From positions 1-64,000 of the forward strand of contig PHCZ01000009.1 of NCBI GenBank assembly GCA_002840895.1: a stretch of 64,000 nt of DNA. The letters are read 5' to 3'. A model generated the notes under the pieces. It was not told the origin of the DNA, searched no databases, and saw only the letters and a program-made list of their open reading frames with translations. The stretch's first letter is position 1. Each line of letters opens with the position of its first letter. Made by a program: the position numbers and the translations under genes. This stretch comes from Bacteroidetes bacterium HGW-Bacteroidetes-8. Lineage in GTDB: Bacteria; Bacteroidota; Bacteroidia; Bacteroidales; UBA932. Shown piece by piece: positions 1 to 64,000 of the stretch.

Positions 1-83
1 TTCTAAAAGTAAATTAAGGAATGAACTCAATTAATTATATTTGTAAAAATCGTGTCAACCTATTTCAGTACGAGACAGTCAGC

Positions 84-130
84 GGTCTGCTCCGCAATTG
101 TGTTTACTGCTGCGCAGGTTTTCAACTGTC
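84..130 (+). repeat. dispersed palindromic repeat, family 2, copy 1
   Basis: The stretch starts GGTCTGCTCCGCA and continues with a TGTTTAC-type spacer, a second palindrome CTGCTGCGCAG and TTCAACTG. The same layout occurs near 18,054, 44,591 and 44,738. It consists of two adjacent short self-complementary blocks separated by about 10 bases, as in REP-like elements. This copy is the most diverged. It lies in the gene-free first 259 bases, where I see no convincing coding region. Confidence 0.6.
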
Positions 131-161
131 TGTCCAGCCTTTGGGGGGGTATATAAATTTC

Positions 162-194
162 ATGGGGCCTTATCTCCGAGAGATAAAACCCCAT
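162..194. other. stable hairpin downstream of the helicase gene
   Basis: ATGGGG and TTATCTC on the left pair with GAGATAA and CCCCAT on the right, with a 3-base loop and a 2x2 internal loop (cc/aa). It lies about 65 bases beyond the stop of the minus-strand helicase. Neither side has a clear T-tract, so a terminator role is only possible. Confidence 0.4.
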
Positions 195-259
195 TACTTA
201 ACCTAAACTTAAACTATGAAAAACTTCATCTTAATAATTAACAAATCTCGTGCCACAAA

Positions 260-2797
260 TTATTCTACGATACGAAGTTTTGCAAATTTAAGTAATAATA
301 TTTTCCTTCCTCCTTCATTAAAATCTACAACTGCCTTTAAATTAAGAGGATCACCCTCAATTGAGAGAATGTGACCAAATCCGAAGCGATCGTGCTCGAT
401 TTTTTGACCTGCTGCTAGTTTTGAGATTGGATCTGCAATAAAGTTTGGATCGGCTGGTTTTGGGTGCGTAAAACCTGCAGATGCCCTTTTGGCAGGCATT
501 GAAGATTCGCCTGGGGCAGAGGATTGACTACCAGATCTATTGAAAGAACCTGTGCGGTTAACAGTTCCGGGACGATTGGCTGAACCCGAACTGTTGGAAG
601 AGACAGAGTTATTGGCAGAGCCAGTTCTGTTGGAAGAGCTGCTACCGGCCCAAGAGGCCCCGCCCGATCGATTGAATGAACCTGGGCGGTTAGCAGTTCC
701 GGGACGACTGGCTGAATCCGAACTGTGATATGAATCGGAATCTGCACTGAAACCTGAGCTAGCGCCAAAGCGGCCATTTTTTTCGTTTTCAAGATCCGGC
801 CAGTTGAGGAATTTTGGATTTATCTCTCTTAGGAAGCGGCTGGGAGGATAACTTACGTGGCTACCCCAACGGAAACGAGATTGGGCATAAGATATGGTTA
901 CACTCTTTTTTGCCCGGGTTATCGCCACATACATAAGCCTGCGCTCCTCCTCAATTTCGCTTTCGTTGCTGGATGAGTTTACAGAAGGGAAAAGATTCTC
1001 CTCCAGCCCTATTATATAGACGTGCGTAAACTCCAGCCCTTTAGCAGAGTGCACGGTCATTAAGCTTATTTTATTTGAATCTTCATCTTTATTATCGTCC
1101 ATCACACTCATCAGGGAGATGGTCTCCAGATAGTCGCCAAGAAAAGCGGCAGGGATAACGGTTGCAGATTCGGATTCAAGGTCAGATTCGGCCTCCTGCT
1201 CCTCCACAAAGGCCTTGATGGAGTTGAAGAGCTCCTCTACGTTTTCTGCACGGGACTGCCCCTCGAGGGTGGTGTCGCTTTTTAGCAGGGTGGCGTAGCC
1301 GCTTCGGATAAAGATCTCCATAGCGATGTCATAGGCGTTAATAGCGGCAACTCTGGAGCGGATGTCTGAGATGATGCCGCAGAACTCCATAAAACGGTTA
1401 TAGGTAGCGCTCTTGATCCCAAAACTTTGCACATCTCCGGTAAAGAGAGCCTCCCACATTGAGACCCCGCCGGCTGCAGCGGCAGCAGAGAGGTAACCCA
1501 TAGTTGTGTCGCCGATACCTTTTCCGGAGACCTTTATTGCCCGGCGAAACGCTTCGTCATCTTTGGGGTTGACCAAAAGACGCAGGTAAGCCATCATATC
1601 CTTAACCTCTGCACGGTCGTAGAAAGAGTGCCCACCATAAATTTTGTAGGGCAGAGATCTCTTGCGCAGAGCCTCCTCCACGGCGCGCGACTGAGCATTG
1701 GTTCTGTAGAGGATGGCAAATTCGCTATATGCAGATTTCTCTTTATATATTTTGGAGACAATTGATGAGGCCAGCAGGAAAGACTCCTCCTGGTCTGTGT
1801 AGGCCTTTACAACCTCAATATTATCCCCTACCGAAGCAGCCGAGAAACACTCCTTCTTTAACTGAAGAGAGTTTCGGGAAATAAGCGAATTTGCCGCATT
1901 TACAATTGTCTGGGTAGAACGGTAGTTCTGCTCCAGACGAAACTCCTTAGCCTCAGGATAATCCTTCTTGAAATTGAGAATGTTCTCTATCCGCGCGCCA
2001 CGAAAAGCATAGATGCTCTGGGAGTCATCTCCCACCACGCACAAATTCCGGTGCTTCTCAGATAACTTTTTTACAATAAGCCACTGTGCAAAATTTGTAT
2101 CCTGATACTCATCTACAAGAATGAATGAAAACCTGCTGCGTAACTTATCTAAAACCTCCGGGAAGTCACGAATCAAGATGTTAGTATAGAGCAATATATC
2201 ATCAAAATCCATTGCTCCACTCTGCCTGCATCTCTTCTCATACAGAGCATAAATCTCTCCTATTCTCGGTTTTCTTGCAGCTGCGTCATTCTGCTGCAAA
2301 GTGGCGTTTGAGAGGTAGGAAGCAGATGTAATAAGATTATTTTTTGCCATTGAGATTCTTGAGAGAACCTCGTTTGGCTTGTATATCTTTTCGTCAAGAG
2401 ATAGCTCCTTCACACAATTCCTGATGGCACTCCTTGAATCCGATGTGTCGTAAATTGTAAATGAGGTTGGGAAACCTATCAACCCCGCATCTTCACGCAA
2501 AAAACGGACAAAAACCGAGTGAAATGTGCCCATCCACAAATACCTCGCCCTGTCATACCCAACAAGAGTGGAGATCCTCTCCTTCATCTCCTTGGATGCT
2601 TTGTTGGTAAAAGTCAAAGCAAGTATGGAGCCCGCATTGTGGCCATTACTTAAAACATTGGCTATTCTGCAAGTAAGAACCCTGGTCTTCCCCGAACCCG
2701 CCCCCGCAATTATGAGTGAGGGACCTGTAAACTCTTCAACTGCTTGTTTTTGAGCAGGATTAAGCCCCTCAATTATACTAGAAAATTCTCTGTTCAT
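260..2797 (-). CDS. UvrD/PcrA-type superfamily 1 DNA helicase
   Basis: An ATP-dependent 3'-5' DNA helicase of the UvrD/PcrA/Rep family, which unwinds DNA in repair and replication restart. The Q motif LNPAQKQAV (about residues 12-20), Walker A AGAGSGKT (31-38) and motif II DEYQD (about 229-233) are visible, as are later family motifs such as QNYRST and VAITRAKK. I place the start at the ATG at 2797 because the family begins just before LNPAQ; an upstream ATG at 2869 would add 24 residues of unlikely sequence. Residues about 686-769 are a Ser/Asn/Arg/Gly-rich repeat region (units such as NRPGSFNRSG) between the helicase core and the C-terminal domain that ends the protein. It diverges from nqrA; the intergenic gap is only 95 bases. 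Confidence 0.95.
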   Translation of the reverse strand: MNREFSSIIEGLNPAQKQAVEEFTGPSLIIAGAGSGKTRVLTCRIANVLSNGHNAGSILALTFTNKASKEMKERISTLVGYDRARYLWMGTFHSVFVRFLREDAGLIGFPTSFTIYDTSDSRSAIRNCVKELSLDEKIYKPNEVLSRISMAKNNLITSASYLSNATLQQNDAAARKPRIGEIYALYEKRCRQSGAMDFDDILLYTNILIRDFPEVLDKLRSRFSFILVDEYQDTNFAQWLIVKKLSEKHRNLCVVGDDSQSIYAFRGARIENILNFKKDYPEAKEFRLEQNYRSTQTIVNAANSLISRNSLQLKKECFSAASVGDNIEVVKAYTDQEESFLLASSIVSKIYKEKSAYSEFAILYRTNAQSRAVEEALRKRSLPYKIYGGHSFYDRAEVKDMMAYLRLLVNPKDDEAFRRAIKVSGKGIGDTTMGYLSAAAAAGGVSMWEALFTGDVQSFGIKSATYNRFMEFCGIISDIRSRVAAINAYDIAMEIFIRSGYATLLKSDTTLEGQSRAENVEELFNSIKAFVEEQEAESDLESESATVIPAAFLGDYLETISLMSVMDDNKDEDSNKISLMTVHSAKGLEFTHVYIIGLEENLFPSVNSSSNESEIEEERRLMYVAITRAKKSVTISYAQSRFRWGSHVSYPPSRFLREINPKFLNWPDLENEKNGRFGASSGFSADSDSYHSSDSASRPGTANRPGSFNRSGGASWAGSSSSNRTGSANNSVSSNSSGSANRPGTVNRTGSFNRSGSQSSAPGESSMPAKRASAGFTHPKPADPNFIADPISKLAAGQKIEHDRFGFGHILSIEGDPLNLKAVVDFNEGGRKILLLKFAKLRIVE
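490..740 (-). repeat. low-complexity coding repeat in the helicase C-terminus
   Basis: Degenerate in-frame repeats rich in Ser, Gly, Asn, Arg and Pro (units like SRPGTANRPGSFNRSG recur about three times). At the DNA level, segments such as cggttagcagttccgggacg are repeated near 555 and 685. This lies in the linker between the helicase core and the C-terminal domain. Confidence 0.75.
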
Positions 2798-2830
2798 TGG
2801 GTACAAATTTATAAATAATGTGTATCTTTG
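2798..2830 (+). promoter_or_regulatory. promoter of the nqr operon
   Basis: TATCTTTG at 2823-2830 matches the Bacteroidota -7 consensus TAnnTTTG exactly. TTGG at 2798-2801, 21 bases upstream, is a plausible -33 element (consensus TTTG). The nqrA start lies about 60 bases downstream. On the other strand, TAAATTTG (complement of 2804-2811) is a possible -7 element for the divergent helicase gene, only 7 bases from its ATG, so that transcript might be nearly leaderless. Confidence 0.65.
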
Positions 2831-2892
2831 CGGCAAAAATTTTATCAAAACGATACATTTATATAACAATTTGAGATAATTATTTATAAATA

Positions 2893-4275
2893 ATGTCAGA
2901 CCACATTAGATTACGAAAAGGTTTAAACATTCCACTAAAAGGGGATGCAAAAAACCAAATTACCAAAACAGTATCTGTAGATATTGCAGCGGTTAAGCCA
3001 ACCGACTATAAAGCACTCAATGCCAAATTATTGGTCAAAGAGGGTGACGAGGTAAAGGCTGGGACACCCGTTCTGGTAGACAAAAAAAGAGATTCAATTA
3101 AAATATGCTCGCCCATCAGCGGTAAGGTATCCCAAATAGTACGCGGAGAGAAAAGAAAATTGCTGGAGATACTTATAGAAGCAGATCATAAAAATGAGTA
3201 TGAGAGTTTTAACACTCCAAACCCAAAATCTGCAACAAAGGGAGAGATAATAAACGCGCTCCTAAGCAGCGGCCTGTGGGCAACCTTCAAACAGCGACCA
3301 TACGGAACCATCCCTGACCCGGAAATTGAGCCAAAAGCCATCTTCATTTCCGGCTTCGACTCATCTCCATTGGCGCCCGATCTCGATTTTGCATTAAAGG
3401 CAGAGATCGAAAACATTCAGACAGGAATTGATGTTCTCTCAAAATTAAGCACAGGCGGAGTTCACCTGGGCCTTCACGCCTCCAACTACGCCAGCAGCCC
3501 TTTCCATAGAATGGAAAAAGTTGTAATCCACACATTTGACGGAGTACACCCAGCCGGAAATGTAGGAGTCCAAATCCATCACATAAGCCCTATGAACAAA
3601 GGCGAAATAGCCTGGACTATAGACCTGTACAATGTAGCAGCCATCGGGCGCCTCTTCAAAAAGGGGATCTACGACCTGCGCAAGATTATTGCAATTACAG
3701 GCCCTAGAGCTAAACACACAAGCTACATAGAGACTATCCCCGGAATGTGCCTGAGCGAAATAAAAGAGTATGCAGATATTAAAGGAGACGAAAAGTCAAA
3801 AGAGGCTCCGCTTCCAATAAGATATATCAGCGGTAACGCTTTAACCGGAGACAATGTTGGCAAAGATGGATACCTGGGATTCTTCCACAACCAGATAACA
3901 CTGATTAGCGAAGGTAACTATTACGAGATGCTGGGATGGGTTAAACCTTTCAGAATGAAAAAATTCAGCTTATCACACTCATATTTTTCGTGGCTCTTCC
4001 CAAAGAAGAGATACTCTCTGGATACCAACCTTAACGGAGGAGAGAGAGCACTTGTGGTAACAGGGTTGTACGAGAAGGTTGTACCGATGGACATCTACCC
4101 GATGTATCTGATAAAAGCCATAATGGCAGAAGATATAGACAAGATGGAGCAGCTGGGTATTTACGAAGTTATTGAAGAGGACCTGGCACTTTGCGAATTT
4201 GTCTGCCCTTCAAAAACCGAGATACAAGAGATTATTTCAAAAGGTATAGACCTTATGATTAAAGAAATGTCATAA
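2893..4275 (+). CDS. nqrA: Na+-translocating NADH:quinone reductase subunit A
   Basis: The peripheral cytoplasmic subunit of the Na+-NQR complex, which couples NADH oxidation and quinone reduction to sodium export. The 460-residue length, the N-terminal RLRKGLNIPLKG region and the complete downstream nqrB-F order identify it. It starts the operon behind a TATCTTTG promoter and is followed 13 bases later by nqrB. NqrA has no cofactor motif of its own and is recognised by overall sequence and context. Confidence 0.96.
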   Translation: MSDHIRLRKGLNIPLKGDAKNQITKTVSVDIAAVKPTDYKALNAKLLVKEGDEVKAGTPVLVDKKRDSIKICSPISGKVSQIVRGEKRKLLEILIEADHKNEYESFNTPNPKSATKGEIINALLSSGLWATFKQRPYGTIPDPEIEPKAIFISGFDSSPLAPDLDFALKAEIENIQTGIDVLSKLSTGGVHLGLHASNYASSPFHRMEKVVIHTFDGVHPAGNVGVQIHHISPMNKGEIAWTIDLYNVAAIGRLFKKGIYDLRKIIAITGPRAKHTSYIETIPGMCLSEIKEYADIKGDEKSKEAPLPIRYISGNALTGDNVGKDGYLGFFHNQITLISEGNYYEMLGWVKPFRMKKFSLSHSYFSWLFPKKRYSLDTNLNGGERALVVTGLYEKVVPMDIYPMYLIKAIMAEDIDKMEQLGIYEVIEEDLALCEFVCPSKTEIQEIISKGIDLMIKEMS

Positions 4276-4288
4276 TTACGAGATAGAG

Positions 4289-5446
4289 ATGAAAGCAATA
4301 CGAAAATTAGTAGACAATATAAAACCCACATTCAGTAAGGGTGGCAAGCTAAGCTTTTTACACTCCACGTTTGACGCATTCGAAACCTTTCTTTTTGTAC
4401 CCAACACAGTAACAAAAAAAGGGACACATATAAGAGACAGCATAGAGCTCAAGAGAACTATGACAATGGTTATCATTGCCCTGCTTCCGGCTCTGCTTTT
4501 TGGGATGTGGAACGTTGGATACCAGCACAGTCTGGCCACAGGAACTAATATGGATTTCTGGCAGATAATCCTTTACGGATTTATCAAAGTCTTTCCAATG
4601 GTTGTGGTCTCCTATGTAGTGGGGCTGGGAATCGAATTTGTATCTGCACAAATAAGAGGACACGAAGTTAACGAAGGGTATCTTGTAACAGGGATGCTCA
4701 TTCCGCTTATTATGCCTGTAGATCTCCCTCTCTGGATGCTTGCCCTTTCTGTGGTTTTTGCCGTTATAGTTGGCAAAGAGGTGTTCGGAGGAACCGGAAT
4801 GAACATCTGGAACCCCGCACTTATAGCCAGGGCATTCGCCTTCTTTGCATATCCTTCACATATGTCCGGAGATAAAGTTTGGGTAGCAGGGCTCACCAAA
4901 GGCGAAGGCATCGTAGATGGCTTCTCCGGAGCAACCCCTCTGGCCAACGCTCAGGCAGGGCTGGATATCCCCTCATTTATGGATATGTTTTTGGGAAACA
5001 TCCCTGGTTCTGTAGGAGAGACATCTGCACTGGCAATTCTGGTAGGCGCAGCTCTACTAATATTTACAGGAATAGCCAGCTGGAAAATAATGCTCTCAGT
5101 TTTTGCGGGGGGGCTCCTTACCGGCCTCTTTCTAAACCTGGTTGCACCATCTCCCGAATCTTACCTCGCGATTCCTGCTTACTACCACCTGGTAATGGGA
5201 GGGTTCGCATTTGGGGCAGTATTTATGGCAACGGATCCTGTAACCGGCTCTCAGACAGAAAAAGGGAAATGGTTTTACGGATTTCTGATAGGCTTCTTTG
5301 CTGTTATTATTCGGGTTTTCAACCCGGGTTATCCGGAGGGTATGATGCTTGCAATATTGCTGCTAAACACATTTGCACCACTTATTGACCATATTGTTGT
5401 TCAGGCAAGCATCAAAAAGAGATTAAACAGAGCTGTCATTAAATAA
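4289..5446 (+). CDS. nqrB: Na+-translocating NADH:quinone reductase subunit B
   Basis: A polytopic inner-membrane subunit of Na+-NQR that carries covalently bound FMN and contributes to the sodium channel. The flavinylation motif SGAT is at residues 213-216 (GFSGATPLA), with Thr216 the expected FMN-linked residue. Many hydrophobic segments span residues about 55-380. Length 385 is normal for the family. The product depends on an ApbE flavin transferase, which is not in this window. It sits between nqrA and nqrC, with gaps of 13 bases on both sides. Confidence 0.96.
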   Translation: MKAIRKLVDNIKPTFSKGGKLSFLHSTFDAFETFLFVPNTVTKKGTHIRDSIELKRTMTMVIIALLPALLFGMWNVGYQHSLATGTNMDFWQIILYGFIKVFPMVVVSYVVGLGIEFVSAQIRGHEVNEGYLVTGMLIPLIMPVDLPLWMLALSVVFAVIVGKEVFGGTGMNIWNPALIARAFAFFAYPSHMSGDKVWVAGLTKGEGIVDGFSGATPLANAQAGLDIPSFMDMFLGNIPGSVGETSALAILVGAALLIFTGIASWKIMLSVFAGGLLTGLFLNLVAPSPESYLAIPAYYHLVMGGFAFGAVFMATDPVTGSQTEKGKWFYGFLIGFFAVIIRVFNPGYPEGMMLAILLLNTFAPLIDHIVVQASIKKRLNRAVIK

Positions 5447-5459
5447 GGGGGAGAAAACG

Positions 5460-6206
5460 ATGGATACAAATAAAAATTTATACACAATACTATATGCAAC
5501 CGGAATGGTTGTGGTTGTAGCTGTAGTCCTCGCATTCGCATCATCACTCCTAAAGGAGAGGCAGCAAAGGAATGTAGAGATAGAGCGAAAGCAGATGATT
5601 CTCCGCTCCGTTCATCTGGCTGCAGATGCCAATACAGTTAAGGACAAAGACAGTTATGTAGAGCAGGAGTACGCAAAATTTATCACCGACTCCTCTATAA
5701 CCGAAGGAGAGAAACAACTCACCCTCTATATCTGCAAAATTGAGAGCGGAGAGAGGTTTTATATAATACCACTTCACGGAGTGGGTCTCTGGGGCCCGGT
5801 TTGGGGTTATATCTCACTTAAAAACGACTTCAACTCCGTTTACGGTGCAACATTTGACCACAAAAGCGAGACACCCGGTCTTGGTGCAGAGATTACAACT
5901 AACGAATTCTCAGGACAATTTGAAAACAAGAGAATCTTTGACGATAAGGGAGAGTATGTCTCTGTAAAGGTTGTGAAAGGTGGGGCAATAGAGGGCGATT
6001 ACCATCAGGTAGATGCAATATCAGGAGGAACCATCACATCAAAGGCAGTTGAAGATATGCTGTTCAAAAACATCCGGGAGTATATGAACTTCTTCTCAGA
6101 AAATCTTAAAGCGGCTCAAGAGAGAGCACAGGAGAAGGCCCGTGCAGATGAGCAGGCCGCACTTGAGGCAGCAATAATTAATAACCGAGAAAACTTAGTA
6201 AGATGA
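5460..6206 (+). CDS. nqrC: Na+-translocating NADH:quinone reductase subunit C
   Basis: A membrane-anchored subunit with covalent FMN. It has one N-terminal transmembrane segment (about residues 8-30) followed by a periplasmic FMN-binding domain. The flavinylation motif reads SGGTITS (188-194), with Thr191 the likely attachment site; the usual Ala of SGAT is Gly here. The C-terminal 35 residues form a charged, Ala/Glu/Arg-rich tail ([15 protein letters not shown]) that looks helical. The stop overlaps the nqrD start by four bases, consistent with coupled translation. Confidence 0.95.
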
Positions 6207-6829
6207 GCAATAAAAAGATATTTATAGAGCCGCTTTTCAAGAACAATCCAGTAACCGTACTGGTGCTGGGAATCTGTTCTGCTCTGGCAGTAACCGTTAA
6301 GCTGGAGCCGGCACTTGTGATGGCACTCTCAGTTACTGTTGTTACCGGATTTTCCGGTATGATTGTTTCATTAATCCGCAATACAATCCCAAACCGTATA
6401 CGAATTATAGTTCAACTGGTAGTGGTTGCGATGCTGGTGATTCTTGTAGACCAGCTACTTAAAGCCTATGCATACGAAGTTAGCAAACAGCTCTCTGTAT
6501 TTGTTGGGCTGATAATAACCAACTGCATCATTATGGGACGTATAGAGGCTTTTGCACTTGCAAACAAACCAATTCCATCTCTTATAGATGGGTTGGCTAA
6601 TGGGCTTGGCTACGGAATAATACTTGTAGTTGTCGCCTTCTTCCGCGAACTTCTGGGATCCGGAACCTTGATGGGATATCAGATTATACCAAACGCAATC
6701 TACATTAAAAACGGAGGATTTTATGAAAACAACGGTCTTCTAATACTCCCTCCGGCAGCTCTGATTCTGGTAGGGCTATTCATTTGGGTTCAGAGAAGTA
6801 TCTCCAAAGAGTTAATTGAAAAAAAATAA
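6203..6829 (+). CDS. nqrD: Na+-translocating NADH:quinone reductase subunit D
   Basis: A small polytopic membrane subunit (208 residues, about six helices) of the NqrD/RnfE family. It pairs with NqrE around the Fe-S centre in the membrane. The hydrophobic segments and the conserved region [17 protein letters not shown] (about residues 101-117) fit the family, including the conserved Cys. Its ATG overlaps the nqrC stop and nqrE follows after 12 bases. Confidence 0.95.
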
Positions 6830-6841
6830 CACATATCCACT

Positions 6842-7459
6842 ATGCAAGAGTTAATTAATATTTTCGTAAAGTCTATCTTTATAGACAATATGGTATTTGC
6901 ATACTTCCTAGGGATGTGTTCATACCTGGCAGTATCAAAGAATGTAAAGACAGCTGTAGGTCTTGGACTGGCTGTAATCTTTGTTTTGGGAGTAACCCTT
7001 CCTGTAAACTATCTGCTTTTCAAATACGTACTATCTCCGGGTGCACTTGCCTGGCTAAACCCATCATATGCAAATATAGACCTCAACTTTCTAAGTTTTA
7101 TCATCTTCATTGCTGTAATCGCATCTATGGTTCAGCTGGTAGAGATGGTTGTGGAGAAGTTCTCCCCGGGTCTATACTCTTCACTTGGAATCTTCCTTCC
7201 GTTGATTGCAGTAAACTGTGCAATCCTTGGAGGGTCGCTATTTATGCAGGAGAGGGCATACGAGACACTTGCACAGGCAACAGTCTTTGGCCTGGGATCG
7301 GGCTTCGGATGGTTCCTGGCAATAGTTGCTCTGGCGGCAATTCGTGAAAAGCTCTCCTACTCTAACGTTCCTGCTCCGCTTCGCGGGCTGGGCATCACAT
7401 TTATTGTTGTAGGGCTTATGGGCATTGCCTTTATGAGCTTTATGGGTATAAAACTATAG
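6842..7459 (+). CDS. nqrE: Na+-translocating NADH:quinone reductase subunit E
   Basis: A polytopic membrane subunit (205 residues) of the NqrE/RnfA family. The conserved Cys-containing segments [11 protein letters not shown] (about residues 23-33) and [12 protein letters not shown] (about 119-130) are present and supply membrane Fe-S ligands in the known complex. It lies 6 bases upstream of nqrF in the intact operon. Confidence 0.95.
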
Positions 7460-7465
7460 ACATTT

Positions 7466-8713
7466 ATGGAACTGACACTTATTACAATACTATCTATAAT
7501 AGCTTTCCTGGCAGTTACCCTGCTATTGGTTGCTATACTTCTATATGCTAAGGCAAAGCTCACTCCCTCGGGTAAAGTTCAACTTACAATCAACGGCGAG
7601 AGGGAGATAGAGGTCTCTCCGGGAGAGAGCATTCTATCTACACTCTCCAACAATAAAATCTTTTTGCCATCTGCCTGTGGAGGCGGCGGAACCTGCGGAA
7701 TGTGCAAATGCCGTGTCACTAAAGGTGGAGGTGAGATTCTACCGACCGAGGTGGGCTTCTTCACCCGTAAAGAGCAGAATAACCAATGGAGGCTTGGATG
7801 CCAGGTCAAAGTTAAAGAAGATCTTGAAATTGAGGTTCCGGAAGAGGTTCTGGGAATTAAGAAGTGGGAGTGCGAGGTTGTTAGCAACAACAATGTGGCT
7901 ACATTCATCAAGGAGTTTGTTGTAAAACTTCCTGAGGGTGAGCTGCTTCACTTCAAATCCGGAGGGTATATTCAGATAGATATCCCTAAATGTGAGGTAG
8001 ATTTCTCGACAGATGTCCAGGTAGAGGAGAGGTTCCGCGACGAGTGGGACAGTCTCAATATTTGGAGTTTAAAGATGAAGAACAGCGAAGAGACCTTCCG
8101 TGCCTACTCAATGGCCAACCACCCTGCAGAGGGCAACATAATAATGCTAAATATCCGAATTGCCACCCCTCCTTGGGACAGGGCTAAAGGGACATTTATG
8201 CCTGTTAACCCGGGGGTATGCTCATCCTACATCTTCTCCCGCAAACCGGGCGATAAGGTGACAATCTCCGGCCCGTATGGCGAGTTCTTCATAAAAGACA
8301 CACAAAACGAAATAGTATTCATAGGTGGAGGTGCAGGTATGGCACCAATGCGTTCACACATCTTCCACCTCTTCCACACCGAGAGAACCACCCGTAAAGT
8401 GAGTTTCTGGTATGGGGCTCGCTCGCTTCGCGAAGTATTCTACGAAGATGAGTTCCGCGCCATCGAGAAAGAGTTTCCAAACTTCACCTTCAATCTTGCC
8501 CTGAGCGAGCCGAAACAAGAAGACAACTGGACCGGATACACCGGATTTATCCACAAAGTCCTCTACGACAACTACCTGAGCAAGCACGAAGAGCCGGAAG
8601 AGATCGAATACTACCTATGCGGCCCGCCTATGATGAACAGCGCAGTAAGCACAATGCTGGACAACCTTGGTGTACCAATCGAGAACATCGCATTTGACGA
8701 TTTTGGCGGATAA
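7466..8713 (+). CDS. nqrF: Na+-translocating NADH:quinone reductase subunit F
   Basis: The NADH-oxidising entry subunit of the pump. It has an N-terminal membrane helix (about residues 3-25), a 2Fe-2S ferredoxin domain with the ligand pattern [10 protein letters not shown] and a later GC at the expected spacing, an FAD-binding motif RAYSMANHP, and an NAD-binding region with [13 protein letters not shown]. It ends in the usual DDFGG. Its TAA stop is also the first part of a dispersed palindromic repeat (AACCTTGCC...), and the last codons plus repeat are duplicated just downstream. Confidence 0.97.
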
Positions 8714-8754
8714 CCTTGCCAAGCATCGTGGGGCATTGCTGATAATCAAGCATC
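8712..8754 (+). repeat. REP-like repeat, family 1, copy 1
   Basis: It begins AACCTTGCCAAGCATCGTGG and continues to TTGCTGATAATCAAG. The first part contains a CTTG-C-CAAG palindrome and an imperfect GCCAAG/CGTGGGGC pairing, and the second part contains TGCTGAT/ATCAAGCA. The first two A residues belong to the nqrF stop codon. Confidence 0.8.
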
Positions 8755-8775
8755 TAGGGGTGTATCTTGGCGGGT

Positions 8776-8818
8776 AACCTTGCCAAGCATCTTGGGGCAT
8801 TGCTGATAATCAAGTATC
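8776..8818 (+). repeat. REP-like repeat, family 1, copy 2 (tandem)
   Basis: A near-exact copy of the element 64 bases upstream. The preceding bases cttggcgggta also copy the nqrF tail (ttttggcggata), so the duplicated unit includes the last codons of nqrF. In this copy CCAAG-CAT-CTTGG pairs perfectly, which supports selection for a hairpin. Confidence 0.8.
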
Positions 8819-8827
8819 TTGTAGTGT

Positions 8828-10072
8828 CTACCTTGTTTGCGCAATGATTACTACAGGATTACTGTAGTCATCAATTTTTGAAGCCACCTCTTTAATAGAA
8901 CTGCCAAATTCACCATTATCACGGGCAAAATTAATGATTTCAACAGCGCTTTTGTGTGATATGAGTTCCTGATTTGAATTAGAAAACTTAGGCCAGAATG
9001 GTGGTCCTTGCTTAAAATCTTCACTTAGCCCGGGTACCCCTTTTACAGGCTGAGCCAAAATGAAAAATTTACCGTCAGTTTTACGGAATATTCCGTATGC
9101 GTCTGTCCGTACAGATTCATTTACAGTGCCATCGGGCAAATTAAATGTGCGAACAATGGGCTCTTTTGTTTGCCCTCTTAACATCATAGTTAAGAATAGA
9201 TTACCATCTGTCTCTGATAGATATGGGCTGATAGAGATAAAAGATCCATTTTTTGACATAAAATCTTCAAATGTGATTCTGTCCGGCTCCCTGTATTTAC
9301 CCTGATTAAAGAGATATGCAACACTCTTCTCCAGTTTACTATTGAGTGAAAAAATGGTATCTCCCTTCACCGAAAAATAACGAATCTCATTATTATACTT
9401 TACTATTACCGGGTGATTTATTCTCAGTGGAATTTCTGAGTTATCTGAGACTGAAGAGATAAAGTCAATTGGCCTGAATGTAACTGAGTCTCTGGTAATT
9501 GAAGAGCTATCATAGATAATTATCTCAGTAGAAGCATTATCTGTTAGAACAAAATGAGAAGCTGCAAAAATGGTATCTCCAAAATTTTCAAAACCGGTAA
9601 AATTCACCCCCTTTTTAGTAGCTTCAATAGACTGAACGAAATTGTGAAGTGAGTCGTAAATATTTACTCTTCCCGAAAAATCTAAAACTAATATATTACC
9701 TGTCACATCATCAACTTTAAAACTTCGTAGAACCACATATTCTCCGGGACCTCTCCCCTTTCTGTTTAAAGTTCTTAAGTGCATCCCTTCTCTGTCAAAA
9801 ACAAAGAGTTTATCGCTATTATCCGAAACATATATTTTATTGTTTTCACATACAATTTTCGAAATGTTACCGATGAGGATGCTATCACTTGTCTCAAGCG
9901 GTATGTACTCTATACTATTTGCAACTTCGCTCAACTTTACTACTTGAATAGTATTGATACTGTTTTCAATGTCAATAATTTTAAGAGCGGCGGCGTTATT
10001 ATTAGAGCTTGGATTACAAGCGATTACCATCACAGATAGAGCAGTTGCAAAAATCAAAAGTTTTCTTTTCAT
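8828..10072 (-). CDS. 6-bladed beta-propeller lipoprotein, array member 1
   Basis: A predicted exported lipoprotein of the Bacteroidota 6-bladed beta-propeller family (PF17170/DUF5128 type). The signal peptide ends in a lipobox with Cys19 (VIACN). The family start motif VVKLSEVANSIEYIPLETSD follows, and blade-like repeats such as KIYVSDNSDKLFVFDREG run through the protein. The C-terminus NPVVIIAQTR matches the other members. It is the last gene of a seven-gene minus-strand array, 8 bases after its upstream neighbour. No ligand or enzyme activity can be inferred; TonB-linked and peptidase contexts are known for relatives, but neither is present here. Confidence 0.85.
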   Translation of the reverse strand: MKRKLLIFATALSVMVIACNPSSNNNAAALKIIDIENSINTIQVVKLSEVANSIEYIPLETSDSILIGNISKIVCENNKIYVSDNSDKLFVFDREGMHLRTLNRKGRGPGEYVVLRSFKVDDVTGNILVLDFSGRVNIYDSLHNFVQSIEATKKGVNFTGFENFGDTIFAASHFVLTDNASTEIIIYDSSSITRDSVTFRPIDFISSVSDNSEIPLRINHPVIVKYNNEIRYFSVKGDTIFSLNSKLEKSVAYLFNQGKYREPDRITFEDFMSKNGSFISISPYLSETDGNLFLTMMLRGQTKEPIVRTFNLPDGTVNESVRTDAYGIFRKTDGKFFILAQPVKGVPGLSEDFKQGPPFWPKFSNSNQELISHKSAVEIINFARDNGEFGSSIKEVASKIDDYSNPVVIIAQTR

Positions 10073-10080
10073 TATTTATA

Positions 10081-11220
10081 CTATTTTAGTTTCATTCTTA
10101 AAATAACGTAGTTATCCTCCTCTTTCAAATTTTTAACCTGCTCTTCGTTTGTTATCAGTTTCATCGTCTCATCCGACATATTTAAAAGAGTTTTAGGTTG
10201 AACTATTGTAAAAATTTCATCTTTCTCGGTAAGTAGACCCGATAGTAAAAGAGCATTGCTTGCTTGGGAATCTGTATATTTGATCCACTCCCATCTATTT
10301 GCGATTTTGTCTTTGATCATACAAAGCAGAAACGACTCTCCTTTATTGAAAACAGTATGTGCAGATAGTATATATTTGTGATTCTCATAAAAATAAAAAA
10401 CCACAGAGAAGACAGAGTTCATAGCGTTTATAAATCCACTCTTTTGATCCATCATCTGCTCTAAGAGCTCTTTTGCTGTTTTATACTCTTTCATATTGTA
10501 AACAACAGAAGGAGAAGCAGATAAACCGGATATTCTATAAACAGTATCTGTGAAACAGTCATTGAATGAAAGGAAATCTTTACAAGACGATGTAATTGCT
10601 TTAACTCCTTCCATATTCTGGAAAAACTTTTTCTCCTTTAGCAAAACTCTTACATTTTTTCCTAGTGAATCTGCAAATATAAGCCTCCCTTGAGCGTTAT
10701 TAAAACCGTTATAAATAATAGAGCCCTCTTTGTAACTGAACACCTGGAGCGGTTTCTCATCAAACAAACGTTTAGAGACAAACTTTCCATTATGGTTGAA
10801 TCTAAAAATGGAATAGGACGGTCGCGCAGATAGAAGAGAAACACCCTTTTTGTCAACCTCAATATTGACAATGTCATTAAACTCCTGAGGGCCTCTACCC
10901 GATGCCCCAACACTATTCAAAAATTTGCCATTACTGTCAAATCTCAAAATTTTATAAATTCCAAGTGTGTTATAAACATAAAACTGGCTGTTAAAAATCT
11001 CGAGTCTGGGATATTTATCTATCAGAGAAAGCTTTGTTGTCTCTAAAGGTATCACCTCAATCTCCTTAACAAATGTTTCAAAGAATTGCTCATAGGGAAT
11101 CTCCTTTTTGAGATCTACTATTTCAATTTTACTCTTAGTTGCTGCAGATTGTCCGTATCCGTTAAGAGAAAAAAGGAGAGAGAGAGTGAGTGAGAGAGTT
11201 AAAATTATCTGTTTGTTCAT
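10081..11220 (-). CDS. 6-bladed beta-propeller exported protein, array member 2
   Basis: The most divergent and shortest (379 residues) member of the propeller array. It has a cleavable signal peptide (about residues 1-23, ending GYGQ) but no lipobox Cys, so it should be periplasmic or secreted rather than lipid-anchored. The conserved IEVIPLETTKLSLIDKYPRL block and an RFDSNGKFLNSVGASGRGPQ blade signature support the family. Spacing to the next members is 8 and 25 bases, so co-transcription is likely. Confidence 0.8.
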   Translation of the reverse strand: MNKQIILTLSLTLSLLFSLNGYGQSAATKSKIEIVDLKKEIPYEQFFETFVKEIEVIPLETTKLSLIDKYPRLEIFNSQFYVYNTLGIYKILRFDSNGKFLNSVGASGRGPQEFNDIVNIEVDKKGVSLLSARPSYSIFRFNHNGKFVSKRLFDEKPLQVFSYKEGSIIYNGFNNAQGRLIFADSLGKNVRVLLKEKKFFQNMEGVKAITSSCKDFLSFNDCFTDTVYRISGLSASPSVVYNMKEYKTAKELLEQMMDQKSGFINAMNSVFSVVFYFYENHKYILSAHTVFNKGESFLLCMIKDKIANRWEWIKYTDSQASNALLLSGLLTEKDEIFTIVQPKTLLNMSDETMKLITNEEQVKNLKEEDNYVILRMKLK

Positions 11221-11245
11221 AGTTGTAAAAAAATCTGTATTTAAA

Positions 11246-12547
11246 TTATCTCATTTTTGCAATAGCAACAATCGGGTTATCGGTATCTTTGAGCCCCTTA
11301 ACTATCTCCTGAAGCTCTCCCTTTACATCATTTTTTGAAGCAAAATCGATAATTTGAACAGCGGTAAAGAGTGCAGATGCGTGGAAATCAGCCGAGATAC
11401 TTGTGGGTAGAAAAGCCGGACCATCTTGCAAATTATCCCTAAAACCGATACTCCCCTTTACCGGCTGGCTAAGAAAGGTAAACTTGCCCGATTTTTTATT
11501 ATAAAGAGCGTAACTGTCGGTATGTCTTCTCGACTCCAATCCACGGACAGTAGGACTCATCAGCTCATAAGGATCGTGACAAAAATCTCTCATACCGAAT
11601 TGAAGAATAATATTCTCTTCCGTTTCGATAAAATACCTGACTCTCATATCAATATGATTACCATCCAGATAGGTTATGTGATCTCTTTTTTCAGATACAT
11701 TTTTGTATTTCCCGTAATTGATACGAAAAGCCGGTGAATAGTTCAAGTGAGAATCCAATGTAAAAATTGTATCGTTTCCGGGTGTAATCAGCCTCACACT
11801 ATTTTTGAATGGGTGTAATTCAGGAGGGAATACTCTATAGTGACTCCCCACATTTACCGTTGATAAGCTACCATCCGATGCTCTAAGAACCATTGTTTGC
11901 TTGAATATTTTTTCATATTCAGGTATTATTGGCATTAGGATATTCTTAATTACATTAAAGTTAGAGTCATAAACTATTGCAAAAATCTGCAGTGAATCTT
12001 TATGGCGAGGAGCAGCCGAACCTATAAAAATAGTATCGTTTAAATTTATTGTCTTTTCTTGAGTTGTAGACTTAATTCGTGGAACCTCTTTACTCTTTTC
12101 AAAGTTCCCGTCACGATCAAAAAAAAGAAGTCTATCCTTAGAATCAAGTGTTGATGTCTGAATAGTCATTCCGCCTGTATATGGCATTACCCTTATATAG
12201 GAAGTATGTTGGGATTCATTTGGGCCTCTGCCACTTTTGTCGAATGTAAACAAAAACTTCCCATCCTTGTCGAAAACCTTAATAATCTGTCTTGTAGAAA
12301 AAACATAAATTCTATCATTTTCATAAAACACATTGGGGAAAAAACCAATGAGAGATTCCTTTGTTGTCTCCAGTTTGACATAGCGGATATCACTAGCAAC
12401 CTCGCTCAGGTTTACAATTTTTCCCTTGCCCACCTCAGATGCGAGATCTATTACCGCTACCCCGCCGCTCTCGGTGGCTGGCTGTGATTTGCATCCGTTC
12501 ACAGCAATAATAGCTGTTAAAATGAGGATTCCTAAAATACTTTTCAT
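11246..12547 (-). CDS. 6-bladed beta-propeller lipoprotein, array member 3 (type A)
   Basis: A lipoprotein with Cys19 in the lipobox (AVNGCK). I chose the ATG at 12547 because the close paralogue at 13944-15242 starts at the same point; an in-frame ATG at 12562 adds five residues. Both ends are very close to member 5 (VNLSEVASDIRYVKLETT near the N-terminus, FASKNDVKGELQEIVKGL near the C-terminus), while the middle, about residues 200-300, differs more. The pair members 3-4 parallels the pair 5-6, indicating duplication of a two-gene unit. Confidence 0.85.
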   Translation of the reverse strand: MKSILGILILTAIIAVNGCKSQPATESGGVAVIDLASEVGKGKIVNLSEVASDIRYVKLETTKESLIGFFPNVFYENDRIYVFSTRQIIKVFDKDGKFLFTFDKSGRGPNESQHTSYIRVMPYTGGMTIQTSTLDSKDRLLFFDRDGNFEKSKEVPRIKSTTQEKTINLNDTIFIGSAAPRHKDSLQIFAIVYDSNFNVIKNILMPIIPEYEKIFKQTMVLRASDGSLSTVNVGSHYRVFPPELHPFKNSVRLITPGNDTIFTLDSHLNYSPAFRINYGKYKNVSEKRDHITYLDGNHIDMRVRYFIETEENIILQFGMRDFCHDPYELMSPTVRGLESRRHTDSYALYNKKSGKFTFLSQPVKGSIGFRDNLQDGPAFLPTSISADFHASALFTAVQIIDFASKNDVKGELQEIVKGLKDTDNPIVAIAKMR

Positions 12548-12635
12548 ACGTAAATATCTCATTATTTATGTTTCACACCTTATCTACCATAAACTGGGTA
12601 TTTATACCTTATCTCCCATATACAGGCATTTATAA

Positions 12636-13916
12636 CTATTTCATTTTCACCAGAACTACTACCGGATTGTCAAATTCGTTAAGGTTATTGGCAATGGATT
12701 TCAATTTTGGAGATACCGGGTTTGATTGTGCAAAGCTCTTAAGCTTATCCGGATAAATAATTGAAATTGCATACATCTCAGAAGATAAACAGCTCGGGAA
12801 AAAGGGAGGTCCCGACTCAAAATCCTCTTTAAACCCCGGTTTAGCCGGCATTGGTGTATTCATAAGGGTAAGCTCTCCACTGTTTTTATCGTAAAGTGCA
12901 AAGCTTTTGGTATTTTTGGATGAGCCCTTTCCATTTGGACTTACAGTCTCTAGTGGCTCGTGAGCAAAACTCCTAAGGTTAAATTCCATCAGGATAAAAT
13001 TATCCGTTTCATAACAGATGCCTCGTTCTAAACTAATATGGTCTCCCTTAGAGTAGTGTCCATCAAACTCTTCGGGATTTTTGTATTTACCGAAATTTAC
13101 TACATAGACAGGAGAGTAGTTGAGAGAACGGTCTATTGAAAAAATTGTATCATTTTCATAAAAGAAAAATCTCAGAAACTCTTTATATCTATATGCTAAA
13201 GGGTATACTCTATAATTTTTTTCAAGAGCAAACATTACTCCATTTTTCCCGGATAACTCAATAAGTCTATCGTACTTTTTTTTATAGTAATCTAATTTTG
13301 GCTTGTAAAGCCTCTTCACAACAGTTCCACTACTATCAAAAACCTTCGCATAAGCCTCTACTGAATCAACGATTGAGATAGGATATTTTATAATAAACTT
13401 ATTATCATCCAATTTAAAAAATTTGGTATTTAAAACATTTTGAATGGAGTCAGATAAGTACCTGCTCAATAGTGTGCCTTCAGGAGAGTAAGTTAGAATA
13501 GAGGCTGTTTGATCGGAACAAAAAGCGTGTAATAAAATATTACTATTGTGTGGATCAACATCATTGGATGAAATGTAATTATACTCCTGTGGACCATTGC
13601 CTCTCCTATCGAAAGTTAGTAAGTGCTTCCCGTTTGAATCAAAAATCACAATATTATTATTCGTAAAGAGATAGATTCTATCATTCTCAAAGTAGATTTT
13701 ATTCACATTTGATATCAAGGACTCCTTCTTAGTCTCCAGAGGTATATATCTGATCTCAGTTGCAACATCACTCAGGTTGAAAACCTTTCCGGAGCCAACT
13801 GCAGATTCTAAATCAATCATAGGTATTTTTGAGGCCGTTACATTAGGATTGGAGTCGCAAGATTGAATTAATACAGCAATTAGCAGAGAAACAAAGAAGA
13901 TAAATTTTTTGGTCAT
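12636..13916 (-). CDS. 6-bladed beta-propeller lipoprotein, array member 4 (type B)
   Basis: A lipoprotein with Cys20 in the lipobox (LIQSCD). The family motif FNLSDVATEIRYIPLETK is clear. The last ~110 residues (from SFALYDKNSGELTLM to the end) are almost identical to member 6, and the first 60 are also close, but about residues 75-300 have diverged strongly. This mosaic fits gene conversion at the ends or diversifying selection in the middle. The gap to member 3 is 88 bases, the largest in the array. Confidence 0.85.
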   Translation of the reverse strand: MTKKFIFFVSLLIAVLIQSCDSNPNVTASKIPMIDLESAVGSGKVFNLSDVATEIRYIPLETKKESLISNVNKIYFENDRIYLFTNNNIVIFDSNGKHLLTFDRRGNGPQEYNYISSNDVDPHNSNILLHAFCSDQTASILTYSPEGTLLSRYLSDSIQNVLNTKFFKLDDNKFIIKYPISIVDSVEAYAKVFDSSGTVVKRLYKPKLDYYKKKYDRLIELSGKNGVMFALEKNYRVYPLAYRYKEFLRFFFYENDTIFSIDRSLNYSPVYVVNFGKYKNPEEFDGHYSKGDHISLERGICYETDNFILMEFNLRSFAHEPLETVSPNGKGSSKNTKSFALYDKNSGELTLMNTPMPAKPGFKEDFESGPPFFPSCLSSEMYAISIIYPDKLKSFAQSNPVSPKLKSIANNLNEFDNPVVVLVKMK

Positions 13917-13943
13917 ATCAATAAATGTTAAATAATTAGCTAA

Positions 13944-15242
13944 TTATCTCATCTTAGCGATAGCTATAACCGGGTTATCGGTATCATTGAGCCCCTTAAC
14001 TATCTTCCGAAGCTCTCCCTTTACTTCATTTTTTGCGGCAAAATCTATGATTTCAGAAGCGGTAAAGAGTGCAGATGCTTGAAAATCAGACGATATACTT
14101 ATAGGCAGAAAAGCCGGACCATCTTGCAAATCCTCCTTAAATCCGAGCATCCCCTTTACAGGCTGGTTAAGAAAAGTAAACTTGCCCGATTTTTTGTTAT
14201 AAAGAGCGTAGCAGTCGGTATGTCTTCTAGGTTGCAACCCCCTGGTAGTGGAAACCATCAACTCATAGGGCTCGTGACAAAAATTTCTCATATAGAACTG
14301 AAGAATTATATTCTCTTGTGTCTCTATAAAAAAATTCTTTACTATACTAATGTGATCACCATCAAGTTTCGTAATATTATCTCTTTTTGCAGATATATTT
14401 TTGTACTTCCCGTAATTGATACTAAAAGCCGGTGAATAGTTCAACTGAGAATCTAATGTAAAAATTGTATCGTTTCCGGCTGTTATCAACCTCACACTAT
14501 TTTTAAATATATATAATTCAGGTGGTTTAACTGAATAATAAATCCTACCAGGTAGCATTGATATAGTACCATCCGGCGCTCTGGAAGCCATAACTTCCTG
14601 TACCATTTGTTCATATTCAGGAATAAATGGCATTAGGATATTTTTAACTACGTTAAAGGTAGAGTCATAAACTATTGCAAAAATCTGCAGTGAATCTTTA
14701 TGGCGTGGAGCAGCAGAACCTATAAAAATAGAATCGTTTAAATTTATTGTCCTCTCTTGACTTGTAGCTTTAATTCGTGGAACCTCCTTACTCTTTTCAA
14801 AGTTCCCGTCACGATCAAAAAAAAGAAGTTTATCCTTAGAATCAAGCGAGAATGTCTGAACAGTAATACCACCGGTATATGGCATTATCCTCATATTGGA
14901 AGCAAATTGATATTCATTTGGGCCATTTCCACTCTTGTCGAATGTAAACAGAAATTTTCCATCCTTGTCAAATACCTTTATCATCTTTGAAGAGATAACG
15001 TAAATTCTATCATTTTCATAAAACACTTTTGGATATGCTCCAATGAGGGAACCCTCTGTTGTCTCCAGTTTGACATAGCGGATATCACTTGCAACCTCAC
15101 TCAGGTTCACGATTTTCCCCTTGCCCACCTCAGATGCGAGATCTATTACCGCTACCCCGCCGCCTTCGGTGGCTGGTTGTGATTTGCATCCGTTTACAGC
15201 AACAATGGCTGTCATAATGAGGATTCCTAAAATACTTTTCAT
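13944..15242 (-). CDS. 6-bladed beta-propeller lipoprotein, array member 5 (type A)
   Basis: The type-A paralogue of member 3, with lipobox Cys19 (AVNGCK). It shares with member 3 near-identical N- and C-terminal stretches and a long shared block around KSKEVPRIK with INLND and FIGSAAPRHKDSLQ. It lies 17 bases after member 6 and 27 bases before member 4 in the transcription direction. Function is unknown beyond an exported propeller. Confidence 0.85.
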   Translation of the reverse strand: MKSILGILIMTAIVAVNGCKSQPATEGGGVAVIDLASEVGKGKIVNLSEVASDIRYVKLETTEGSLIGAYPKVFYENDRIYVISSKMIKVFDKDGKFLFTFDKSGNGPNEYQFASNMRIMPYTGGITVQTFSLDSKDKLLFFDRDGNFEKSKEVPRIKATSQERTINLNDSIFIGSAAPRHKDSLQIFAIVYDSTFNVVKNILMPFIPEYEQMVQEVMASRAPDGTISMLPGRIYYSVKPPELYIFKNSVRLITAGNDTIFTLDSQLNYSPAFSINYGKYKNISAKRDNITKLDGDHISIVKNFFIETQENIILQFYMRNFCHEPYELMVSTTRGLQPRRHTDCYALYNKKSGKFTFLNQPVKGMLGFKEDLQDGPAFLPISISSDFQASALFTASEIIDFAAKNEVKGELRKIVKGLNDTDNPVIAIAKMR

Positions 15243-15259
15243 ACGTATATGTTTTATAA

Positions 15260-16555
15260 CTATTTCATTTTCACCAGAACTACAACCGGATTATCAAACT
15301 CTTTAAGGTTATTGGCAATGGATTTCAATTTTGGAGATACCGGGTTTGATTGTGCAAAGCTCTTTAGCTTATCCGGATAAATAATTGAAATTGCATACAT
15401 CTCAGAAGATAAATAGCTCGGGAAAAAGGGAGGTCCCGACTCAAAATCCTCTTTAAACCCCGGTTTAGCAGGCATTGGTGTGTTCATAAGGGTAAGCTCT
15501 CCACTGTTTTTATCGTAGAGTGCAAAGCTTTTGGTGTTTTTGGATGTGCCCTTTCCATTTTGGGTTGGTATCTCAAATGGATCGTGAGCAAAACTCCTTA
15601 AATTGAATTGAGTGAGTATTAAACTGCCGGTTTCAAAAAAAAGATTTGAACTTATACTAACGTGCTCACCCTTTGTAATATTTGAACCTAACTCAGATGG
15701 GTTCTTATACTTACCATAATTTATCGCTAAAAAAGGGGTGTAATTAAGGGCAGTGTCAATAGTAAAAATCGTATCACTCAGAGAAAGAAAAATCCTCATT
15801 TTATCTTCGTATCTATATGCTCTGGGAGGTATTCTCATAGTAGATCTTGTAGTGTACGATGTACTGAAACTCATTCCATTTTTTTGAACTACTGGGGATG
15901 GAAGATTCGTATAAGCATCATTAAAATCTTTTAAACTGGGCTTATTCACACTCTTAAGAATATTGCCGGTTAAATCCTGAACCTGAGCATAAACTTCTGT
16001 TGTATCTTCTATTGAGACACTAAATGTAGTTAATATTTTATCATCCAAACATCTAAAAGAGATATCACTCATACTTCTCCCTGTTGAATTAAGCGAGTAT
16101 TTATCCTCTAATTTTCCATCTACAGAGTAACTTAATAATGAGAATGCTTGATCCTGGCAAAAAGCAGTGAGTAAAATATTGCCAGTTTTAGGATCTACAT
16201 CGTAAGATTTAAACCCCATATACTCATCCGGGCCCCTGCCGGTTCTGTTAAATGTTTTCAAATGCTTACCACAAGAGTCAAAGATGATGAAGTTCTTGAA
16301 TGATATCACATAAAACATCCCTTTTTCATACACCACAGAAAGATAATCAGACATCATTGAGTTATCATTTGTCTCCAGAGGTATATATCTGATCTCTGTT
16401 GCAACATCACTCAGGTTGAAAACCCTACCTGAACCTATTGCAGATTCTAAATCAATCACAGGTATTTTTGAGGCAGTTACATTAGGATTGGAGTCGCAAG
16501 ATTGTATTAATGACGCAATTAATACAGAAACAAAAAAGGTTAATCTTTTCGTCAT
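15260..16555 (-). CDS. 6-bladed beta-propeller lipoprotein, array member 6 (type B)
   Basis: The type-B paralogue of member 4, with lipobox Cys20 (LIQSCD). The signal peptide, the next ~40 residues and the C-terminal ~110 residues match member 4 almost exactly, whereas the central blades share only the general pattern. It ends VVVLVKMK like member 4. It is preceded by member 7 with a 34-base gap. Confidence 0.85.
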   Translation of the reverse strand: MTKRLTFFVSVLIASLIQSCDSNPNVTASKIPVIDLESAIGSGRVFNLSDVATEIRYIPLETNDNSMMSDYLSVVYEKGMFYVISFKNFIIFDSCGKHLKTFNRTGRGPDEYMGFKSYDVDPKTGNILLTAFCQDQAFSLLSYSVDGKLEDKYSLNSTGRSMSDISFRCLDDKILTTFSVSIEDTTEVYAQVQDLTGNILKSVNKPSLKDFNDAYTNLPSPVVQKNGMSFSTSYTTRSTMRIPPRAYRYEDKMRIFLSLSDTIFTIDTALNYTPFLAINYGKYKNPSELGSNITKGEHVSISSNLFFETGSLILTQFNLRSFAHDPFEIPTQNGKGTSKNTKSFALYDKNSGELTLMNTPMPAKPGFKEDFESGPPFFPSYLSSEMYAISIIYPDKLKSFAQSNPVSPKLKSIANNLKEFDNPVVVLVKMK

Positions 16556-16589
16556 ATCTATAAAGATTCAATAATTACTAAATTCTTAT

Positions 16590-17852
16590 TTACTTTGGAA
16601 TTGCGATTACCACAACCGGGTTGTCCTCTTCGCTGAGTTTTGATGCAATAGCATCAACTTTAGTTTTATCTCCCTTTTTTTCTGAACAATAATTCATTAA
16701 GTAAGAAGCTGACATAAAAGATATTAACTCATTTTTCGAATTTATGCTTTTAGGCCAAAACTCAGGGCCATATTGAATGTTCTCGACCAATCCGCTCTTC
16801 TCTTTATAAGGTCTTTTAAGGAGTCTTAACTCTTTGTTTTTTTTATCGTATATGGCTTTAACATCTGTATGTTTTAAAATATGTGTTTTATTTCCGGGTC
16901 CTAGTAGTGTGGTTGAGGTTTCAAATGGCTCCGGAGCAAGCCCCCTAAAATAAAAATTCAGGAAAAGATAGTTGGTTGATTCAATAGGCGAAGATCTTGA
17001 AATTATTTTATCGTCTTCTAAAATCATCTTTTCATACTTGTCATCACCGCTTTTATATCCATACTTACCAAAATTGAAAATGTATTCAGGGGTGATTTTA
17101 TATTTTGAATCAATAGTTATAATTGTATCATTATTGGCTCTTTCTGCCCTGATGCTCTCACCGTACTTATAGAAACTGTATTGATATCCTTGAAAAACCA
17201 GCATTAATGGGCTACCAGGTTTTGATACATTTGTTGCCTTCTGTGAATATGTATGTAAGTTTTGGTGTTTACCATCTTTATACAGTATTGAATTTGTAGA
17301 TAACATAGATGTCATCCCTTCTACATCGATGTGTTTCGACCAATTAACCAAGAATACTCCATCTTTAATTTTAAAAAAAGTATTGAGGGTCGTTGCTTCC
17401 GGAATCTTCTCAATTTTATAAATAAAATTCCCTTTAATATCATATTCAAAGACTCCCTGAGAAGATAGAATGCAAATATTTTCGGATACAGGGTCAACCA
17501 AAAAAGATATAATACCGGTATGCTCCTGAGGTCCCCTGCCAAATCTATCAACCTTACCTATAAAGTTACCTTTGATATCAAAAACTAATATTGATTTATT
17601 ATCAGAAAGAATGAAGATTTTATTCTTCTCAACTATAATCCTAATAATCGTTTTTATTAAAGACTCCTTTTTTGTTTCAAGCGGTATATATTGAATATCC
17701 TTCGCATAATTGCTCAAATAATCAATCTTTTCGCCTCCAATCGCTTTTACCACATCTATATTTATAGCCTTACTGTTTTGTGCAGATAGGCTATTAATAG
17801 ATGATACCGACAATAAAACTAACATTGTTAAGCCTTTACAAAACAATATCAT
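16590..17852 (-). CDS. 6-bladed beta-propeller exported protein, array member 7
   Basis: The first transcribed gene of the array. The ATG at 17852 gives a compact signal peptide (MILFCKGLTMLVLLS...NSLSAQ); an upstream ATG at 17915 would add 21 residues and cannot be excluded. No lipobox Cys is seen. Family motifs include DYLSNYAKDIQYIPLETK and IGKVDRFGRGPQEH. It lies 34 bases from member 6. I did not find an exact TAnnTTTG element upstream, so the promoter of the array is not placed. Confidence 0.82.
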   Translation of the reverse strand: MILFCKGLTMLVLLSVSSINSLSAQNSKAINIDVVKAIGGEKIDYLSNYAKDIQYIPLETKKESLIKTIIRIIVEKNKIFILSDNKSILVFDIKGNFIGKVDRFGRGPQEHTGIISFLVDPVSENICILSSQGVFEYDIKGNFIYKIEKIPEATTLNTFFKIKDGVFLVNWSKHIDVEGMTSMLSTNSILYKDGKHQNLHTYSQKATNVSKPGSPLMLVFQGYQYSFYKYGESIRAERANNDTIITIDSKYKITPEYIFNFGKYGYKSGDDKYEKMILEDDKIISRSSPIESTNYLFLNFYFRGLAPEPFETSTTLLGPGNKTHILKHTDVKAIYDKKNKELRLLKRPYKEKSGLVENIQYGPEFWPKSINSKNELISFMSASYLMNYCSEKKGDKTKVDAIASKLSEEDNPVVVIAIPK

Positions 17853-18053
17853 AATTTTATTTCTAAATGCAGATACTTGGGAAATTGAAAAATTTCTTTT
17901 TGAAGAGAGTTCCATAATGATATGTCGTTATTGTGATTATTCTGTTTCTCCCCTCTGTTCCCAAATTTTGATGCAATTATTGTCGCCTCGTCCTCTCATA
18001 AATTGCTTATAAACAAGCTCTCAAAAAACGTTCCAAGAATTGCGCTGGAATAT

Positions 18054-18095
18054 GTGGTCTGCTGCGCAGGTGTGTCACCCGCTGCGCGGGAAAAC
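18054..18095 (+). repeat. dispersed palindromic repeat, family 2, copy 2
   Basis: TGTGGTCTGCTGCGCAGG, then a TGTGTCAC spacer and CCCGCTGCGCGGG. CTGCGCAG is a perfect palindrome and CCCGC-TGC-GCGGG a perfect hairpin. It lies in the 297-base gene-free gap between the propeller array and the RsmF-like gene. Confidence 0.7.
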
Positions 18096-18104
18096 AAAAC
18101 CGGG

Positions 18105-18228
18105 CTTTGGCAGTGTTTGATGAAAGCTGTTGACAAACAATATGTTACAAAACCCAGTTTTCCAAATATGGAAAACTGGGTTTTGCAAGTAACTGTATTA
18201 TATTTATTTACATCAAACACTGCCAAAG
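18105..18228. repeat. 18-bp inverted repeat enclosing a strong hairpin
   Basis: CTTTGGCAGTGTTTGATG at 18105-18122 is repeated perfectly in inverted orientation at 18211-18228. The second arm includes the last codons and stop of the RsmF-like gene. Inside lies AAAACCCAGTTTTCCA (18149-18164) with its exact complement at 18169-18184 and a 4-base loop. The outer arms can pair to form a long stem or cruciform. Confidence 0.8.
18149..18184 (-). terminator. possible terminator of the RsmF-like gene
   Basis: A 16-bp perfect stem with a 4-base loop, ending in GGGTTTTG on the minus strand, starts about 28 bases after the stop of the minus-strand methyltransferase gene. The stem is strong but the T-run is short (four), so the assignment is moderate. 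Confidence 0.5.
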
Positions 18229-19796
18229 TCCTTCCTTATCCTCCAATTGATAGGGTAAAGATTGTTAGCTCGGGTGCCCAGATTTTTGACATATCCTAGC
18301 GGTAATCCTCCGTAAGTGACTATTAAATAGCCTAATGGAGCGCCTTGAAGAGTTATTGATTGCCGGGCAAGATATTTAAGCGCAATATCCTTTGAGAGTT
18401 CGAATCGTGGAATGTCATTTGAACCGGTAATCGAGAGCGCATCTTCCGGATTGTGAATTTCTTGAATTAACTGCTTGGATAACTGTTGCTTAGAAGGCAA
18501 TTGCTGAGATTGCTGCTTGGAGTGTTGGTTGAATAGCTGTTTAGCAGTTAATTGCTTGGATAACTGTTGCTTAGATGGCAATTGCTGAGATTGCTGTTTG
18601 GATAGCTGTTTAGCAGATAATTGCTTGGATGAAAGATGATTAGAAGAGATCGTTGCGGGTTGGTATGGAATGGCATTTTCAACTGAGTCTTTTGGAGCAA
18701 TCTCTTTCCTAAAGAGTGCGAAGAAGAGTCCTTCGCCGCGAACCAGGCCGGGGAAGAGGCGGTATCCGCCTGCAGATCCTTTGACTACGCCGGATTTATT
18801 TAGCATTGTTTCCAGATGGCCGACCGAGAGGGTGGCAGTGTCAGATGAGTGGATAAGGGTATCGGGTGAGTGGGTGGCGGAGCCGGATGAGCTGGTGGCA
18901 GAGTCGGATGAGTGGATGATGGTATCGGGTGAGTGGGTGGCGGAATCTGGTGAGTGGTTGGAAAAGTGATTGTGATAGAGCTCTTCAAGGGAGATGAGGT
19001 GGGCGCCGAGTTGTTGTTGGAGCCATATTACATTTTGGTCGTTTTCGTAGATGTTAAAGGTGCAGGTTGAGTAGGCAAGGTATCCGCCTGGGGCCAGGGT
19101 TGGCCAGATATCGGAGAGGATTCTTTTTTGCCGAGCTGCACAGGTTTTCACGTTCTCTTCACTCCACTCGCTAATCGCAACAGGATCTTTACGGAACATC
19201 CCCTCACCCGAACAGGGGGCGTCTACAAGTATAAAGTCAAATTGAAGGCCTACTGCATTGCAGTAGGAGCTTATCTCCCTGGCATCTTTACTTGTAACCT
19301 CAACTGAGTGGTTTCCCCATTTTAAGAGGTTCTCTTTTAAAGGGGCTACTCTGTTTTTAACAACCTCGTTAGCAACAATATATGAATGCAAAGGGAGCAT
19401 AGAAACCAGATGAGTAGTCTTGCCACCCGGGGCAGCGCAAAGGTCAAGCACCCTTGGGTTTGAGATATCTGCAAGAAGGGGTTTGATAAGGGCCAGAAAC
19501 ATTGACGATGGCTCCTGAACATAATAGGCACCGGCGTGAAGGGCAGGGTCCAGAGTGAAGTTTGGTCGTGAAGGCAGATAGTAGCCATCCGGGCACCAGG
19601 GGACTTTGTCTCCTAAGGCAATTGCCTCATTGACAACAGAATCAACACCCTTTAATAGAGGTTTTAACGGATTGATGCGAATGGAGAGAGATGGTTCAGT
19701 ACTCTCAAGAGCATCCAGGATTATTGGAGCTCTGTCGCTGCCTGCCGCCTCTAGCAGATAGTCTTGAAATTTGTTCGGAAGTACTCTCTTCTCCAA
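18213..19796 (-). CDS. RsmF/NOL1-type RNA 5-methylcytosine methyltransferase with repeat insertions
   Basis: A predicted SAM-dependent rRNA m5C methyltransferase. VLDLCAAPGGKTTHL is the SAM-binding motif, DAPCSGEGMFRKD carries one catalytic Cys (DAPCSG) and YSTCTFNIYENDQ the second (STCT). The C-terminal ~70 residues (from about FELSKDIALKYLARQ) match the RsmF PUA-like tail. I prefer the TTG start at 19796, which gives LPNKFQDYLLEA right after the start as in relatives; an ATG at 19871 would overlap the upstream hexosaminidase gene by 64 bases. Two low-complexity insertions, Ser/His/Asp/Thr-rich and Gln/Ser/Lys/Leu-rich, sit between the catalytic and C-terminal parts. Confidence 0.9.
   Translation of the reverse strand: MEKRVLPNKFQDYLLEAAGSDRAPIILDALESTEPSLSIRINPLKPLLKGVDSVVNEAIALGDKVPWCPDGYYLPSRPNFTLDPALHAGAYYVQEPSSMFLALIKPLLADISNPRVLDLCAAPGGKTTHLVSMLPLHSYIVANEVVKNRVAPLKENLLKWGNHSVEVTSKDAREISSYCNAVGLQFDFILVDAPCSGEGMFRKDPVAISEWSEENVKTCAARQKRILSDIWPTLAPGGYLAYSTCTFNIYENDQNVIWLQQQLGAHLISLEELYHNHFSNHSPDSATHSPDTIIHSSDSATSSSGSATHSPDTLIHSSDTATLSVGHLETMLNKSGVVKGSAGGYRLFPGLVRGEGLFFALFRKEIAPKDSVENAIPYQPATISSNHLSSKQLSAKQLSKQQSQQLPSKQQLSKQLTAKQLFNQHSKQQSQQLPSKQQLSKQLIQEIHNPEDALSITGSNDIPRFELSKDIALKYLARQSITLQGAPLGYLIVTYGGLPLGYVKNLGTRANNLYPINWRIRKDFGSV
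18466..18625 (-). repeat. Gln/Ser/Lys/Leu coding repeat in the RsmF-like gene
   Basis: An in-frame array of short units such as SKQLSAKQL and KQQSQQLPSKQQLSKQL. The block with the gcttagatggcaattgctga motif appears twice about 75 bases apart. It encodes a hydrophilic linker between the methyltransferase and the PUA-like tail. Confidence 0.8.
18835..18965 (-). repeat. Ser/His/Asp/Thr coding repeat in the RsmF-like gene
   Basis: In-frame units of about 8 residues (HSPDSAT, HSSDSAT, HSPDTLI) are repeated six to seven times. At the DNA level, gggtgagtgggtggcgga recurs. It is separate in composition from the Gln-rich array further downstream in the same protein. Confidence 0.8.
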
Positions 19797-19807
19797 ATTC
19801 TGGGGTG

Positions 19808-21682
19808 TTAATGGCGATTTCGGTCGAAGGCGGAGGAGCGGAAAATTTCGGTGGAGTAGTTGGCTCCCCAAAGGTCATAGCGATCGAACTGGTCTACAAG
19901 TTTGAGCTGGAATTTAGGCCAGTTTTTGTTGGCCGGGAGGGTCCAGTAGACCTCTGCCAATGCAGATAGCCGGGGGAAGATTCCATATTCCAGACGTTGT
20001 TTATGAGGGAAGTACTCTGTCCACATACAGCCCTGACCTCCAATGATGTTGGCAGCAACCGATGCAGGAACATCTGCAGGCACAGGCTCAAAGAGATAGA
20101 CTGAGTCCACGGGAGCGTACCAGGCACGATGGCAGAGGGTATCCTCGTCACGTTTTTGAGCCACATTAAAGTAGCTGTATTTGATAGGTGTCATAATTGC
20201 CTTATGGCCAAGCTCTGCAGCCTTGATTCCATTCTCAACATTGCGCCAGCTCATCACCACAGCACCCTTAACCAAACCATCGTCCAACATCTCGTCCCAG
20301 CCAATAAACTCACGACCACGAGCGTGAACAATATCTGCAATTCGCTTTGCAAAATACTTTTGAAGTTCATTCTCGTCCTTCAATCCATACTTACGCATAA
20401 ACTCCTGAGTAGAAGCAGACTCCTCCCACCACTTTTTAGCGCACTCATCTGCACCGATATGAATATATTTGCCCGGAAAAACATCCATCAACTCATTAAA
20501 AACATCCTCCAGAAACTTGAAGACCTCCTCCGAGGGAGCAAGCACATTGTTTTGGCGGTTGTAAATGCCCCAGGTTATTGCGGGCTGTTTTGGTATTTCG
20601 GGAGTTGTGCTAAATTGCGGATAGGTCGCGATGATTGCCATTGAGTGGCCCGGAACGTCAATCTCGGGAACCACTGTAATGTACCTTTGAGAAGCATACT
20701 CAACAATCTCCTTCATCTGCGCAATTGTGTAGAAGCCACCGTAGCGGGTGCTGTCTACGCCTGTCCCGGGAAAGATCCCGATAATTGTTCCGGCCCTCCA
20801 GGAGCCAATCTCGTTTAGCAGCGGGTGACTCTTGCTCTCCATTCTCCAACCCTGGTCATCTGTGAGGTGCCAGTGAAAGTAGTTCATCTTGTGCAGAGCA
20901 AGATAATCTATATATTGCTTTACATAATATACAGAATAGATGTGTCTTACAACATCCAGATGCATCCCCCGGTACTCAAAACGAGGGAAGTCCACCACCA
21001 CTATTTGAGGCAGATACAACGAAGTGCCGGCAGGAGAAGATTTTGCAGGTGAAGCTGTTGCAAGAGAAGGTTTTACTGGTGAAGCTGTTGCATTATTAGA
21101 GGTAATACCGGAGAGATTTTGGCCGGCAGGCACAGGCAGCAGTTGAATAAGGCTCTGAACTGCGTAGAAGAGGCCGGAAGGGTTTGCTCCGGTGAGAGTT
21201 GCCACCTTAGCATTAACCTCCAGATGGTAGGCCCCCTCCCTCTTGAGGTCCGCAAGGTCGTAGCCAAATTCCGGCATAGGTTTTACCCCCGCCAATGGTG
21301 AGATATTCAGCCGGATTACAGAGCTTATTGCATTGCGCTCGCTCTCCTTTGCGGGAAGTTTGTCCACCAGCTCTATGTTCACTCCGTAATATTTTTGCAG
21401 ATAGCTCTTTAAGAAAGCGGCAGAGTTCATCTCCTCGCAACCAATTGCCACTATCACGCTCTTTGAATCGATTTTGAAATTGGCCCCGTCAATCGGGAGA
21501 ACCACTTGCGGCTCAGGAATTATTGAGTGCCTGAGGTGCTTGCTTGCAGATGCAGATACAGGTGCTGGTGTGCTTGCAGGTGCAGATTCCGGTGAGATTG
21601 CAGGTGCAGATGTGCCTGCAGAGGCGGTTAAAATAGTGCTGCTCATTGCCAGTGTGAGTATTATTGATAAAAAATTTCTCAT
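19808..21682 (-). CDS. GH20 beta-N-acetylhexosaminidase
   Basis: An exported glycoside hydrolase family 20 enzyme that removes terminal beta-linked N-acetylhexosamines. It has a signal peptide (about residues 1-22), a GH20 N-terminal alpha/beta domain, then the barrel with YRGMHLDVVRH, FHWHLTDDQGWR and the catalytic Asp-Glu in HIGADEC (about residue 411). YIGWDEML-type and MWTEYFP motifs also fit. Two Ala/Ser/Pro/Thr-rich repeat stretches are present: after the signal peptide (PAPVSASAS) and near residue 205 (ATASPAKSSPAGTS). Length is 624. It lies just upstream of the RsmF-like gene in the same direction. Confidence 0.93.
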   Translation of the reverse strand: MRNFLSIILTLAMSSTILTASAGTSAPAISPESAPASTPAPVSASASKHLRHSIIPEPQVVLPIDGANFKIDSKSVIVAIGCEEMNSAAFLKSYLQKYYGVNIELVDKLPAKESERNAISSVIRLNISPLAGVKPMPEFGYDLADLKREGAYHLEVNAKVATLTGANPSGLFYAVQSLIQLLPVPAGQNLSGITSNNATASPVKPSLATASPAKSSPAGTSLYLPQIVVVDFPRFEYRGMHLDVVRHIYSVYYVKQYIDYLALHKMNYFHWHLTDDQGWRMESKSHPLLNEIGSWRAGTIIGIFPGTGVDSTRYGGFYTIAQMKEIVEYASQRYITVVPEIDVPGHSMAIIATYPQFSTTPEIPKQPAITWGIYNRQNNVLAPSEEVFKFLEDVFNELMDVFPGKYIHIGADECAKKWWEESASTQEFMRKYGLKDENELQKYFAKRIADIVHARGREFIGWDEMLDDGLVKGAVVMSWRNVENGIKAAELGHKAIMTPIKYSYFNVAQKRDEDTLCHRAWYAPVDSVYLFEPVPADVPASVAANIIGGQGCMWTEYFPHKQRLEYGIFPRLSALAEVYWTLPANKNWPKFQLKLVDQFDRYDLWGANYSTEIFRSSAFDRNRH

Positions 21683-21741
21683 CTTAATTGTATTTCAATT
21701 AGTTAGTATAATATAACTCAACCGGAAAGTGCAAGATAGCC

Positions 21742-22167
21742 CTATAATGGCATAGCGCCCATTGCTCTTTCAAGTTCGTCTGTAACTCTGTCAACTATCT
21801 CCTGCAGCTTGCCGCCAAGCATCATCTTGAACATTCCCGAGAGCTCAGAGTCCATAATTAACTGAAAATCTGATGTACCGGTTCCAAGATCGTTAAGAAG
21901 CACGGTAAAGGTAAAGGGAATGGGAGAAGAGCCGTACTGCTCGTAACGTATGCGGTTAAAAGGAGTTCTTTCGCAAATCTTCATCCCAATCTCAAACCCC
22001 TGATACCTGGCAAGCAGGGTGTCCGGAGTTGCTTCGAGATTGGCTTTGTCCATCATATCTGATGGCATATTACGGGTAAAGTTGGTAAGATCTGTAAAGA
22101 GCGAATAGAGAAAATCGGCAGGACGAGCAATTCTCACTACCCGTCCCTCTATGTGTGTATTTGCCAT
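21742..22167 (-). CDS. SRPBCC-fold small protein
   Basis: A 141-residue cytosolic protein with no signal peptide, beginning MANTHIEGRVVRIARPADFLYSLFTDL. The sequence fits the START/Bet v1-like SRPBCC fold as found in Bacteroidota orphan proteins. It lies 19 bases downstream of pyrE on the same strand, so co-transcription is likely. Ligand and function are unknown. Confidence 0.75.
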   Translation of the reverse strand: MANTHIEGRVVRIARPADFLYSLFTDLTNFTRNMPSDMMDKANLEATPDTLLARYQGFEIGMKICERTPFNRIRYEQYGSSPIPFTFTVLLNDLGTGTSDFQLIMDSELSGMFKMMLGGKLQEIVDRVTDELERAMGAMPL

Positions 22168-22186
22168 TTGTTAAAAAAATAAGTTC

Positions 22187-22822
22187 CTAACTATTTCCCC
22201 AAACCTCAGGCTGGTATCTCCAGTCCTGCAAAGTATCAAGATCGCTATCTGCGATATACTTACAAGCTACAGCCTCATTAATTAGAGTATCGTAATTTGT
22301 AAGAGTTCTCAGTTCAACATTACCATACTCAAATGCACGCCGAGATTTATTGAAGTTGTAAGAGAAAATTGCAACCATTCCAAGAACATTTGCACCCGCT
22401 TTACTAAGAGCCTCCACTGCGCTGAGTGAACTCCCACCGGTAGAGATAAGATCTTCCACAACAACCACATTTGCCTTTTGAGGAAGCTCTCCCTCAATTT
22501 GAGAGCCGGTACCGTGCTCCTTAGGTTTAGGACGCACATATATAAATGGCTTACCCAAAGCCTCTGCAACCAACATTCCCCAGGCAATTGCACCGGTGGC
22601 AACACCGGCAATAACATCTACATTCTCATAGTTCTGCTCAATCAATCTAACCAGACCTTTATAGATAATTTTCCGAGCTTTCGGATAGGATAAAATCTTT
22701 CTGTTATCACAATATATGGGTGATTTCCATCCGGAAGCCCAGGTAAAGGGCTTCTCCACGTTCAACATAACTGCTTTAATTTCCAACAGCTGCTTTGCAA
22801 CAATTTTTTCTGTAGACTCCAT
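22187..22822 (-). CDS. pyrE: orotate phosphoribosyltransferase
   Basis: It converts orotate and PRPP to orotidine 5'-phosphate in de novo pyrimidine synthesis. The PRPP-binding motif VVVVEDLISTGGSS is clear, as are IYCDNRKILSYP and FIYVRPKPKEHG of the OPRT family. Start is the ATG at 22822 (211 residues); the longer reading to 22885 runs through the promoter palindrome. Transcribed from a TATCTTTG element in a palindrome shared with the divergent NUDIX gene. Confidence 0.95.
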   Translation of the reverse strand: MESTEKIVAKQLLEIKAVMLNVEKPFTWASGWKSPIYCDNRKILSYPKARKIIYKGLVRLIEQNYENVDVIAGVATGAIAWGMLVAEALGKPFIYVRPKPKEHGTGSQIEGELPQKANVVVVEDLISTGGSSLSAVEALSKAGANVLGMVAIFSYNFNKSRRAFEYGNVELRTLTNYDTLINEAVACKYIADSDLDTLQDWRYQPEVWGNS

Positions 22823-22835
22823 AAAAAAAAATAAG

Positions 22836-22853
22836 TATCTTTGCGCAAAGATA
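22836..22853. promoter_or_regulatory. palindromic divergent promoter of pyrE and the NUDIX gene
   Basis: TATCTTTGCGCAAAGATA is a perfect 18-bp palindrome. Each half is an exact TAnnTTTG -7 element, one reading toward pyrE (ATG 14 bases away) and one toward the NUDIX gene (ATG 22 bases away). The two RNA polymerase sites overlap completely, so the two directions should compete. Confidence 0.75.
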
Positions 22854-22874
22854 GTAAAAACAATCCTCTTTTTA

Positions 22875-23501
22875 ATGTATAGCATCTACTTCGAAAATCG
22901 CAGTCTGGCGGTATGCTCTCTTGCGGAGCAACCTCTAAACGACCCAAACGCAGTACTCTACAGCCCCGCAAGCATCACAGAGATAGCAAATTTGCCCGAG
23001 ATGTTTGACAAGAGCCCGCACATTTGCAAGCTATACATCCCAACAAAACAAGAGAACGAGACCTTTACTCAACTCTGCTCAAACCTCACTCATATCAGTG
23101 CAGGTGGAGGGCTGGTAACAAACTCAAAAGGTCAATATCTGATTATTTTCCGCCACGGCAGATGGGACCTTCCAAAAGGGAAACAGGAGCCGGGGGAGGA
23201 TATCCGCACCAGCGCAATAAGAGAGGTAGAGGAGGAGTGCGGGGTTAACCATCTGCATATAAAAGAGCATCTTTGCGACACCTACCACACCTACCGCCGC
23301 TACGATAAATTCTGGATTAAATGCACCAGCTGGTTCAAGATGGACTACACAGGCAACGGCATAGAGACCACTCCGCAGGTAGAAGAAGATATAGAGCACG
23401 CTGTTTGGGTAGATAAAAAAGAGTTGAAAAACTATCTGAACAACACCTACCCCTCTATAATAGAGGTTTTCGAGAAATCCGGAGTTACCTTAAATCTGTA
23501 A
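22875..23501 (+). CDS. NUDIX hydrolase
   Basis: A Mg-dependent hydrolase of a nucleoside diphosphate linked to another moiety; the substrate is unknown. The Nudix box GKQEPGEDIRTSAIREVEEE is complete (GX5EX7REUXEEXGU). An N-terminal ~70-residue region precedes the Nudix domain. The start at 22875 (208 residues) lies just after the palindromic promoter; reading further upstream would overlap pyrE on the other strand. Its 3' end overlaps the convergent LolA-like gene by 17 bases. Confidence 0.9.
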   Translation: MYSIYFENRSLAVCSLAEQPLNDPNAVLYSPASITEIANLPEMFDKSPHICKLYIPTKQENETFTQLCSNLTHISAGGGLVTNSKGQYLIIFRHGRWDLPKGKQEPGEDIRTSAIREVEEECGVNHLHIKEHLCDTYHTYRRYDKFWIKCTSWFKMDYTGNGIETTPQVEEDIEHAVWVDKKELKNYLNNTYPSIIEVFEKSGVTLNL

Positions 23502-24171
23502 CCACCAGCCCCTTCATTCTGCCGGCAGGGAAGATGAAATTGGTCGCAGGCCATCCCGACGATGGCTTAAAAGACTTAATCACAACCACGTAACTACTCC
23601 CATCCTTTGCCGTGTACTCAATTTTAACCGGTAGATTGCTAACTTTGTCTATCCCCACCAACACACTCTTGTATGGCATCTTTTTATTTGAAGGGATCAA
23701 CTCCACAACCCAGTTACCATTGCTCTCCTTGAGGCGTGCAGAGTAGCTGTAGCTGCTAGTTTGGGTACCCAGTGATGTTAGAAAACCAATCGGATTCTCT
23801 ACAAGGTCTGTATCTGAGGTGTCGTTCGGAAAGATTGTAAGTTCGTCAATTTCTGTACTGAGAATCCATTTGGACTTTCCGTCACAAAAGAGCTCCAGTT
23901 GAGGATTTACCATTTTAAAAGCGTTCCCCTGAGCCTGAACTGTGCCGGCAAAATCGCCCAGCAGCTCCCCTTGTGCAGATTTTGCACTCATCTGAAAGGT
24001 AACCTCAATAGCAGGGTGCTGCTTGATTGCACTTCTCATCTTTGATAGCAAATCTGTTGTAGATGGAGCACTTTTGGCTACTGACGAAACATTATAGATT
24101 GAAAAATCTGCACCCTGCCCAAAAGCGGCCCAGGTGAAGAGCATTGCTGCAAAACTTAAAAAATACCTCAT
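23485..24171 (-). CDS. LolA-like outer-membrane lipoprotein carrier domain protein
   Basis: A periplasmic protein with a signal peptide (MRYFLSFAAMLFTWAAFGQG) and a LolA-type fold: MRSAIKQHPAIEVTFQMSAK, a QGNAFKM segment and a CDGKSKWILSTEIDELTIF segment match the family. It probably carries lipoproteins across the periplasm. It follows ftsK with one base between stop and start, an arrangement common in Bacteroidota, so it is co-transcribed. Length 228. Confidence 0.85.
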   Translation of the reverse strand: MRYFLSFAAMLFTWAAFGQGADFSIYNVSSVAKSAPSTTDLLSKMRSAIKQHPAIEVTFQMSAKSAQGELLGDFAGTVQAQGNAFKMVNPQLELFCDGKSKWILSTEIDELTIFPNDTSDTDLVENPIGFLTSLGTQTSSYSYSARLKESNGNWVVELIPSNKKMPYKSVLVGIDKVSNLPVKIEYTAKDGSSYVVVIKSFKPSSGWPATNFIFPAGRMKGLVVTDLR

Positions 24172-24172
24172 A

Positions 24173-26662
24173 TTAATCCAGCGAAGCGAGTATTTTGTCC
24201 AGCGATCTAAAGTCGGTGATGTGCACCTGGCGGGCTTTGCTACCCTCCGAAGGACCCACGATACCCGCTGCTTCCAGTTGATCCATTATCCTTCCGGCAC
24301 GATTGTATCCAAGATTCATACGCCTTTGTATCAAAGATGTAGAGCCCTGTTGATACTGAACCACCAGTTTTGCAGCCTCATCAAAGAGCTTGTCCCGTTT
24401 ACCGAGATCAACTTCACCTGCCGCCGAGACATCCCCCTCCTCACCGGTATACTCAGGCAAATAGTGTGCCGAAGCATAACCCTGCTGAGAACCAATAAAC
24501 TCGGTTATCCTCTCCACCTCAACTGTATCTATAAATGCACACTGAACTCGGGTAAGTTCACCACTTACAGAGATGAGCATATCGCCGCGGCCGACCAGCT
24601 GGTTGGCACCGGTTGACTCCAGGATTGTGCGTGAATCTATGTTGGAGATAACTCTAAAGGCGATACGGGCCGGGAAGTTAGCCTTAATAAGACCGGTAAT
24701 AATGTTTGTGGTCGGCCGCTGTGTCGCAATAACCAGGTGAATACCAATTGCGCGTGCAAGCTGTGCAAGACGAACTATCGGCTCCTCAATCTCACGACCG
24801 GCAGTCATAAGAAGATCTGCAAACTCATCTATAACCACCACTATAAAATGCATATACCTATGCCCCTTGAGCGGGTTTAACCTGCGAGAGAGAAACTTCT
24901 CGTTATACTCCTTAATTGTACGCACGTGAGCCAGTTTAAGCAGATCGTAACGGGAGTCCATCTCAATGGTTAGAGACTTAAGAGTATATACAACTTTTTG
25001 AGTATCTGTGATAATAGCGTCATCACTATCCGGCAGTTTAGCCAAAAAGTGTCGCTCAATTTTTGAGTATAGAGAGAGCTCTACCTTCTTAGGGTCTATC
25101 AACACCAGCTTCAACTCCGAAGGGTGTTTTGTGTAGAGAAGAGATGTTATTATTGCATTCAGACCCACAGATTTACCCTGCCCTGTAGCCCCAGCCACCA
25201 AAAGGTGAGGCATCTTTGCAAGGTCAAAGCACATAGCCTCGTTGGAGATTGTTCTCCCAATCACAATTGGAAGCTCAAATTTAGAGTTCCTAAACTTAGG
25301 ATCTTCCAGCAGAGATTTCATCGGAACTATGCTGGGCTTGTCGTTTGCAACCTCAATACCCACCGCATTTGTCCCGGGAATTGGGGCAATAATACGAACA
25401 CCGCGAGCAGCCAGCGAAAGAGCAATATCATCCTCCAGACGCTTGATTTGCGAAATTCGCACCCCTGCACTCGGAACAATCTCATAGAGAGTTACTGTAG
25501 GGCCGGTTCTTGCAAATATACGCTCAATAGATATCTTGTAATCACTTAAAGTCTTAACAATCTTGCGGTTATTCTTCTCCAGCTCATCCTGAGGAACCTT
25601 GTAGATTTTATCTTTATAGTCATCTAAAAGGCTCAATACCGGAACCTTGTAGTTAGGCAGATCCAGTCTTGGGTCAAACAGAGTCTCCAGAGTAGATTTT
25701 GGAATATCCTTAAGAAAATCCTCCTCCTCTACTCCACTATCCAAATCGTCATCTTCACCTATAAGCTCCAGCACATCGTCGTCATCCTTAAAAGGCACCT
25801 TGGCAGCAGCGTTATCACTCTGCTCAACTTCAAAAGGGACATCCTTAACGTACATCTCGGCAGGTGCAGATGCAGAGTGCCCGGCAGCAAGGCCGGCGCC
25901 AATACCGTATACAGACCCGGCAGCCAGGCCGGCGCCAACTCCGGCACCAATACCGGCAGATCCATTTTCAGAGTCCGGCTCGCTCTCTGCGCCGTCAACA
26001 GATACGAAGCGATCTACAGCATCTCCGGTATCATCTGCAACAATCTTTATTTTTTTGGGTTTTCTGTGGAAGATAGATGAGATGGCACGCTCAATCCAAA
26101 GGACTACATTGTAGTTGAGCAAAATGAGCCAGCCAATAAATACCACACTTATAAGGGCTCCGGCTCCGATAGGGCCCGCCATCCCCACCAGCCACTCATT
26201 AACATAGTATCCGTACGAACCTCCGACACCGTTGCCAAACCAGTCGTCAAACTTTGTAAAGCTGAACACAAATGAGAATAGCAGCGACAATATAATGGCT
26301 CCGTATAGAGTTAGGAAAAATATACGAAGAAGTCTCACTCTCTTTATTTTAAGAGAGTAGATGGCAACAGCAGCAAAGAAGAATGGAATGATAAATGCAC
26401 CAAGACCAAAGAGTTTGGAGAGCAATAGGTTAGACCAAAAGAAGCCCAACTTTCCTGCTCCATTCTCTACAGGTACAATTGCGTTCCAGGCATCCGGCCT
26501 GGTAAGCAGGGACTGATCTTCTGCCCAGGTAAAGAGGTATGAGAGCAGCGCCACCAGTGTGTAGACACTTAAGGCGGCAAAGAACAGGCCTGTGATTAGT
26601 TTTAAGGCTTCGCCCCCCTTAGGAGGAGGTGCGGTTTCGGCATTGGAACTCTTTTTTGCCAT
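24173..26662 (-). CDS. ftsK: FtsK/SpoIIIE-type DNA translocase
   Basis: A septal DNA translocase that segregates chromosome ends at division. It has four N-terminal membrane segments (about residues 24-200), a linker with an Ala/Gly repeat (GIGAGVGAGLAAG), then the motor: Walker A GATGQGKS (about residue 494), Walker B VVVIDEFADLL (about 611), ATQRPTTNIITG, and a C-terminal winged-helix gamma domain (STSLIQRRMNLGYNRAGRI). Length 829 is usual. It lies between murA (25 bases upstream) and the LolA-like gene. Confidence 0.95.
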   Translation of the reverse strand: MAKKSSNAETAPPPKGGEALKLITGLFFAALSVYTLVALLSYLFTWAEDQSLLTRPDAWNAIVPVENGAGKLGFFWSNLLLSKLFGLGAFIIPFFFAAVAIYSLKIKRVRLLRIFFLTLYGAIILSLLFSFVFSFTKFDDWFGNGVGGSYGYYVNEWLVGMAGPIGAGALISVVFIGWLILLNYNVVLWIERAISSIFHRKPKKIKIVADDTGDAVDRFVSVDGAESEPDSENGSAGIGAGVGAGLAAGSVYGIGAGLAAGHSASAPAEMYVKDVPFEVEQSDNAAAKVPFKDDDDVLELIGEDDDLDSGVEEEDFLKDIPKSTLETLFDPRLDLPNYKVPVLSLLDDYKDKIYKVPQDELEKNNRKIVKTLSDYKISIERIFARTGPTVTLYEIVPSAGVRISQIKRLEDDIALSLAARGVRIIAPIPGTNAVGIEVANDKPSIVPMKSLLEDPKFRNSKFELPIVIGRTISNEAMCFDLAKMPHLLVAGATGQGKSVGLNAIITSLLYTKHPSELKLVLIDPKKVELSLYSKIERHFLAKLPDSDDAIITDTQKVVYTLKSLTIEMDSRYDLLKLAHVRTIKEYNEKFLSRRLNPLKGHRYMHFIVVVIDEFADLLMTAGREIEEPIVRLAQLARAIGIHLVIATQRPTTNIITGLIKANFPARIAFRVISNIDSRTILESTGANQLVGRGDMLISVSGELTRVQCAFIDTVEVERITEFIGSQQGYASAHYLPEYTGEEGDVSAAGEVDLGKRDKLFDEAAKLVVQYQQGSTSLIQRRMNLGYNRAGRIMDQLEAAGIVGPSEGSKARQVHITDFRSLDKILASLD
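25862..25975 (-). repeat. Ala/Gly coding repeat in the FtsK linker
   Basis: In-frame units such as GIGAGVGAGLAAG, repeated as GIGAGLAAGHSAS. At the DNA level, cagccaggccggcgcc recurs about 45 bases apart as cagcaaggccggcgcc. It lies between the membrane part and the motor, where FtsK linkers vary. Confidence 0.75.
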
Positions 26663-26687
26663 CTTAAAAAGGTTTTATTTTTTAAAA

Positions 26688-28154
26688 CTAGATCCGCTCG
26701 ATTTTAGCGCCGAGAGCATTAAGGCGGCCATCAATATTTTGATACCCGCGGTCTATCTGCTCAATATTCTCTATAACGCTTGTCCCCTTTGCACTCATTG
26801 CAGCAATGAGAAGAGCAATACCAGCACGGATATCGGGCGAAGCCATACGGGTACCCCTAAGGCAAAACTCTCTGTTGTGGCCGATTATGGTGGCGCGGTG
26901 CGGGTCACAAAGAATTATCTGCGCGCCCATATCAATAAGTTTATCTACAAAGAAGAGGCGACTTTCGAACATCTTTTGGTGAATGAGCACAGATCCCTTT
27001 GCCTGGGTAGCAACAACCAAAAATACCGATAACAAATCCGGAGTGAGACCCGGCCAAGGAGCATCTGCAATGGTCATTATCGAGCCATCCATAAAGCTTT
27101 CAATCTCGTAGTGCTCGTGAGCGGGAATGTAGATGTCATCTCCACGTCTCTCAATTTTGATTCCCAGCCGGCGAAACTGGTCCGGAATTATACCAAGCTG
27201 GTCATAGGCCACATTCTTGATAGTTATCTCACTGGCTGTCATTGCTGCAAGCCCGATAAAGCTGCCCACCTCAATCATATCCGGCAATATGGTATGCTCA
27301 GTTGAGCCGAGCGACTCGACACCCTCTATTGTAAGAAGATTTGAGCCGATTCCTGAGATCTTCGCCCCCATTCTGTTGAGCATTTTGCACAACTGCTGCA
27401 GATATGGCTCGCAGGCGGCGTTATATATTGTTGTAGTGCCCTGAGCAAGCACAGCAGCCATTACAATGTTTGCTGTTCCTGTTACAGATGCCTCATCAAG
27501 AAGCATATAGCAACCCTTAAGTCTTTTTGCCGAAAGCTCAAACTGAGAACCCTCGTGTTGAAAATCCAACTTGGCACCAAGCTTCTCGAACCCAATCAGG
27601 TGGGTATCCAGCCGCCTGCGCCCAATCTTATCGCCACCAGGTTTTGGCATAAATGCAAACCCGAAACGGGTGAGAAGCGGCCCAACCAACATCACCGACC
27701 CCCTAAGGGCAGCCGAGCTCTTTCCAAACTCCGGTGAACGAACAAAATCAAGATCAATATTGGCCGCACTAAACGCATACGAATTTGATATACAGTCAGA
27801 TGTGCAGGCGTATGCCGGGTGCGCGCTTGCAGAAGTCGGTGCGCTTGCAGATGCCGGTGCGCCTGCAGATGCCGGGGCGCCTGCAGATGCCGGGGCGCCT
27901 GCAATTGCCGGTGCGCCTGCAATTGCAGCCGGTGCTGTCACACCGGTTACCCCCAGGTGCTCCACCTTAACGCCAAGCCTGCCAAGCAGCTCTATAAGTT
28001 TAATAACATCAAGAATATCGGGAACGTTGTGAATTACAACCCTCTCTTTTGTAAGCAATACAGCAGAGAGAATCTGAAGGGCCTCATTTTTGGCCCCCTG
28101 CGGAGTCACTTCACCCTTAAGACGATGACCTCCCTCAACCTTGAATACTGCCAT
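26688..28154 (-). CDS. murA: UDP-N-acetylglucosamine 1-carboxyvinyltransferase
   Basis: It transfers enolpyruvate from PEP to UDP-GlcNAc, the first committed step of peptidoglycan synthesis. QGAKNEAL (about residues 19-26) carries the conserved Lys/Asn pair. The catalytic-loop segment reads [14 protein letters not shown], with Asp175 at the position of the Cys that fosfomycin alkylates in E. coli MurA. The protein is 488 residues because of an insertion at about residues 69-125 made of AGAPAS-type repeats. Its ATG overlaps the stop of the DUF4290 gene (TAATG) and ftsK follows 25 bases downstream. Confidence 0.95.
27780..27950 (-). repeat. Ala/Pro/Gly/Ser coding repeat inserted in murA
   Basis: About six 18-base tandem units (plus-strand form gcgcctgcagatgccggg) encode [12 protein letters not shown] repeats. 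It lies in MurA between VKVEHLG and the [21 protein letters not shown]-type region, a place where the standard enzyme has only a short loop. Confidence 0.85.
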
Positions 28155-28855
28155 TATTTTCTTTTGTTAATTTTCTTCTTGTTATTCCTGAACCCACCCG
28201 GCCTGTGTGCATTGTCTTGCCTGTAGCCATTCTCTCTGTGAGCAGACTCTGCTCTGTATCCTCCTCCATCTGTCCTGTGGCCACCGTGTCCTATGTTGAC
28301 CGGCCCCTGTGCAGCGGTATATACAGGCAGATGAAAATCCTCCGGCACGGTGAGTTTGCCATCTGAAAGAACTTTTATATCTCTGAAAATAAGATCTTCC
28401 GTAACGCTCTCCTTATTCCAGATCAGATACTGCTGCCTCATATAGCCGGCAAGTACCTTAACCATATTTTCGCGAAGCTCGTCATCCTCCCTTGCAGATA
28501 TCATATCAATCATATTCTGAATATTCCTGCCGTAGTGAGCAGCCTTTAAAGGGCTCTTGTCCAGCGGAATCGGGTTAGGCCTTGTAGAGAAGGTCTCTTT
28601 AGTAGGGGTGGGATATGGTGAGTCAATATCAATCTCGAAATCAGAAATTATCTGCACGTGATCCCAGAGCTTATGCTTGAAATCACTAAGATCTCTAAGC
28701 TGGGGGTTCAGAATTCCCATCACAGTCACAACCGCGCGAATCTGCTCGTTCCTCTTATCCTTGTCCTCGATTTTGACAACGTAATCAATCATTTTCTGAA
28801 CGTGCCTTCCATATTCGGGCATTATCAGCTTTGTTCTCTGAGTATTGTAATCCAT
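28154..28855 (-). CDS. DUF4290 domain protein
   Basis: A Bacteroidota protein of unknown function recognised by [20 protein letters not shown] at its start, typical of DUF4290. About 185 residues form the conserved domain; the C-terminal ~45 residues are a basic, Gly/His/Arg/Asn-rich tail ([19 protein letters not shown], ending KKKINKRK). No signal peptide. Translationally coupled to murA by a 1-base stop/start overlap and 37 bases after the UpxY-like gene. Confidence 0.85.
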
Positions 28856-28892
28856 TATATTATGTTTTTTTGAGAGAATCTCAAAGGGCGCA

Positions 28893-29369
28893 TCAGGCCT
28901 GTTTTTTCTTATTTAACTCCAGCAAAGATACACAAATTTTAGCTCCCAACTCTTCCAGATAGAGTTTTGCAAATCTTTCACCAACTTCTATAACTTTACC
29001 TAAACGGTTTTCAAATGGGCCGCAAATTATCTCAACCTCATCTCCGTTGGAGATTATCTCCCGGTTCTCTGCCAAAACAAGAAACTCTTTAATGGCATCT
29101 ATCTCTGCATTCCTTACCACAGCCGGCCTCCCCAAATAGTAAACGATTCTTGAAACCCCATAGATGAGAAGCAGCTCCCTCAACTTATGCTCTGTGGTAT
29201 TTACAAAAATATAGGAGGAGAAAAGCGGAAGTTCAACCTGTTTCATTCTGTCGCTCCACCTTCTTTTAACCTTGTGTATAGGGAGATAGGTCTCTATACC
29301 CATTTTTACCAACCTCTCCTCTACCTTCCTCTCTGCCTTAGCGGCAGTATATAAAACAAACCAAGCCAT
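28893..29369 (-). CDS. UpxY-type NusG-like transcription antiterminator
   Basis: A 158-residue paralogue of NusG. The NGN domain starts MAWFVLYTAAKAERKVEERL and continues with ETYLPIHKVKRRWSDRMK and a PLFSSYIFVNT segment; a KOW-like C-terminal domain follows (NGDEVEIICGPFENRLGKV). I use the ATG at 29369; an ATG at 29399 adds ten unlikely residues. In Bacteroides, UpxY proteins prevent premature termination in capsule operons. Here it heads a run of envelope genes (DUF4290, murA, ftsK, lolA-like) instead. A TATATTTG -7 element lies at 29421-29428. Confidence 0.88.
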   Translation of the reverse strand: MAWFVLYTAAKAERKVEERLVKMGIETYLPIHKVKRRWSDRMKQVELPLFSSYIFVNTTEHKLRELLLIYGVSRIVYYLGRPAVVRNAEIDAIKEFLVLAENREIISNGDEVEIICGPFENRLGKVIEVGERFAKLYLEELGAKICVSLLELNKKKQA

Positions 29370-29420
29370 CTTCGTAATTCTAAACCGGTAACAGACCAAG
29401 TAAGATCTGCAACATCAGCG

Positions 29421-29428
29421 CAAATATA
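29421..29428 (-). promoter_or_regulatory. -7 element of the UpxY-like gene
   Basis: The complement reads TATATTTG, an exact TAnnTTTG match, 51 bases upstream of the start. No clear -33 TTTG is seen at 19-21 bases. Confidence 0.5.
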
Positions 29429-29450
29429 GGGAAAATAAACCGAATTCTAT

Positions 29451-29458
29451 TATCTTTG
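29451..29458 (+). promoter_or_regulatory. -7 element of the nucleotide-sugar dehydrogenase gene
   Basis: TATCTTTG, an exact -7 match, with the start codon 37 bases downstream. It lies back to back with the UpxY-like promoter, 22 bases apart. Confidence 0.6.
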
Positions 29459-29495
29459 CAGATGCACTTTAACAATCTGTAACACAAAAATAGAT

Positions 29496-30785
29496 ATGTA
29501 TAATCAATTAATCTCCAAGGATATAAAATTAGCCGTAGTTGGACTGGGGTACGTTGGCCTCCCACTTGCGCTTGAATTTGCAAGGCACTTTTCTGTAATA
29601 GGCTATGACATAAAAGAGAAGAACCTTACTATGCTCCGTAACGCTGTAGACCCAAGCGGAGAGCTAAAAGCAGACTCTTTTAAAAACAGAGATATTCTTT
29701 ATACATCAAAATTGTCAGATCTGGAAACAGCAAATTTCTTTATTGTGGCAGTGCCCACCCCAATCGACAGATACAACAAACCGGACCTACACCCGCTGCT
29801 TTCGGCCACCACGGCAGTTGCTAAGGTGCTGCACAAGGGCGACTATGTAATTTACGAATCTACAGTCTACCCCGGATGTACCACAGAGGAGTGCGTTCCA
29901 ATTCTGGAGAAGCTCTCCGGCCTAAAATATATGGAGGATTTTAAAGTGGGTTACTCTCCAGAGAGAATCAACCCCGGCGATGCCGAGCACTCACTTCAAA
30001 ATACAATAAAAATAGTATCTGCCTGCGACGACGCCTCCCTGGACGAGGTTGCAAAGATCTACGAGACAGTCGTAGCGGCCGGGGTTCACAGAGCGCCCGA
30101 CATTCGGGTGGCCGAAGCAGCCAAGATTATTGAAAACACCCAAAGGGACGTAAACATCGCCCTGATGAACGAGCTCTCAATCATCTTCAACCGCCTGGGC
30201 ATCAACACCTACGACGTAATCAAAGCAGCCGGCACCAAATGGAACTTCGTGCAGTACACTCCCGGCCTGGTAGGCGGGCACTGCATCGGTGTAGACCCCT
30301 ACTATATGGTACATAAAGCTGCCGAGCTAAAATACCACCCTCAGATGATAGCATCAGGCAGATTCGTCAACGACTCTATGGGCGGATACATCGCCAAACA
30401 GACAGTTAAGAAACTTCTGGCCAACGATATGCCAATGGAAAAAGCGAGAGTTCTAATTATGGGAATCACCTACAAAGAGAACGTCTCAGATATCCGCAAC
30501 TCAAAAGTGGCCGATATCGTAGCCGAACTCCTCAGCTACCGCGTTCTTGTAGACGTAGTTGACCCCAACGCAGAGCCACAAGCAGTCCAGGAGGAGTACA
30601 ACATAACACTCGCACCGGCACCAACCCCAAAATACCACGCCGTCATAATCGCAGTACCCCACCGCGAATACCTCACCCTCACCGAAGCAGACCTGCAAAA
30701 ACTACTCGTACCCAACGGACTCGTAGTGGACATCCGCGGCCTCTTCCGCACCAAAATCACCCACCTCCAATACTGGTCATTGTAG
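29496..30785 (+). CDS. nucleotide-sugar C6 dehydrogenase (UDP-HexNAc dehydrogenase, TviB/WbpO type)
   Basis: An NAD-dependent four-electron oxidation of the C6 of a UDP-sugar to a uronic acid. Rossmann motif VVGLGYVGLPLALEFA (about residues 14-29), YSPERINPGD, and the catalytic Cys region GGHCIGVDPYY (about residues 261-271). The wording of these motifs is closest to the Vi-antigen TviB / WbpO UDP-N-acetylhexosamine dehydrogenases rather than UDP-glucose dehydrogenase, but substrate cannot be fixed from sequence reading. It stands alone, 16 kb from the polysaccharide locus that might use its product. A REP-like repeat starts five bases after its stop. Confidence 0.92.
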   Translation: MYNQLISKDIKLAVVGLGYVGLPLALEFARHFSVIGYDIKEKNLTMLRNAVDPSGELKADSFKNRDILYTSKLSDLETANFFIVAVPTPIDRYNKPDLHPLLSATTAVAKVLHKGDYVIYESTVYPGCTTEECVPILEKLSGLKYMEDFKVGYSPERINPGDAEHSLQNTIKIVSACDDASLDEVAKIYETVVAAGVHRAPDIRVAEAAKIIENTQRDVNIALMNELSIIFNRLGINTYDVIKAAGTKWNFVQYTPGLVGGHCIGVDPYYMVHKAAELKYHPQMIASGRFVNDSMGGYIAKQTVKKLLANDMPMEKARVLIMGITYKENVSDIRNSKVADIVAELLSYRVLVDVVDPNAEPQAVQEEYNITLAPAPTPKYHAVIIAVPHREYLTLTEADLQKLLVPNGLVVDIRGLFRTKITHLQYWSL

Positions 30786-30789
30786 AGAG

Positions 30790-30812
30790 AACCTTGCCAA
30801 GCATCGTGGGGC
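30790..30812 (+). repeat. REP-like repeat, family 1, copy 3
   Basis: AACCTTGCCAAGCATCGTGG plus GGC, identical to copy 1 over this core; the downstream GATAATCA part is not conserved here. It lies between the dehydrogenase stop and the 3' end of the RAYT gene, 55 bases from the latter. Confidence 0.85.
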
Positions 30813-30867
30813 TTCGTTGTAAAACAGCGTTTTAGCTATTTTACGGATATGTTCATCACTTTATTCA

Positions 30868-31725
30868 TCACTTTTTAGCCAAATGCCCTTTGCAACCGCA
30901 TATCCGCCTTACATAATCGTAATTCAGATTCGTCAAACGGGACAATTGCCTGAATGATGCCCTGGTATTCCGGAAAAGCTTTATAACAATCTCTTCCTGT
31001 TCTTTTTTGCTGATAGTAAAAAGGTTACGACCATTTAACTCTCTGTTCAACTCCTGACAAAGATCGCTGGTGGGCAGCGCCTCAAAAAAAATTCCATTTT
31101 CCATTCGCAGATGGGCAGGCGTCTTCTTTTTCACGGAATCTAATTTAACCTCATTCGGGTAGATCATTAGTGCCGGATTACTTCTGTCATATACCCTAAT
31201 CGCTTCATCAAAAAGATCCTTAGAGCCAAAGTAATTGTCTACCAGACTAGTATCTACATCAATAAACCTCTTCAATGGTGTCTTGCCATTAAAATGAAAC
31301 CCATACGAACTCCATTTGTAATCTGCAACATTTAGGCAGATCTTTGCTTTAACAGGATTTTTAAGGATGTAAATCATACTGTCTATCGCCCACTCATTGG
31401 AAAATTTACAGGAACTATTAAATGGGGACTTGAACAATTTATCTGAAATCTCGTGCCTGAAATTGTACCACTCGACATAACTCATTATCAATGAGGTCAT
31501 CATAGGAGAGAGCTTCTTTGTTTCTACTTGCAGATGCACGTGATTGTCCATTAATACAAACTCAAGCACCTTACTGTCGTATTGTTTTGCAAATCTGTCG
31601 CAACGCTTTAGGAACTCAATTCTGTCAATATCATCGTAGAAAACTATCTTCTTATTATTGCCCCGCATATAGGAGTGGATATTTCCATCCTGAATTCTAC
31701 CTGCAAATCTCCCCCACTTTCCCAT
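30868..31725 (-). CDS. REP-associated tyrosine transposase (RAYT, Y1_Tnp family)
   Basis: A single-strand DNA transposase-like protein of the HUH Y1 superfamily. The HUH motif is NHVHLQV (His62 and His64), and a helix carrying candidate nucleophiles Tyr83 and Tyr87 (SYVEWYNFRHE) follows at the spacing seen in TnpA_REP proteins. FKSPFNSSCKFSNEWAI-like and YILKNPVKA segments are typical of RAYTs. The C-terminal ~50 residues include a helix-turn-helix-like stretch (ASFRQLSRLTNLNYDYVRRI). Length is 285. It is a lone gene with no insertion-sequence ends seen, flanked downstream by a family 1 palindromic repeat, as expected for a domesticated REP-mobilising transposase. Confidence 0.85.
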   Translation of the reverse strand: MGKWGRFAGRIQDGNIHSYMRGNNKKIVFYDDIDRIEFLKRCDRFAKQYDSKVLEFVLMDNHVHLQVETKKLSPMMTSLIMSYVEWYNFRHEISDKLFKSPFNSSCKFSNEWAIDSMIYILKNPVKAKICLNVADYKWSSYGFHFNGKTPLKRFIDVDTSLVDNYFGSKDLFDEAIRVYDRSNPALMIYPNEVKLDSVKKKTPAHLRMENGIFFEALPTSDLCQELNRELNGRNLFTISKKEQEEIVIKLFRNTRASFRQLSRLTNLNYDYVRRICGCKGHLAKK

Positions 31726-31888
31726 CTCACATTTTTTTGAAATTTTACAATTAATGTCTGAGCAAAAATAATTAAGCAGCGAAAACTCACCAAGCCTAAA
31801 GTGACGAATTAACCGATTCTAAAAATTATTTATCTGATTCTAAGTACAGATTTTGAATGTATAGGATTAAAGTCTCAAAACAGATTGG

Positions 31889-32203
31889 TTAAGAGCTAAG
31901 GGTTCGAATTAGTTTGTTGAGGGTTTCGGCCCATTTAGCGGTTTTGGAGAGTTTGGTGGTGCGTGCGCGAACTCTTTTTGCAAGCTCCTGCAGATTTGCA
32001 GATGAGGTTTTAATTTGGTCGGCAACATCGCTGCCGATTTTTTCTATCAGAGCCCGCTCCTTTTTTCGCAGTGCTACAGATGCTTTTTCGAGATCTGCTC
32101 TATCTGTTTCGGATAGACCTTTTTGAAATCGCAACCCCTCTGCCACCACCAGAGCCTCCCGAATCTCTTTCAGCTCCTTTTTGTAATCTATATCTTTCTT
32201 CAT
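31889..32203 (-). CDS. small hypothetical protein, helical
   Basis: A 104-residue, highly charged, Ala/Glu/Lys/Arg-rich protein with heptad-like stretches (KKELKEIREALVVAEGLRFQ), likely alpha-helical or coiled coil. No signal peptide. The ATG at 32203 is preferred; the longer reading starts with TTG at 32218. I do not recognise a family. The following unknown lipoprotein gene lies 219 bases upstream on the same strand. Confidence 0.6.
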   Translation of the reverse strand: MKKDIDYKKELKEIREALVVAEGLRFQKGLSETDRADLEKASVALRKKERALIEKIGSDVADQIKTSSANLQELAKRVRARTTKLSKTAKWAETLNKLIRTLSS

Positions 32204-32218
32204 AATTTCTGTTTTCAA

Positions 32219-32422
32219 TTGATTTGATAGTTTGAAATGGACAGTTTTAAGTTAATTTGTAACTTATTGATATATAAATATTTATTAAATTTGCTGGATA
32301 TCAGCTTGTTGACACAAATTCTAATAATTAAGATCGTTGCTATTTTATAGGCATCTATTTAATATGTATTTATTTAATAGGCATCTGCATAGTAGGCATT
32401 AATTTTTTGTAGGGGTTGAAAT
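32219..32422. other. A+T-rich gene-free spacer
   Basis: A 204-base A+T-rich stretch with three imperfect copies of ATAGGCATCT/GTAGGCATTA near 32,348, 32,376 and 32,391. No ORF or clear promoter was seen. Confidence 0.4.
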
Positions 32423-33394
32423 TTAATAGGGCCAATTTTTAGTGATTGCAGATATCTCTTTCCGGAGGGTTTTTACCTCTTTTTCAAAGTCTTGCAGCTC
32501 CTGGTAGAGCTCGTCTACTTTACGTTTTTTGGTAAACTCCTCTGCAATCTTTTTGTGGGCTTTTGCCATTCTGTTTGCTGCAGATATTATCCCTCCCCTG
32601 ATATATGTTAGCTTCTCGACTCTCTCTTTGAGTGCCAGGTACTCTTTGTCGTCGTTGTATGCAAGCGGAGATCTTGAAAGATTTGAATTGGCAGCGCCAT
32701 AGCTCTTTAGGTAGGAGATGTAGTTTTGCTCAAGACCCTGTTTCTCATTCTCTATGAGAGCAGTAACAGCAGGCGACTTTAGCACCTGAACCAAAGAGGC
32801 CACTACTGCAGATACCAATGTATCTCCCTCTGTTACAAAGCCTTTGACAGCTTTGGTTTGAGCCCTCTTAATTAAGAGTTGAGAAGAGTAGCCCACCAGA
32901 CGACCGGCAGCCTTACCTATACCCATCGGCAGAACGGCATCTGCAATCTCAAGCGAATTAAACTCTTTAACCAGAGAATCTACCGAGCGACCAAGCGAGC
33001 GAAACTCCCGACCGGCATCCTGCCATCGGGCGGCACCTGCGAGAACCTTGAGGGCACTCTGGTATTTGCCCAGAATCTCCCAGGACAAGTTGGCATTTTT
33101 TGCAAGCTGCAAATCCTTCACCTTGCCGGCATAGATTGCATTGATCTCTTCCACCCTAAGAGCGGCATCACTTAATGAAGCAGAAAAATAGAGCCCCCGT
33201 GCCGCCCGCAACCCAGCCATCTCCTCAAAAAACCCACCGGGGTATCTGCTTAAACTATCACCTGAGGAAGTAAAACTCTCCACCGCCTTCATCTGCCCCC
33301 GCGATAACGAAGCGCATCCCTGTAAAGCAGAAATCTCGGCCACAAGCGGGATAAGAGCAAAAAATGAGAAATAATTGATAAACCGACGCACCAT
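32423..33394 (-). CDS. hypothetical lipoprotein, helical
   Basis: A predicted exported lipoprotein with the signal MVRRFINYFSFFALIPLVAE and lipobox ALQGC (Cys27 from the ATG at 33394; an upstream ATG at 33439 adds 15 residues). The mature part (about 296 residues) is mostly helical, with a charged C-terminal coiled coil (KKIAEEFTKKRKVDELYQE). I do not recognise a domain. It is adjacent to rpmA (opposite ends of a short gap with a terminator). Confidence 0.7.
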   Translation of the reverse strand: MVRRFINYFSFFALIPLVAEISALQGCASLSRGQMKAVESFTSSGDSLSRYPGGFFEEMAGLRAARGLYFSASLSDAALRVEEINAIYAGKVKDLQLAKNANLSWEILGKYQSALKVLAGAARWQDAGREFRSLGRSVDSLVKEFNSLEIADAVLPMGIGKAAGRLVGYSSQLLIKRAQTKAVKGFVTEGDTLVSAVVASLVQVLKSPAVTALIENEKQGLEQNYISYLKSYGAANSNLSRSPLAYNDDKEYLALKERVEKLTYIRGGIISAANRMAKAHKKIAEEFTKKRKVDELYQELQDFEKEVKTLRKEISAITKNWPY

Positions 33395-33477
33395 AATAAA
33401 AGTATTAATAGTAAATAATGCACCCGCCGCAAATCTCACAAAGAACTGCTATAAAGATAATTAATTTAATTGTTCTG

Positions 33478-33505
33478 CAAAAAAAAAGACCCCTAAAAGG
33501 GGTCT
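33478..33505 (-). terminator. rho-independent terminator of rplU-rpmA
   Basis: On the minus strand, AGACCCCTTTTAGGGGTCT forms a 7-bp stem followed by a run of about nine T residues. It starts 28 bases after the rpmA stop. Confidence 0.9.
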
Positions 33506-33532
33506 CTTTAAATGGATATGTTTACAAAACAA

Positions 33533-33802
33533 TTACGCCTGAGCAACTACTTTTGGCAATACCGATACGTAAGATTTGTTATCTGTCTTTTTGCGGAATG
33601 TAACCACTCCGTCGATGAGTGCATACAAAGTATGATCTTTACCCATTCCAACATTCAATCCCGGATTGTGAACTGTACCTCTCTGACGAATCAGAATGTT
33701 TCCTGCTTTGGCGTGCTGTCCGCCAAATAATTTAACGCCTAATCTTTTACTGTGTGATTCGCGTCCGTTCCTCGAACTACCGACACCTTTTTTGTGAGCC
33801 AT
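33533..33802 (-). CDS. rpmA: 50S ribosomal protein bL27
   Basis: An 89-residue ribosomal protein beginning [20 protein letters not shown], the signature N-terminus that reaches toward the peptidyl-transferase centre. [17 protein letters not shown] also matches. It lies 27 bases downstream of rplU in the standard pair and is followed by a strong terminator. Confidence 0.98.
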
Positions 33803-33829
33803 AATCTAAAAATTTTTCCGGATTAAAAA

Positions 33830-34138
33830 TTAAGCAATCTCTTCAATTTGAATCTGCGTAAGATATTGACGGTGACCGTTTTTCTTAGTATAACCTTTAC
33901 GGCGTTTCTTTTTGAAAACGATAACCTTATCTCCCTTGAGGTGAGTTAAAACTGTCGCTTTAACAGAGGCACCATCAATATAGGGAGTTCCGATTTTAAC
34001 GGCTCCCTCGTTGTCCATCAGAAGTACCTTTTCAAAACTGATTGAGGCTCCCTCTTCTGCTTTTAGACGGTGTACGAAGATTTTTCTGTCCTTCTCTACC
34101 TTAAATTGCTGTCCTGCAATATCTACAATTGCGTACAT
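33830..34138 (-). CDS. rplU: 50S ribosomal protein bL21
   Basis: A 102-residue ribosomal protein ([34 protein letters not shown] near the end), the first gene of the rplU-rpmA pair. Transcription likely starts at TATATTTG (complement of 34236-34243), giving a leader of about 90 bases. Confidence 0.98.
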
Positions 34139-34235
34139 AAAATAATTTTTTTAAAAATTACTGACTGCAAGCGGAAGTACTTAAACTTCTCTTATTCAAT
34201 AGCTTGTCAATCTTCTGTTCAATAAATTTGGAAGG

Positions 34236-34243
34236 CAAATATA
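34236..34243 (-). promoter_or_regulatory. -7 element of rplU-rpmA
   Basis: The complement reads TATATTTG. It lies 97 bases upstream of rplU; the leader between them shows no recognisable known L21 leader by eye. Confidence 0.55.
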
Positions 34244-34308
34244 TGCAAAATATTTAAACCCGCAAAACTTTATTAAAAAAAACAGCAAAATCGTTAGAAA
34301 TCAATAAA

Positions 34309-34330
34309 GCCCCACGATGCTTGGCAAGGT
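34309..34330 (-). repeat. REP-like repeat, family 1, copy 4
   Basis: Minus-strand copy ACCTTGCCAAGCATCGTGG plus GGC. It lies between the divergent promoters of rplU and the AAA ATPase gene, 14 bases before the -7 element of the latter. Confidence 0.85.
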
Positions 34331-34343
34331 CATTTTTTTTTCA

Positions 34344-34351
34344 TATATTTG
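34344..34351 (+). promoter_or_regulatory. -7 element of the AAA ATPase gene
   Basis: TATATTTG, ending 8 bases before the chosen ATG at 34360, so the transcript would have almost no leader. Confidence 0.55.
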
Positions 34352-34359
34352 TTTCGGAT

Positions 34360-35496
34360 ATGGATTCACCATTTACGTACAACAAATTTGTTACAGGCTC
34401 GGACTTCGTAGGAAGGCAATCGGAGCTTAACTTGCTGGTTAACCTAGTGAGGCAGAGGCAGCACGTTCTTATTTACGAGACTCCAAAAAGCGGTAAGAAA
34501 TCGCTTGTACAACAAGGACTTATCAATCTGCGCAAAGAGGCATACAACTACACTGTTTGCAACATCAATCTGTTTAACGTACGTACAAAAAGACATCTGC
34601 TTCAGAAACTATGCAACCTGCTGCTGGACGCATTTGCAACATCGCCGGACGAAAGGGAGCAACTAAGAGAAGATATCTGCCCGGAGCTAAATACCATTTT
34701 TGGGCAGGAGATAGCGAAACAGCACGACCACTCATCTCCCGAAATAGACACAAACCCGGTTCCGGACAGCATAACCGAAAAGATTCTTAACCTGCCGGAG
34801 CTTCTGGCAGAGAGGTATTCGACCAACCCGGTCATATATATAGAGGAGTTTCAGGAGGTGCTTCTGCACGACGATTCGTATGAGACGCTCAAGATTCTGG
34901 AAAAGACCTGGAAACATCAGGAGCGCACCACCTATATTATAACAGGCTCATTTGTAAACTCGATGAAAGAGATTTTTGAGGAGAAGAAGTTCTTCTACAA
35001 CTTCGCCGAGAGGATCAAGCTGCTGCCGCTTGACGAGAAGCAACTTACAGATTTTATTATCCGTAACTACCTAAAAGCGGGCAGGGTTGTATCTAAGGAG
35101 CTGGCTGTGCAGATGTACAACTTTACCGAAGGGCACCCGTGGTACTCTCAGCAACTTGGCGATATCTCATTTGCACTCACCCGCGGATACCTAACCGAAC
35201 AGATCTTCCGCCAATCTTGCAGCTCCCTGATGGAGCTCCATTCATACCGCTTCCAACTCATTACCAGCCGACTAAGCCGTTTTCAAATCAATTTCCTCAA
35301 GGCCATTATGGACGACGTCTCTCAACTGAGCGCGCTCGACACAATGAACCAATACGGCTTTAACTCATCTGCAAACGTAAAGCGACTAAAGGAGGCAGCA
35401 CAAAAGAAAGAGATTCTCACCGAAGAGCGCGGCAAATGGGAATTCCTCGACCCACTCTTCAAAACCTGGCTCCGCACCGTCTATTTTGAACTTTAG
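34360..35496 (+). CDS. AAA-family ATPase of unknown role
   Basis: A P-loop ATPase with MDSPFTYNKFVTGSDFVGRQ at the start (ATG at 34360; the in-frame ATG at 34321 lies inside the repeat and upstream of the promoter). Walker A is PKSGKKS, Walker B is VIYIEEFQEV, and the FVGRQSELNLL segment resembles STAND/MNS-type ATPases. The C-terminal part has a winged-helix-like region. No transmembrane segment. Neighbours do not suggest a function. Confidence 0.8.
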   Translation: MDSPFTYNKFVTGSDFVGRQSELNLLVNLVRQRQHVLIYETPKSGKKSLVQQGLINLRKEAYNYTVCNINLFNVRTKRHLLQKLCNLLLDAFATSPDEREQLREDICPELNTIFGQEIAKQHDHSSPEIDTNPVPDSITEKILNLPELLAERYSTNPVIYIEEFQEVLLHDDSYETLKILEKTWKHQERTTYIITGSFVNSMKEIFEEKKFFYNFAERIKLLPLDEKQLTDFIIRNYLKAGRVVSKELAVQMYNFTEGHPWYSQQLGDISFALTRGYLTEQIFRQSCSSLMELHSYRFQLITSRLSRFQINFLKAIMDDVSQLSALDTMNQYGFNSSANVKRLKEAAQKKEILTEERGKWEFLDPLFKTWLRTVYFEL

Positions 35497-35576
35497 ACTT
35501 TAACGCTTGTTCTATTTTGGAAGAAACAGGTTAATTCTGGAAGCAGCAGGTTAATTTTGGGATTGCAGATATTCAA

Positions 35577-36218
35577 ATGGAGAAAAAAAAATCAAAAAAA
35601 ATACTTCTCGGGGTAACAGGGGCCAGCGGGCAGATTTATGCCCTGAAGGTTTTGCAGATAATTCAACAGCTGCAAGATAGGCTCTCCGGAGCTGGTGCTC
35701 GCCAAGCGACTTTGCAAGGTGATGCTCTCCAAACCGCTTTGCAGGCAGAATACCTCCGCAATGAGAATATTCAAATAGAAATTGTTTTCACAGATACCGC
35801 AAAAATTGTTTGGGAAGATGAACTCGGGCAACCGGTTCCCGGCGGCGCTCTGGACAACAACAGCTACTACCACCCATTCGCCTCCGGCTCAAACGCTGCA
35901 GATGTGATGATAATATTGCCCGCCACGATGGGCACCATCGGCCGAATCGCCTCCGGCGCTACCGCCGACCTACTCACCCGCGCCGCCGACGTGATGCTCA
36001 AAGAGCGCCGCCCACTTATTATCTGCCCACGCGAAACACCATTCAACCTGATTCATCTGCGCAACCTCACCACCCTTGCCCAAGCCGGCGCCCTTATCGC
36101 ACCCGCTTCGCCATCATTCTATACGCATCCTAAAGATCTGGATGCACTTACAGAGACATTCGCCCGCAGGATTATAAATCTTGCCGGTGTAGATGTAGAT
36201 TTACCAAAATTCTTGTAA
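35577..36218 (+). CDS. ubiX: UbiX-like flavin prenyltransferase
   Basis: It makes prenylated FMN, the cofactor of UbiD-type decarboxylases. LLGVTGASGQIYALKVLQI is the N-terminal FMN-binding motif, and MMIILPATMGTIGRIASG-type and RRPLIICPRETPFNLIHLRN segments are conserved. An Ala/Gln/Leu-rich stretch (RQATLQGDALQTALQAEY, about residues 42-59) sits in the loop after the first helix and makes the protein slightly longer than usual (213 versus about 190). No ubiD is in the window. Confidence 0.92.
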   Translation: MEKKKSKKILLGVTGASGQIYALKVLQIIQQLQDRLSGAGARQATLQGDALQTALQAEYLRNENIQIEIVFTDTAKIVWEDELGQPVPGGALDNNSYYHPFASGSNAADVMIILPATMGTIGRIASGATADLLTRAADVMLKERRPLIICPRETPFNLIHLRNLTTLAQAGALIAPASPSFYTHPKDLDALTETFARRIINLAGVDVDLPKFL

Positions 36219-36265
36219 AATCTTACGCATAAACTTAAGACTGAACTTAAGCCTAAGCTTATTAC

Positions 36266-36400
36266 TAAGCGGTCAATAACAGCGGCTAACGGAGTCAGCT
36301 CGGAAAATCCTCCCCAACTTCGTTGGGTCCCCTCCATCTTCTGGAGCCAATGTTTTCCTTAGCTGACTCCGATATCGCCGCTTTTGTTATTGACCGCTTA
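36266..36400. repeat. cruciform-forming intergenic element
   Basis: The left arm TAAGCGGTCAATAAC ... AGCGGC ... CGGAGTCAGCT (36266-36300) pairs with the right arm AGCTGACTCCG ... GCCGCT ... GTTATTGACCGCTTA (36361-36400). Between them are two further hairpins, CCCAAC-TTC-GTTGGG and CTCCA-TCTT-CTGGAG, enclosed by GGAAAA/TTTTCC. The inner 30 bases recur at 36466-36496. The design resembles a small non-autonomous element or a structured RNA. Confidence 0.75.
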
Positions 36401-36410
36401 GACGAGAAAA

Positions 36411-36442
36411 AGGGCTACTAAAATCTATCATTTAGTCGCCCT
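36411..36442 (+). terminator. terminator-like hairpin after ubiX
   Basis: AGGGC, one mismatch, ACTAAA pair with TTTAGT, mismatch, GCCCT around an 8-base loop, followed by TCTTTATGTTT. It could serve ubiX (plus) and, less well, the convergent FabH-like gene. Confidence 0.55.
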
Positions 36443-36505
36443 TCTTTATGTTTAACAGTAAAGCCCGGAAAATCCTCCCCAACTTCGGTGGGTTCCGCCT
36501 GAGAT

Positions 36506-37630
36506 TTATTGGACCTTATAAACGAGTGCGTTGATATTCATTCCGGCGCCGACAGATGCGAAGACGATTGTGTCGCCAGGGTTAATTTGGTGTTTTTGTT
36601 TATCATCTGCAGATAAAGTGTTGGCTATGTGCAGATTTTCCAAGTGCAGGTTCTCTTTCATAATCAGGTCGAAAAGAGTTGGAAGGGTTGCTACGGAGGA
36701 GTTGCCCAGCCAGGAGATGGACATAGGCATAACATCTGCAGGGGCCTCGGGAATACCATAAAGGGCATAGAGGCGCTTGAGAATTGCGTCATCCATCTTT
36801 CCATTAGCCTGGTGGATTAACACCTTGCTAATCTCATTGATATGAATACCGCTTTTGTCCAAAGCAGCCTTAATGGCCATAGGCACAGTGTCCAGAGCAT
36901 ACTGGTAGAGGCGCCTACCGTTCATCTTTAAATAGAGATTATCTCCGGTAACATCGTCTACCTTAAACGATTTGCCCATATGAAGCATATTCAGATATGC
37001 CTGAGTATCTGACCTGGTTTTGTGTGCTATAATACCGATAGGCTCTGCACTCTCCTTACCCTCCATTATAACCGCCCCGGCACCATCTGCATACAACATA
37101 CTGTCACGATCGTGAGGGTCCGAAATTCTCGAAAGAACATCTGCACCAATCACCAGAATCTTTTTTGCATCACCCGAGCGAATGAAATAATCTGCCTGAA
37201 TAACCGCCTGCAACCAGCCGGGGCAACCGAACGGCAAATCGTAGGCAACAGCATCCGGGCTCATTATGCCAAGTTTGTTCTTCACTCGCGAAGCCAGCGC
37301 AGGGACAATATCTGTGCGCCTGTTGTCACTTTTTACATCTCCAAAATTGTGTGCAAATATTATATAATCAAGATCTTCCTTATCTATGCCCGCACTTTTG
37401 ATTGCCTCCTCGGCAGCAAAAAAGGCGATATCGGAAGTCACCAAATCATCGGTAACGTGACGCCTCTCTGCTATTGTGGTAATCTCCAGAAATTTATCAA
37501 TAACCTCCTGGTTGGGTTTCTCAAGAGGTTTGTCATAAGTATCATAGAACTTGTGCGCAAGAAAGTCTTCATTCTTAACACTTTTCGTAGGAATATAGCT
37601 CCCCGTCCCTGTAATAATACTGTAAATCAT
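36506..37630 (-). CDS. FabH-like 3-oxoacyl-ACP synthase III
   Basis: A thiolase-fold condensing enzyme of the KAS III family. The active-site Cys is in YDLPFGCPGWLQAV (Cys136), His in VLIHQANGKMDDAI and Asn in WLGNSSVATLPTL. With 374 residues it is longer than housekeeping FabH (about 320-335), with an extra N-terminal region (about residues 22-50), so it may act in a specialised acyl or beta-ketoacyl pathway. A TACATTTG -7 element lies at 37674-37681. Confidence 0.9.
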   Translation of the reverse strand: MIYSIITGTGSYIPTKSVKNEDFLAHKFYDTYDKPLEKPNQEVIDKFLEITTIAERRHVTDDLVTSDIAFFAAEEAIKSAGIDKEDLDYIIFAHNFGDVKSDNRRTDIVPALASRVKNKLGIMSPDAVAYDLPFGCPGWLQAVIQADYFIRSGDAKKILVIGADVLSRISDPHDRDSMLYADGAGAVIMEGKESAEPIGIIAHKTRSDTQAYLNMLHMGKSFKVDDVTGDNLYLKMNGRRLYQYALDTVPMAIKAALDKSGIHINEISKVLIHQANGKMDDAILKRLYALYGIPEAPADVMPMSISWLGNSSVATLPTLFDLIMKENLHLENLHIANTLSADDKQKHQINPGDTIVFASVGAGMNINALVYKVQ

Positions 37631-37673
37631 ACCTTCGCTAAGTTTGTAGTTGATAAATGAAGTTTATTAGCTG

Positions 37674-37681
37674 CAAATGTA
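37674..37681 (-). promoter_or_regulatory. -7 element of the FabH-like gene
   Basis: The complement reads TACATTTG, an exact TAnnTTTG match, 43 bases upstream of the start. Confidence 0.5.
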
Positions 37682-37713
37682 AACAAAAAAAACAGATCTT
37701 TGCCAGTGTTTAC

Positions 37714-37736
37714 TAACCTTGCCAAGGGTCGTGGGG
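37714..37736 (+). repeat. REP-like repeat, family 1, copy 5
   Basis: AACCTTGCCAAGGGTCGTGG plus GGC; the CAT of the other copies is replaced by GGT, which extends the palindrome CCTTG-C-CAAGG. It faces copy 6 in inverted orientation about 83 bases away. Confidence 0.75.
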
Positions 37737-37818
37737 CTTTGCTGGTTTCCAAGCATTTAAATATTTTAAGTCGACAAAGCACAATCAAAATCTCGCTGCA
37801 AACCCCCAAAACCCTTGG

Positions 37819-37858
37819 CACTGATTATCAACAACATCCCACGATGCTTGGCAAGGTT
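37819..37858 (-). repeat. REP-like repeat, family 1, copy 6
   Basis: Minus-strand copy starting AACCTTGCCAAGCATCGTGG and ending in TTGTTGATAATCAGTG. Its first two A residues are part of the TAA stop of the DUF4143 ATPase gene. It matches copy 7 across the full 40 bases. Confidence 0.85.
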
Positions 37859-38984
37859 AAATTACAAAATCCTGCAATGTGACAGGTGTAATTACCTTAA
37901 ATGTGCTTTCAGGATAGGCAGTTGAGAACATCTGCGGCAAAGCACTCTTCTTATTATCTTTAAATTTAAATTCATAGGTGTGTAATGTGCCATCCATCTC
38001 CTCGATGTAGTCAATCTCTTGTTGGGAATGAGTTCTCCAAAAATAGGTGTTGCAATAAAGTCCATTATAATCAATAAATTTTCTACGTTCCGATACTACA
38101 AAATTTTCCCAGAGTGCACCAACGTCACTCCTTAGAGCTAGCGGATTAAAATTATTGACAATTGCATTTCTTACACCATTATCATAAAAATATACCTTTT
38201 TGCTTTTTTTAAGTTCGTTTCTGATATTCCTGCTAAAAGAGTTGAGTCGAAAAACTACAAACACTTTCTCTAAAAGATCTAAGTATCGCTCAACAGTCTC
38301 CTTGTCTAACCCTAAAGATCTTCCAAGCTCATTGTAAGAGACCTCATTACCAATTTGCAAAGCCAAAGCCTTTAGCAAATTACTTAAACCATCGGGATTT
38401 CTAATATCTCTATAAGAGAATATATCCTTATATAAATAACTATTTGTCAATTCTTTAAGCAGCACAACAGAGTCTGCACTGTTATTAACAATATCCGGAT
38501 AAAGGCCATATATCATCCTCTGCTCCAACAAACGGTTCTCTTCAATTGCAGATGTGTGGTTAACCATCTCGTTAACTGAAAAAGGATAAAGATGATACTC
38601 AAATTTCCTTCCCGTAAGAGGCTCATTTAATTTATTCCTTAGGTCAAATGCAGATGAACCTGTTGCAACAACCTGAACTCCCGGAATGTTATCAATAATG
38701 AGTTTGAGAGTTAAACCGATATTATTCACCTTTTGAGCTTCATCAATCAAAACAATCTTATTGTTGCCAATAATAGCCTTCAGTCTTGTTGATGATACAT
38801 TCTCCAAAATCATTCGAATATCAGGCTCATCGCAATTAAGTGAAAGCACCTCTTTTTGTTCATATCCCAAAACCAACTGACTCAACAAAGTTGTTTTCCC
38901 AACCTGTCTGGGCCCGGTAAGGATAATAACCTTTCCATTAAAAAAACGCCCCTTTACACTCCCAAAAATATCTCTTTGAATCAT
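37857..38984 (-). CDS. DUF4143-type AAA ATPase, copy 1
   Basis: A 375-residue P-loop ATPase of the AAA_14/DUF4143 family, common and of unknown role in Bacteroidota. Walker A is LTGPRQVGKTTLL (about residues 23-34), Walker B VLIDEAQKV, and a C-terminal restriction-endonuclease-like DUF4143 domain follows (WENFVVSERRKFI, HSQQEIDYIEE). It is enclosed by two family 1 repeats in the same orientation (37819 and 39130). Operator-like repeats and a TATTTTTG -7 element lie upstream. Confidence 0.9.
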   Translation of the reverse strand: MIQRDIFGSVKGRFFNGKVIILTGPRQVGKTTLLSQLVLGYEQKEVLSLNCDEPDIRMILENVSSTRLKAIIGNNKIVLIDEAQKVNNIGLTLKLIIDNIPGVQVVATGSSAFDLRNKLNEPLTGRKFEYHLYPFSVNEMVNHTSAIEENRLLEQRMIYGLYPDIVNNSADSVVLLKELTNSYLYKDIFSYRDIRNPDGLSNLLKALALQIGNEVSYNELGRSLGLDKETVERYLDLLEKVFVVFRLNSFSRNIRNELKKSKKVYFYDNGVRNAIVNNFNPLALRSDVGALWENFVVSERRKFIDYNGLYCNTYFWRTHSQQEIDYIEEMDGTLHTYEFKFKDNKKSALPQMFSTAYPESTFKVITPVTLQDFVI

Positions 38985-39028
38985 ATCGAATATCTCTTTA
39001 GATCATATTTACAAACTAAATTACAATA

Positions 39029-39036
39029 CAAAAATA
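39029..39036 (-). promoter_or_regulatory. -7 element of DUF4143 ATPase copy 1
   Basis: The complement reads TATTTTTG, 44 bases upstream of the start. Confidence 0.45.
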
Positions 39037-39043
39037 TAAAATA

Positions 39044-39116
39044 TTCGTTTATATACGAAATTTTAATATAAATTCTTCGTATATATACGCCAATTTACCT
39101 ATAAATTCTTCGTATA
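39044..39116. promoter_or_regulatory. operator-like repeats upstream of DUF4143 ATPase copy 1
   Basis: TATAAATTCTTCGTATA occurs at 39067-39083 and again at 39100-39116, 33 bases apart. Next to it, TTCGT-TTATAT-ACGAA forms an inverted repeat near 39044-39060. The spacing of three helical turns suggests a repressor binding on one DNA face. Confidence 0.5.
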
Positions 39117-39129
39117 ACTAACTTTTTAG

Positions 39130-39169
39130 CACTGATTATCAACAACATCCCACGATGCTTGGCAAGGTT
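39130..39169 (-). repeat. REP-like repeat, family 1, copy 7
   Basis: Same 40-base form as copy 6 (AACCTTGCC... to ...GATAATCAGTG). Its first A completes the TGA stop of the astacin/FISUMP gene. Confidence 0.85.
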
Positions 39170-41283
39170 CAATTTTTCACACACCGGACCGAGAAGCCGT
39201 TGCGCTTGAAGTCGTTGTAACGCGCGATGTTGGTGTTGGTGTAGTTTACGCCTCTTACCCAGGCTTTATCTGCACTGAACTCGGTGGAGCTCCACCAATC
39301 TGCACCGTAAGTCATACCCGCGAAGATTCCTGAGTAGAAACGGTATCCGCCGGGGCGGGCCGTGAAGCCGGAGGAGTTTGTGGCTCCGGCATTTGGAGAG
39401 GCCCACTGCGTGGTTCCGGTGGTCTTTAGCTTGCCACTATTGCCGGTGAGCCCGCCCAGGTAGTCTGTAAGGATTGTCCAATCTGCATCGGAAGGAACCC
39501 GCCAACCCTCAGGGCAAAGTTTGCCGGAGTTGACTGCGTGCCAGTTGTAGAGAGCACCATAGGTATCTTTGTTCGCCTCGTTATTGTTATACCAACAGAA
39601 TGAGCCGGTTGTAGAGTTACTCCACCCCGCATCACTCGAGTTCAAGGTCATAGTACTCCTGTCGTTGTACCTGGTCACCTTGAGATTATTTTTGATCCAG
39701 ATTTGAGTTCCAATGGTAACAGTCTCATATTCGTTGTTATCTGCATCTCTCATAATCACCGCAATTGGCGGGTAGAGAGTGTTAATCATAGCAATATCAT
39801 CTGTAGAGAGAAACTGCCTCTGCACACTCCAGGTAGAGCCATCCTTCTTGGTGATTGTGGGGTTGTTGTTCTTGGTGAAAGAGGTGGAGCTGTAGAGCAT
39901 TATTGACTGAAAATCAAATGCCTCCGGGGCGGCAGGAGTATTGATAGATTTTGTGAACTCCGCGAAATTGTGGGCATACTTCTCAATTATGTTTGCAGAT
40001 ACAATGTTTATAAAATTCCCCCTCCCCTTCTTGCTATGCTCGTGAAGCATCCCAAGCGCGTGGCAAATCTCGTGAATAACATTCCCCATTGTACCCCAGT
40101 TTGCCAAGCGAATATCCTGCCGCCCGCCAACCATCCCAAGAAACGAAGAGCATCCGCTAGCATCATACACAAAATCAATATAGTTTGCCTCCCCCGTTCT
40201 CACCACAAACTCCAGATTCGAAACCTCTTTAATGGCATTGATAGCCTGAGTCACCCGCGACGGATTCGGGAGACTCTGGTTGATATTGTAGTAGATACGA
40301 TTATTGGGCCAGTGCCTTGTTTGCAGATTGAGCCCCGCCCCCTTTGTTACCACGCCTTGCGACTGTCCTGCAATCCCGGACGACTGCCAGGCAACGCCCG
40401 TAGACTGTCCTGCAACCCCGGATAACTGCCCTGCAACACCTTGCGCCTGCGGTGCGGCCAGAATAATATCTCCCTGATATATATAGAATCCGTTGATAAG
40501 CTCGCAAGTGACACTCTCACCATCAAGGGTAACTGCAGATGTATTCCCGGCCGAGGCAGGAAACATCTGCTCTGCTCCAATCAAAACATCTGTAGTTTTT
40601 GTAGTGAACGAACTCGCTGTCCCGTAAGATGTACCCGCCGAATTTGTGGCATAAGCCCGCGCATAATAGGAGGTGTTGGGAGCAAGCCCGGTAATAACGC
40701 TGGTAAAAGCCCCGGCACCCGTCCCGTCACTAGTTTTGCTGTCACTCACAGTTGGAGTCGGCGATGTACTCCAGCACACACCCCTTGCAGATACCGCCCC
40801 GCCACCATCACTCGTCACCGACCCACCTCCAGAAGCGGTTCCCGTTGTAACATCCACAACTGCAACCGTAGTTACAGTTGGTGCAGTTGCTCCTGTGCTA
40901 AAACTGAGCTGCGAACCGTAGGCGGTCCCCACAGAGTTAACAGCATAAGCACGAACATAATAGGTTACCCCGGGAGATAGCCCTGTAATTTGGCTGATAA
41001 AACTTCCTGTTCCCGACCCATCTGTAGTTTTAGAACCCGAAGTGGTAGGATTTTGATCTGTCCCCCAGCAAATACCCCTGGAGGTGACCGCTACCCCCCC
41101 ATCGCTCGCCACACTCCCCCCGCTCTTTGCAGAGGTAGTGGTAACATCTGTCACAGCAGTTGTTGTCACAGACGGAGCACTCTTTACCGGCTCGTTATTC
41201 GGCTGCGTTTTTGTGCACCCTGCCGTTATAAAATAGAGCGACAACAGCACAATTAACAATGAGTTATTAATTTTTGCAGACAT
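39169..41283 (-). CDS. exported lipoprotein with Fn3-like repeats, astacin protease and FISUMP domain
   Basis: A 704-residue surface lipoprotein. Lipobox Cys23 (FITAGC), then two Fn3-like repeats of about 90 residues (TTTSAKSGGSVASDGGVAV and TGTASGGGSVTSDGGGAV type; each ends YYVRAYAVNS or YYARAYATNS). An M12A astacin domain follows with HEICHALGMLHE (HExxHxxGxxHE, about residues 404-415). The last ~200 residues are a FISUMP-type domain (ETVTIGTQIWIKNNLKVTRY, YGALYNWHAV, CPEGWRVPSDADW). A linker before the protease has GVAGQSSG-type repeats. It likely binds or cleaves proteins at the cell surface. Confidence 0.88.
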   Translation of the reverse strand: MSAKINNSLLIVLLSLYFITAGCTKTQPNNEPVKSAPSVTTTAVTDVTTTSAKSGGSVASDGGVAVTSRGICWGTDQNPTTSGSKTTDGSGTGSFISQITGLSPGVTYYVRAYAVNSVGTAYGSQLSFSTGATAPTVTTVAVVDVTTGTASGGGSVTSDGGGAVSARGVCWSTSPTPTVSDSKTSDGTGAGAFTSVITGLAPNTSYYARAYATNSAGTSYGTASSFTTKTTDVLIGAEQMFPASAGNTSAVTLDGESVTCELINGFYIYQGDIILAAPQAQGVAGQLSGVAGQSTGVAWQSSGIAGQSQGVVTKGAGLNLQTRHWPNNRIYYNINQSLPNPSRVTQAINAIKEVSNLEFVVRTGEANYIDFVYDASGCSSFLGMVGGRQDIRLANWGTMGNVIHEICHALGMLHEHSKKGRGNFINIVSANIIEKYAHNFAEFTKSINTPAAPEAFDFQSIMLYSSTSFTKNNNPTITKKDGSTWSVQRQFLSTDDIAMINTLYPPIAVIMRDADNNEYETVTIGTQIWIKNNLKVTRYNDRSTMTLNSSDAGWSNSTTGSFCWYNNNEANKDTYGALYNWHAVNSGKLCPEGWRVPSDADWTILTDYLGGLTGNSGKLKTTGTTQWASPNAGATNSSGFTARPGGYRFYSGIFAGMTYGADWWSSTEFSADKAWVRGVNYTNTNIARYNDFKRNGFSVRCVKN
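40350..40450 (-). repeat. Gly/Val/Gln/Ser coding repeat in the astacin protein
   Basis: In-frame units of about 8 residues (GVAGQLS, GVAGQST, GVAWQSS, GIAGQSQ) encoded by ~24-base tandem copies containing gactgtcctgcaa or close variants. It lies N-terminal to the protease domain. Confidence 0.75.
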
Positions 41284-41371
41284 AGCTTTAAGTTTAAGGT
41301 TTTGGAAATCTGCACTAAATATACTAAAAAATAACTCAACTCTGCCAAAGTTGTTCCGTTTTAAATAATAT

Positions 41372-41387
41372 TGAGTAAATTTACTCA
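41372..41387. promoter_or_regulatory. palindromic operator candidate upstream of DUF4143 ATPase copy 2
   Basis: TGAGTAAATTTACTCA is a perfect 16-bp palindrome 25 bases before the ATG. A further half site ATTGAGTAAA lies at about 41391-41401. A spaced version (TTGAGTA-N7-TACTCAA) lies in front of the winged-helix regulator at 52536. Confidence 0.6.
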
Positions 41388-41411
41388 GTATATTGAGTAA
41401 AATTTAAGAAT

Positions 41412-42596
41412 ATGTTCGAACGACCTTATTTAAAGTCAATTAAATCAAGAATAGAAGAGCCCAGGAAATTTATACAGGTTATTCTTGGACCCCGCCAGGT
41501 AGGAAAAACTACAATGGTAACCCAACTCATATCACAACTATCTACACTCAATCTGTATGAATCTGCAGATGCAGTTACGGCTACAAACTCTGTTTGGCTG
41601 ACGCAGGTATGGGAGAGTGCCAGGCTACGCTTAAAAACAACCGGAGCCACAGAACTCCTGCTAATTATTGACGAAATACAAAAAATTGACAACTGGAGCG
41701 AAATTGTTAAACAACAATGGGATAAAGACACACTTGATTGCATTAACATTAAAGTGATTATATTAGGCTCTTCCCGCTTACTCATTCAAAAAGGGTTGAC
41801 AGAGTCATTAGCCGGACGCTTTGAGACTCTATACCTCGGACATTGGTCCTACCCGGAAATGCAGCAGGCATTCGGATGGAACATTCAACAATATGTCTAC
41901 TTTGGAGGATACCCGGGATCTGCAACTCTTATTAATGATGAAGAGCGATGGAAAAACTACATCAAAGACTCCCTCATTGAGACAAGCATATCCAAAGATA
42001 TTCTGATGCTTACCAGAGTTGACAAGCCCTCACTGCTAAAACGACTATTTGAAGTAGGATGTCAATACTCCGGGCAGATACTCTCATATTCAAAAATAGT
42101 AGGACAACTTCAAGATGCCGGCAACACCACCACCTTAGCAAATTACCTAAAGCTTCTCTCAGATTGCGGGCTCCTTGGAGGTTTAGATAAATTTGCCGGA
42201 GATATAATCCGCAAGCGCGGCTCAAGCCCTAAATTTCAGGTATATAATAACTCCCTCATAACCTCCCAAATCAACACCACCTACCAAAAAGCAACTGCAA
42301 ACCCCGAGCTTTGGGGACGCCTAACCGAATCATCTGTCGGAACACATCTCATCAACCACTCCATCTCCCAAAGATACAACCTATACTATTGGCGTGAAGG
42401 GAATTACGAAGTAGATTTTATTCTGGAAAACGGGAACAAAGTAATAGGCCTGGAGGTCAAAAGCGGCCTAAAAGCAAAAAATGCCGGTATGAGTGTTTTT
42501 GCAGATAAGTTTCATCCCGATAAACTCCTACTGATTGGAACAGGAGGAGTCCCATACGACGAATTTCTAAAAATAAATCCCAAAGAGATGTTTTAG
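41412..42596 (+). CDS. DUF4143-type AAA ATPase, copy 2
   Basis: A 394-residue relative of the ATPase at 37857, reading in the other direction. Walker A is LGPRQVGKTTMV, Walker B LLIIDEIQKI, and the DUF4143 part includes ESSVGTHLINHSI and YYWREGNYEVDFILENG. The two copies are clearly divergent paralogues, not a recent duplicate. They bracket the astacin/FISUMP gene. A TTGAGTA palindrome lies upstream. A family 1 repeat fragment begins five bases after its stop. Confidence 0.9.
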   Translation: MFERPYLKSIKSRIEEPRKFIQVILGPRQVGKTTMVTQLISQLSTLNLYESADAVTATNSVWLTQVWESARLRLKTTGATELLLIIDEIQKIDNWSEIVKQQWDKDTLDCINIKVIILGSSRLLIQKGLTESLAGRFETLYLGHWSYPEMQQAFGWNIQQYVYFGGYPGSATLINDEERWKNYIKDSLIETSISKDILMLTRVDKPSLLKRLFEVGCQYSGQILSYSKIVGQLQDAGNTTTLANYLKLLSDCGLLGGLDKFAGDIIRKRGSSPKFQVYNNSLITSQINTTYQKATANPELWGRLTESSVGTHLINHSISQRYNLYYWREGNYEVDFILENGNKVIGLEVKSGLKAKNAGMSVFADKFHPDKLLLIGTGGVPYDEFLKINPKEMF

Positions 42597-42601
42597 CCAC
42601 A

Positions 42602-42615
42602 ACCCTTGCCAAGGT
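42602..42615 (+). repeat. REP-like repeat, family 1, fragment
   Basis: ACCCTTGCCAAGGT, the first palindrome of the family only, just after the stop of DUF4143 ATPase copy 2. Confidence 0.5.
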
Positions 42616-42631
42616 ATAATGAGAAAATATC

Positions 42632-42639
42632 TATATTTG
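42632..42639 (+). promoter_or_regulatory. -7 element of the histidine kinase gene
   Basis: TATATTTG lies between the two candidate starts (42619 and 42643). It argues for the downstream start. Confidence 0.5.
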
Positions 42640-42642
42640 AAT

Positions 42643-43782
42643 ATGTTAGATAAAACAAAATTTGCCCCCGCATTACGATCGTCTAGTGATCAAATACTAC
42701 AGGAGAATAGAGTTGTTGCTTCTCAAAAACTATTTCGTGAGATATTAGAAGCTATAAACGGCAAAAGCATTTTGATAGACAATAACCGCCAGATTATTTA
42801 TGCCAATAATGATTTTTTAAATTTACGCGGATTAAAAAACATGGACCCAATTTTGGGGCTGAGACTCGGAGAGGTTATTTCGTGCATTCATTCCGGGGAG
42901 GAACAATTTGGATGTGGAACTTCTGCAGCTTGCGCATATTGTGGCGCAGTAAATGCAATTCTGGAAAGCCAGAAATCGGGTTCTAAATCAGCGAAAGAGT
43001 GTAGGATAACAACTGTTGTAGATGAAAAGCTTAAAAGTTGGGATTTATTCATCACCTCATCTCCAATTTCTTTGGCAGGTAATCTATATTACATCATTTC
43101 TATAGAAGATATTAGCCATAAAAAAAGAAGATCTGCACTTGAAAAAACTTTCTTTCACGACCTGCTTAATAGTGCTGGTGGCCTTAACGGATTACTGACA
43201 ATTTTGAAAGATGGAGTTTCACCCGAGGAAGCGCCCGAAATTATTAATCTTTCAGAAGAAGCCAGCAGGGATATTCTCGATGAAATTATGATGCATACGC
43301 AGATACGCGCAGCAGAAAATGGAGATCTTCAAGTAAAAATTGAACCTGTTAACTCAATTGAATTACTCGTTTCCTCTGTTAAAAAAATAAGTTCACATAA
43401 GGTAGGTCAAAATAAAGAGGTGATTATTTCTGAAGATTCTGCTAATATTAATTTTCAAACGGACAGAATTCTGCTTCAGAGAGTAATTATCAATCTGATA
43501 AAAAACGCACTTGAATCAACTCCGCAAAGTGGAACTATTTTCGTCGGTTTAAAAGATGACGGAGATAAAATCATTATATGGGTAAAAAATAATGAGGTTA
43601 TACCAATGGATGTACAACTTCAGTTATTTCAAAGATCATATAGCACTAAAGGAGATAACAGGGGAATAGGCACTTATAGTATTAAACTATTAACCGAAAA
43701 CTACCTGAAAGGCAAGGTAAGCTTTATCAGTAACGAAACAGACAGAACTGTTTTTAGTCTAGAATTCAATAAAGTCTTCTAA
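42643..43782 (+). CDS. orphan PAS-domain sensor histidine kinase with Cys-rich motif
   Basis: A soluble histidine kinase (no membrane segment seen). The N-terminal PAS-like domain (GKSILIDNNRQIIYANNDFL) contains a Cys-rich insert, with Cys in CIHSGEEQFGCG and AACAYCGA, which could bind a metal or sense redox. The phospho-acceptor is in FFHDLLNSAGGL, followed by an HATPase with an N box (INLIKNALES) and a G box (GDNRGIGTYSIK). I use the ATG at 42643; the ATG at 42619 lies upstream of the -7 element. No response regulator is adjacent. Confidence 0.85.
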   Translation: MLDKTKFAPALRSSSDQILQENRVVASQKLFREILEAINGKSILIDNNRQIIYANNDFLNLRGLKNMDPILGLRLGEVISCIHSGEEQFGCGTSAACAYCGAVNAILESQKSGSKSAKECRITTVVDEKLKSWDLFITSSPISLAGNLYYIISIEDISHKKRRSALEKTFFHDLLNSAGGLNGLLTILKDGVSPEEAPEIINLSEEASRDILDEIMMHTQIRAAENGDLQVKIEPVNSIELLVSSVKKISSHKVGQNKEVIISEDSANINFQTDRILLQRVIINLIKNALESTPQSGTIFVGLKDDGDKIIIWVKNNEVIPMDVQLQLFQRSYSTKGDNRGIGTYSIKLLTENYLKGKVSFISNETDRTVFSLEFNKVF

Positions 43783-43801
43783 TTAACTTTTTGATCCTCC
43801 T

Positions 43802-43862
43802 GAGAGTTATTCTCGGGCTTAGGTTATTCTCGCGGCTGCCGCCCAATAAAAGGCAGGCAGCT
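43802..43862 (+). repeat. 61-bp direct repeat, left copy
   Basis: Identical to 44627-44687 over 61 bases. It contains two GGTTATTCTCG/GAGTTATTCTCG units and a hairpin GCTGCC-GCC...GGC-A-GGCAGC. The pair flanks the toxin-antitoxin genes. Confidence 0.9.
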
Positions 43863-43870
43863 TAACCACA

Positions 43871-43884
43871 AACCTTGGCAAGGT
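43871..43884 (-). repeat. REP-like repeat, family 1, fragment
   Basis: AACCTTGGCAAGGT; the palindromic CCTTG-N-CAAGG core only, with the opposite central base. Just beside the left 61-bp repeat. Confidence 0.4.
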
Positions 43885-44029
43885 GCCCCCCCTGGTTATC
43901 GTGGATCTACAACAGGTAGTAAAGCATTGTGGAGAAAGGTTCCCCTAAAATTCGCAAACATAATCCCCTTTGAATTCTTGCTTTTCCGGCAAACTTCCTT
44001 CGTTAGAGGCTTTATTTAAAAAAAATCAT

Positions 44030-44052
44030 TATATTTGTACCATATTGGTACA
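44030..44052 (+). promoter_or_regulatory. promoter and operator of the YefM/YoeB-type module
   Basis: TATATTTG (44030-44037) is the -7 element. TGTACCA-TAT-TGGTACA (44036-44052), a perfect 7+3+7 palindrome, overlaps it and the expected transcription start, as expected for autorepression by the antitoxin complex. Confidence 0.75.
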
Positions 44053-44070
44053 CATAAAATATAATTTATT

Positions 44071-44322
44071 ATGCAAGTCATAAGTAGTAGAGAGTTTCGA
44101 CAAAATCAAAAAAAATACTTTGAGAAAATAGATATGGGAGAACAGATTATTGTTCAAAGAGGAAAAGATAAATCATACACCCTAACTCCTGTTCTTGAAG
44201 ATGATCTCTATTTTACTCCCTCAATGGTAGAGAGAATTGCCCAATCTATTGAACAAGTGAAAGAAGGAAAGATTACAAAAATCTCAAGCAAAGAGGAATT
44301 AAAAAAATTGCTTGAAATATGA
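44071..44322 (+). CDS. YefM/Phd-family antitoxin
   Basis: An 83-residue DNA-binding antitoxin. MQVISSREFRQNQKKYFEKI is the Phd/YefM N-terminal DNA-binding fold; the C-terminal half (VKEGKITKISSKEELKKLLE) would wrap the toxin. Overlaps the toxin gene by four bases (ATGA). Autoregulated, judging from the overlapping palindrome. Confidence 0.9.
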   Translation: MQVISSREFRQNQKKYFEKIDMGEQIIVQRGKDKSYTLTPVLEDDLYFTPSMVERIAQSIEQVKEGKITKISSKEELKKLLEI

Positions 44323-44588
44323 CATACACCTTAGTATTATCTGACAATGCATTGGAAGATATTAAGGCATTAAAATCAACAGGAAATAGGGCTTTAATTA
44401 TCAAACTAAATACTTTGTTGGAAGAACTCGTAGATCATCCCTATACAGGAACCGGTAAACCTGAGCAGTTAAAAAATAATCTTACTGGACTATGGTCCAG
44501 GAGAATAAATAAAAGACATCGCCTAGTTTACTCTATCAACAACGATTTAGTAATTGTGTATGTCCTTTCTGCAAAAGGACATTATTAA
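44319..44588 (+). CDS. YoeB-family mRNA endoribonuclease toxin
   Basis: An 89-residue toxin of the Txe/YoeB family that cleaves mRNA at the ribosome. GTGKPEQLKNNLTGLWSRRI and HRLVYSI match the family; Glu49, the Arg/His cluster around 61-68 and the C-terminal His88-Tyr89 correspond to the active-site region. The reading frame is intact. The pair is bracketed by 61-bp direct repeats, suggesting it moves or can be lost as a unit. Confidence 0.93.
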   Translation: MTYTLVLSDNALEDIKALKSTGNRALIIKLNTLLEELVDHPYTGTGKPEQLKNNLTGLWSRRINKRHRLVYSINNDLVIVYVLSAKGHY

Positions 44589-44590
44589 AA

Positions 44591-44624
44591 TGGTCTGCTC
44601 CGCAGTGTGTAAACCGCTACGCGG
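44591..44624 (+). repeat. dispersed palindromic repeat, family 2, copy 3
   Basis: TGGTCTGCTCCGCAG, a short spacer and CCGCTACGCGG; it lies directly after the toxin stop. The change to CTGC-TCC-GCAG keeps the pairing, as in copy 1. Confidence 0.7.
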
Positions 44625-44626
44625 AA

Positions 44627-44687
44627 GAGAGTTATTCTCGGGCTTAGGTTATTCTCGCGGCTGCCGCCCAATAAAAGGCAGGCAGCT
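44627..44687 (+). repeat. 61-bp direct repeat, right copy
   Basis: Identical to 43802-43862. The period between the copies is 825 bases, containing the toxin-antitoxin pair. Confidence 0.9.
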
Positions 44688-44737
44688 ATGAGCGGGAAAT
44701 AACCGTATAAGCACGGGAAATAACTTTGATTTTTGAT

Positions 44738-44783
44738 GTGGTCTGCTGCGCAGGTGTGTTTACCGCTGCGCGGATTTCAACTG
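44738..44783 (+). repeat. dispersed palindromic repeat, family 2, copy 4
   Basis: GTGGTCTGCTGCGCAGG, TGTGTTTA spacer, CCGCTGCGCGG and TTTCAACTG; the most complete member, containing both palindromes perfectly. It lies in the 313-base gap between the toxin gene and the phosphoesterase gene, in which I see no further gene. Confidence 0.7.
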
Positions 44784-44901
44784 TTAGTGTTTTGTGTAAG
44801 TATTTGTAATACAATATATTAATTTTTACGATTTTTTCAATTGCCAAAATCGCTATTTTCATATACTTATAAATCAGACTGTTTCACATAACACTGCCAG
44901 T

Positions 44902-46929
44902 TCAATATTTTATAAGGCCTACTTTCCCATCCATAGAGGTTACGAGTAGGGTGCGGTTACCTATTGGGCGGATGTAGTTGATGAGGGCAATGGAGAAGCG
45001 GTAGGTCCAGGCGACGGTTCCATCTGCAGCGTTGAGAACGAATATGTTGCCTTTGTCGGTTGGGATAAAGACGAGATCGTTGGCTGTGGTGATTGGTGAG
45101 GGGGCTATTTCATAGCCGTAGCCGGTGTGGCTTGCCCACAAGAGGTGGGGTTTGCCAACCTGGGATGCGGCAGGGCTAGTGGCGGCTGCGGCCGGCTTTG
45201 TGGCTGTGGTGGCAGCGGTGGCAGGGCCGGATTTTGGGGTGGCAACAGTCGCCGGGTTAGCGGCGGCAGGGCTAGTGGCGGCAGGGCTAGTGGCGGCAGG
45301 GCTAGATGCAGCAGGGCTAGATGCAGCAGCTGGGGTAAAATCTTTGGTGCTGAATGCGAGGACGGTGTCTTGCATTGTTTTTACATATAGGGTGTTGCCG
45401 TCGGGGGAGAGGCCTATGGATTCGCGGCCGCCGCGGGCGCTCCAGAGCTCTTTGCCGGTTTTGGCATCAATTGCGTGGGAGCGGCGCTCGGGGGTAACTA
45501 CGAATAGTTTGCCGTTGGCTTTTAGCGGCCACACTGCGGCGGCAGAGAGTCCCCTACCCTTGTTGTTGGTCCATTTCCACAGCAGGCGACCATCTGCAGG
45601 GTTAAAGGCGTAAACTTTGTTGGCCCAGTCACCAATATAGACCCCTTGGTCATCTGCCCACGGCTTGGCCTCTATGAAGCCTTTTATTTGTGAGTAGACC
45701 CACAGCAAATGGCCACTTGAGAGCTCAATTGCACGGAATGCGTTGTCTGATGCACCTATATATACTATACCTTTATGTATTGTTGGCGAACCGAGTACAC
45801 TTTTGGTGGCTTCGACTTTCCATTTGAGCTTGCCGGTTTTGGCATTGAGGCAGTAGATGTGGTTGTCACTCGAGCCCACAACCAGCAGGCCTGTTTTTTC
45901 GCACACCTCGGGCGAAGAGAAGATCTTGCCATCGGTCTTGGCCTTTACCACACCCGCAGTGTTGGAGATAAATACCATATTGAACGCAAAAGCCGCCGCC
46001 GACCCTATATCCGAATCATCCTGGTAAACCCACACTGCACTTGCGGGAGAGTCTACGCGATCTTTACCGGATGGACCCCACATTGCCGGTGGAGACTCCT
46101 TCTTGATAGGTTGTTTATGCCACGGTTTGTGGGTGATGGAGTTGGAGCGGACTGCGTAGGTGATGGAGTCGGTGGTTATGGTGACTATGTTGTAGCCCGG
46201 GTGGGTGGGTTTGGCGGCGGTGTAGTTACCGCGCAGGTTGGAGCGGCCCATTATTCCCGGAATGCCCTCAAAGTCCATTACACGGTTGGAGTGGCCGTGG
46301 CCGCACATTGAGACCTGGGTGTTTACCCTCTTGAGCATATCAATGACAGTTTTGTAGTTGAGCATTGCATCGTCTAGCGGATAGTGGTTGATAAATACCA
46401 CCGGAATGTGTTTTGGGAGTGCATTGGTCACGGAGTCCAGCCAAACAATAGTTTCGCGGGGAACAAGAGCGGGTGCCATACGCATATTTGGTCCCGAATT
46501 TGTGCCAATAAATTGGATTCCGTTAAAATTGAAATTAAAGTGTTCGTAACCGAAAACCTTTGAAAATGTGTTACATCCACTCTCGCTCCATTTAGAATCG
46601 TGGTTCCCCGCTACTATGTAGTAAGGAATGGTTAGTTTATCTACGATAGATTTTGCTAAAAGTATCTCCTCGTCACTGCCAAATTCTGTTATATCGCCCG
46701 CCAGTATTACAAAATCGATACCTTTCAAATTGTTAATGTCTTTTACGGAAGTCTCGAGATCCTCTACGTTGGTTGCAACATCGCTCACGTGAAGATCTGC
46801 AAGGTAGGCAAAGCGGACAAGCGCTTTTTTGCCGGTTTGCGGCGGTCCAACATCTTCAGCTAAATAATCTGAAGAATAACTACTTATATAGCAAAGTAGT
46901 AAAGCTATAAGTATAAAATATTTTTTCAT
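44902..46929 (-). CDS. metallophosphoesterase fused to a PQQ-like beta-propeller
   Basis: A 675-residue exported protein. Signal MKKYFILIALLLCYISSYSS (ATG at 46929; the open frame continues further upstream without family support). The N-terminal calcineurin-like phosphoesterase has all metal motifs: ADLHVSD, LAGDITEFGSD, GNHDSKW and GHGHSN. From about residue 290 a PQQ/WD-like propeller follows (LYVKTMQDTVLAF, VYIGASDNAFRAI, IYCLNAKTGKLKWKV). A long Ala/Ser/Pro/Thr repeat interrupts the propeller. Predicted periplasmic hydrolase; substrate unknown. Confidence 0.88.
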   Translation of the reverse strand: MKKYFILIALLLCYISSYSSDYLAEDVGPPQTGKKALVRFAYLADLHVSDVATNVEDLETSVKDINNLKGIDFVILAGDITEFGSDEEILLAKSIVDKLTIPYYIVAGNHDSKWSESGCNTFSKVFGYEHFNFNFNGIQFIGTNSGPNMRMAPALVPRETIVWLDSVTNALPKHIPVVFINHYPLDDAMLNYKTVIDMLKRVNTQVSMCGHGHSNRVMDFEGIPGIMGRSNLRGNYTAAKPTHPGYNIVTITTDSITYAVRSNSITHKPWHKQPIKKESPPAMWGPSGKDRVDSPASAVWVYQDDSDIGSAAAFAFNMVFISNTAGVVKAKTDGKIFSSPEVCEKTGLLVVGSSDNHIYCLNAKTGKLKWKVEATKSVLGSPTIHKGIVYIGASDNAFRAIELSSGHLLWVYSQIKGFIEAKPWADDQGVYIGDWANKVYAFNPADGRLLWKWTNNKGRGLSAAAVWPLKANGKLFVVTPERRSHAIDAKTGKELWSARGGRESIGLSPDGNTLYVKTMQDTVLAFSTKDFTPAAASSPAASSPAATSPAATSPAAANPATVATPKSGPATAATTATKPAAAATSPAASQVGKPHLLWASHTGYGYEIAPSPITTANDLVFIPTDKGNIFVLNAADGTVAWTYRFSIALINYIRPIGNRTLLVTSMDGKVGLIKY
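45165..45335 (-). repeat. Ala/Ser/Pro/Thr coding repeat in the phosphoesterase-propeller protein
   Basis: About seven 15-base units (plus-strand ctagtggcggcaggg) encode SPAAT/SPAAS repeats, followed by Ala/Thr/Lys-rich sequence. It is inserted between two propeller blades. Confidence 0.85.
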
Positions 46930-47230
46930 CGTTTTAATTTTAGTTAATATCCCCTTTCTAACTAAAGATGGACAAAAATAGTCAAAAAAGAGTATCTCTA
47001 TAAATTCAAAGTACCAAAAAAACAATAAAAGAGGCATTGTACCTATATTATAGTCAATATCAGCTATTAGAAAGTACAATATATTGTTACATTTTTGTAA
47101 ATAATTGTTGGAAGGGGAACTATTTATGGTTATATTTGTTCCATAGAAAAACTTCCTACGGAGATTCACGTCCAGGCTTTGAAACCCTTGATTAATGTGA
47201 CTCACCGTCATTTTTTCGTAAACTGCCTCT
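46930..47230. other. gene-free promoter region of the polysaccharide locus
   Basis: A 301-base A+T-rich gap between divergent genes. TATATTTG at 47131-47138 and a GTTG (47107-47110) 20 bases before it form a likely promoter for the polysaccharide operon with a leader of about 85 bases. A minus-strand TATTTTTG (complement of 46973-46980) may serve the phosphoesterase gene. No invertible-promoter repeats were seen. Confidence 0.5.
47131..47138 (+). promoter_or_regulatory. -7 element of the polysaccharide operon
   Basis: TATATTTG, an exact TAnnTTTG match; GTTG at 47107-47110 could be a weak -33 with 20-base spacing. Confidence 0.55.
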
Positions 47231-49222
47231 ATGACAAAACTGACCGAAAGACTTAGACCTATATTCCAGCTTTTCTTGAGAAGCTATATGCCGCGGTGGA
47301 TCATTTTTGGGATTGACCTGGTGATAGTTGCGCTTGCATTCTCATCACTATGGCTTTTTAGAGACACTGTAGCGTCGCACAGAGGAGATTTTTTCTCCCT
47401 TAAACTGCTGCTGGCAACATCTATATACGCTTTTACATCGTTGGTATTCCGGACATATCGAGGGGTTGTGAGGTTCTCTACCGTTCACGACCTGCGTAAA
47501 CTTGCCCAGAGCTCAATTGTTGCTTCACTGCTATTTTTTGTTGCAAGCTACTTCTTTAACTCTCTCTACTCAGATATTCCAAGCTTCACAAAGTTCAACC
47601 TCTTCTTTCCTATAATACTCGGCTTTATGGTAATGGCCGGGCAACTCCTTATGCGGTTTACCGTAAGGAGCGTGTTCGAGGTAATGGAGAGCAGCAGCTA
47701 CGTAGAGCATAAGACAAAGGTTTTTGTACTGGGGGCAGACAACGAGTCTATAAAGCTCACCAGCCAAATCCAGGGAGAGAAGGGCAACCCATATAAGCCG
47801 GTTGCCTTTGTCACATTCTCAAACGGGCTATCCAACAAGAGTGTATGCGGGTTACCAATACTTGAGGTTAACGGCAATATGACAATACTTATGGCAAAGT
47901 ATAAGGTAAAGTCTATGCTGGTAACCAAAACTCAACTTAACACAGTCTCTAAGGAGTTTTACGACAAATGTATTGTGGAGGGGCTGGAGCTGCTGCTTGT
48001 TAATGGGATAAGCAGGTATAACCAGGATGATATTCCGCCACAAATTAACAAGATAAAGATTGAGGACCTGCTTGGCCGCAACGCTATAGTGATGGACAGA
48101 GAGGCTATTCAGGATCAGTTTACAGACCAGGTAATACTTATTACAGGGGCGGGTGGCTCTATAGGGTCTGAGATTGCACGTCAAGTTATTCACCTAAAAT
48201 GCAAAAAAATTGTTCTGGTAGACCAGGCAGAGACACCACTTAACGATTTGTGGCTGGAACTCAATGCTTTGAAGACAGGGGTAGAGATTAAACCTATTGT
48301 TGCAAATGTGAGTAACAGAACCAGAATGGAGCAGATATTCGAGTGTGCAAAACCTTCACTGGTATTTCACGCTGCAGCATACAAACACGTACCAATGATG
48401 GAGTTTCACCCATCTACGGCAGTTGTAACAAATGTACTTGGGACAAAGATCTGCGCTGACCTCTCAATGGAGAACGGGGTGAAGAGGTTTGTGATGATAT
48501 CTACAGACAAGGCTGTAAACCCTACAAATGTAATGGGGGCTTCAAAAAGAGCGGCAGAGATTTATGTACAATCTCTATATTACAAGCAGCTGGAGAGTGA
48601 GGTCGCCTCTCCTACCCAATTTGTGACCACAAGATTTGGTAATGTACTGGGCTCCAACGGCTCGGTTGTTCCTCTCTTCAAAAGACAGATAGAGAGCGGC
48701 GGCCCAATAACCATAACTCACAAAGAGATTACCCGCTACTTTATGACAATTCCTGAGGCCTGTTCTCTGGTTCTTGAGGCTGGGTGTACAGGAAAAGGGG
48801 GAGAAATATATATCTTTGATATGGGAGAGGCTGTAAGGATATACGAACTTGCAGAGAAGATGATTCGGCTAAGCGGAAAGGTTCCGGGAAGAGATATCTC
48901 AATTGTTGAGACAGGGCTGCGCCCTGGGGAAAAACTTTATGAAGAGCTGCTAGCCACAAAAGAGAACACCATTCCTACATACCACAAGAAGGTGTTGATT
49001 GCAAAGGTGAGAAGATATCCGTTTAACTATATTGAACCGGAGATTAATGAGCTGATAGATATTGCACTAAAATATACCCAGCCAACAGATGTAGTTTGGA
49101 GGCTAAAGATGTTAATACCGGAATTCAAGAGCCATAACAGCAGCTACGAAGAGATAGACAAAAAGCTTGAGGCGGGCGGCGCACACGAAAATATCTACAC
49201 GAAATATGTATATGACAAATAA
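47231..49222 (+). CDS. membrane-bound nucleotide-sugar 4,6-dehydratase (FlaA1/CapD/WbpM type)
   Basis: A 663-residue enzyme of surface-polysaccharide synthesis. Four hydrophobic segments lie in the first ~140 residues, then a CoA-binding-like domain, then an extended-SDR domain from about residue 300 (LITGAGGSIGSE). STDKAVNPTNVMGASKR shows the Met variant of the catalytic Tyr (MxxxK), typical of UDP-GlcNAc C4,6-dehydratases of this membrane class. First gene of the plus-strand operon. Confidence 0.93.
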   Translation: MTKLTERLRPIFQLFLRSYMPRWIIFGIDLVIVALAFSSLWLFRDTVASHRGDFFSLKLLLATSIYAFTSLVFRTYRGVVRFSTVHDLRKLAQSSIVASLLFFVASYFFNSLYSDIPSFTKFNLFFPIILGFMVMAGQLLMRFTVRSVFEVMESSSYVEHKTKVFVLGADNESIKLTSQIQGEKGNPYKPVAFVTFSNGLSNKSVCGLPILEVNGNMTILMAKYKVKSMLVTKTQLNTVSKEFYDKCIVEGLELLLVNGISRYNQDDIPPQINKIKIEDLLGRNAIVMDREAIQDQFTDQVILITGAGGSIGSEIARQVIHLKCKKIVLVDQAETPLNDLWLELNALKTGVEIKPIVANVSNRTRMEQIFECAKPSLVFHAAAYKHVPMMEFHPSTAVVTNVLGTKICADLSMENGVKRFVMISTDKAVNPTNVMGASKRAAEIYVQSLYYKQLESEVASPTQFVTTRFGNVLGSNGSVVPLFKRQIESGGPITITHKEITRYFMTIPEACSLVLEAGCTGKGGEIYIFDMGEAVRIYELAEKMIRLSGKVPGRDISIVETGLRPGEKLYEELLATKENTIPTYHKKVLIAKVRRYPFNYIEPEINELIDIALKYTQPTDVVWRLKMLIPEFKSHNSSYEEIDKKLEAGGAHENIYTKYVYDK

Positions 49223-49265
49223 GACTAACCATATAGTTTCAAAAAAAACAATTAAACCCCGAAAT

Positions 49266-50075
49266 ATGAAAACAAAAATACTAACCGCCGCCCTGGTATC
49301 ACTGCTACTCTACTCGTGCGGCTCCACGGAGAAGATTCCCTACCTGGTAAAGGCCGAGCGGCTCCAGCTCTACGAACTGGAGCAGTATGCCAAGATCTAT
49401 GAAGCGAAGATTATGGCAAAAGATGTACTCACTATTTCGGTAAACACAACGGTACCGGAAGCCGGAGCACCATTTAACCTAGGCTCCAATGCAGGTAGTA
49501 TGGCCATAACTGCAGGTAATGTTAACAACGTCCCTGGCACGAATTTGCAAACCTATATTGTTGATAAAGAGGGATATATAGACTACCCCATTGTAGGAAA
49601 AGTTAAAGTGATAGGGCTAACCAGAGTGGAGGCTCAGGAGTTTATTAAAAATTTGATTCACCCTGCTTATATAACTGAAGTACCAATTGTTAATGTAAGA
49701 TTTAAAAACTACAAAGTGTCTGTATTAGGAGAGGTTAACCGCCCCGGGCAATACGTGGTTGAGAACGAGCAGTGCACAATATTGGATGCCCTGGCTATGG
49801 CAGCAGATATGACGATATTTGGCAAACGTGATAATGTTATGCTGATTCGTGAAGATAACAACGGAAGAAAGAGCATTACAAGAATTAATCTTCAGGACCC
49901 GCGTCTGGTGTTGAACCCTGATGTTTACTACCTTCAACAGAATGATGTAATCTACGTTGAGCCAAACAAAACCAAGGCAAAAGCGGCCTCAATTGGGACC
50001 GGCGAGACCTATGCAATATCAATAATTTCTACCCTACTATCAATTACAACCCTTTTAGTAACCATATTCCGCTAG
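49266..50075 (+). CDS. Wza-like polysaccharide export lipoprotein
   Basis: A 269-residue outer-membrane lipoprotein with lipobox Cys18 (LLYSCGS), a Poly_export domain (VDKEGYIDYPIVGKVKVIGL) and an SLBB domain (YKVSVLGEVNRPGQYVV), and a C-terminal hydrophobic segment. The chosen ATG at 49266 avoids overlap with the dehydratase gene; a start at 49167 would overlap it by 56 bases and bury the signal peptide. It pairs with the following Wzc-like gene (6-base gap). Confidence 0.92.
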   Translation: MKTKILTAALVSLLLYSCGSTEKIPYLVKAERLQLYELEQYAKIYEAKIMAKDVLTISVNTTVPEAGAPFNLGSNAGSMAITAGNVNNVPGTNLQTYIVDKEGYIDYPIVGKVKVIGLTRVEAQEFIKNLIHPAYITEVPIVNVRFKNYKVSVLGEVNRPGQYVVENEQCTILDALAMAADMTIFGKRDNVMLIREDNNGRKSITRINLQDPRLVLNPDVYYLQQNDVIYVEPNKTKAKAASIGTGETYAISIISTLLSITTLLVTIFR

Positions 50076-50081
50076 TAAAAT

Positions 50082-52460
50082 ATGAAAGAGCAGGAGATTC
50101 TTAACAGAGCCACAACAGAGGTTGATGGCGGTGAGATAGACATAAGGCAGTTGGTCTATATCTTTATTTCAAAATGGTATCTGTTCACAATAAGTGTAGT
50201 TATTCTGCTTGTGGCAGGGTCTTTATACCTAAAAACCCAGACTCCAATATATGAAAGTAAAGCTTCAATTTTAGTAAAGGTTGAACAGAATGCCCCCGAG
50301 GAGCTATTCCTACTGCAAGATATGGGCTTCTCAATGGGAAAGAATAATATAGACAACGAAATTGGGGTTTTAAAATCACCCGATCTTATCTCTCGTATAG
50401 TTACATCTCTGGAGCTCTACACCACCTATCGCTACTCGAGCCGGTTTGGGTTTCACTCTCCCGAACTGTACAAAAACTCCCCTATCTATGTAAGGATGGA
50501 GGATGTGGAGCCGGAGAAGATACCCGGGACAATCCATTTTATATTTAGCCCAAAAAGAGAGGGGTATAGTGTAGATGCTACCTTTGCTCATAACGGTACC
50601 GAAAAAACAAAAGAAGTTATTTTAGATAAGCTTCCCGGATTTATTGAGTTGCCAATAGGTAAATTCTATGTTGCCAAACAGGAGGGTGTTGCATACATTG
50701 GGGGGGCACTTGAGGTTACTATCTCCAACCCAACTGCTGTTGCAAGAGGTTATGTCGGGAGTTTGAATGTTGCGACATTTGCCAAACAGAGCTCACTGCT
50801 CGAGTTAACTCTAAGAACAGAGAACCGCCAAAAGGGAGAGGATTTTATTCAGGCACTTATAACAGAGTATAATGCAGATGCTGTGAAGGATAAAAATACT
50901 GTTGCCTACAACACCTCCGTATTTATAGAGGAGCGTCTTAAGGATATTGCACGTGAGCTTGGAGAGGTTGAGGGGCAGGTAGAGGAGTACCGAAAAGAGT
51001 TTCAGGTGGCAGATATCCAGAGCCAGGTTGGCTCCTATATTCGTAAAAACGAGAACTACGACACCCGCAGGATGGAGATAGAGACTCAACTTAACTTGGT
51101 AAAGTATATAGACGACTTTATTAAGAACCAGGTAAATAAAAACAAATTGGTACCAAATCTTGGGCTTAAAGACCCAAGCCTTGTTGCTCTGATTGGTGAG
51201 TATAACACTCTGCTGATTAACCGTGAAAGGATAGAGGGGTCCACATCTGCAGACAACCCGGCACTTAAACAGGTGAACCAGCAGGTGAACAATATGCACC
51301 AGAACATTATAACATCTCTAACAAACGAGATAAGGGCATCCCAAATTGCACTTAGCGACCTTGAGAGGGAGAACACAATAACCAGCTCCAGGATGAGGAA
51401 TATCCCAACTGTTGAGCGTGGTTATACAGATATTCTTAGGCAGCAGGAGGTAAAATCTAACCTCTTTGTCTACCTGCTCCAGAAGAGGGAGGAGACTAAC
51501 CTTACCCAGGCTGCAGTTGCGCCAAAGGCGAAAATGATTGCCAAACCACACTCTGGAGGAGGCCCCGTTGCTCCAAGACGGGTAATTATACTTGCTACTT
51601 TCTTCTTAATCGGATTAGCCATTCCTGCAATTATCCTGTTTATAATAGACTATTTCCAGACAAAGATAGATGGAATGAAAGACCTAGAAGGGCTTACAAA
51701 TAGCAGTGTTGTGGGAGATATTGTAAAGGCAGAGGGGTTGAGCGAGGGGTCTAGCCTGGTGGTAAAACCTAATGACGACTCTGTTATAAACGAGATGTTC
51801 AGGACAATGCGTAATAATATTCTCTTTATGACCAGCGAGAGAGATTACAATGTTGTTTTGGTAACATCTACAGTGCCAAAGGAGGGAAAGACCTTTATAT
51901 CAATAAACCTGGCACGCAGCCTATCGCTAATGGATAAAAGGGTGCTGCTTGTTGGTGCAGACCTTAGGAACCCACAACTATCCAGAGCATTAGCTATTCC
52001 TAAGAGGGAGATAGGTTTCTCCTCATATCTTGCAGGGCATATCCAGGATTACAATGAGTTGATAGAGAAGGTAGAACCCAATTTCTTTGTAATACAATCG
52101 GGCCCAATTCCGCCAAACCCAAATGAGTTGATATCCAAGGCAAAGACCGGGGAGTTCTTTAATAACATTAGGAAAGAGTTTGATTATATAGTGGTAGATA
52201 GTGCACCGGTTGGGGTTGTAAGTGACACATTCCTGTTGGCTAAATATGTTCACGCAACATTGTTTGTTGTGAGAGAGGGATTTAGTGAGAAGGATACAGT
52301 ACAGTTTATCAATAATATTTCAATTGATAAAAGGCTTAAAAATATTGGAGTTGTACTGAACCACGCTACTTTCCAGAAGAGCCACGGCAGGTATAAGTAT
52401 GGATATAAATACTCATACAGATACAGATATGGTTATGCTCAAGGGTATGGGAATAAATAA
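50082..52460 (+). CDS. Wzc-like polysaccharide co-polymerase with BY-kinase
   Basis: A 792-residue inner-membrane protein that controls chain length and export of capsule or exopolysaccharide. Wzz domain with membrane segments at about residues 33-52 and 498-524, long coiled-coil periplasmic part, then a cytoplasmic tyrosine autokinase: Walker A STVPKEGKTFISINLA (about residue 600), Walker A' VLLVGADLRNPQ, Walker B VVDSAPVGVVSD, and a Tyr-rich tail (YGYKYSYRYRYGYAQGYG). Partner of the Wza-like protein. Confidence 0.95.
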   Translation: MKEQEILNRATTEVDGGEIDIRQLVYIFISKWYLFTISVVILLVAGSLYLKTQTPIYESKASILVKVEQNAPEELFLLQDMGFSMGKNNIDNEIGVLKSPDLISRIVTSLELYTTYRYSSRFGFHSPELYKNSPIYVRMEDVEPEKIPGTIHFIFSPKREGYSVDATFAHNGTEKTKEVILDKLPGFIELPIGKFYVAKQEGVAYIGGALEVTISNPTAVARGYVGSLNVATFAKQSSLLELTLRTENRQKGEDFIQALITEYNADAVKDKNTVAYNTSVFIEERLKDIARELGEVEGQVEEYRKEFQVADIQSQVGSYIRKNENYDTRRMEIETQLNLVKYIDDFIKNQVNKNKLVPNLGLKDPSLVALIGEYNTLLINRERIEGSTSADNPALKQVNQQVNNMHQNIITSLTNEIRASQIALSDLERENTITSSRMRNIPTVERGYTDILRQQEVKSNLFVYLLQKREETNLTQAAVAPKAKMIAKPHSGGGPVAPRRVIILATFFLIGLAIPAIILFIIDYFQTKIDGMKDLEGLTNSSVVGDIVKAEGLSEGSSLVVKPNDDSVINEMFRTMRNNILFMTSERDYNVVLVTSTVPKEGKTFISINLARSLSLMDKRVLLVGADLRNPQLSRALAIPKREIGFSSYLAGHIQDYNELIEKVEPNFFVIQSGPIPPNPNELISKAKTGEFFNNIRKEFDYIVVDSAPVGVVSDTFLLAKYVHATLFVVREGFSEKDTVQFINNISIDKRLKNIGVVLNHATFQKSHGRYKYGYKYSYRYRYGYAQGYGNK

Positions 52461-52510
52461 TTTAATTTTTTTTCATTTATTAAATAATATTATCTATTTT
52501 CGTAGTATTA

Positions 52511-52531
52511 TTGAGTAATAAAACTACTCAA
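52511..52531. promoter_or_regulatory. operator candidate upstream of the winged-helix regulator
   Basis: TTGAGTA at 52511-52517 and its complement TACTCAA at 52525-52531, seven bases apart, end four bases before the ATG. The half site TGAGTA also occurs in the palindrome at 41372-41387. Confidence 0.6.
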
Positions 52532-52535
52532 CATT

Positions 52536-53075
52536 ATGCTCGAAAGTCTTATAACATCCAAAACTAGAATAAAGCTGATGATAAAGTTTTTTATCAACAG
52601 CGATACAACAGCCTACCTTCGTAATCTTTCTGAAGAGTTTAGAGAGAGTACTAATGCAATAAGATTAGAACTTAATAGGTTTGAAGAGGCAAAGTTATTA
52701 GAATCCAAGAACGAACAGAACAAAAAAGTCTATAAAGCAAACACAAAGCATCCATACTTCAAAGATATGCACCGCTTGCTACTTAAATACGTGGGTATAG
52801 AAGAGATTGTGGACAATGTTGTAAAGCACATTGGAGAGCTAGAGAGAGGTTATATAATTAACGACTTTGCACAGGGAAACCCTGGAAATATTTTAGACCT
52901 CCTTTTGGTTGGAAAGAACTTTGATTATGACTATCTAAACAAGTTGGTTAGGAAGGCAGAAGAGAGTGTTTCGTTTAAAATACGATACATAGCAGTATCA
53001 CCCAACGAAGCATCGCAATATATCCCCGACAAGACTAAAACCCTGCTCGTATGGTCTGCCGGGGATAAATTTTAA
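52536..53075 (+). CDS. winged-helix regulator with nucleotidyltransferase-like C-terminal domain
   Basis: A 179-residue protein. The N-terminal ~75 residues form an ArsR-like winged helix (LITSKTRIKLMIKFFINSD, FRESTNAIRLELNRFEEAKL). The C-terminal half (ELERGYIINDFAQGNPGNILDLLLVGK) resembles a degenerate MNT-type nucleotidyltransferase: the usual GS/DxD pair is not evident. Homologues sit in Bacteroidota polysaccharide loci. It likely binds the TTGAGTA inverted repeat before its own start. It separates the export genes from the sugar-synthesis genes. Confidence 0.8.
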   Translation: MLESLITSKTRIKLMIKFFINSDTTAYLRNLSEEFRESTNAIRLELNRFEEAKLLESKNEQNKKVYKANTKHPYFKDMHRLLLKYVGIEEIVDNVVKHIGELERGYIINDFAQGNPGNILDLLLVGKNFDYDYLNKLVRKAEESVSFKIRYIAVSPNEASQYIPDKTKTLLVWSAGDKF

Positions 53076-53153
53076 TACCGCACTCATAATGCGGGAAATC
53101 AATGATTGTTGCTCCAAATGGGAGTAACGGGGATTTTTCATAAAATTAAACAT

Positions 53154-54128
53154 ATGAGAGTATTAGTTACAGGTGCCGATGGTTTTATCGGCTCACATCT
53201 GACAGAAATGTTATTAGAACAAGGATATAAAGTTAAAGCTTTGGCATACTATAATTCCTTTAATAATTGGGGGTGGCTTGAAGAGATACAGCATCCTAAT
53301 TTAGAAGTTATCGCAGGTGATGTTCGTGACCCTCATTATTGCAAGTTTATAACAAGAGATATAGATACTATTTTCCATCTCGCAGCACTAATTGCTATCC
53401 CATACTCGTACATTGCTCCTTATAGTTATGTTGATACAAATATAAAGGGGACTCTCAATATTTGCCAAGCAGCAATAGAAAACGGAAACATTCGTGTAAT
53501 TCACACTTCAACATCAGAGGTATATGGAACCGCACAGTATGTTCCTATCGATGAAAACCATCCAAAACAACCTCAATCTCCTTATTCAGCTTCAAAGATT
53601 GGAGCAGATGCAATGGCTTTAAGCTTCTTAAACGCCTTTAATTTGCCTGTAACTATTGCACGTCCCTTCAATACCTATGGACCAAGGCAATCAGCAAGAG
53701 CAATCATTCCAACCATTATTTCTCAAATAGCCAGTGGCATTAAAGAGATTAATTTGGGTGACCTCACTCCTACCCGCGACTTTAATTACGTAAAAGATAT
53801 ATGTAAAGGGTTTATTGCACTTGCAGAAAACGATTCAACAATTGGAAAAGAGATAAATATAGCTTCTAATTTTGAAATATCAATGAAAGATACACTTGAA
53901 TTGATAAAAAAGATTATGAAGTCAGATGTAAAATTTATTATCGATGAACAACGTTTAAGACCAGAAAAGTCTGAGGTTTTTAGATTGTGGGGGGATAATA
54001 AACTGATAAGAGAATTAACAGGTTTTACTCCTGATTATAGCATTGAGAAAGGGTTGACAGAAACCTGTAATTGGTTTGCCAATCCTGATAACTTAAAAAA
54101 ATACAAAGCAACAATTTATAATGTTTAA
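53154..54128 (+). CDS. legB: NAD-dependent 4,6-dehydratase LegB-like
   Basis: An extended SDR dehydratase acting on an NDP-GlcNAc in legionaminic-acid synthesis. VTGADGFIGSHLTEMLLEQG is the cofactor motif, YSASKIGADAMA has the YxxxK pair, and ALAYYNSFNNWGWLEE is characteristic of the LegB group. I use the ATG at 53154 rather than 53106. Stop and the next ATG are adjacent, beginning the tightly packed nonulosonate run. Confidence 0.93.
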   Translation: MRVLVTGADGFIGSHLTEMLLEQGYKVKALAYYNSFNNWGWLEEIQHPNLEVIAGDVRDPHYCKFITRDIDTIFHLAALIAIPYSYIAPYSYVDTNIKGTLNICQAAIENGNIRVIHTSTSEVYGTAQYVPIDENHPKQPQSPYSASKIGADAMALSFLNAFNLPVTIARPFNTYGPRQSARAIIPTIISQIASGIKEINLGDLTPTRDFNYVKDICKGFIALAENDSTIGKEINIASNFEISMKDTLELIKKIMKSDVKFIIDEQRLRPEKSEVFRLWGDNKLIRELTGFTPDYSIEKGLTETCNWFANPDNLKKYKATIYNV

Positions 54129-55328
54129 ATGGAGCCCAAATTTAACGATATAATCAAGTTTATAAGGGAGAAATATAATACTCCGGAAGGTTTTATCCCT
54201 CTACACTCACCATTTTTTGGAGGAAATGAGAAGAAATATCTGGAAGAGTGTATCGACTCAAGCTTTGTTAGTTCTGTTGGCAAATTTGTTGATTTATTTG
54301 AAGAAAAAATTGCAGAGTATACAGGTGCAAAAAAAGCTGTTGCTTGTGTAAATGGTACAAATGCATTACAGATAGCATTAATACTGGTTGGAGTTGAAAG
54401 AGACACAGAGGTTATTACTCAACCCCTTACTTTTATTGCTACTGCCAATGCTATAAGATATTGTGGTGCTAATCCTGTTTTTCTTGATGTAGATTTAGAT
54501 ACACTTGGCCTTAGCCCTATGGCACTAAAAAATTGGTTGTCAAATAATGTTGAATTAAGGAAAATCATACTCAATGACATTCATACTAATTATCAAAATA
54601 AATCTCAATTACAACCCTTAAATATAAAAACCGGAAAAAGGATAACCGCCTGCGTCCCTATGCACACTTTTGGCCATCCTGCTCGCATAGATGAGATTAT
54701 AAAAATATGCAATGATTATAACATTCCAGTTGTAGAAGATGCTGCTGAAAGCTTGGGAAGTTATTACAAAGGACAGCATACAGGAACTTTTGGCAAAATT
54801 GGAGTATTGAGCTTTAATGGTAACAAAATTCTTACAACAGGAGGTGGCGGAATGCTACTTTTTATGGATGAAATATTGGCAAAGAAAGCTAAGCACCTGA
54901 CCACACAAGCCAAGTTACCTCATCCTTGGGAATTCGCACACGATGAGATTGGCTATAACTACAGAATGCCTAACATAAATGCAGCACTTGGTTTGGCACA
55001 ACTTGAACAACTTCCTCAATTTTTAAAATCGAAACGAAAAATAGCTAGCTTTTATTGTGATTTCTTCGATAGTTTATCAATGATATTCATTAAAGAACCA
55101 CCAAATAGCTCGTCAAATTATTGGCTTAATTCCATTCTTTTACAGAATCACGAAGAAAGAGATGAATTTCTAAAAATTATGAATGAAAATGAAATTATGA
55201 CTAGACCTGTTTGGAATCTAATGAATACTCTTGATATGTTTAGATTTTATGAAACAGATCAATTAGTTAATAGCTATAATATTGCCGAAAAGTTGGTTAA
55301 TTTACCAAGTAGCCCAATAATAAAATGA
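54129..55328 (+). CDS. legC: PLP-dependent sugar aminotransferase LegC-like
   Basis: A DegT/DnrJ/EryC1/StrS aminotransferase (399 residues). ACVPMHTFGHPARIDEI, VVEDAAESLGSYYKG and the internal-aldimine Lys region SFNGNKILTTGGGG are conserved. It follows legB directly and overlaps legH by four bases. In the legionaminic pathway it aminates the 4-keto sugar made by LegB. Confidence 0.93.
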   Translation: MEPKFNDIIKFIREKYNTPEGFIPLHSPFFGGNEKKYLEECIDSSFVSSVGKFVDLFEEKIAEYTGAKKAVACVNGTNALQIALILVGVERDTEVITQPLTFIATANAIRYCGANPVFLDVDLDTLGLSPMALKNWLSNNVELRKIILNDIHTNYQNKSQLQPLNIKTGKRITACVPMHTFGHPARIDEIIKICNDYNIPVVEDAAESLGSYYKGQHTGTFGKIGVLSFNGNKILTTGGGGMLLFMDEILAKKAKHLTTQAKLPHPWEFAHDEIGYNYRMPNINAALGLAQLEQLPQFLKSKRKIASFYCDFFDSLSMIFIKEPPNSSSNYWLNSILLQNHEERDEFLKIMNENEIMTRPVWNLMNTLDMFRFYETDQLVNSYNIAEKLVNLPSSPIIK

Positions 55329-55960
55329 ATGGTATTATAAGAGAAGTATTTATAATTGGATATTCTGGTCATGCTTATGTGGTGACCGAAACATTAATGC
55401 TTTGTGATTTTTATGTAAAGGGCTATTTTGAAAAAAAAGAGTTAGAGAGAAACCCGTTTAATTTGAAGTATATTGGAAACGAAGATAATCTTGAATCAAA
55501 TATTAATACTAAAGAATTTTCAGTATTTCCTGCAGTTGGAAATAATATAAAAAGGGGGAACATATATTTGAAAAATGAGAATAAATTTAAAGAATTTATT
55601 ACTGTAGTTCATCCTGATGCAAATGTTTCAAAATTATCGATTATTGGAAAAGGGACTATAATTTGTAGAGGCTCGTGCATTAATCCTTTTTCTAGAATAG
55701 GAAATGGAGTAATTATAAATACTGGCTCAATTCTCGAACACGAGTGTGTTATAGATGATTTTGTTCATATTGCACCTGGTGCAGTTTTGGCAGGTAATGT
55801 TCAAGTTGGTCAATTTAGTTTTATCGGAGCTAATGCAGTTATTAAAGAGGGTATTAAAATAGGCAAAAATACTATTGTAGGTGCTGGATCGGTAGTAATT
55901 AGGGATATTAAAGATAATCAAATATTTGTTGGGAATCCTGCAAACCTTATTAAAAGATGA
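55325..55960 (+). CDS. legH: NeuD/PglD-type sugar O/N-acetyltransferase
   Basis: A 211-residue left-handed beta-helix acyltransferase. The N-terminal PglD-like domain (VFIIGYSGHAYVVTE) is followed by hexapeptide repeats (GNGVIINTGSILEHECVI, IGANAVIKEGIKIGKNTIV). His in EHECVIDDFVHIAPG fits the catalytic His. Expected to N-acetylate the amino sugar from LegC. Overlaps both neighbours by four bases. Confidence 0.9.
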   Translation: MNGIIREVFIIGYSGHAYVVTETLMLCDFYVKGYFEKKELERNPFNLKYIGNEDNLESNINTKEFSVFPAVGNNIKRGNIYLKNENKFKEFITVVHPDANVSKLSIIGKGTIICRGSCINPFSRIGNGVIINTGSILEHECVIDDFVHIAPGAVLAGNVQVGQFSFIGANAVIKEGIKIGKNTIVGAGSVVIRDIKDNQIFVGNPANLIKR

Positions 55961-56985
55961 GACAAAAAGTATCAATTATAGCAGAAGCAGGTGTCAACCA
56001 TAACGGCTCAATGGAATTGGCAAAGATGCTTGTTAAAATAGCTGCTGAAGCAGGTGCTGATATAGTTAAATTCCAAACTTTTAAAGCGGATAAATTGGTG
56101 TCTAAAAGTGCAAAAAAAGCTGAATATCAAAGAGCTAACCTTGATAACTTAGATAATTATCAATATAATATGCTCAAGTATTTAGAACTTGATGAAGCTA
56201 TGCATCTCGCTTTGATGGATTACTGTAAACAGTGCGGAATTACCTTTCTATCAACCGGTTTTGATGAAGAGAGTATTGATATGCTTGACAGACTGAAAAT
56301 ACCATTTTTTAAAGTACCTTCTGGGGAAATAACCAACAAACCATATTTACAGCATATTGCAAAAAAAGGCAAACCAGTTGTTCTTAGTACTGGAATGGCA
56401 GATTTGAATGAAATTAAAGATGCCTTAGAGGTTTTAACTGAAGCTGGTCTGGACTTGAGTAAAATCACAGTACTTCATTGCAACACCGAATACCCAACTC
56501 CAATGCAAGATGTCAACCTTAAAGCAATGAATAATATTCGTGAAACATTTGGTGTGAAAATTGGGTATTCAGATCATACTGTAGGTATTGAAGTACCAAT
56601 TGCGGCAGTAGCTTTGGGAGCTGAAGTAATTGAAAAACACTTCACCCTTGACCGCAATTTGGAAGGACCCGACCATAAAGCTTCTCTCGAGCCGGATGAA
56701 TTGAAAGCTATGGTAAAAGCAATCAGAAATATCGAATTAGCTATGAGAGGTTCCGGAATAAAAGAAACGTCAAAATCTGAAGAAACTAATAAAACAATAG
56801 CTAGAAAAAGTATTCATATATCTACTCAAATTACTGCAGGAGAAACTATTCTATCACACCACTTAATAATGAAACGCCCCGGTGATGGAATTTCACCTAT
56901 GCTTGTGGATGAAATAGTAGGTAAGATCGTAAAACGAGACATTAAAGAGGATGAAAAACTGAATTGGGAAGATTTAGAGTTATGA
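55957..56985 (+). CDS. legI: NeuB-type nonulosonate synthase (legionaminate synthase)
   Basis: It condenses PEP with a HexNAc-derived sugar to make a nine-carbon sugar. SIIAEAGVNHNGSMELAKML opens the NeuB barrel; KVPSGEITNKPYLQHIA, HCNTEYPTPMQDVNL and YSDHTVGIEVP are conserved; the C-terminal SAF domain includes TQITAGETILSHHLIMKRPG. Length 342. Its stop overlaps the legG ATG. Confidence 0.95.
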   Translation: MRQKVSIIAEAGVNHNGSMELAKMLVKIAAEAGADIVKFQTFKADKLVSKSAKKAEYQRANLDNLDNYQYNMLKYLELDEAMHLALMDYCKQCGITFLSTGFDEESIDMLDRLKIPFFKVPSGEITNKPYLQHIAKKGKPVVLSTGMADLNEIKDALEVLTEAGLDLSKITVLHCNTEYPTPMQDVNLKAMNNIRETFGVKIGYSDHTVGIEVPIAAVALGAEVIEKHFTLDRNLEGPDHKASLEPDELKAMVKAIRNIELAMRGSGIKETSKSEETNKTIARKSIHISTQITAGETILSHHLIMKRPGDGISPMLVDEIVGKIVKRDIKEDEKLNWEDLEL

Positions 56986-58085
56986 AAATAGGTGTACTGA
57001 CAAGTTCAAGAGCAGATTTTGGTATTTATCTTCCTTTATTGAAAGCATTAAAAAACGACCCATTTTTTCAATTTGAGTTGATTGTGTTTGGAACTCATCT
57101 TTCCAAATTTAATGGTTATACAGTTAAGCATATTGTTGATGAAGGTTTTGAGCCTACTTACCAAATTCACCAAATGCTTTTGACAGACGACCCAAATTCG
57201 ATTGCCACATCCTATGCATTGACCTCACTCAAGTTCGCGGAATTTTGGAAAGATAATAGATTTGATTGTGTATTCTGCATAGGAGATCGTTATGAAATGG
57301 CTGCTGCTGTTATAGCCGGAATACCATATAATGTACTATTTGCTCATATCCATGGAGGCGAAACTACTCTTGGAGCAATAGATAATATATATAGACACAG
57401 CATAACATTGGCTTCAAAATGGCATTTTGTAGCTACTAAAACTTATAAAGAACGAGTAAAAGAAATAACTGGGAACTCTGATAATTGTTTAATCATAGGC
57501 TCACTAAGCTTATTTAATTTGAAGCAAATGAAGTTATTGAATTTGGCAGAATTTTACAACAAATGGCAAATTGACCTTTCTATTCCAAGTATTTTGATTA
57601 CTTTACATCCTGAAACTGTAGCTTTTAATCATAATGAAAAATATGTTTCAGAAGCATTGACAGCATTCAAAGTACTATGTAAGAATTACCAACTAATTGT
57701 AACAATGCCCAACTCAGATACTCTAGGAACTGTTTACCGATTTGCATTTAATAGCTTGAAGGAATATAATTTTGAAAAGGTTTTTTTAATTGAAAACTTT
57801 GGTACTCAATCTTACTTTAGCTGTATGAAGTACGTTGGTCTAATTATTGGGAACAGCTCAAGTGGCATTATAGAGGCAGCTTCTTTTAGAAAATATGTCA
57901 TTAATATTGGAGATAGGCAAAAAGGAAGGCTCATTAGTGATAATACCAAACACGTAGCCTTTGATTCTGAATTAATTTTCCAAGAAGTGAATAAATTATT
58001 TGGAAAAGATTATACTGGTACAAATATTTATCTTCAGAATCAACCAGTTCAAAGGATAATTAAATTTCTAAAAAAACAACATTGA
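56982..58085 (+). CDS. legG: hydrolysing NDP-sugar 2-epimerase (NeuC/LegG type)
   Basis: It releases NDP and inverts C2 to give the sugar substrate for LegI. MKIGVLTSSRADFGIYLPLL and HIHGGETTLGAIDNIYRHS (GE.T.GA.D..RH.I) are typical of NeuC; NSSSGIIEAAS is also present. I use the ATG at 56982, which overlaps the legI stop (ATGA), over the one at 56964. Length 367. Confidence 0.93.
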   Translation: MKIGVLTSSRADFGIYLPLLKALKNDPFFQFELIVFGTHLSKFNGYTVKHIVDEGFEPTYQIHQMLLTDDPNSIATSYALTSLKFAEFWKDNRFDCVFCIGDRYEMAAAVIAGIPYNVLFAHIHGGETTLGAIDNIYRHSITLASKWHFVATKTYKERVKEITGNSDNCLIIGSLSLFNLKQMKLLNLAEFYNKWQIDLSIPSILITLHPETVAFNHNEKYVSEALTAFKVLCKNYQLIVTMPNSDTLGTVYRFAFNSLKEYNFEKVFLIENFGTQSYFSCMKYVGLIIGNSSSGIIEAASFRKYVINIGDRQKGRLISDNTKHVAFDSELIFQEVNKLFGKDYTGTNIYLQNQPVQRIIKFLKKQH

Positions 58086-59131
58086 ATACATTCAGAAAAC
58101 ATTTACTTCAAAAAGGTAGTACAATTAAAGAAGCCTTAGAGAGGTTGGATTATCTTGCAAAAGATGCTATAATCTTTATTGTTAATGAAGAAAACTATCT
58201 TATAGGCTCATTAACTGACGGTGATGTGAGGCGTGGTCTCTTGAAGGGTTATACTATTGAAAATATTGTTGATGAAATCATTCAACCCAACCCAAAATAT
58301 ATTGGCAAAGGGGATAGAAATATCAGTAAAGTTATTCAATACCGTGAAAATAATTTTAGAATCCTACCTATACTTGATAAAAAAGGAAGAATTGTAAATG
58401 TTATTAACTTTAGAGAAATAAAATCTTACCTACCAATTGACGCTGTTATAATGGCAGGTGGTCGTGGTGAACGCCTAAGACCATTAACAGATTCTATACC
58501 CAAACCATTATTAAAAGTTGGAGATAAAACAATATTAGAGCATAATCTTGATAGGCTTAGGACATATGGTATTGACGACTTTTGGATTACTGTAAGATAC
58601 CTAGGTGAACAAATTGAAGCTTATTTTAATAATGGATACCAGAAAAATATCAATATCCAGTATGTATTTGAAGATGTACCACTTGGAACAATTGGTGCTG
58701 TATCTAAAATAAAAAATTTTTCTCATAATTATGTTATAGTAACTAATTCCGACTTACTTACAAATATTGATTACGAGCATTTTTTTCTTGATTTTCTTGC
58801 ACAAGATGCAGATTTTTCAGTAGTAACTATTCCATATTCAGTTGATATACCATACGCTGTACTTGAAACCAACAATGGACACGTCATTAATTTTCGTGAA
58901 AAACCAACATACACCTATTATTCAAACGGTGGTATATACCTTATGAAAAGAGAAATGCTCAAATACCTTCCATTTGAAAAATTTTTTAATGCTACTGACT
59001 TGATGGAAAAGCTAATAGAAAAAGGCTATAAGGTCATTTCATATCCATTATCAGGTTATTGGTTGGATATTGGAAGACACGAGGAATACGAAAAAGCTCA
59101 AAACGATATTAAAACCATTAACTTTAAATGA
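58082..59131 (+). CDS. ptmE: CBS-domain sugar nucleotidyltransferase (PtmE-like)
   Basis: Two CBS motifs form the N-terminal ~115 residues (FIVNEENYLIGSLTDGDVRR), followed by an NTP_transferase domain (AVIMAGGRGERLRPLTDSIP, KPLLKVG). In Campylobacter the related PtmE makes GDP-glucosamine for the GDP branch of legionaminic acid. Start codon is TTG at 58082, overlapping the legG stop (TTGA). Substrate is inferred from family and context. Confidence 0.88.
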   Translation: MNTFRKHLLQKGSTIKEALERLDYLAKDAIIFIVNEENYLIGSLTDGDVRRGLLKGYTIENIVDEIIQPNPKYIGKGDRNISKVIQYRENNFRILPILDKKGRIVNVINFREIKSYLPIDAVIMAGGRGERLRPLTDSIPKPLLKVGDKTILEHNLDRLRTYGIDDFWITVRYLGEQIEAYFNNGYQKNINIQYVFEDVPLGTIGAVSKIKNFSHNYVIVTNSDLLTNIDYEHFFLDFLAQDADFSVVTIPYSVDIPYAVLETNNGHVINFREKPTYTYYSNGGIYLMKREMLKYLPFEKFFNATDLMEKLIEKGYKVISYPLSGYWLDIGRHEEYEKAQNDIKTINFK

Positions 59132-59814
59132 AGCCATTAGTAATCATACCTGCAAGAGGCGGTTCTAAAGGTGTACCCCGTAAAAACATTAAACATCTTG
59201 GTGGTAAACCACTTATTCAATATACAATTGAAGCAGCAAGAGGAGTTTTTCCAGACAAATTGATTTGTGTCTCGACTGATGATTTAGAAATAAAAAAAAT
59301 TGTTGAAACTTTAGGGTTAAAAGTACCATTTCTTCGCCCGGCAGAATTATCAACAGATGAAGCAGGTACATACGAAGTGCTCTTACATGCGATTGGATTT
59401 TATGAAAAAACAGGATATTATCCAGACACCTTGATATTATTGCAAGCTACTTCACCATTTAGAACTTGGAAACATATTTCTGAAGCTTTAAAATTATATA
59501 ATAACAGTTGTGAAATGATAGTTTCAGTAAAGGAAACAAAATCAAACCCTTACAGTGTTTTACATGAAGAAAATAATGAAGGTTGGTTGGAAAAATCCAA
59601 AAATGGAAATTATACCCGTAGACAGGATGTGCCAAAAGTATGGGAACTAAATGGAGCGATTTATATTATTAATGTTTCATCAATTAAAGAGAATCCCTTC
59701 AACAAATTAACTCGTGTTAAGAAATATGTTATGAATGAGATTATCTCTCATGATATTGATACTGATTTTGATTGGCTGATTGCAGAAACTATTGTAAAAA
59801 ACAATCTTATATGA
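59128..59814 (+). CDS. legF: CMP-nonulosonate synthetase (NeuA/LegF type)
   Basis: It activates the nonulosonic acid with CTP. VIIPARGGSKGVPRKNIKHL is the signature; LILLQATSPFRTWKHI and RRQDVPKVWELNGAIYI are conserved. Length 228. Overlaps ptmE by four bases and the next gene by four. Confidence 0.94.
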   Translation: MKPLVIIPARGGSKGVPRKNIKHLGGKPLIQYTIEAARGVFPDKLICVSTDDLEIKKIVETLGLKVPFLRPAELSTDEAGTYEVLLHAIGFYEKTGYYPDTLILLQATSPFRTWKHISEALKLYNNSCEMIVSVKETKSNPYSVLHEENNEGWLEKSKNGNYTRRQDVPKVWELNGAIYIINVSSIKENPFNKLTRVKKYVMNEIISHDIDTDFDWLIAETIVKNNLI

Positions 59815-60785
59815 TTAATAATCTTATCATTGGTGCAGGTCAGCTAGGAAGTAGGCATTTACAGGGAATGCTTAAATATAATCATATTTCACAAAAAATA
59901 TACGTAATTGACCCATCTTTAGATGCTTTGAATATTTCGAAATCCAGAGCTGGTGAAATCGAGCATAACCATAAAATTTTTTTTCAGACAGAATGGAATA
60001 ATCTTCCTCATAGCTTTGATGTAGTTATTGTTGCAACGAATGCAGATAAACGAGAAAACGTTGTAAAACAGCTACTTAATTCATATAATGTAAATTATCT
60101 TATACTTGAAAAAGTTCTTTTTACAGAACTAATGGCTTACCAAAGAGTAAGCAAACTATTAAAATTCAAAAGTGTTAAAACTTGGGTAAATCATCCTAGA
60201 CGAATGTTAAAATCATATATTGACCTAAAAACTCTTATTGGTGAAAATTTTATAGGTAGTTTTGGTGTTACAGGCGGTGACTGGGGTCTTGGGTGTAATG
60301 GACTACATTTTATTGATTTTTTTGAATATATTTCAGGTTCTAAAGTTGAAATAATTGATGCTGATTGGATTGATCTTGAATTACTCAAAAGTAAAAGAAA
60401 AGGGTTTGTTGAGTTTACCGGCACAATAAAAGGTAGACTAGCAAATGGTTCTTTTTTTCACATTACATCTCTAAAAGGAGAACCGTCAGCAGGAACTATC
60501 ACAATTTTTAATAGTGACCATAGATTTATTATCCAGGAATCTATTTCACCATCAATTTTCCATCTGAAAAAATCGGAAGCATTTTGTCATAAAATTATCC
60601 CATTTAATATTGAGTTTCAAAGTAGTTTGACTACGCGTTTATTAGAAGATTTGTTTAATACAAACAATTGTAATTTGACAGTTTTTGAAGAAGCTAAGCA
60701 TACACACGAACTTTTTTTAGGGGCATTACTCAAGCCTTATAATATAATGCAAAAAAATGTCAACCATATTTTACCCATTACCTGA
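59811..60785 (+). CDS. Gfo/Idh/MocA-like oxidoreductase, first copy
   Basis: A 324-residue Rossmann-fold protein starting MINNLIIGAGQLGSRHLQGM (ATG at 59811, overlapping legF). HIDFFEYISG and MLKYNHISQK fit a Gfo/Idh/MocA-like fold, but the YxxKP/EKP signature is weak (LILEKVLFTE). Relatives occur in legionaminic and other nonulosonate loci and may modify the sugar. Substrate unknown. Confidence 0.8.
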   Translation: MINNLIIGAGQLGSRHLQGMLKYNHISQKIYVIDPSLDALNISKSRAGEIEHNHKIFFQTEWNNLPHSFDVVIVATNADKRENVVKQLLNSYNVNYLILEKVLFTELMAYQRVSKLLKFKSVKTWVNHPRRMLKSYIDLKTLIGENFIGSFGVTGGDWGLGCNGLHFIDFFEYISGSKVEIIDADWIDLELLKSKRKGFVEFTGTIKGRLANGSFFHITSLKGEPSAGTITIFNSDHRFIIQESISPSIFHLKKSEAFCHKIIPFNIEFQSSLTTRLLEDLFNTNNCNLTVFEEAKHTHELFLGALLKPYNIMQKNVNHILPIT

Positions 60786-61729
60786 TGGAAAAAAAAATTT
60801 ACCTTATCGGAACTGGCCAAATGGCACTCGATTATGCCAAAGTACTTGTTGCACAAAATCATCAATTTATTGTAATTGGTCGTGGCGAATCTTCTGCTCT
60901 AAAATTTGAACAAACCACAGGTATCAAACCTATTACTGGAGGAATTAACAAATACCTATCGATTAATTCATTTTATGAAAACTCCTATGTAATTATTGCA
61001 ACCGGTACTCAGGATTTGATGGAAACAATGTTGACAGTACTCAGAGGTGGTGCATACCGTGTTCTTGTTGAAAAACCTGCCGCAATAAGCATCGAAGAAT
61101 TGCTTGCCAACGAAAAAAAACTTGAGCCTTATGCTGATCGGGTGTTTGTAGCCTACAACCGACGCTTTTATGCTTCTGTAATTGAAGCCCAAAAATTGAT
61201 TGAAGAAGATGGCGGTTTACAAAGCATACACTTTGAATTTACTGAATGGGCACACAAAATAGAACCGTTAGAGAAGGCCCCAGGTGTTAAGGAAAACTGG
61301 TTCTTTGCGAATTCTACACACGTAGTGGATTTAGCATTTCATTTAGCAGGCAACCCAGTTGATTGGCAAACATATAGTAAACCAGGAAAAATAAAATGGC
61401 ACAAAAAAACCAATTTTGCTGGTGCCGGAATCACAGATAGAGGTGTGCTTTTTACTTATCTTTCAAATTGGGAAAGCGCAGGTAGATGGAGTATTGAATT
61501 ATATACTAATGCAAAAAGAATCATACTGAAACCTCTTGAGGAAATAGATATTCTAAATAAAGGAAGCATAGTACTTAACAAATTTGTCTTAAACGATAGT
61601 CTTGATAAGGCTTTTAAACCAGGATTGTATCTACAAATTGCTGCTTTTACAAATAATGACTCGAGTCAACTTATATCAATATCGAATCATATCAAGTTAG
61701 CAGATAAGGTTTATAACAATATGTTGTAA
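60785..61729 (+). CDS. Gfo/Idh/MocA-like oxidoreductase, second copy
   Basis: A 314-residue NAD(P)-dependent oxidoreductase. IYLIGTGQMALDYAKVLV binds the cofactor and VLVEKPAAISIEELL is the EKP motif; VAYNRRFYASVIEAQKLI and HVVDLAFHLAG are typical. It starts on the last base of the previous gene. Sequence and first paralogue are clearly different, so the two may act on different steps. Confidence 0.85.
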   Translation: MEKKIYLIGTGQMALDYAKVLVAQNHQFIVIGRGESSALKFEQTTGIKPITGGINKYLSINSFYENSYVIIATGTQDLMETMLTVLRGGAYRVLVEKPAAISIEELLANEKKLEPYADRVFVAYNRRFYASVIEAQKLIEEDGGLQSIHFEFTEWAHKIEPLEKAPGVKENWFFANSTHVVDLAFHLAGNPVDWQTYSKPGKIKWHKKTNFAGAGITDRGVLFTYLSNWESAGRWSIELYTNAKRIILKPLEEIDILNKGSIVLNKFVLNDSLDKAFKPGLYLQIAAFTNNDSSQLISISNHIKLADKVYNNML

Positions 61730-61778
61730 AATATAGAAATTTATATCCTAAACACATGCAATTATCTTTAAATAACTT

Positions 61779-62459
61779 ATGTCTAAAGATATAAATAAGA
61801 AAAGAATTTTAATTATAGGAGACTCATTAGCTCTGCCAAGGGTACATCCTGAAAAAGTCGAATATCGTGAAACTTGGCCAGAATTATTGAAAAACACAGG
61901 CAAATTTGAGATTATTCAGCTATCCATTGGAGGTGGCACTATTGTAGATATTTTTGACCAACTTTCGTATTATAAGTATTTTCAAACGGATATTATTGTA
62001 ATTCAACTAGGGATTGTGGATTGTGCGCCAAGAGCATTAACACAATTCGAGTTAAAACTTTTTCAGTCTAATAAACTATTTTCCTTAATACTAAGTCGTT
62101 TTCTCCCCATCAATTTTTTACGTAGAATTAGAAATATTTCTTATGTTGATTTATATAAGTTTTGTGAGTTTTACGAAAAAATGATTTTACAATTTAAAAA
62201 TTGTTATGTAATTAATGTGGGAATTTTGCCTATCCCAATCGATTACGAGAAAAAATTAGCAGGAATTACAAAAAATCAATTTAAGTATAATACCGCTATT
62301 AAATCTATTTCCCAGAAATATGGCTGCTATTACATTGATTCAGAATTAATGCCATTAAATGGAATAATGACAGATTATCATCACTTAAACTCCAAAGGTC
62401 ATTTATGGATATATAATTCTATTGTTAAAGCAATTGATTCTTTTATTTTAAATAAATGA
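61779..62459 (+). CDS. SGNH/GDSL-family hydrolase or acyltransferase
   Basis: A 226-residue soluble protein. IIGDSLALPR carries the Ser of block I, IGGGTI and LGIVDCAPRA the oxyanion-side blocks, and DYHHLNSKGHLWIYN the Asp/His pair (DxxH). The 49-base gap before it is one of the few in this run. Possible O-acetyl transfer or removal on the polysaccharide; not provable from sequence. Confidence 0.82.
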   Translation: MSKDINKKRILIIGDSLALPRVHPEKVEYRETWPELLKNTGKFEIIQLSIGGGTIVDIFDQLSYYKYFQTDIIVIQLGIVDCAPRALTQFELKLFQSNKLFSLILSRFLPINFLRRIRNISYVDLYKFCEFYEKMILQFKNCYVINVGILPIPIDYEKKLAGITKNQFKYNTAIKSISQKYGCYYIDSELMPLNGIMTDYHHLNSKGHLWIYNSIVKAIDSFILNK

Positions 62460-63952
62460 TAAAAGAAGAGTTTTCAATAAGTAAGTCATTTAATAATTCG
62501 ACTATTTATTTTGTAACAAGCGTTTTACAAAAAGCGTTATCATTTTTTTTATTACCACTTTATACCGTCTACTTAAGTACTGACGATTATGGGTTAGTTT
62601 CACTAATACTTTCATTCTTTGGAATAGTTGCGCTATTAATTACATTGGCCTTAAATGGCTCTATTTCTAGATATTACTTCATCTATAAAAATGAAAAAGA
62701 AAAACAAAAGCAGTTCTTAGGTACAGTTGTTATAGGTATTATTATTAATTGTATTGTTTGGTTAATCCTTCTTATTTCATTTAATAAAATTGTTTCTGGT
62801 TATTTTTTACAAAATATAAGTTTCTATCCATATGTTTTTGTTGCTTTGCTATCAACGGTAACCTCTCCAGTTTATTTATTATACCAAACAATTCTACAAA
62901 TTAAACAAAAAGCAAATAATTATGCTATAAATAGTTTGTCATTCTTTATATTAGCAATTACTCTTAATATTTTATTTATTGTTGTTTTCCAGATGGGAGC
63001 TTTGGGAATGTTACTTGCTAATTCAATTCCAAATATCCTTTTTAGTATTTACGCAATTTACAGTTTAATTAAAAGAAAGCATATTGAAATTGTTTTTCGT
63101 TTCAGATTCCTTAAAGAGGCACTTAAGTACTCTATTCCATTAGTTCCTCACATTTTATCAGGAACCATAGCTGATTTTATCTCTAGAAATGTACTTTATT
63201 TAAAAACAAGTCTAAGTAATGTTGGATTATATAACATTGCTTTTCAGTTTGGAAGCATATTAGATCTAATATTAAGTTCTGTTTTTAACGCATTGTTACC
63301 ATTTACTTATGATGCATTAGATGATAAGTCCGGTAAACGTACAAAACTTATAAGCTTATTGACTTTGATCTTGAGACTTTTGGTTATTATTGCTCTAATC
63401 ATATCTCTTTTTTCGGAGGAATTAGTTCTTTTAATGACTTCAAAACCTGAATATTACCCATCATGGAGAGCTATTCCGATATTAGCATTAGCTGTACTTT
63501 TTAGTTTCTTGTACACTGCATATGGAACTTTGCTATTTTATAACATAAAAGGTACAAGATTTATTTGGATAGCATCAGTTAGTGGGAATCTTACAAATAT
63601 TGGATTTACTCTTTATTTTACAACCATATTAACTTATTTAACACCAGCTATTGCACTTGTAATTCAGAGAGTAATTATGTTTATCATAGTATTTACTATA
63701 AGCAGGATAATTGAACCTGTTAAATATGAGTTGAATAAAATGCTTATTACTATTTTGGTGTTTATCGTGCTTTCATGTTTAGGATTAATGCCACATTTGC
63801 TTACTAAGTTTGATGGGATAAATTTATATTTTATTGGGTGGAAAATATTAGTTGTCTTTTTGGCAGCTTTTATTTTGTTACGAAAAGACAGACGTCTAAT
63901 TTACTCCTTCTTATCGACAAACTTAAATCAGTATTTGAATTTGAGAAAATGA
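62456..63952 (+). CDS. wzx: Wzx-type polysaccharide flippase
   Basis: A 498-residue, highly hydrophobic protein with about 12-14 membrane segments of the PST/MATE family. FYFVTSVLQKALSFFLLPLY-like start and PLVPHILSGTIADFISRNVL are typical. It should flip lipid-linked repeat units to the periplasm. Overlaps the SGNH gene by four bases and the next start by four. The matching Wzy polymerase must lie outside the window. Confidence 0.9.
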   Translation: MIKEEFSISKSFNNSTIYFVTSVLQKALSFFLLPLYTVYLSTDDYGLVSLILSFFGIVALLITLALNGSISRYYFIYKNEKEKQKQFLGTVVIGIIINCIVWLILLISFNKIVSGYFLQNISFYPYVFVALLSTVTSPVYLLYQTILQIKQKANNYAINSLSFFILAITLNILFIVVFQMGALGMLLANSIPNILFSIYAIYSLIKRKHIEIVFRFRFLKEALKYSIPLVPHILSGTIADFISRNVLYLKTSLSNVGLYNIAFQFGSILDLILSSVFNALLPFTYDALDDKSGKRTKLISLLTLILRLLVIIALIISLFSEELVLLMTSKPEYYPSWRAIPILALAVLFSFLYTAYGTLLFYNIKGTRFIWIASVSGNLTNIGFTLYFTTILTYLTPAIALVIQRVIMFIIVFTISRIIEPVKYELNKMLITILVFIVLSCLGLMPHLLTKFDGINLYFIGWKILVVFLAAFILLRKDRRLIYSFLSTNLNQYLNLRK

Positions 63953-64000
63953 TAATAAAAAATGGATCCAAAATAAAACGCATTTACATATGTCATACTT
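63949..64000 (+). CDS. start of a further polysaccharide-locus gene (cut by window end)
   Basis: An ATG at 63949 overlaps the flippase stop (ATGA), as elsewhere in this operon, and stays open to the window end (MIIKNGSKIKRIYICHT). Seventeen codons do not allow a family call; a glycosyltransferase is common at this place. Confidence 0.55.
   Translation, partial: MIIKNGSKIKRIYICHT

Follow-up and report, generated by a model that had tools for sequence, protein, structure and literature searches.

A RAYT-like gene and a tagged, dispersed repeat tied to stop codons in a lineage of Bacteroidota

The RAYT gene and the repeat family of the window

The window, i.e., the whole stretch of 64,000 nucleotides that was analysed, encodes a RAYT-like HUH/Y1 protein of 285 amino acids (P0001) at 30868-31725 on the minus strand. 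P0001 matches the Pfam family Y1_Tnp with 29.2 bits, which is above the cut-off of 23; its best NCBIfam match is REP_Tyr_transpos (NF047646), at 33.6 bits and under the cut-off of 80. The translation contains an HUH motif, NHVH, at residues 61-64 (31534..31545, minus strand, coordinates obtained by arithmetic) and the sequence YILKNP at residues 119-124, which fits the signature Y---NP of class 2 TnpA_Y1 proteins (PMC6006769). Tyr119 (31369..31371, minus strand) is the probable catalytic residue. A RAYT with an HUH motif and a Tyr helix had been claimed for this place in an earlier note on the same DNA, and the open reading frame, the Y1_Tnp match and the two motifs bear this out. The residues W94 and Q95, which are named as tag contacts of the E. 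coli protein (PMC6006769), correspond by eye to F98 and K99 of P0001, so that the reading of a tag by P0001 would differ in detail. The C-terminal region at residues 221-275 (30901..31065, minus strand) is helical in a single-sequence AlphaFold2 model and is a probable, albeit weakly supported, helix-turn-helix (HTH). The model of P0001 alone is poor (mean pLDDT 43.7), with helices predicted at residues 221-230, 240-253, 258-265 and 269-275 in blocks with a pLDDT of 65-84. Weak HTH matches below the cut-off were obtained for two of the six RAYT members of the genus that were searched, and the domain search gave no HTH match for P0001 itself. A sequence search of the PDB with P0001 returned a single irrelevant chain (E 0.36). 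The genome to which the window belongs (G000) carries one copy of the RAYT gene and one relative with 41% identity. Relatives at E <=1e-15 were found in 12 of 395 genomes of the phylum, G000 included, and those outside G000 share at most 36% identity with P0001.

A copy of a short repeat, hereafter family A, adjoins the 3' end of the RAYT gene at 30789..30835 on the plus strand; it points at the gene, and a copy is found at the same site and in the same orientation in the same-genus genome G016 (L110). Using the 20-mer AACCTTGCCAAGCATCGTGG, seven places were detected in the window at <=3 mismatches, on both strands, with 0 expected from shuffles. The TAA of the plus-strand copy at 8711..8757 is the stop codon of an nqrF-type gene (7466-8713), and a tandem copy in the same orientation lies 64 bp behind it (8775..8821). 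On the minus strand, one copy is located at 34286..34332 and is present also at the orthologous site of G016, a second one (37813..37859) provides with its TAA the stop codon of an AAA/DUF4143 gene (37857-38984), and a third one (39124..39170) lies one base behind the TGA stop codon of the gene at 39169-41283. The remaining complete copy, at 37714..37760 on the plus strand, is a GGTCG variant. All of these lie within some 20 bases of the sites claimed before. The short fragments reported near 42602 and 43871 could likewise be recovered as minus-strand matches of 19 bases to the family core: a partial copy with a G009-type core, ACCTTGGCAAGGGTTGTGG (42597..42615), and a second one, ACCTTGCCAAGGTTTGTGG (43866..43884). 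The description of the copies as always located between genes is nearly right; many copies, however, overlap a stop codon with their first bases, and in some the stop is provided by the repeat itself.

The repeat unit of family A is about 47 bp long and reads TAA-CCTTGCCAAG-N2-T-N-GTGG-GGCTTTG-YTGATNATCAG-N2-ATTTA. Twenty-nine copies of G000 align without gaps, with an abrupt onset of conservation at position -3 and a gradual loss past +43. Position -1 is an A in all 29 copies, position -2 is an A in 26 and position -3 a T in 20 of them. In an alignment of 65 copies, 28 from G000 and 37 of 40 from G016, positions +14 to +17 read GTGG in 57, GTAG in one and TTGG in seven copies; a GT[AG]G tag as in classical REPs is thus present in 58 of 65 copies. 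GTGG is also found in the core of the G009 family, whose copies were picked by a pattern containing GTGG. The G000 genome (2.90 Mb, 22 contigs) contains 34 exact matches to ACCTTGSCAAGNNTNNTGG and none to the reversed pattern; the repeat is thus enriched across the genome. At <=3 mismatches of the 21-base core, 30 places were found, again with 0 for the reversed pattern; one of them, L047, looks like a chance match and was omitted from the profile (29 copies), and L046 was also left out for building the sequence model (28 copies), which detects 35 copies in G000. The repeats are short, dispersed and extragenic and occur also as dimers, as is typical of REPs. TAA also precedes copies that lie away from stop codons, and therefore looks like a part of the element or of its target and not merely a by-product of gene ends. 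The Rfam search of the 64-kb window returned no match at gathering scores, and the matches of a literature text search for the repeat letters AACCTTGCCAAG look unrelated.

Placement and folding of the copies

The copies of family A crowd around the RAYT gene. In G016, 14 of 56 copies are located within 50 kb of the RAYT gene (2.0 expected, p 8e-9) and 30 of 56 within 150 kb (6.0 expected). When neighbours less than 300 bp apart are merged, 10 of 47 (p 5e-6) and 24 of 47 (p 7e-12) remain at these distances. In G000, seven of the 35 copies fall into the 64-kb window (p 1e-5). In both genomes, a copy is found directly behind the 3' end of the RAYT gene, facing it, on this side only; inverted copies flanking the gene on both sides were not found in G000 and G016. 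In G009, a copy likewise lies beside a C-terminal RAYT fragment, and the N-terminal part is preceded by an inverted pair. Nunvar et al. (2010, PMC2817692) described that the number of REP copies follows the RAYT in most comparisons, and that REPs are crowded within <=200 kb of the RAYT in three marine gamma-proteobacteria and one beta-proteobacterium.

Many copies are placed exactly on gene ends. With a simple, crude ORF caller and G016 stretches that were chosen around copies, a sense stop codon was found to immediately precede 11 of the 28 usable copies in G000 and 14 of 39 in G016. Considering only copies with a sense gene upstream, these are 11 of 22 and 14 of 32, compared to 8.6% and 9.7%, respectively, of the TAA sites in comparable places (p 6e-7 in both genomes). 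The sense orientation is favoured as well, with 22 of 28 copies in G000 (null 0.53, p 0.005) and 32 of 39 copies in G016 (null 0.44, p 1e-6), and the upstream reading frame ends inside the repeat at two G000 and eight G016 copies. Among 32 copies examined in G009, five abut a sense stop codon and ten lie within 0-10 bp behind one (null 1.6%), whereas 22 do not. The enrichment at stop codons could be the outcome of selection after insertion and not of targeting. Liang et al. reportedly found in 2015 that E. coli REPs near stop codons influence translation. REPs are in general mostly located downstream of coding regions (PMC3733652).

The earlier note had called the repeat palindromic and had proposed three internal pairings. 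Two of these, CTTG/CAAG and GCCAAG/CKTGGGGC, concern the left half (positions -3 to 20), which is conserved and forms no hairpin: its mean z is +0.33, and none of the 65 copies folds better than shuffles at p <=0.05. The third one, TGAT-N-ATCA, holds in part. For the right half (positions 18-42), 13 of 65 copies outdo their shuffles at this threshold, with about three expected; the mean z is -0.81 and the median +0.17, and 52 of 65 copies are no better than their shuffles. Family A is thus palindromic in a weak sense, with a weak and variable hairpin about 3 to 7 bases past the GT[AG]G tag. As a whole unit, three of 65 copies fold better than shuffles. The covariation score of an eight-pair right helix was reached in 41 of 500 shuffles and its number of paired cells in 38 of 500, which is borderline; the count of pairs with two-sided change was reached in 467 of 500 shuffles, and slid versions of the helix score lower. 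A shorter covariation test of a four-pair version and the left pairs, performed with 28 copies, gave chance level. Seven sequences folded singly as DNA yielded z values of +0.18 to +1.08; of five sequences folded as RNA, four yielded +0.46 to +0.72 and one (L038) -1.11. For G009, a z of -9.4 was obtained when the inverted pair upstream of the RAYT was folded as a dimer, compared to -1.2 for a single unit. The G016 copy L145 has a long stem, being an inverted dimer that has collapsed. A description of the repeat as having neither tag nor hairpin was also considered; it is refuted by the GT[AG]G tag and by the weak right-half hairpin in a minority of copies.

RAYTs and repeats across related genomes

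The repeat model and the protein were used to search 60 genomes, namely G000, 24 further genomes of the same genus, 11 of the same family and 24 of the same order. The repeat model was positive in four of the 60, with 35 copies in G000, 56 in G016, 15 in G008 and five in G009, under stricter filters for the relatives by which weak matches are lost. With a pattern comprising both cores, 34 places were found in G000, 50 in G016, 179 in G009 and six in G008; the other 21 of the 25 same-genus genomes had zero, and the reversed pattern gave 0 in all 25. A RAYT relative at E <=1e-5 is encoded in 27 of the 60 genomes; a close RAYT with at least 65% identity is found in exactly three, G000 (100%), G016 (96%) and G009 (65% over residues 6-190, with a second piece of 52% over residues 199-279). 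The next-closest RAYTs share 51% identity and belong to G021 and, over part of the protein, to G001. In a tree with E. coli RayT as the sole named reference, the three close RAYTs form one clade (support 98/91). The repeat is therefore present in three of three genomes with a close RAYT versus one of the 22 other genomes of the genus; the 24 other RAYT carriers include G008 as the only one with the repeat, and it was found in none of the 33 genomes without a detected relative. As the genomes carrying the repeat may be close kin, this correlation is not phylogenetically independent.

The G009 family has GGC where the window family has GCC, and the variant core CCTTGGCAAGGGTTGTGG occurs at 208 places at <=3 mismatches (reversed control 0). 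At the level of sequence, RAYT and repeat core have thus diverged in matched fashion. The G009 gene reaches a contig end and its C-terminal part is located on another contig, so that its status as a single gene is an assumption. In G008, no close RAYT was detected, and between six (exact pattern) and 15 copies (model) are present; the assembly is 89% complete and consists of 370 contigs. The link between RAYT and repeat, which had been proposed from proximity and form, survived both the enrichment and the comparison with relatives, in which the absence from most genomes of the genus and the presence in all close-RAYT genomes speak for it, and the copies of G008 against it.

Comparison of G000 and G016 revealed that the first ten bases of the core are almost invariant. 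In 12 of 17 syntenic pairs, the other five being rearranged or unalignable without indels, they differ at one of 120 sites. Differences were counted at 17 of 132 sites in the next eleven bases and at 41 of 276 in the right half; outside the repeat, there were 63 in 480 sites over the 40 bases upstream, compared to 111 in 360 over the 30 bases downstream. Of the 29 G000 copies, 17 could be placed syntenically in the G016 stretches and one more by hand, and 11 remained unplaced; since these stretches were fetched around copies, sites that have lost the repeat are under-sampled. At one locus, two tandem copies of 43 bp in G016 correspond to a single copy in G000. No clean empty site was found among the syntenic places compared: G016 lacks the copy at C17:172504, but the surrounding sequence is replaced as well, so this rearranged site provides no clean insertion junction. 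Two of three inverted dimers share variable bases in G000 (chance 0.17) as do two of three in G016 (chance 0.30), and the same applies to none of one direct dimer in G000 and three of three in G016; these dimers are too few for a claim of concerted change.

RAYTs of this genus are commonly paired with repeats, among which family A stands out by combining a tag with little hairpin. The sequences flanking nine RAYTs of G016, G021 and G010 were examined for 14-mers that recur within the stretches retrieved from these genomes. Three sibling RAYTs of G021 adjoin hairpins that are almost perfect, span 37 to 43 bases and have a different sequence for each RAYT; they lie on both sides of the gene in two cases and on one side in the third; these elements were matched 8, 3 and 3 times in 400 kb and fold with z values of -8.0 to -12.6. 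The second RAYT of G000 (on C4) and its G008 relative go with CTGTTAGTGTTTTGTG, which occurs at 10 places in G000, 12 in G008 and 8 in G016, and at 0 or 1 in the other 22 genomes of the genus. The G016 RAYT related to this second RAYT belongs to a four-row group (support 95/95) that includes a G001 protein, and G001 has none of the CTGTTAGTGTTTTGTG repeats. A G010 RAYT sits among pairs of AAAAATCAGTGCCA, found at 69 places in G010, 46 in G006 and 0 in the 23 others; this pairing is unproven, since no relative of the G010 RAYT was detected in G006. For two of the nine scanned RAYTs (G021 C5:390040 and G010 C1:425492), no clear recurring flank was found.

Origin of the repeat and relation to known systems

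As read from the genomes, the copies of family A are dispersed and have retained their core; only four genomes contain them, three of which encode the RAYT clade, and their density is highest near the RAYT gene. Family A is very probably cognate to this RAYT lineage, as a non-autonomous element that the RAYT would move. It is REP-like and bears the GT[AG]G tag, with an additional conserved core on its 5' side; its hairpin is weak and variable. The E. coli TnpA_REP cuts at CT beside a GTAG-tagged hairpin (PMC8266576), and by analogy, the substrate of the RAYT would be the repeat in single-stranded form, to which the CCTTGSCAAG core and the GTGG tag would mainly guide it. Its tyrosine might then cut at the edge of the element, e.g., TAA|CC, and the copies would be joined behind short targets such as (T/G)AA or NGA. 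The stop codons TAA and TGA would fit this target and survive selection, and sense copies would therefore build up directly behind genes; inverted and tandem dimers would arise by the same cut-and-join route. In the 3' UTRs, the copies possibly have a regulatory role. A more far-reaching proposal is that this RAYT lineage, whose tail would bind DNA, combines a core-plus-tag repeat that has little hairpin with a (T/G)AA or NGA target and acts as a single-strand recombinase whose elements would be placed precisely after stop codons, so that gene 3' ends would effectively be its target. This is a tentative idea, which we consider rather doubtful; if true, the RAYT would dress gene 3' ends with a common 3' UTR element and at times supply a new stop codon.

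The placement exactly behind stop codons in sense orientation, together with a core that differs at 1/120 sites compared to 111/360 just downstream (12 of 17 syntenic pairs), would also be expected of a host 3' UTR element, i.e., a terminator helper or a signal for mRNA stability or the end of translation, that was duplicated and selected and has the RAYT as a mere neighbour. Such an element is unlikely, as 21 of the 25 genomes of the genus lack the repeat, four of five RNA folds are no better than shuffles and Rfam has no match in the window at gathering scores; moreover, the crowding at the RAYT and the matched core change of G009 would be left unexplained. The inverted pairs and a copy-flanked gene at 37.8-39.2 kb, which is swapped in G016, could instead point to a MITE or an att-like site of another element with a DDE transposase or a tyrosine recombinase, and other repeats of the genus are indeed MITE-like inverted pairs about 105 bp apart. 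However, the alignment of the copies showed no conspicuous terminal inverted repeats or target duplication, G000 and G016 have both retained the copy at the 3' end of the RAYT gene, and a G009 copy lies beside the C-terminal RAYT fragment, which makes this origin very improbable.

The repeat might also stem from tRNA-Gly(GCC), whose anticodon arm reads TAACC-TTGCCAA-GGTTA, and be either a tRNA-born repeat or an integration core; this was suggested by 13 to 14 bases identical to the tRNA gene beside the second RAYT, a score that only 1 to 7 of 1000 dinucleotide shuffles reach against 29 distinct tRNA genes. The exact match ends after 14 bases, though, and a short dyad explains the likeness; the tRNA origin, to which we give hardly any credence, was rejected because the GGC of the G009 family, in place of GCC, breaks the match. 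The reading of family A as the cognate element of the RAYT lineage is the preferred one.

The analysis thus describes a real RAYT-repeat partnership in Bacteroidota, in which a known partnership is extended to a new lineage with a tagged repeat, an extra core, little hairpin and a strong tie to stop codons. The earlier note had regarded a RAYT/REP system in Bacteroidota as a new case; such systems have already been reported (PMC6006769, PMC3733652). CGTC-tagged REPs are known in Bacteroidetes (PMC3733652), and Bacteroidetes are also among the hosts of TnpA_REP subclass 2.4, which has long and double-foot REPs (PMC6006769). According to Quentin et al. (2018, PMC6006769), members of subclass 2.6, mostly from Bacteroidetes, have weak, atypical structures at their flanks that recur elsewhere in the genome. 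In literature searches on RAYT in Bacteroidetes or Bacteroidota, on RAYT/REPIN and on REPs and stop codons, which mostly covered journals outside subscription, no report of family A was found, and the accessible part of a Chryseobacterium paper names a RayT gene and mentions no repeats (PMC11194056).

Like the gamma-proteobacterial REP/RAYT systems, the system described here combines a Y1 HUH protein with Y---NP and a low gene copy number with dispersed short GT[AG]G copies, whose number follows the RAYT and which are crowded within about 200 kb (PMC2817692). In contrast to these systems, the tag is located about 3-7 bases from a weak hairpin and not at the foot of a strong one, and the extra 5' core CCTTGSCAAG, the one-sided flank in G000 and G016 and the TAA edge on stop codons are additional. 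Unlike E. coli RayT (165 aa), P0001 has 285 aa and a probable HTH tail and does not keep W94 and Q95 by eye. With TnpA_REP subclass 2.6 (Bertels group 5), it shares the phylum, weak atypical structures with dispersed copies and an unconserved tag-contact region (PMC6006769). Compared by its description in the accessible part of that paper, this subclass has a mean of 179 aa, YIH[QN]NP and no GT[AG]G, whereas 285 aa, YILKNP and GT[AG]G are found here; P0001 therefore falls outside subclass 2.6 in length and Y motif. TnpA_Y1 subclass 2.1 proteins have C-terminal HTH domains and are, in the same part of the paper, reported without REP-like sequences (PMC6006769). P0001 resembles subclass 2.1/TIRYT in being a long protein with a possible HTH-like domain at the C-terminus, which is weakly supported here, and some TIRYTs have moderately abundant repeat families, as is the case here; many TIRs share GGGGWSAS, which is absent from the consensus of family A. 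Should P0001 prove 2.1-like, the subclass as described in PMC6006769 would gain its first cognate repeat.

The Y1 chemistry and the guide sequences that choose the cleavage site would be shared with the IS200/IS605 elements IS608 and ISDra2 (PMC8266576). Unlike these elements, the repeats are dispersed without the gene, the gene is present as a single copy and strong terminal hairpins are missing. Insertion of IS200/IS605 elements occurs behind a short target that abuts the left end, a trait that family A would share.

Current views of the spread of REPs by RAYTs rest on inference, and the biochemical work consulted here concerns gamma-proteobacterial cases in which the hairpins carry a GTAG tag (PMC8266576). 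The placement of family A on stop codons offers a concrete and testable target hypothesis, which bears on why REPs gather at gene ends. With its many diverged RAYTs, the single uncultured Bacteroidota genus analysed here (25 genomes) forms a natural series on RAYT recognition: two RAYT lineages go with distinct repeat families that were scored across the genus, and three siblings go with strong hairpins of quite another shape.

Repeat copies at a gene swap and elsewhere in G016

Comparison of window positions 37692-39170 with positions 3088-5030 of L141, a stretch of the same-genus genome G016, revealed orthologous flanks but different interiors. In the window, the interior contains an AAA/DUF4143 gene with copies of the main repeat on either side, whereas the G016 interior resembles the beta-propeller genes of the window and lies near tandem repeat copies. 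The two loci represent a gene swap with repeats as its boundaries.

At L145 10819-10872, also from G016, a repeat copy continues directly into its own inverted complement, with TGATTATCA at the centre, and is a collapsed inverted dimer. At G016:C2:151327-151345 (L141 11327-11345), the diverged core typical of genome G009 lies within a called reading frame; the orthologous window region near 46100 is without this core, but the two sequences align too badly at this place for a junction to be located.

RAYT genes, their repeats and tRNA-Gly(GCC)

The second RAYT gene of the window's own genome (region G000:C4:38323-39569) encodes a protein with 41% identity to the window's RAYT and adjoins a tRNA-Gly. 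It is accompanied by a second repeat family, CTGTTAGTGTTTTGTG, one copy of which overlaps its TAG stop codon; the window contains a copy of this family at 44781-44796. The same tRNA-Gly(GCC) sequence is found at most about 1.2 kb from a RAYT gene in six same-genus genomes (loci L018, L117, L120, L121, L122 and L137; ARAGORN was applied to L018 only). Since the RAYT proteins at this place are strongly divergent from each other, the tRNA-Gly(GCC) neighbourhood may be an old RAYT home or a hotspot. In G021, three of the RAYT genes are each adjoined by a different near-perfect hairpin repeat family (loci L228, L236-L244 and L247), in which stem variation falls at matching positions.

Repeat architecture in G009, G010 and G006

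The G009 repeat unit possesses an additional GTGG at around +33 to +36 and hence two tags, which enclose a short palindrome (e.g., TTGCATGCAA) whose letters vary from copy to copy. MITE-like inverted pairs of the form TGGCACTGATTTTT...AAAAATCAGTGCCA, absent from the 23 other genomes searched, occur at 69 places in G010 (e.g., G010:C1:1713824-1715929) and 46 in G006, often with a spacing of about 105 bp.
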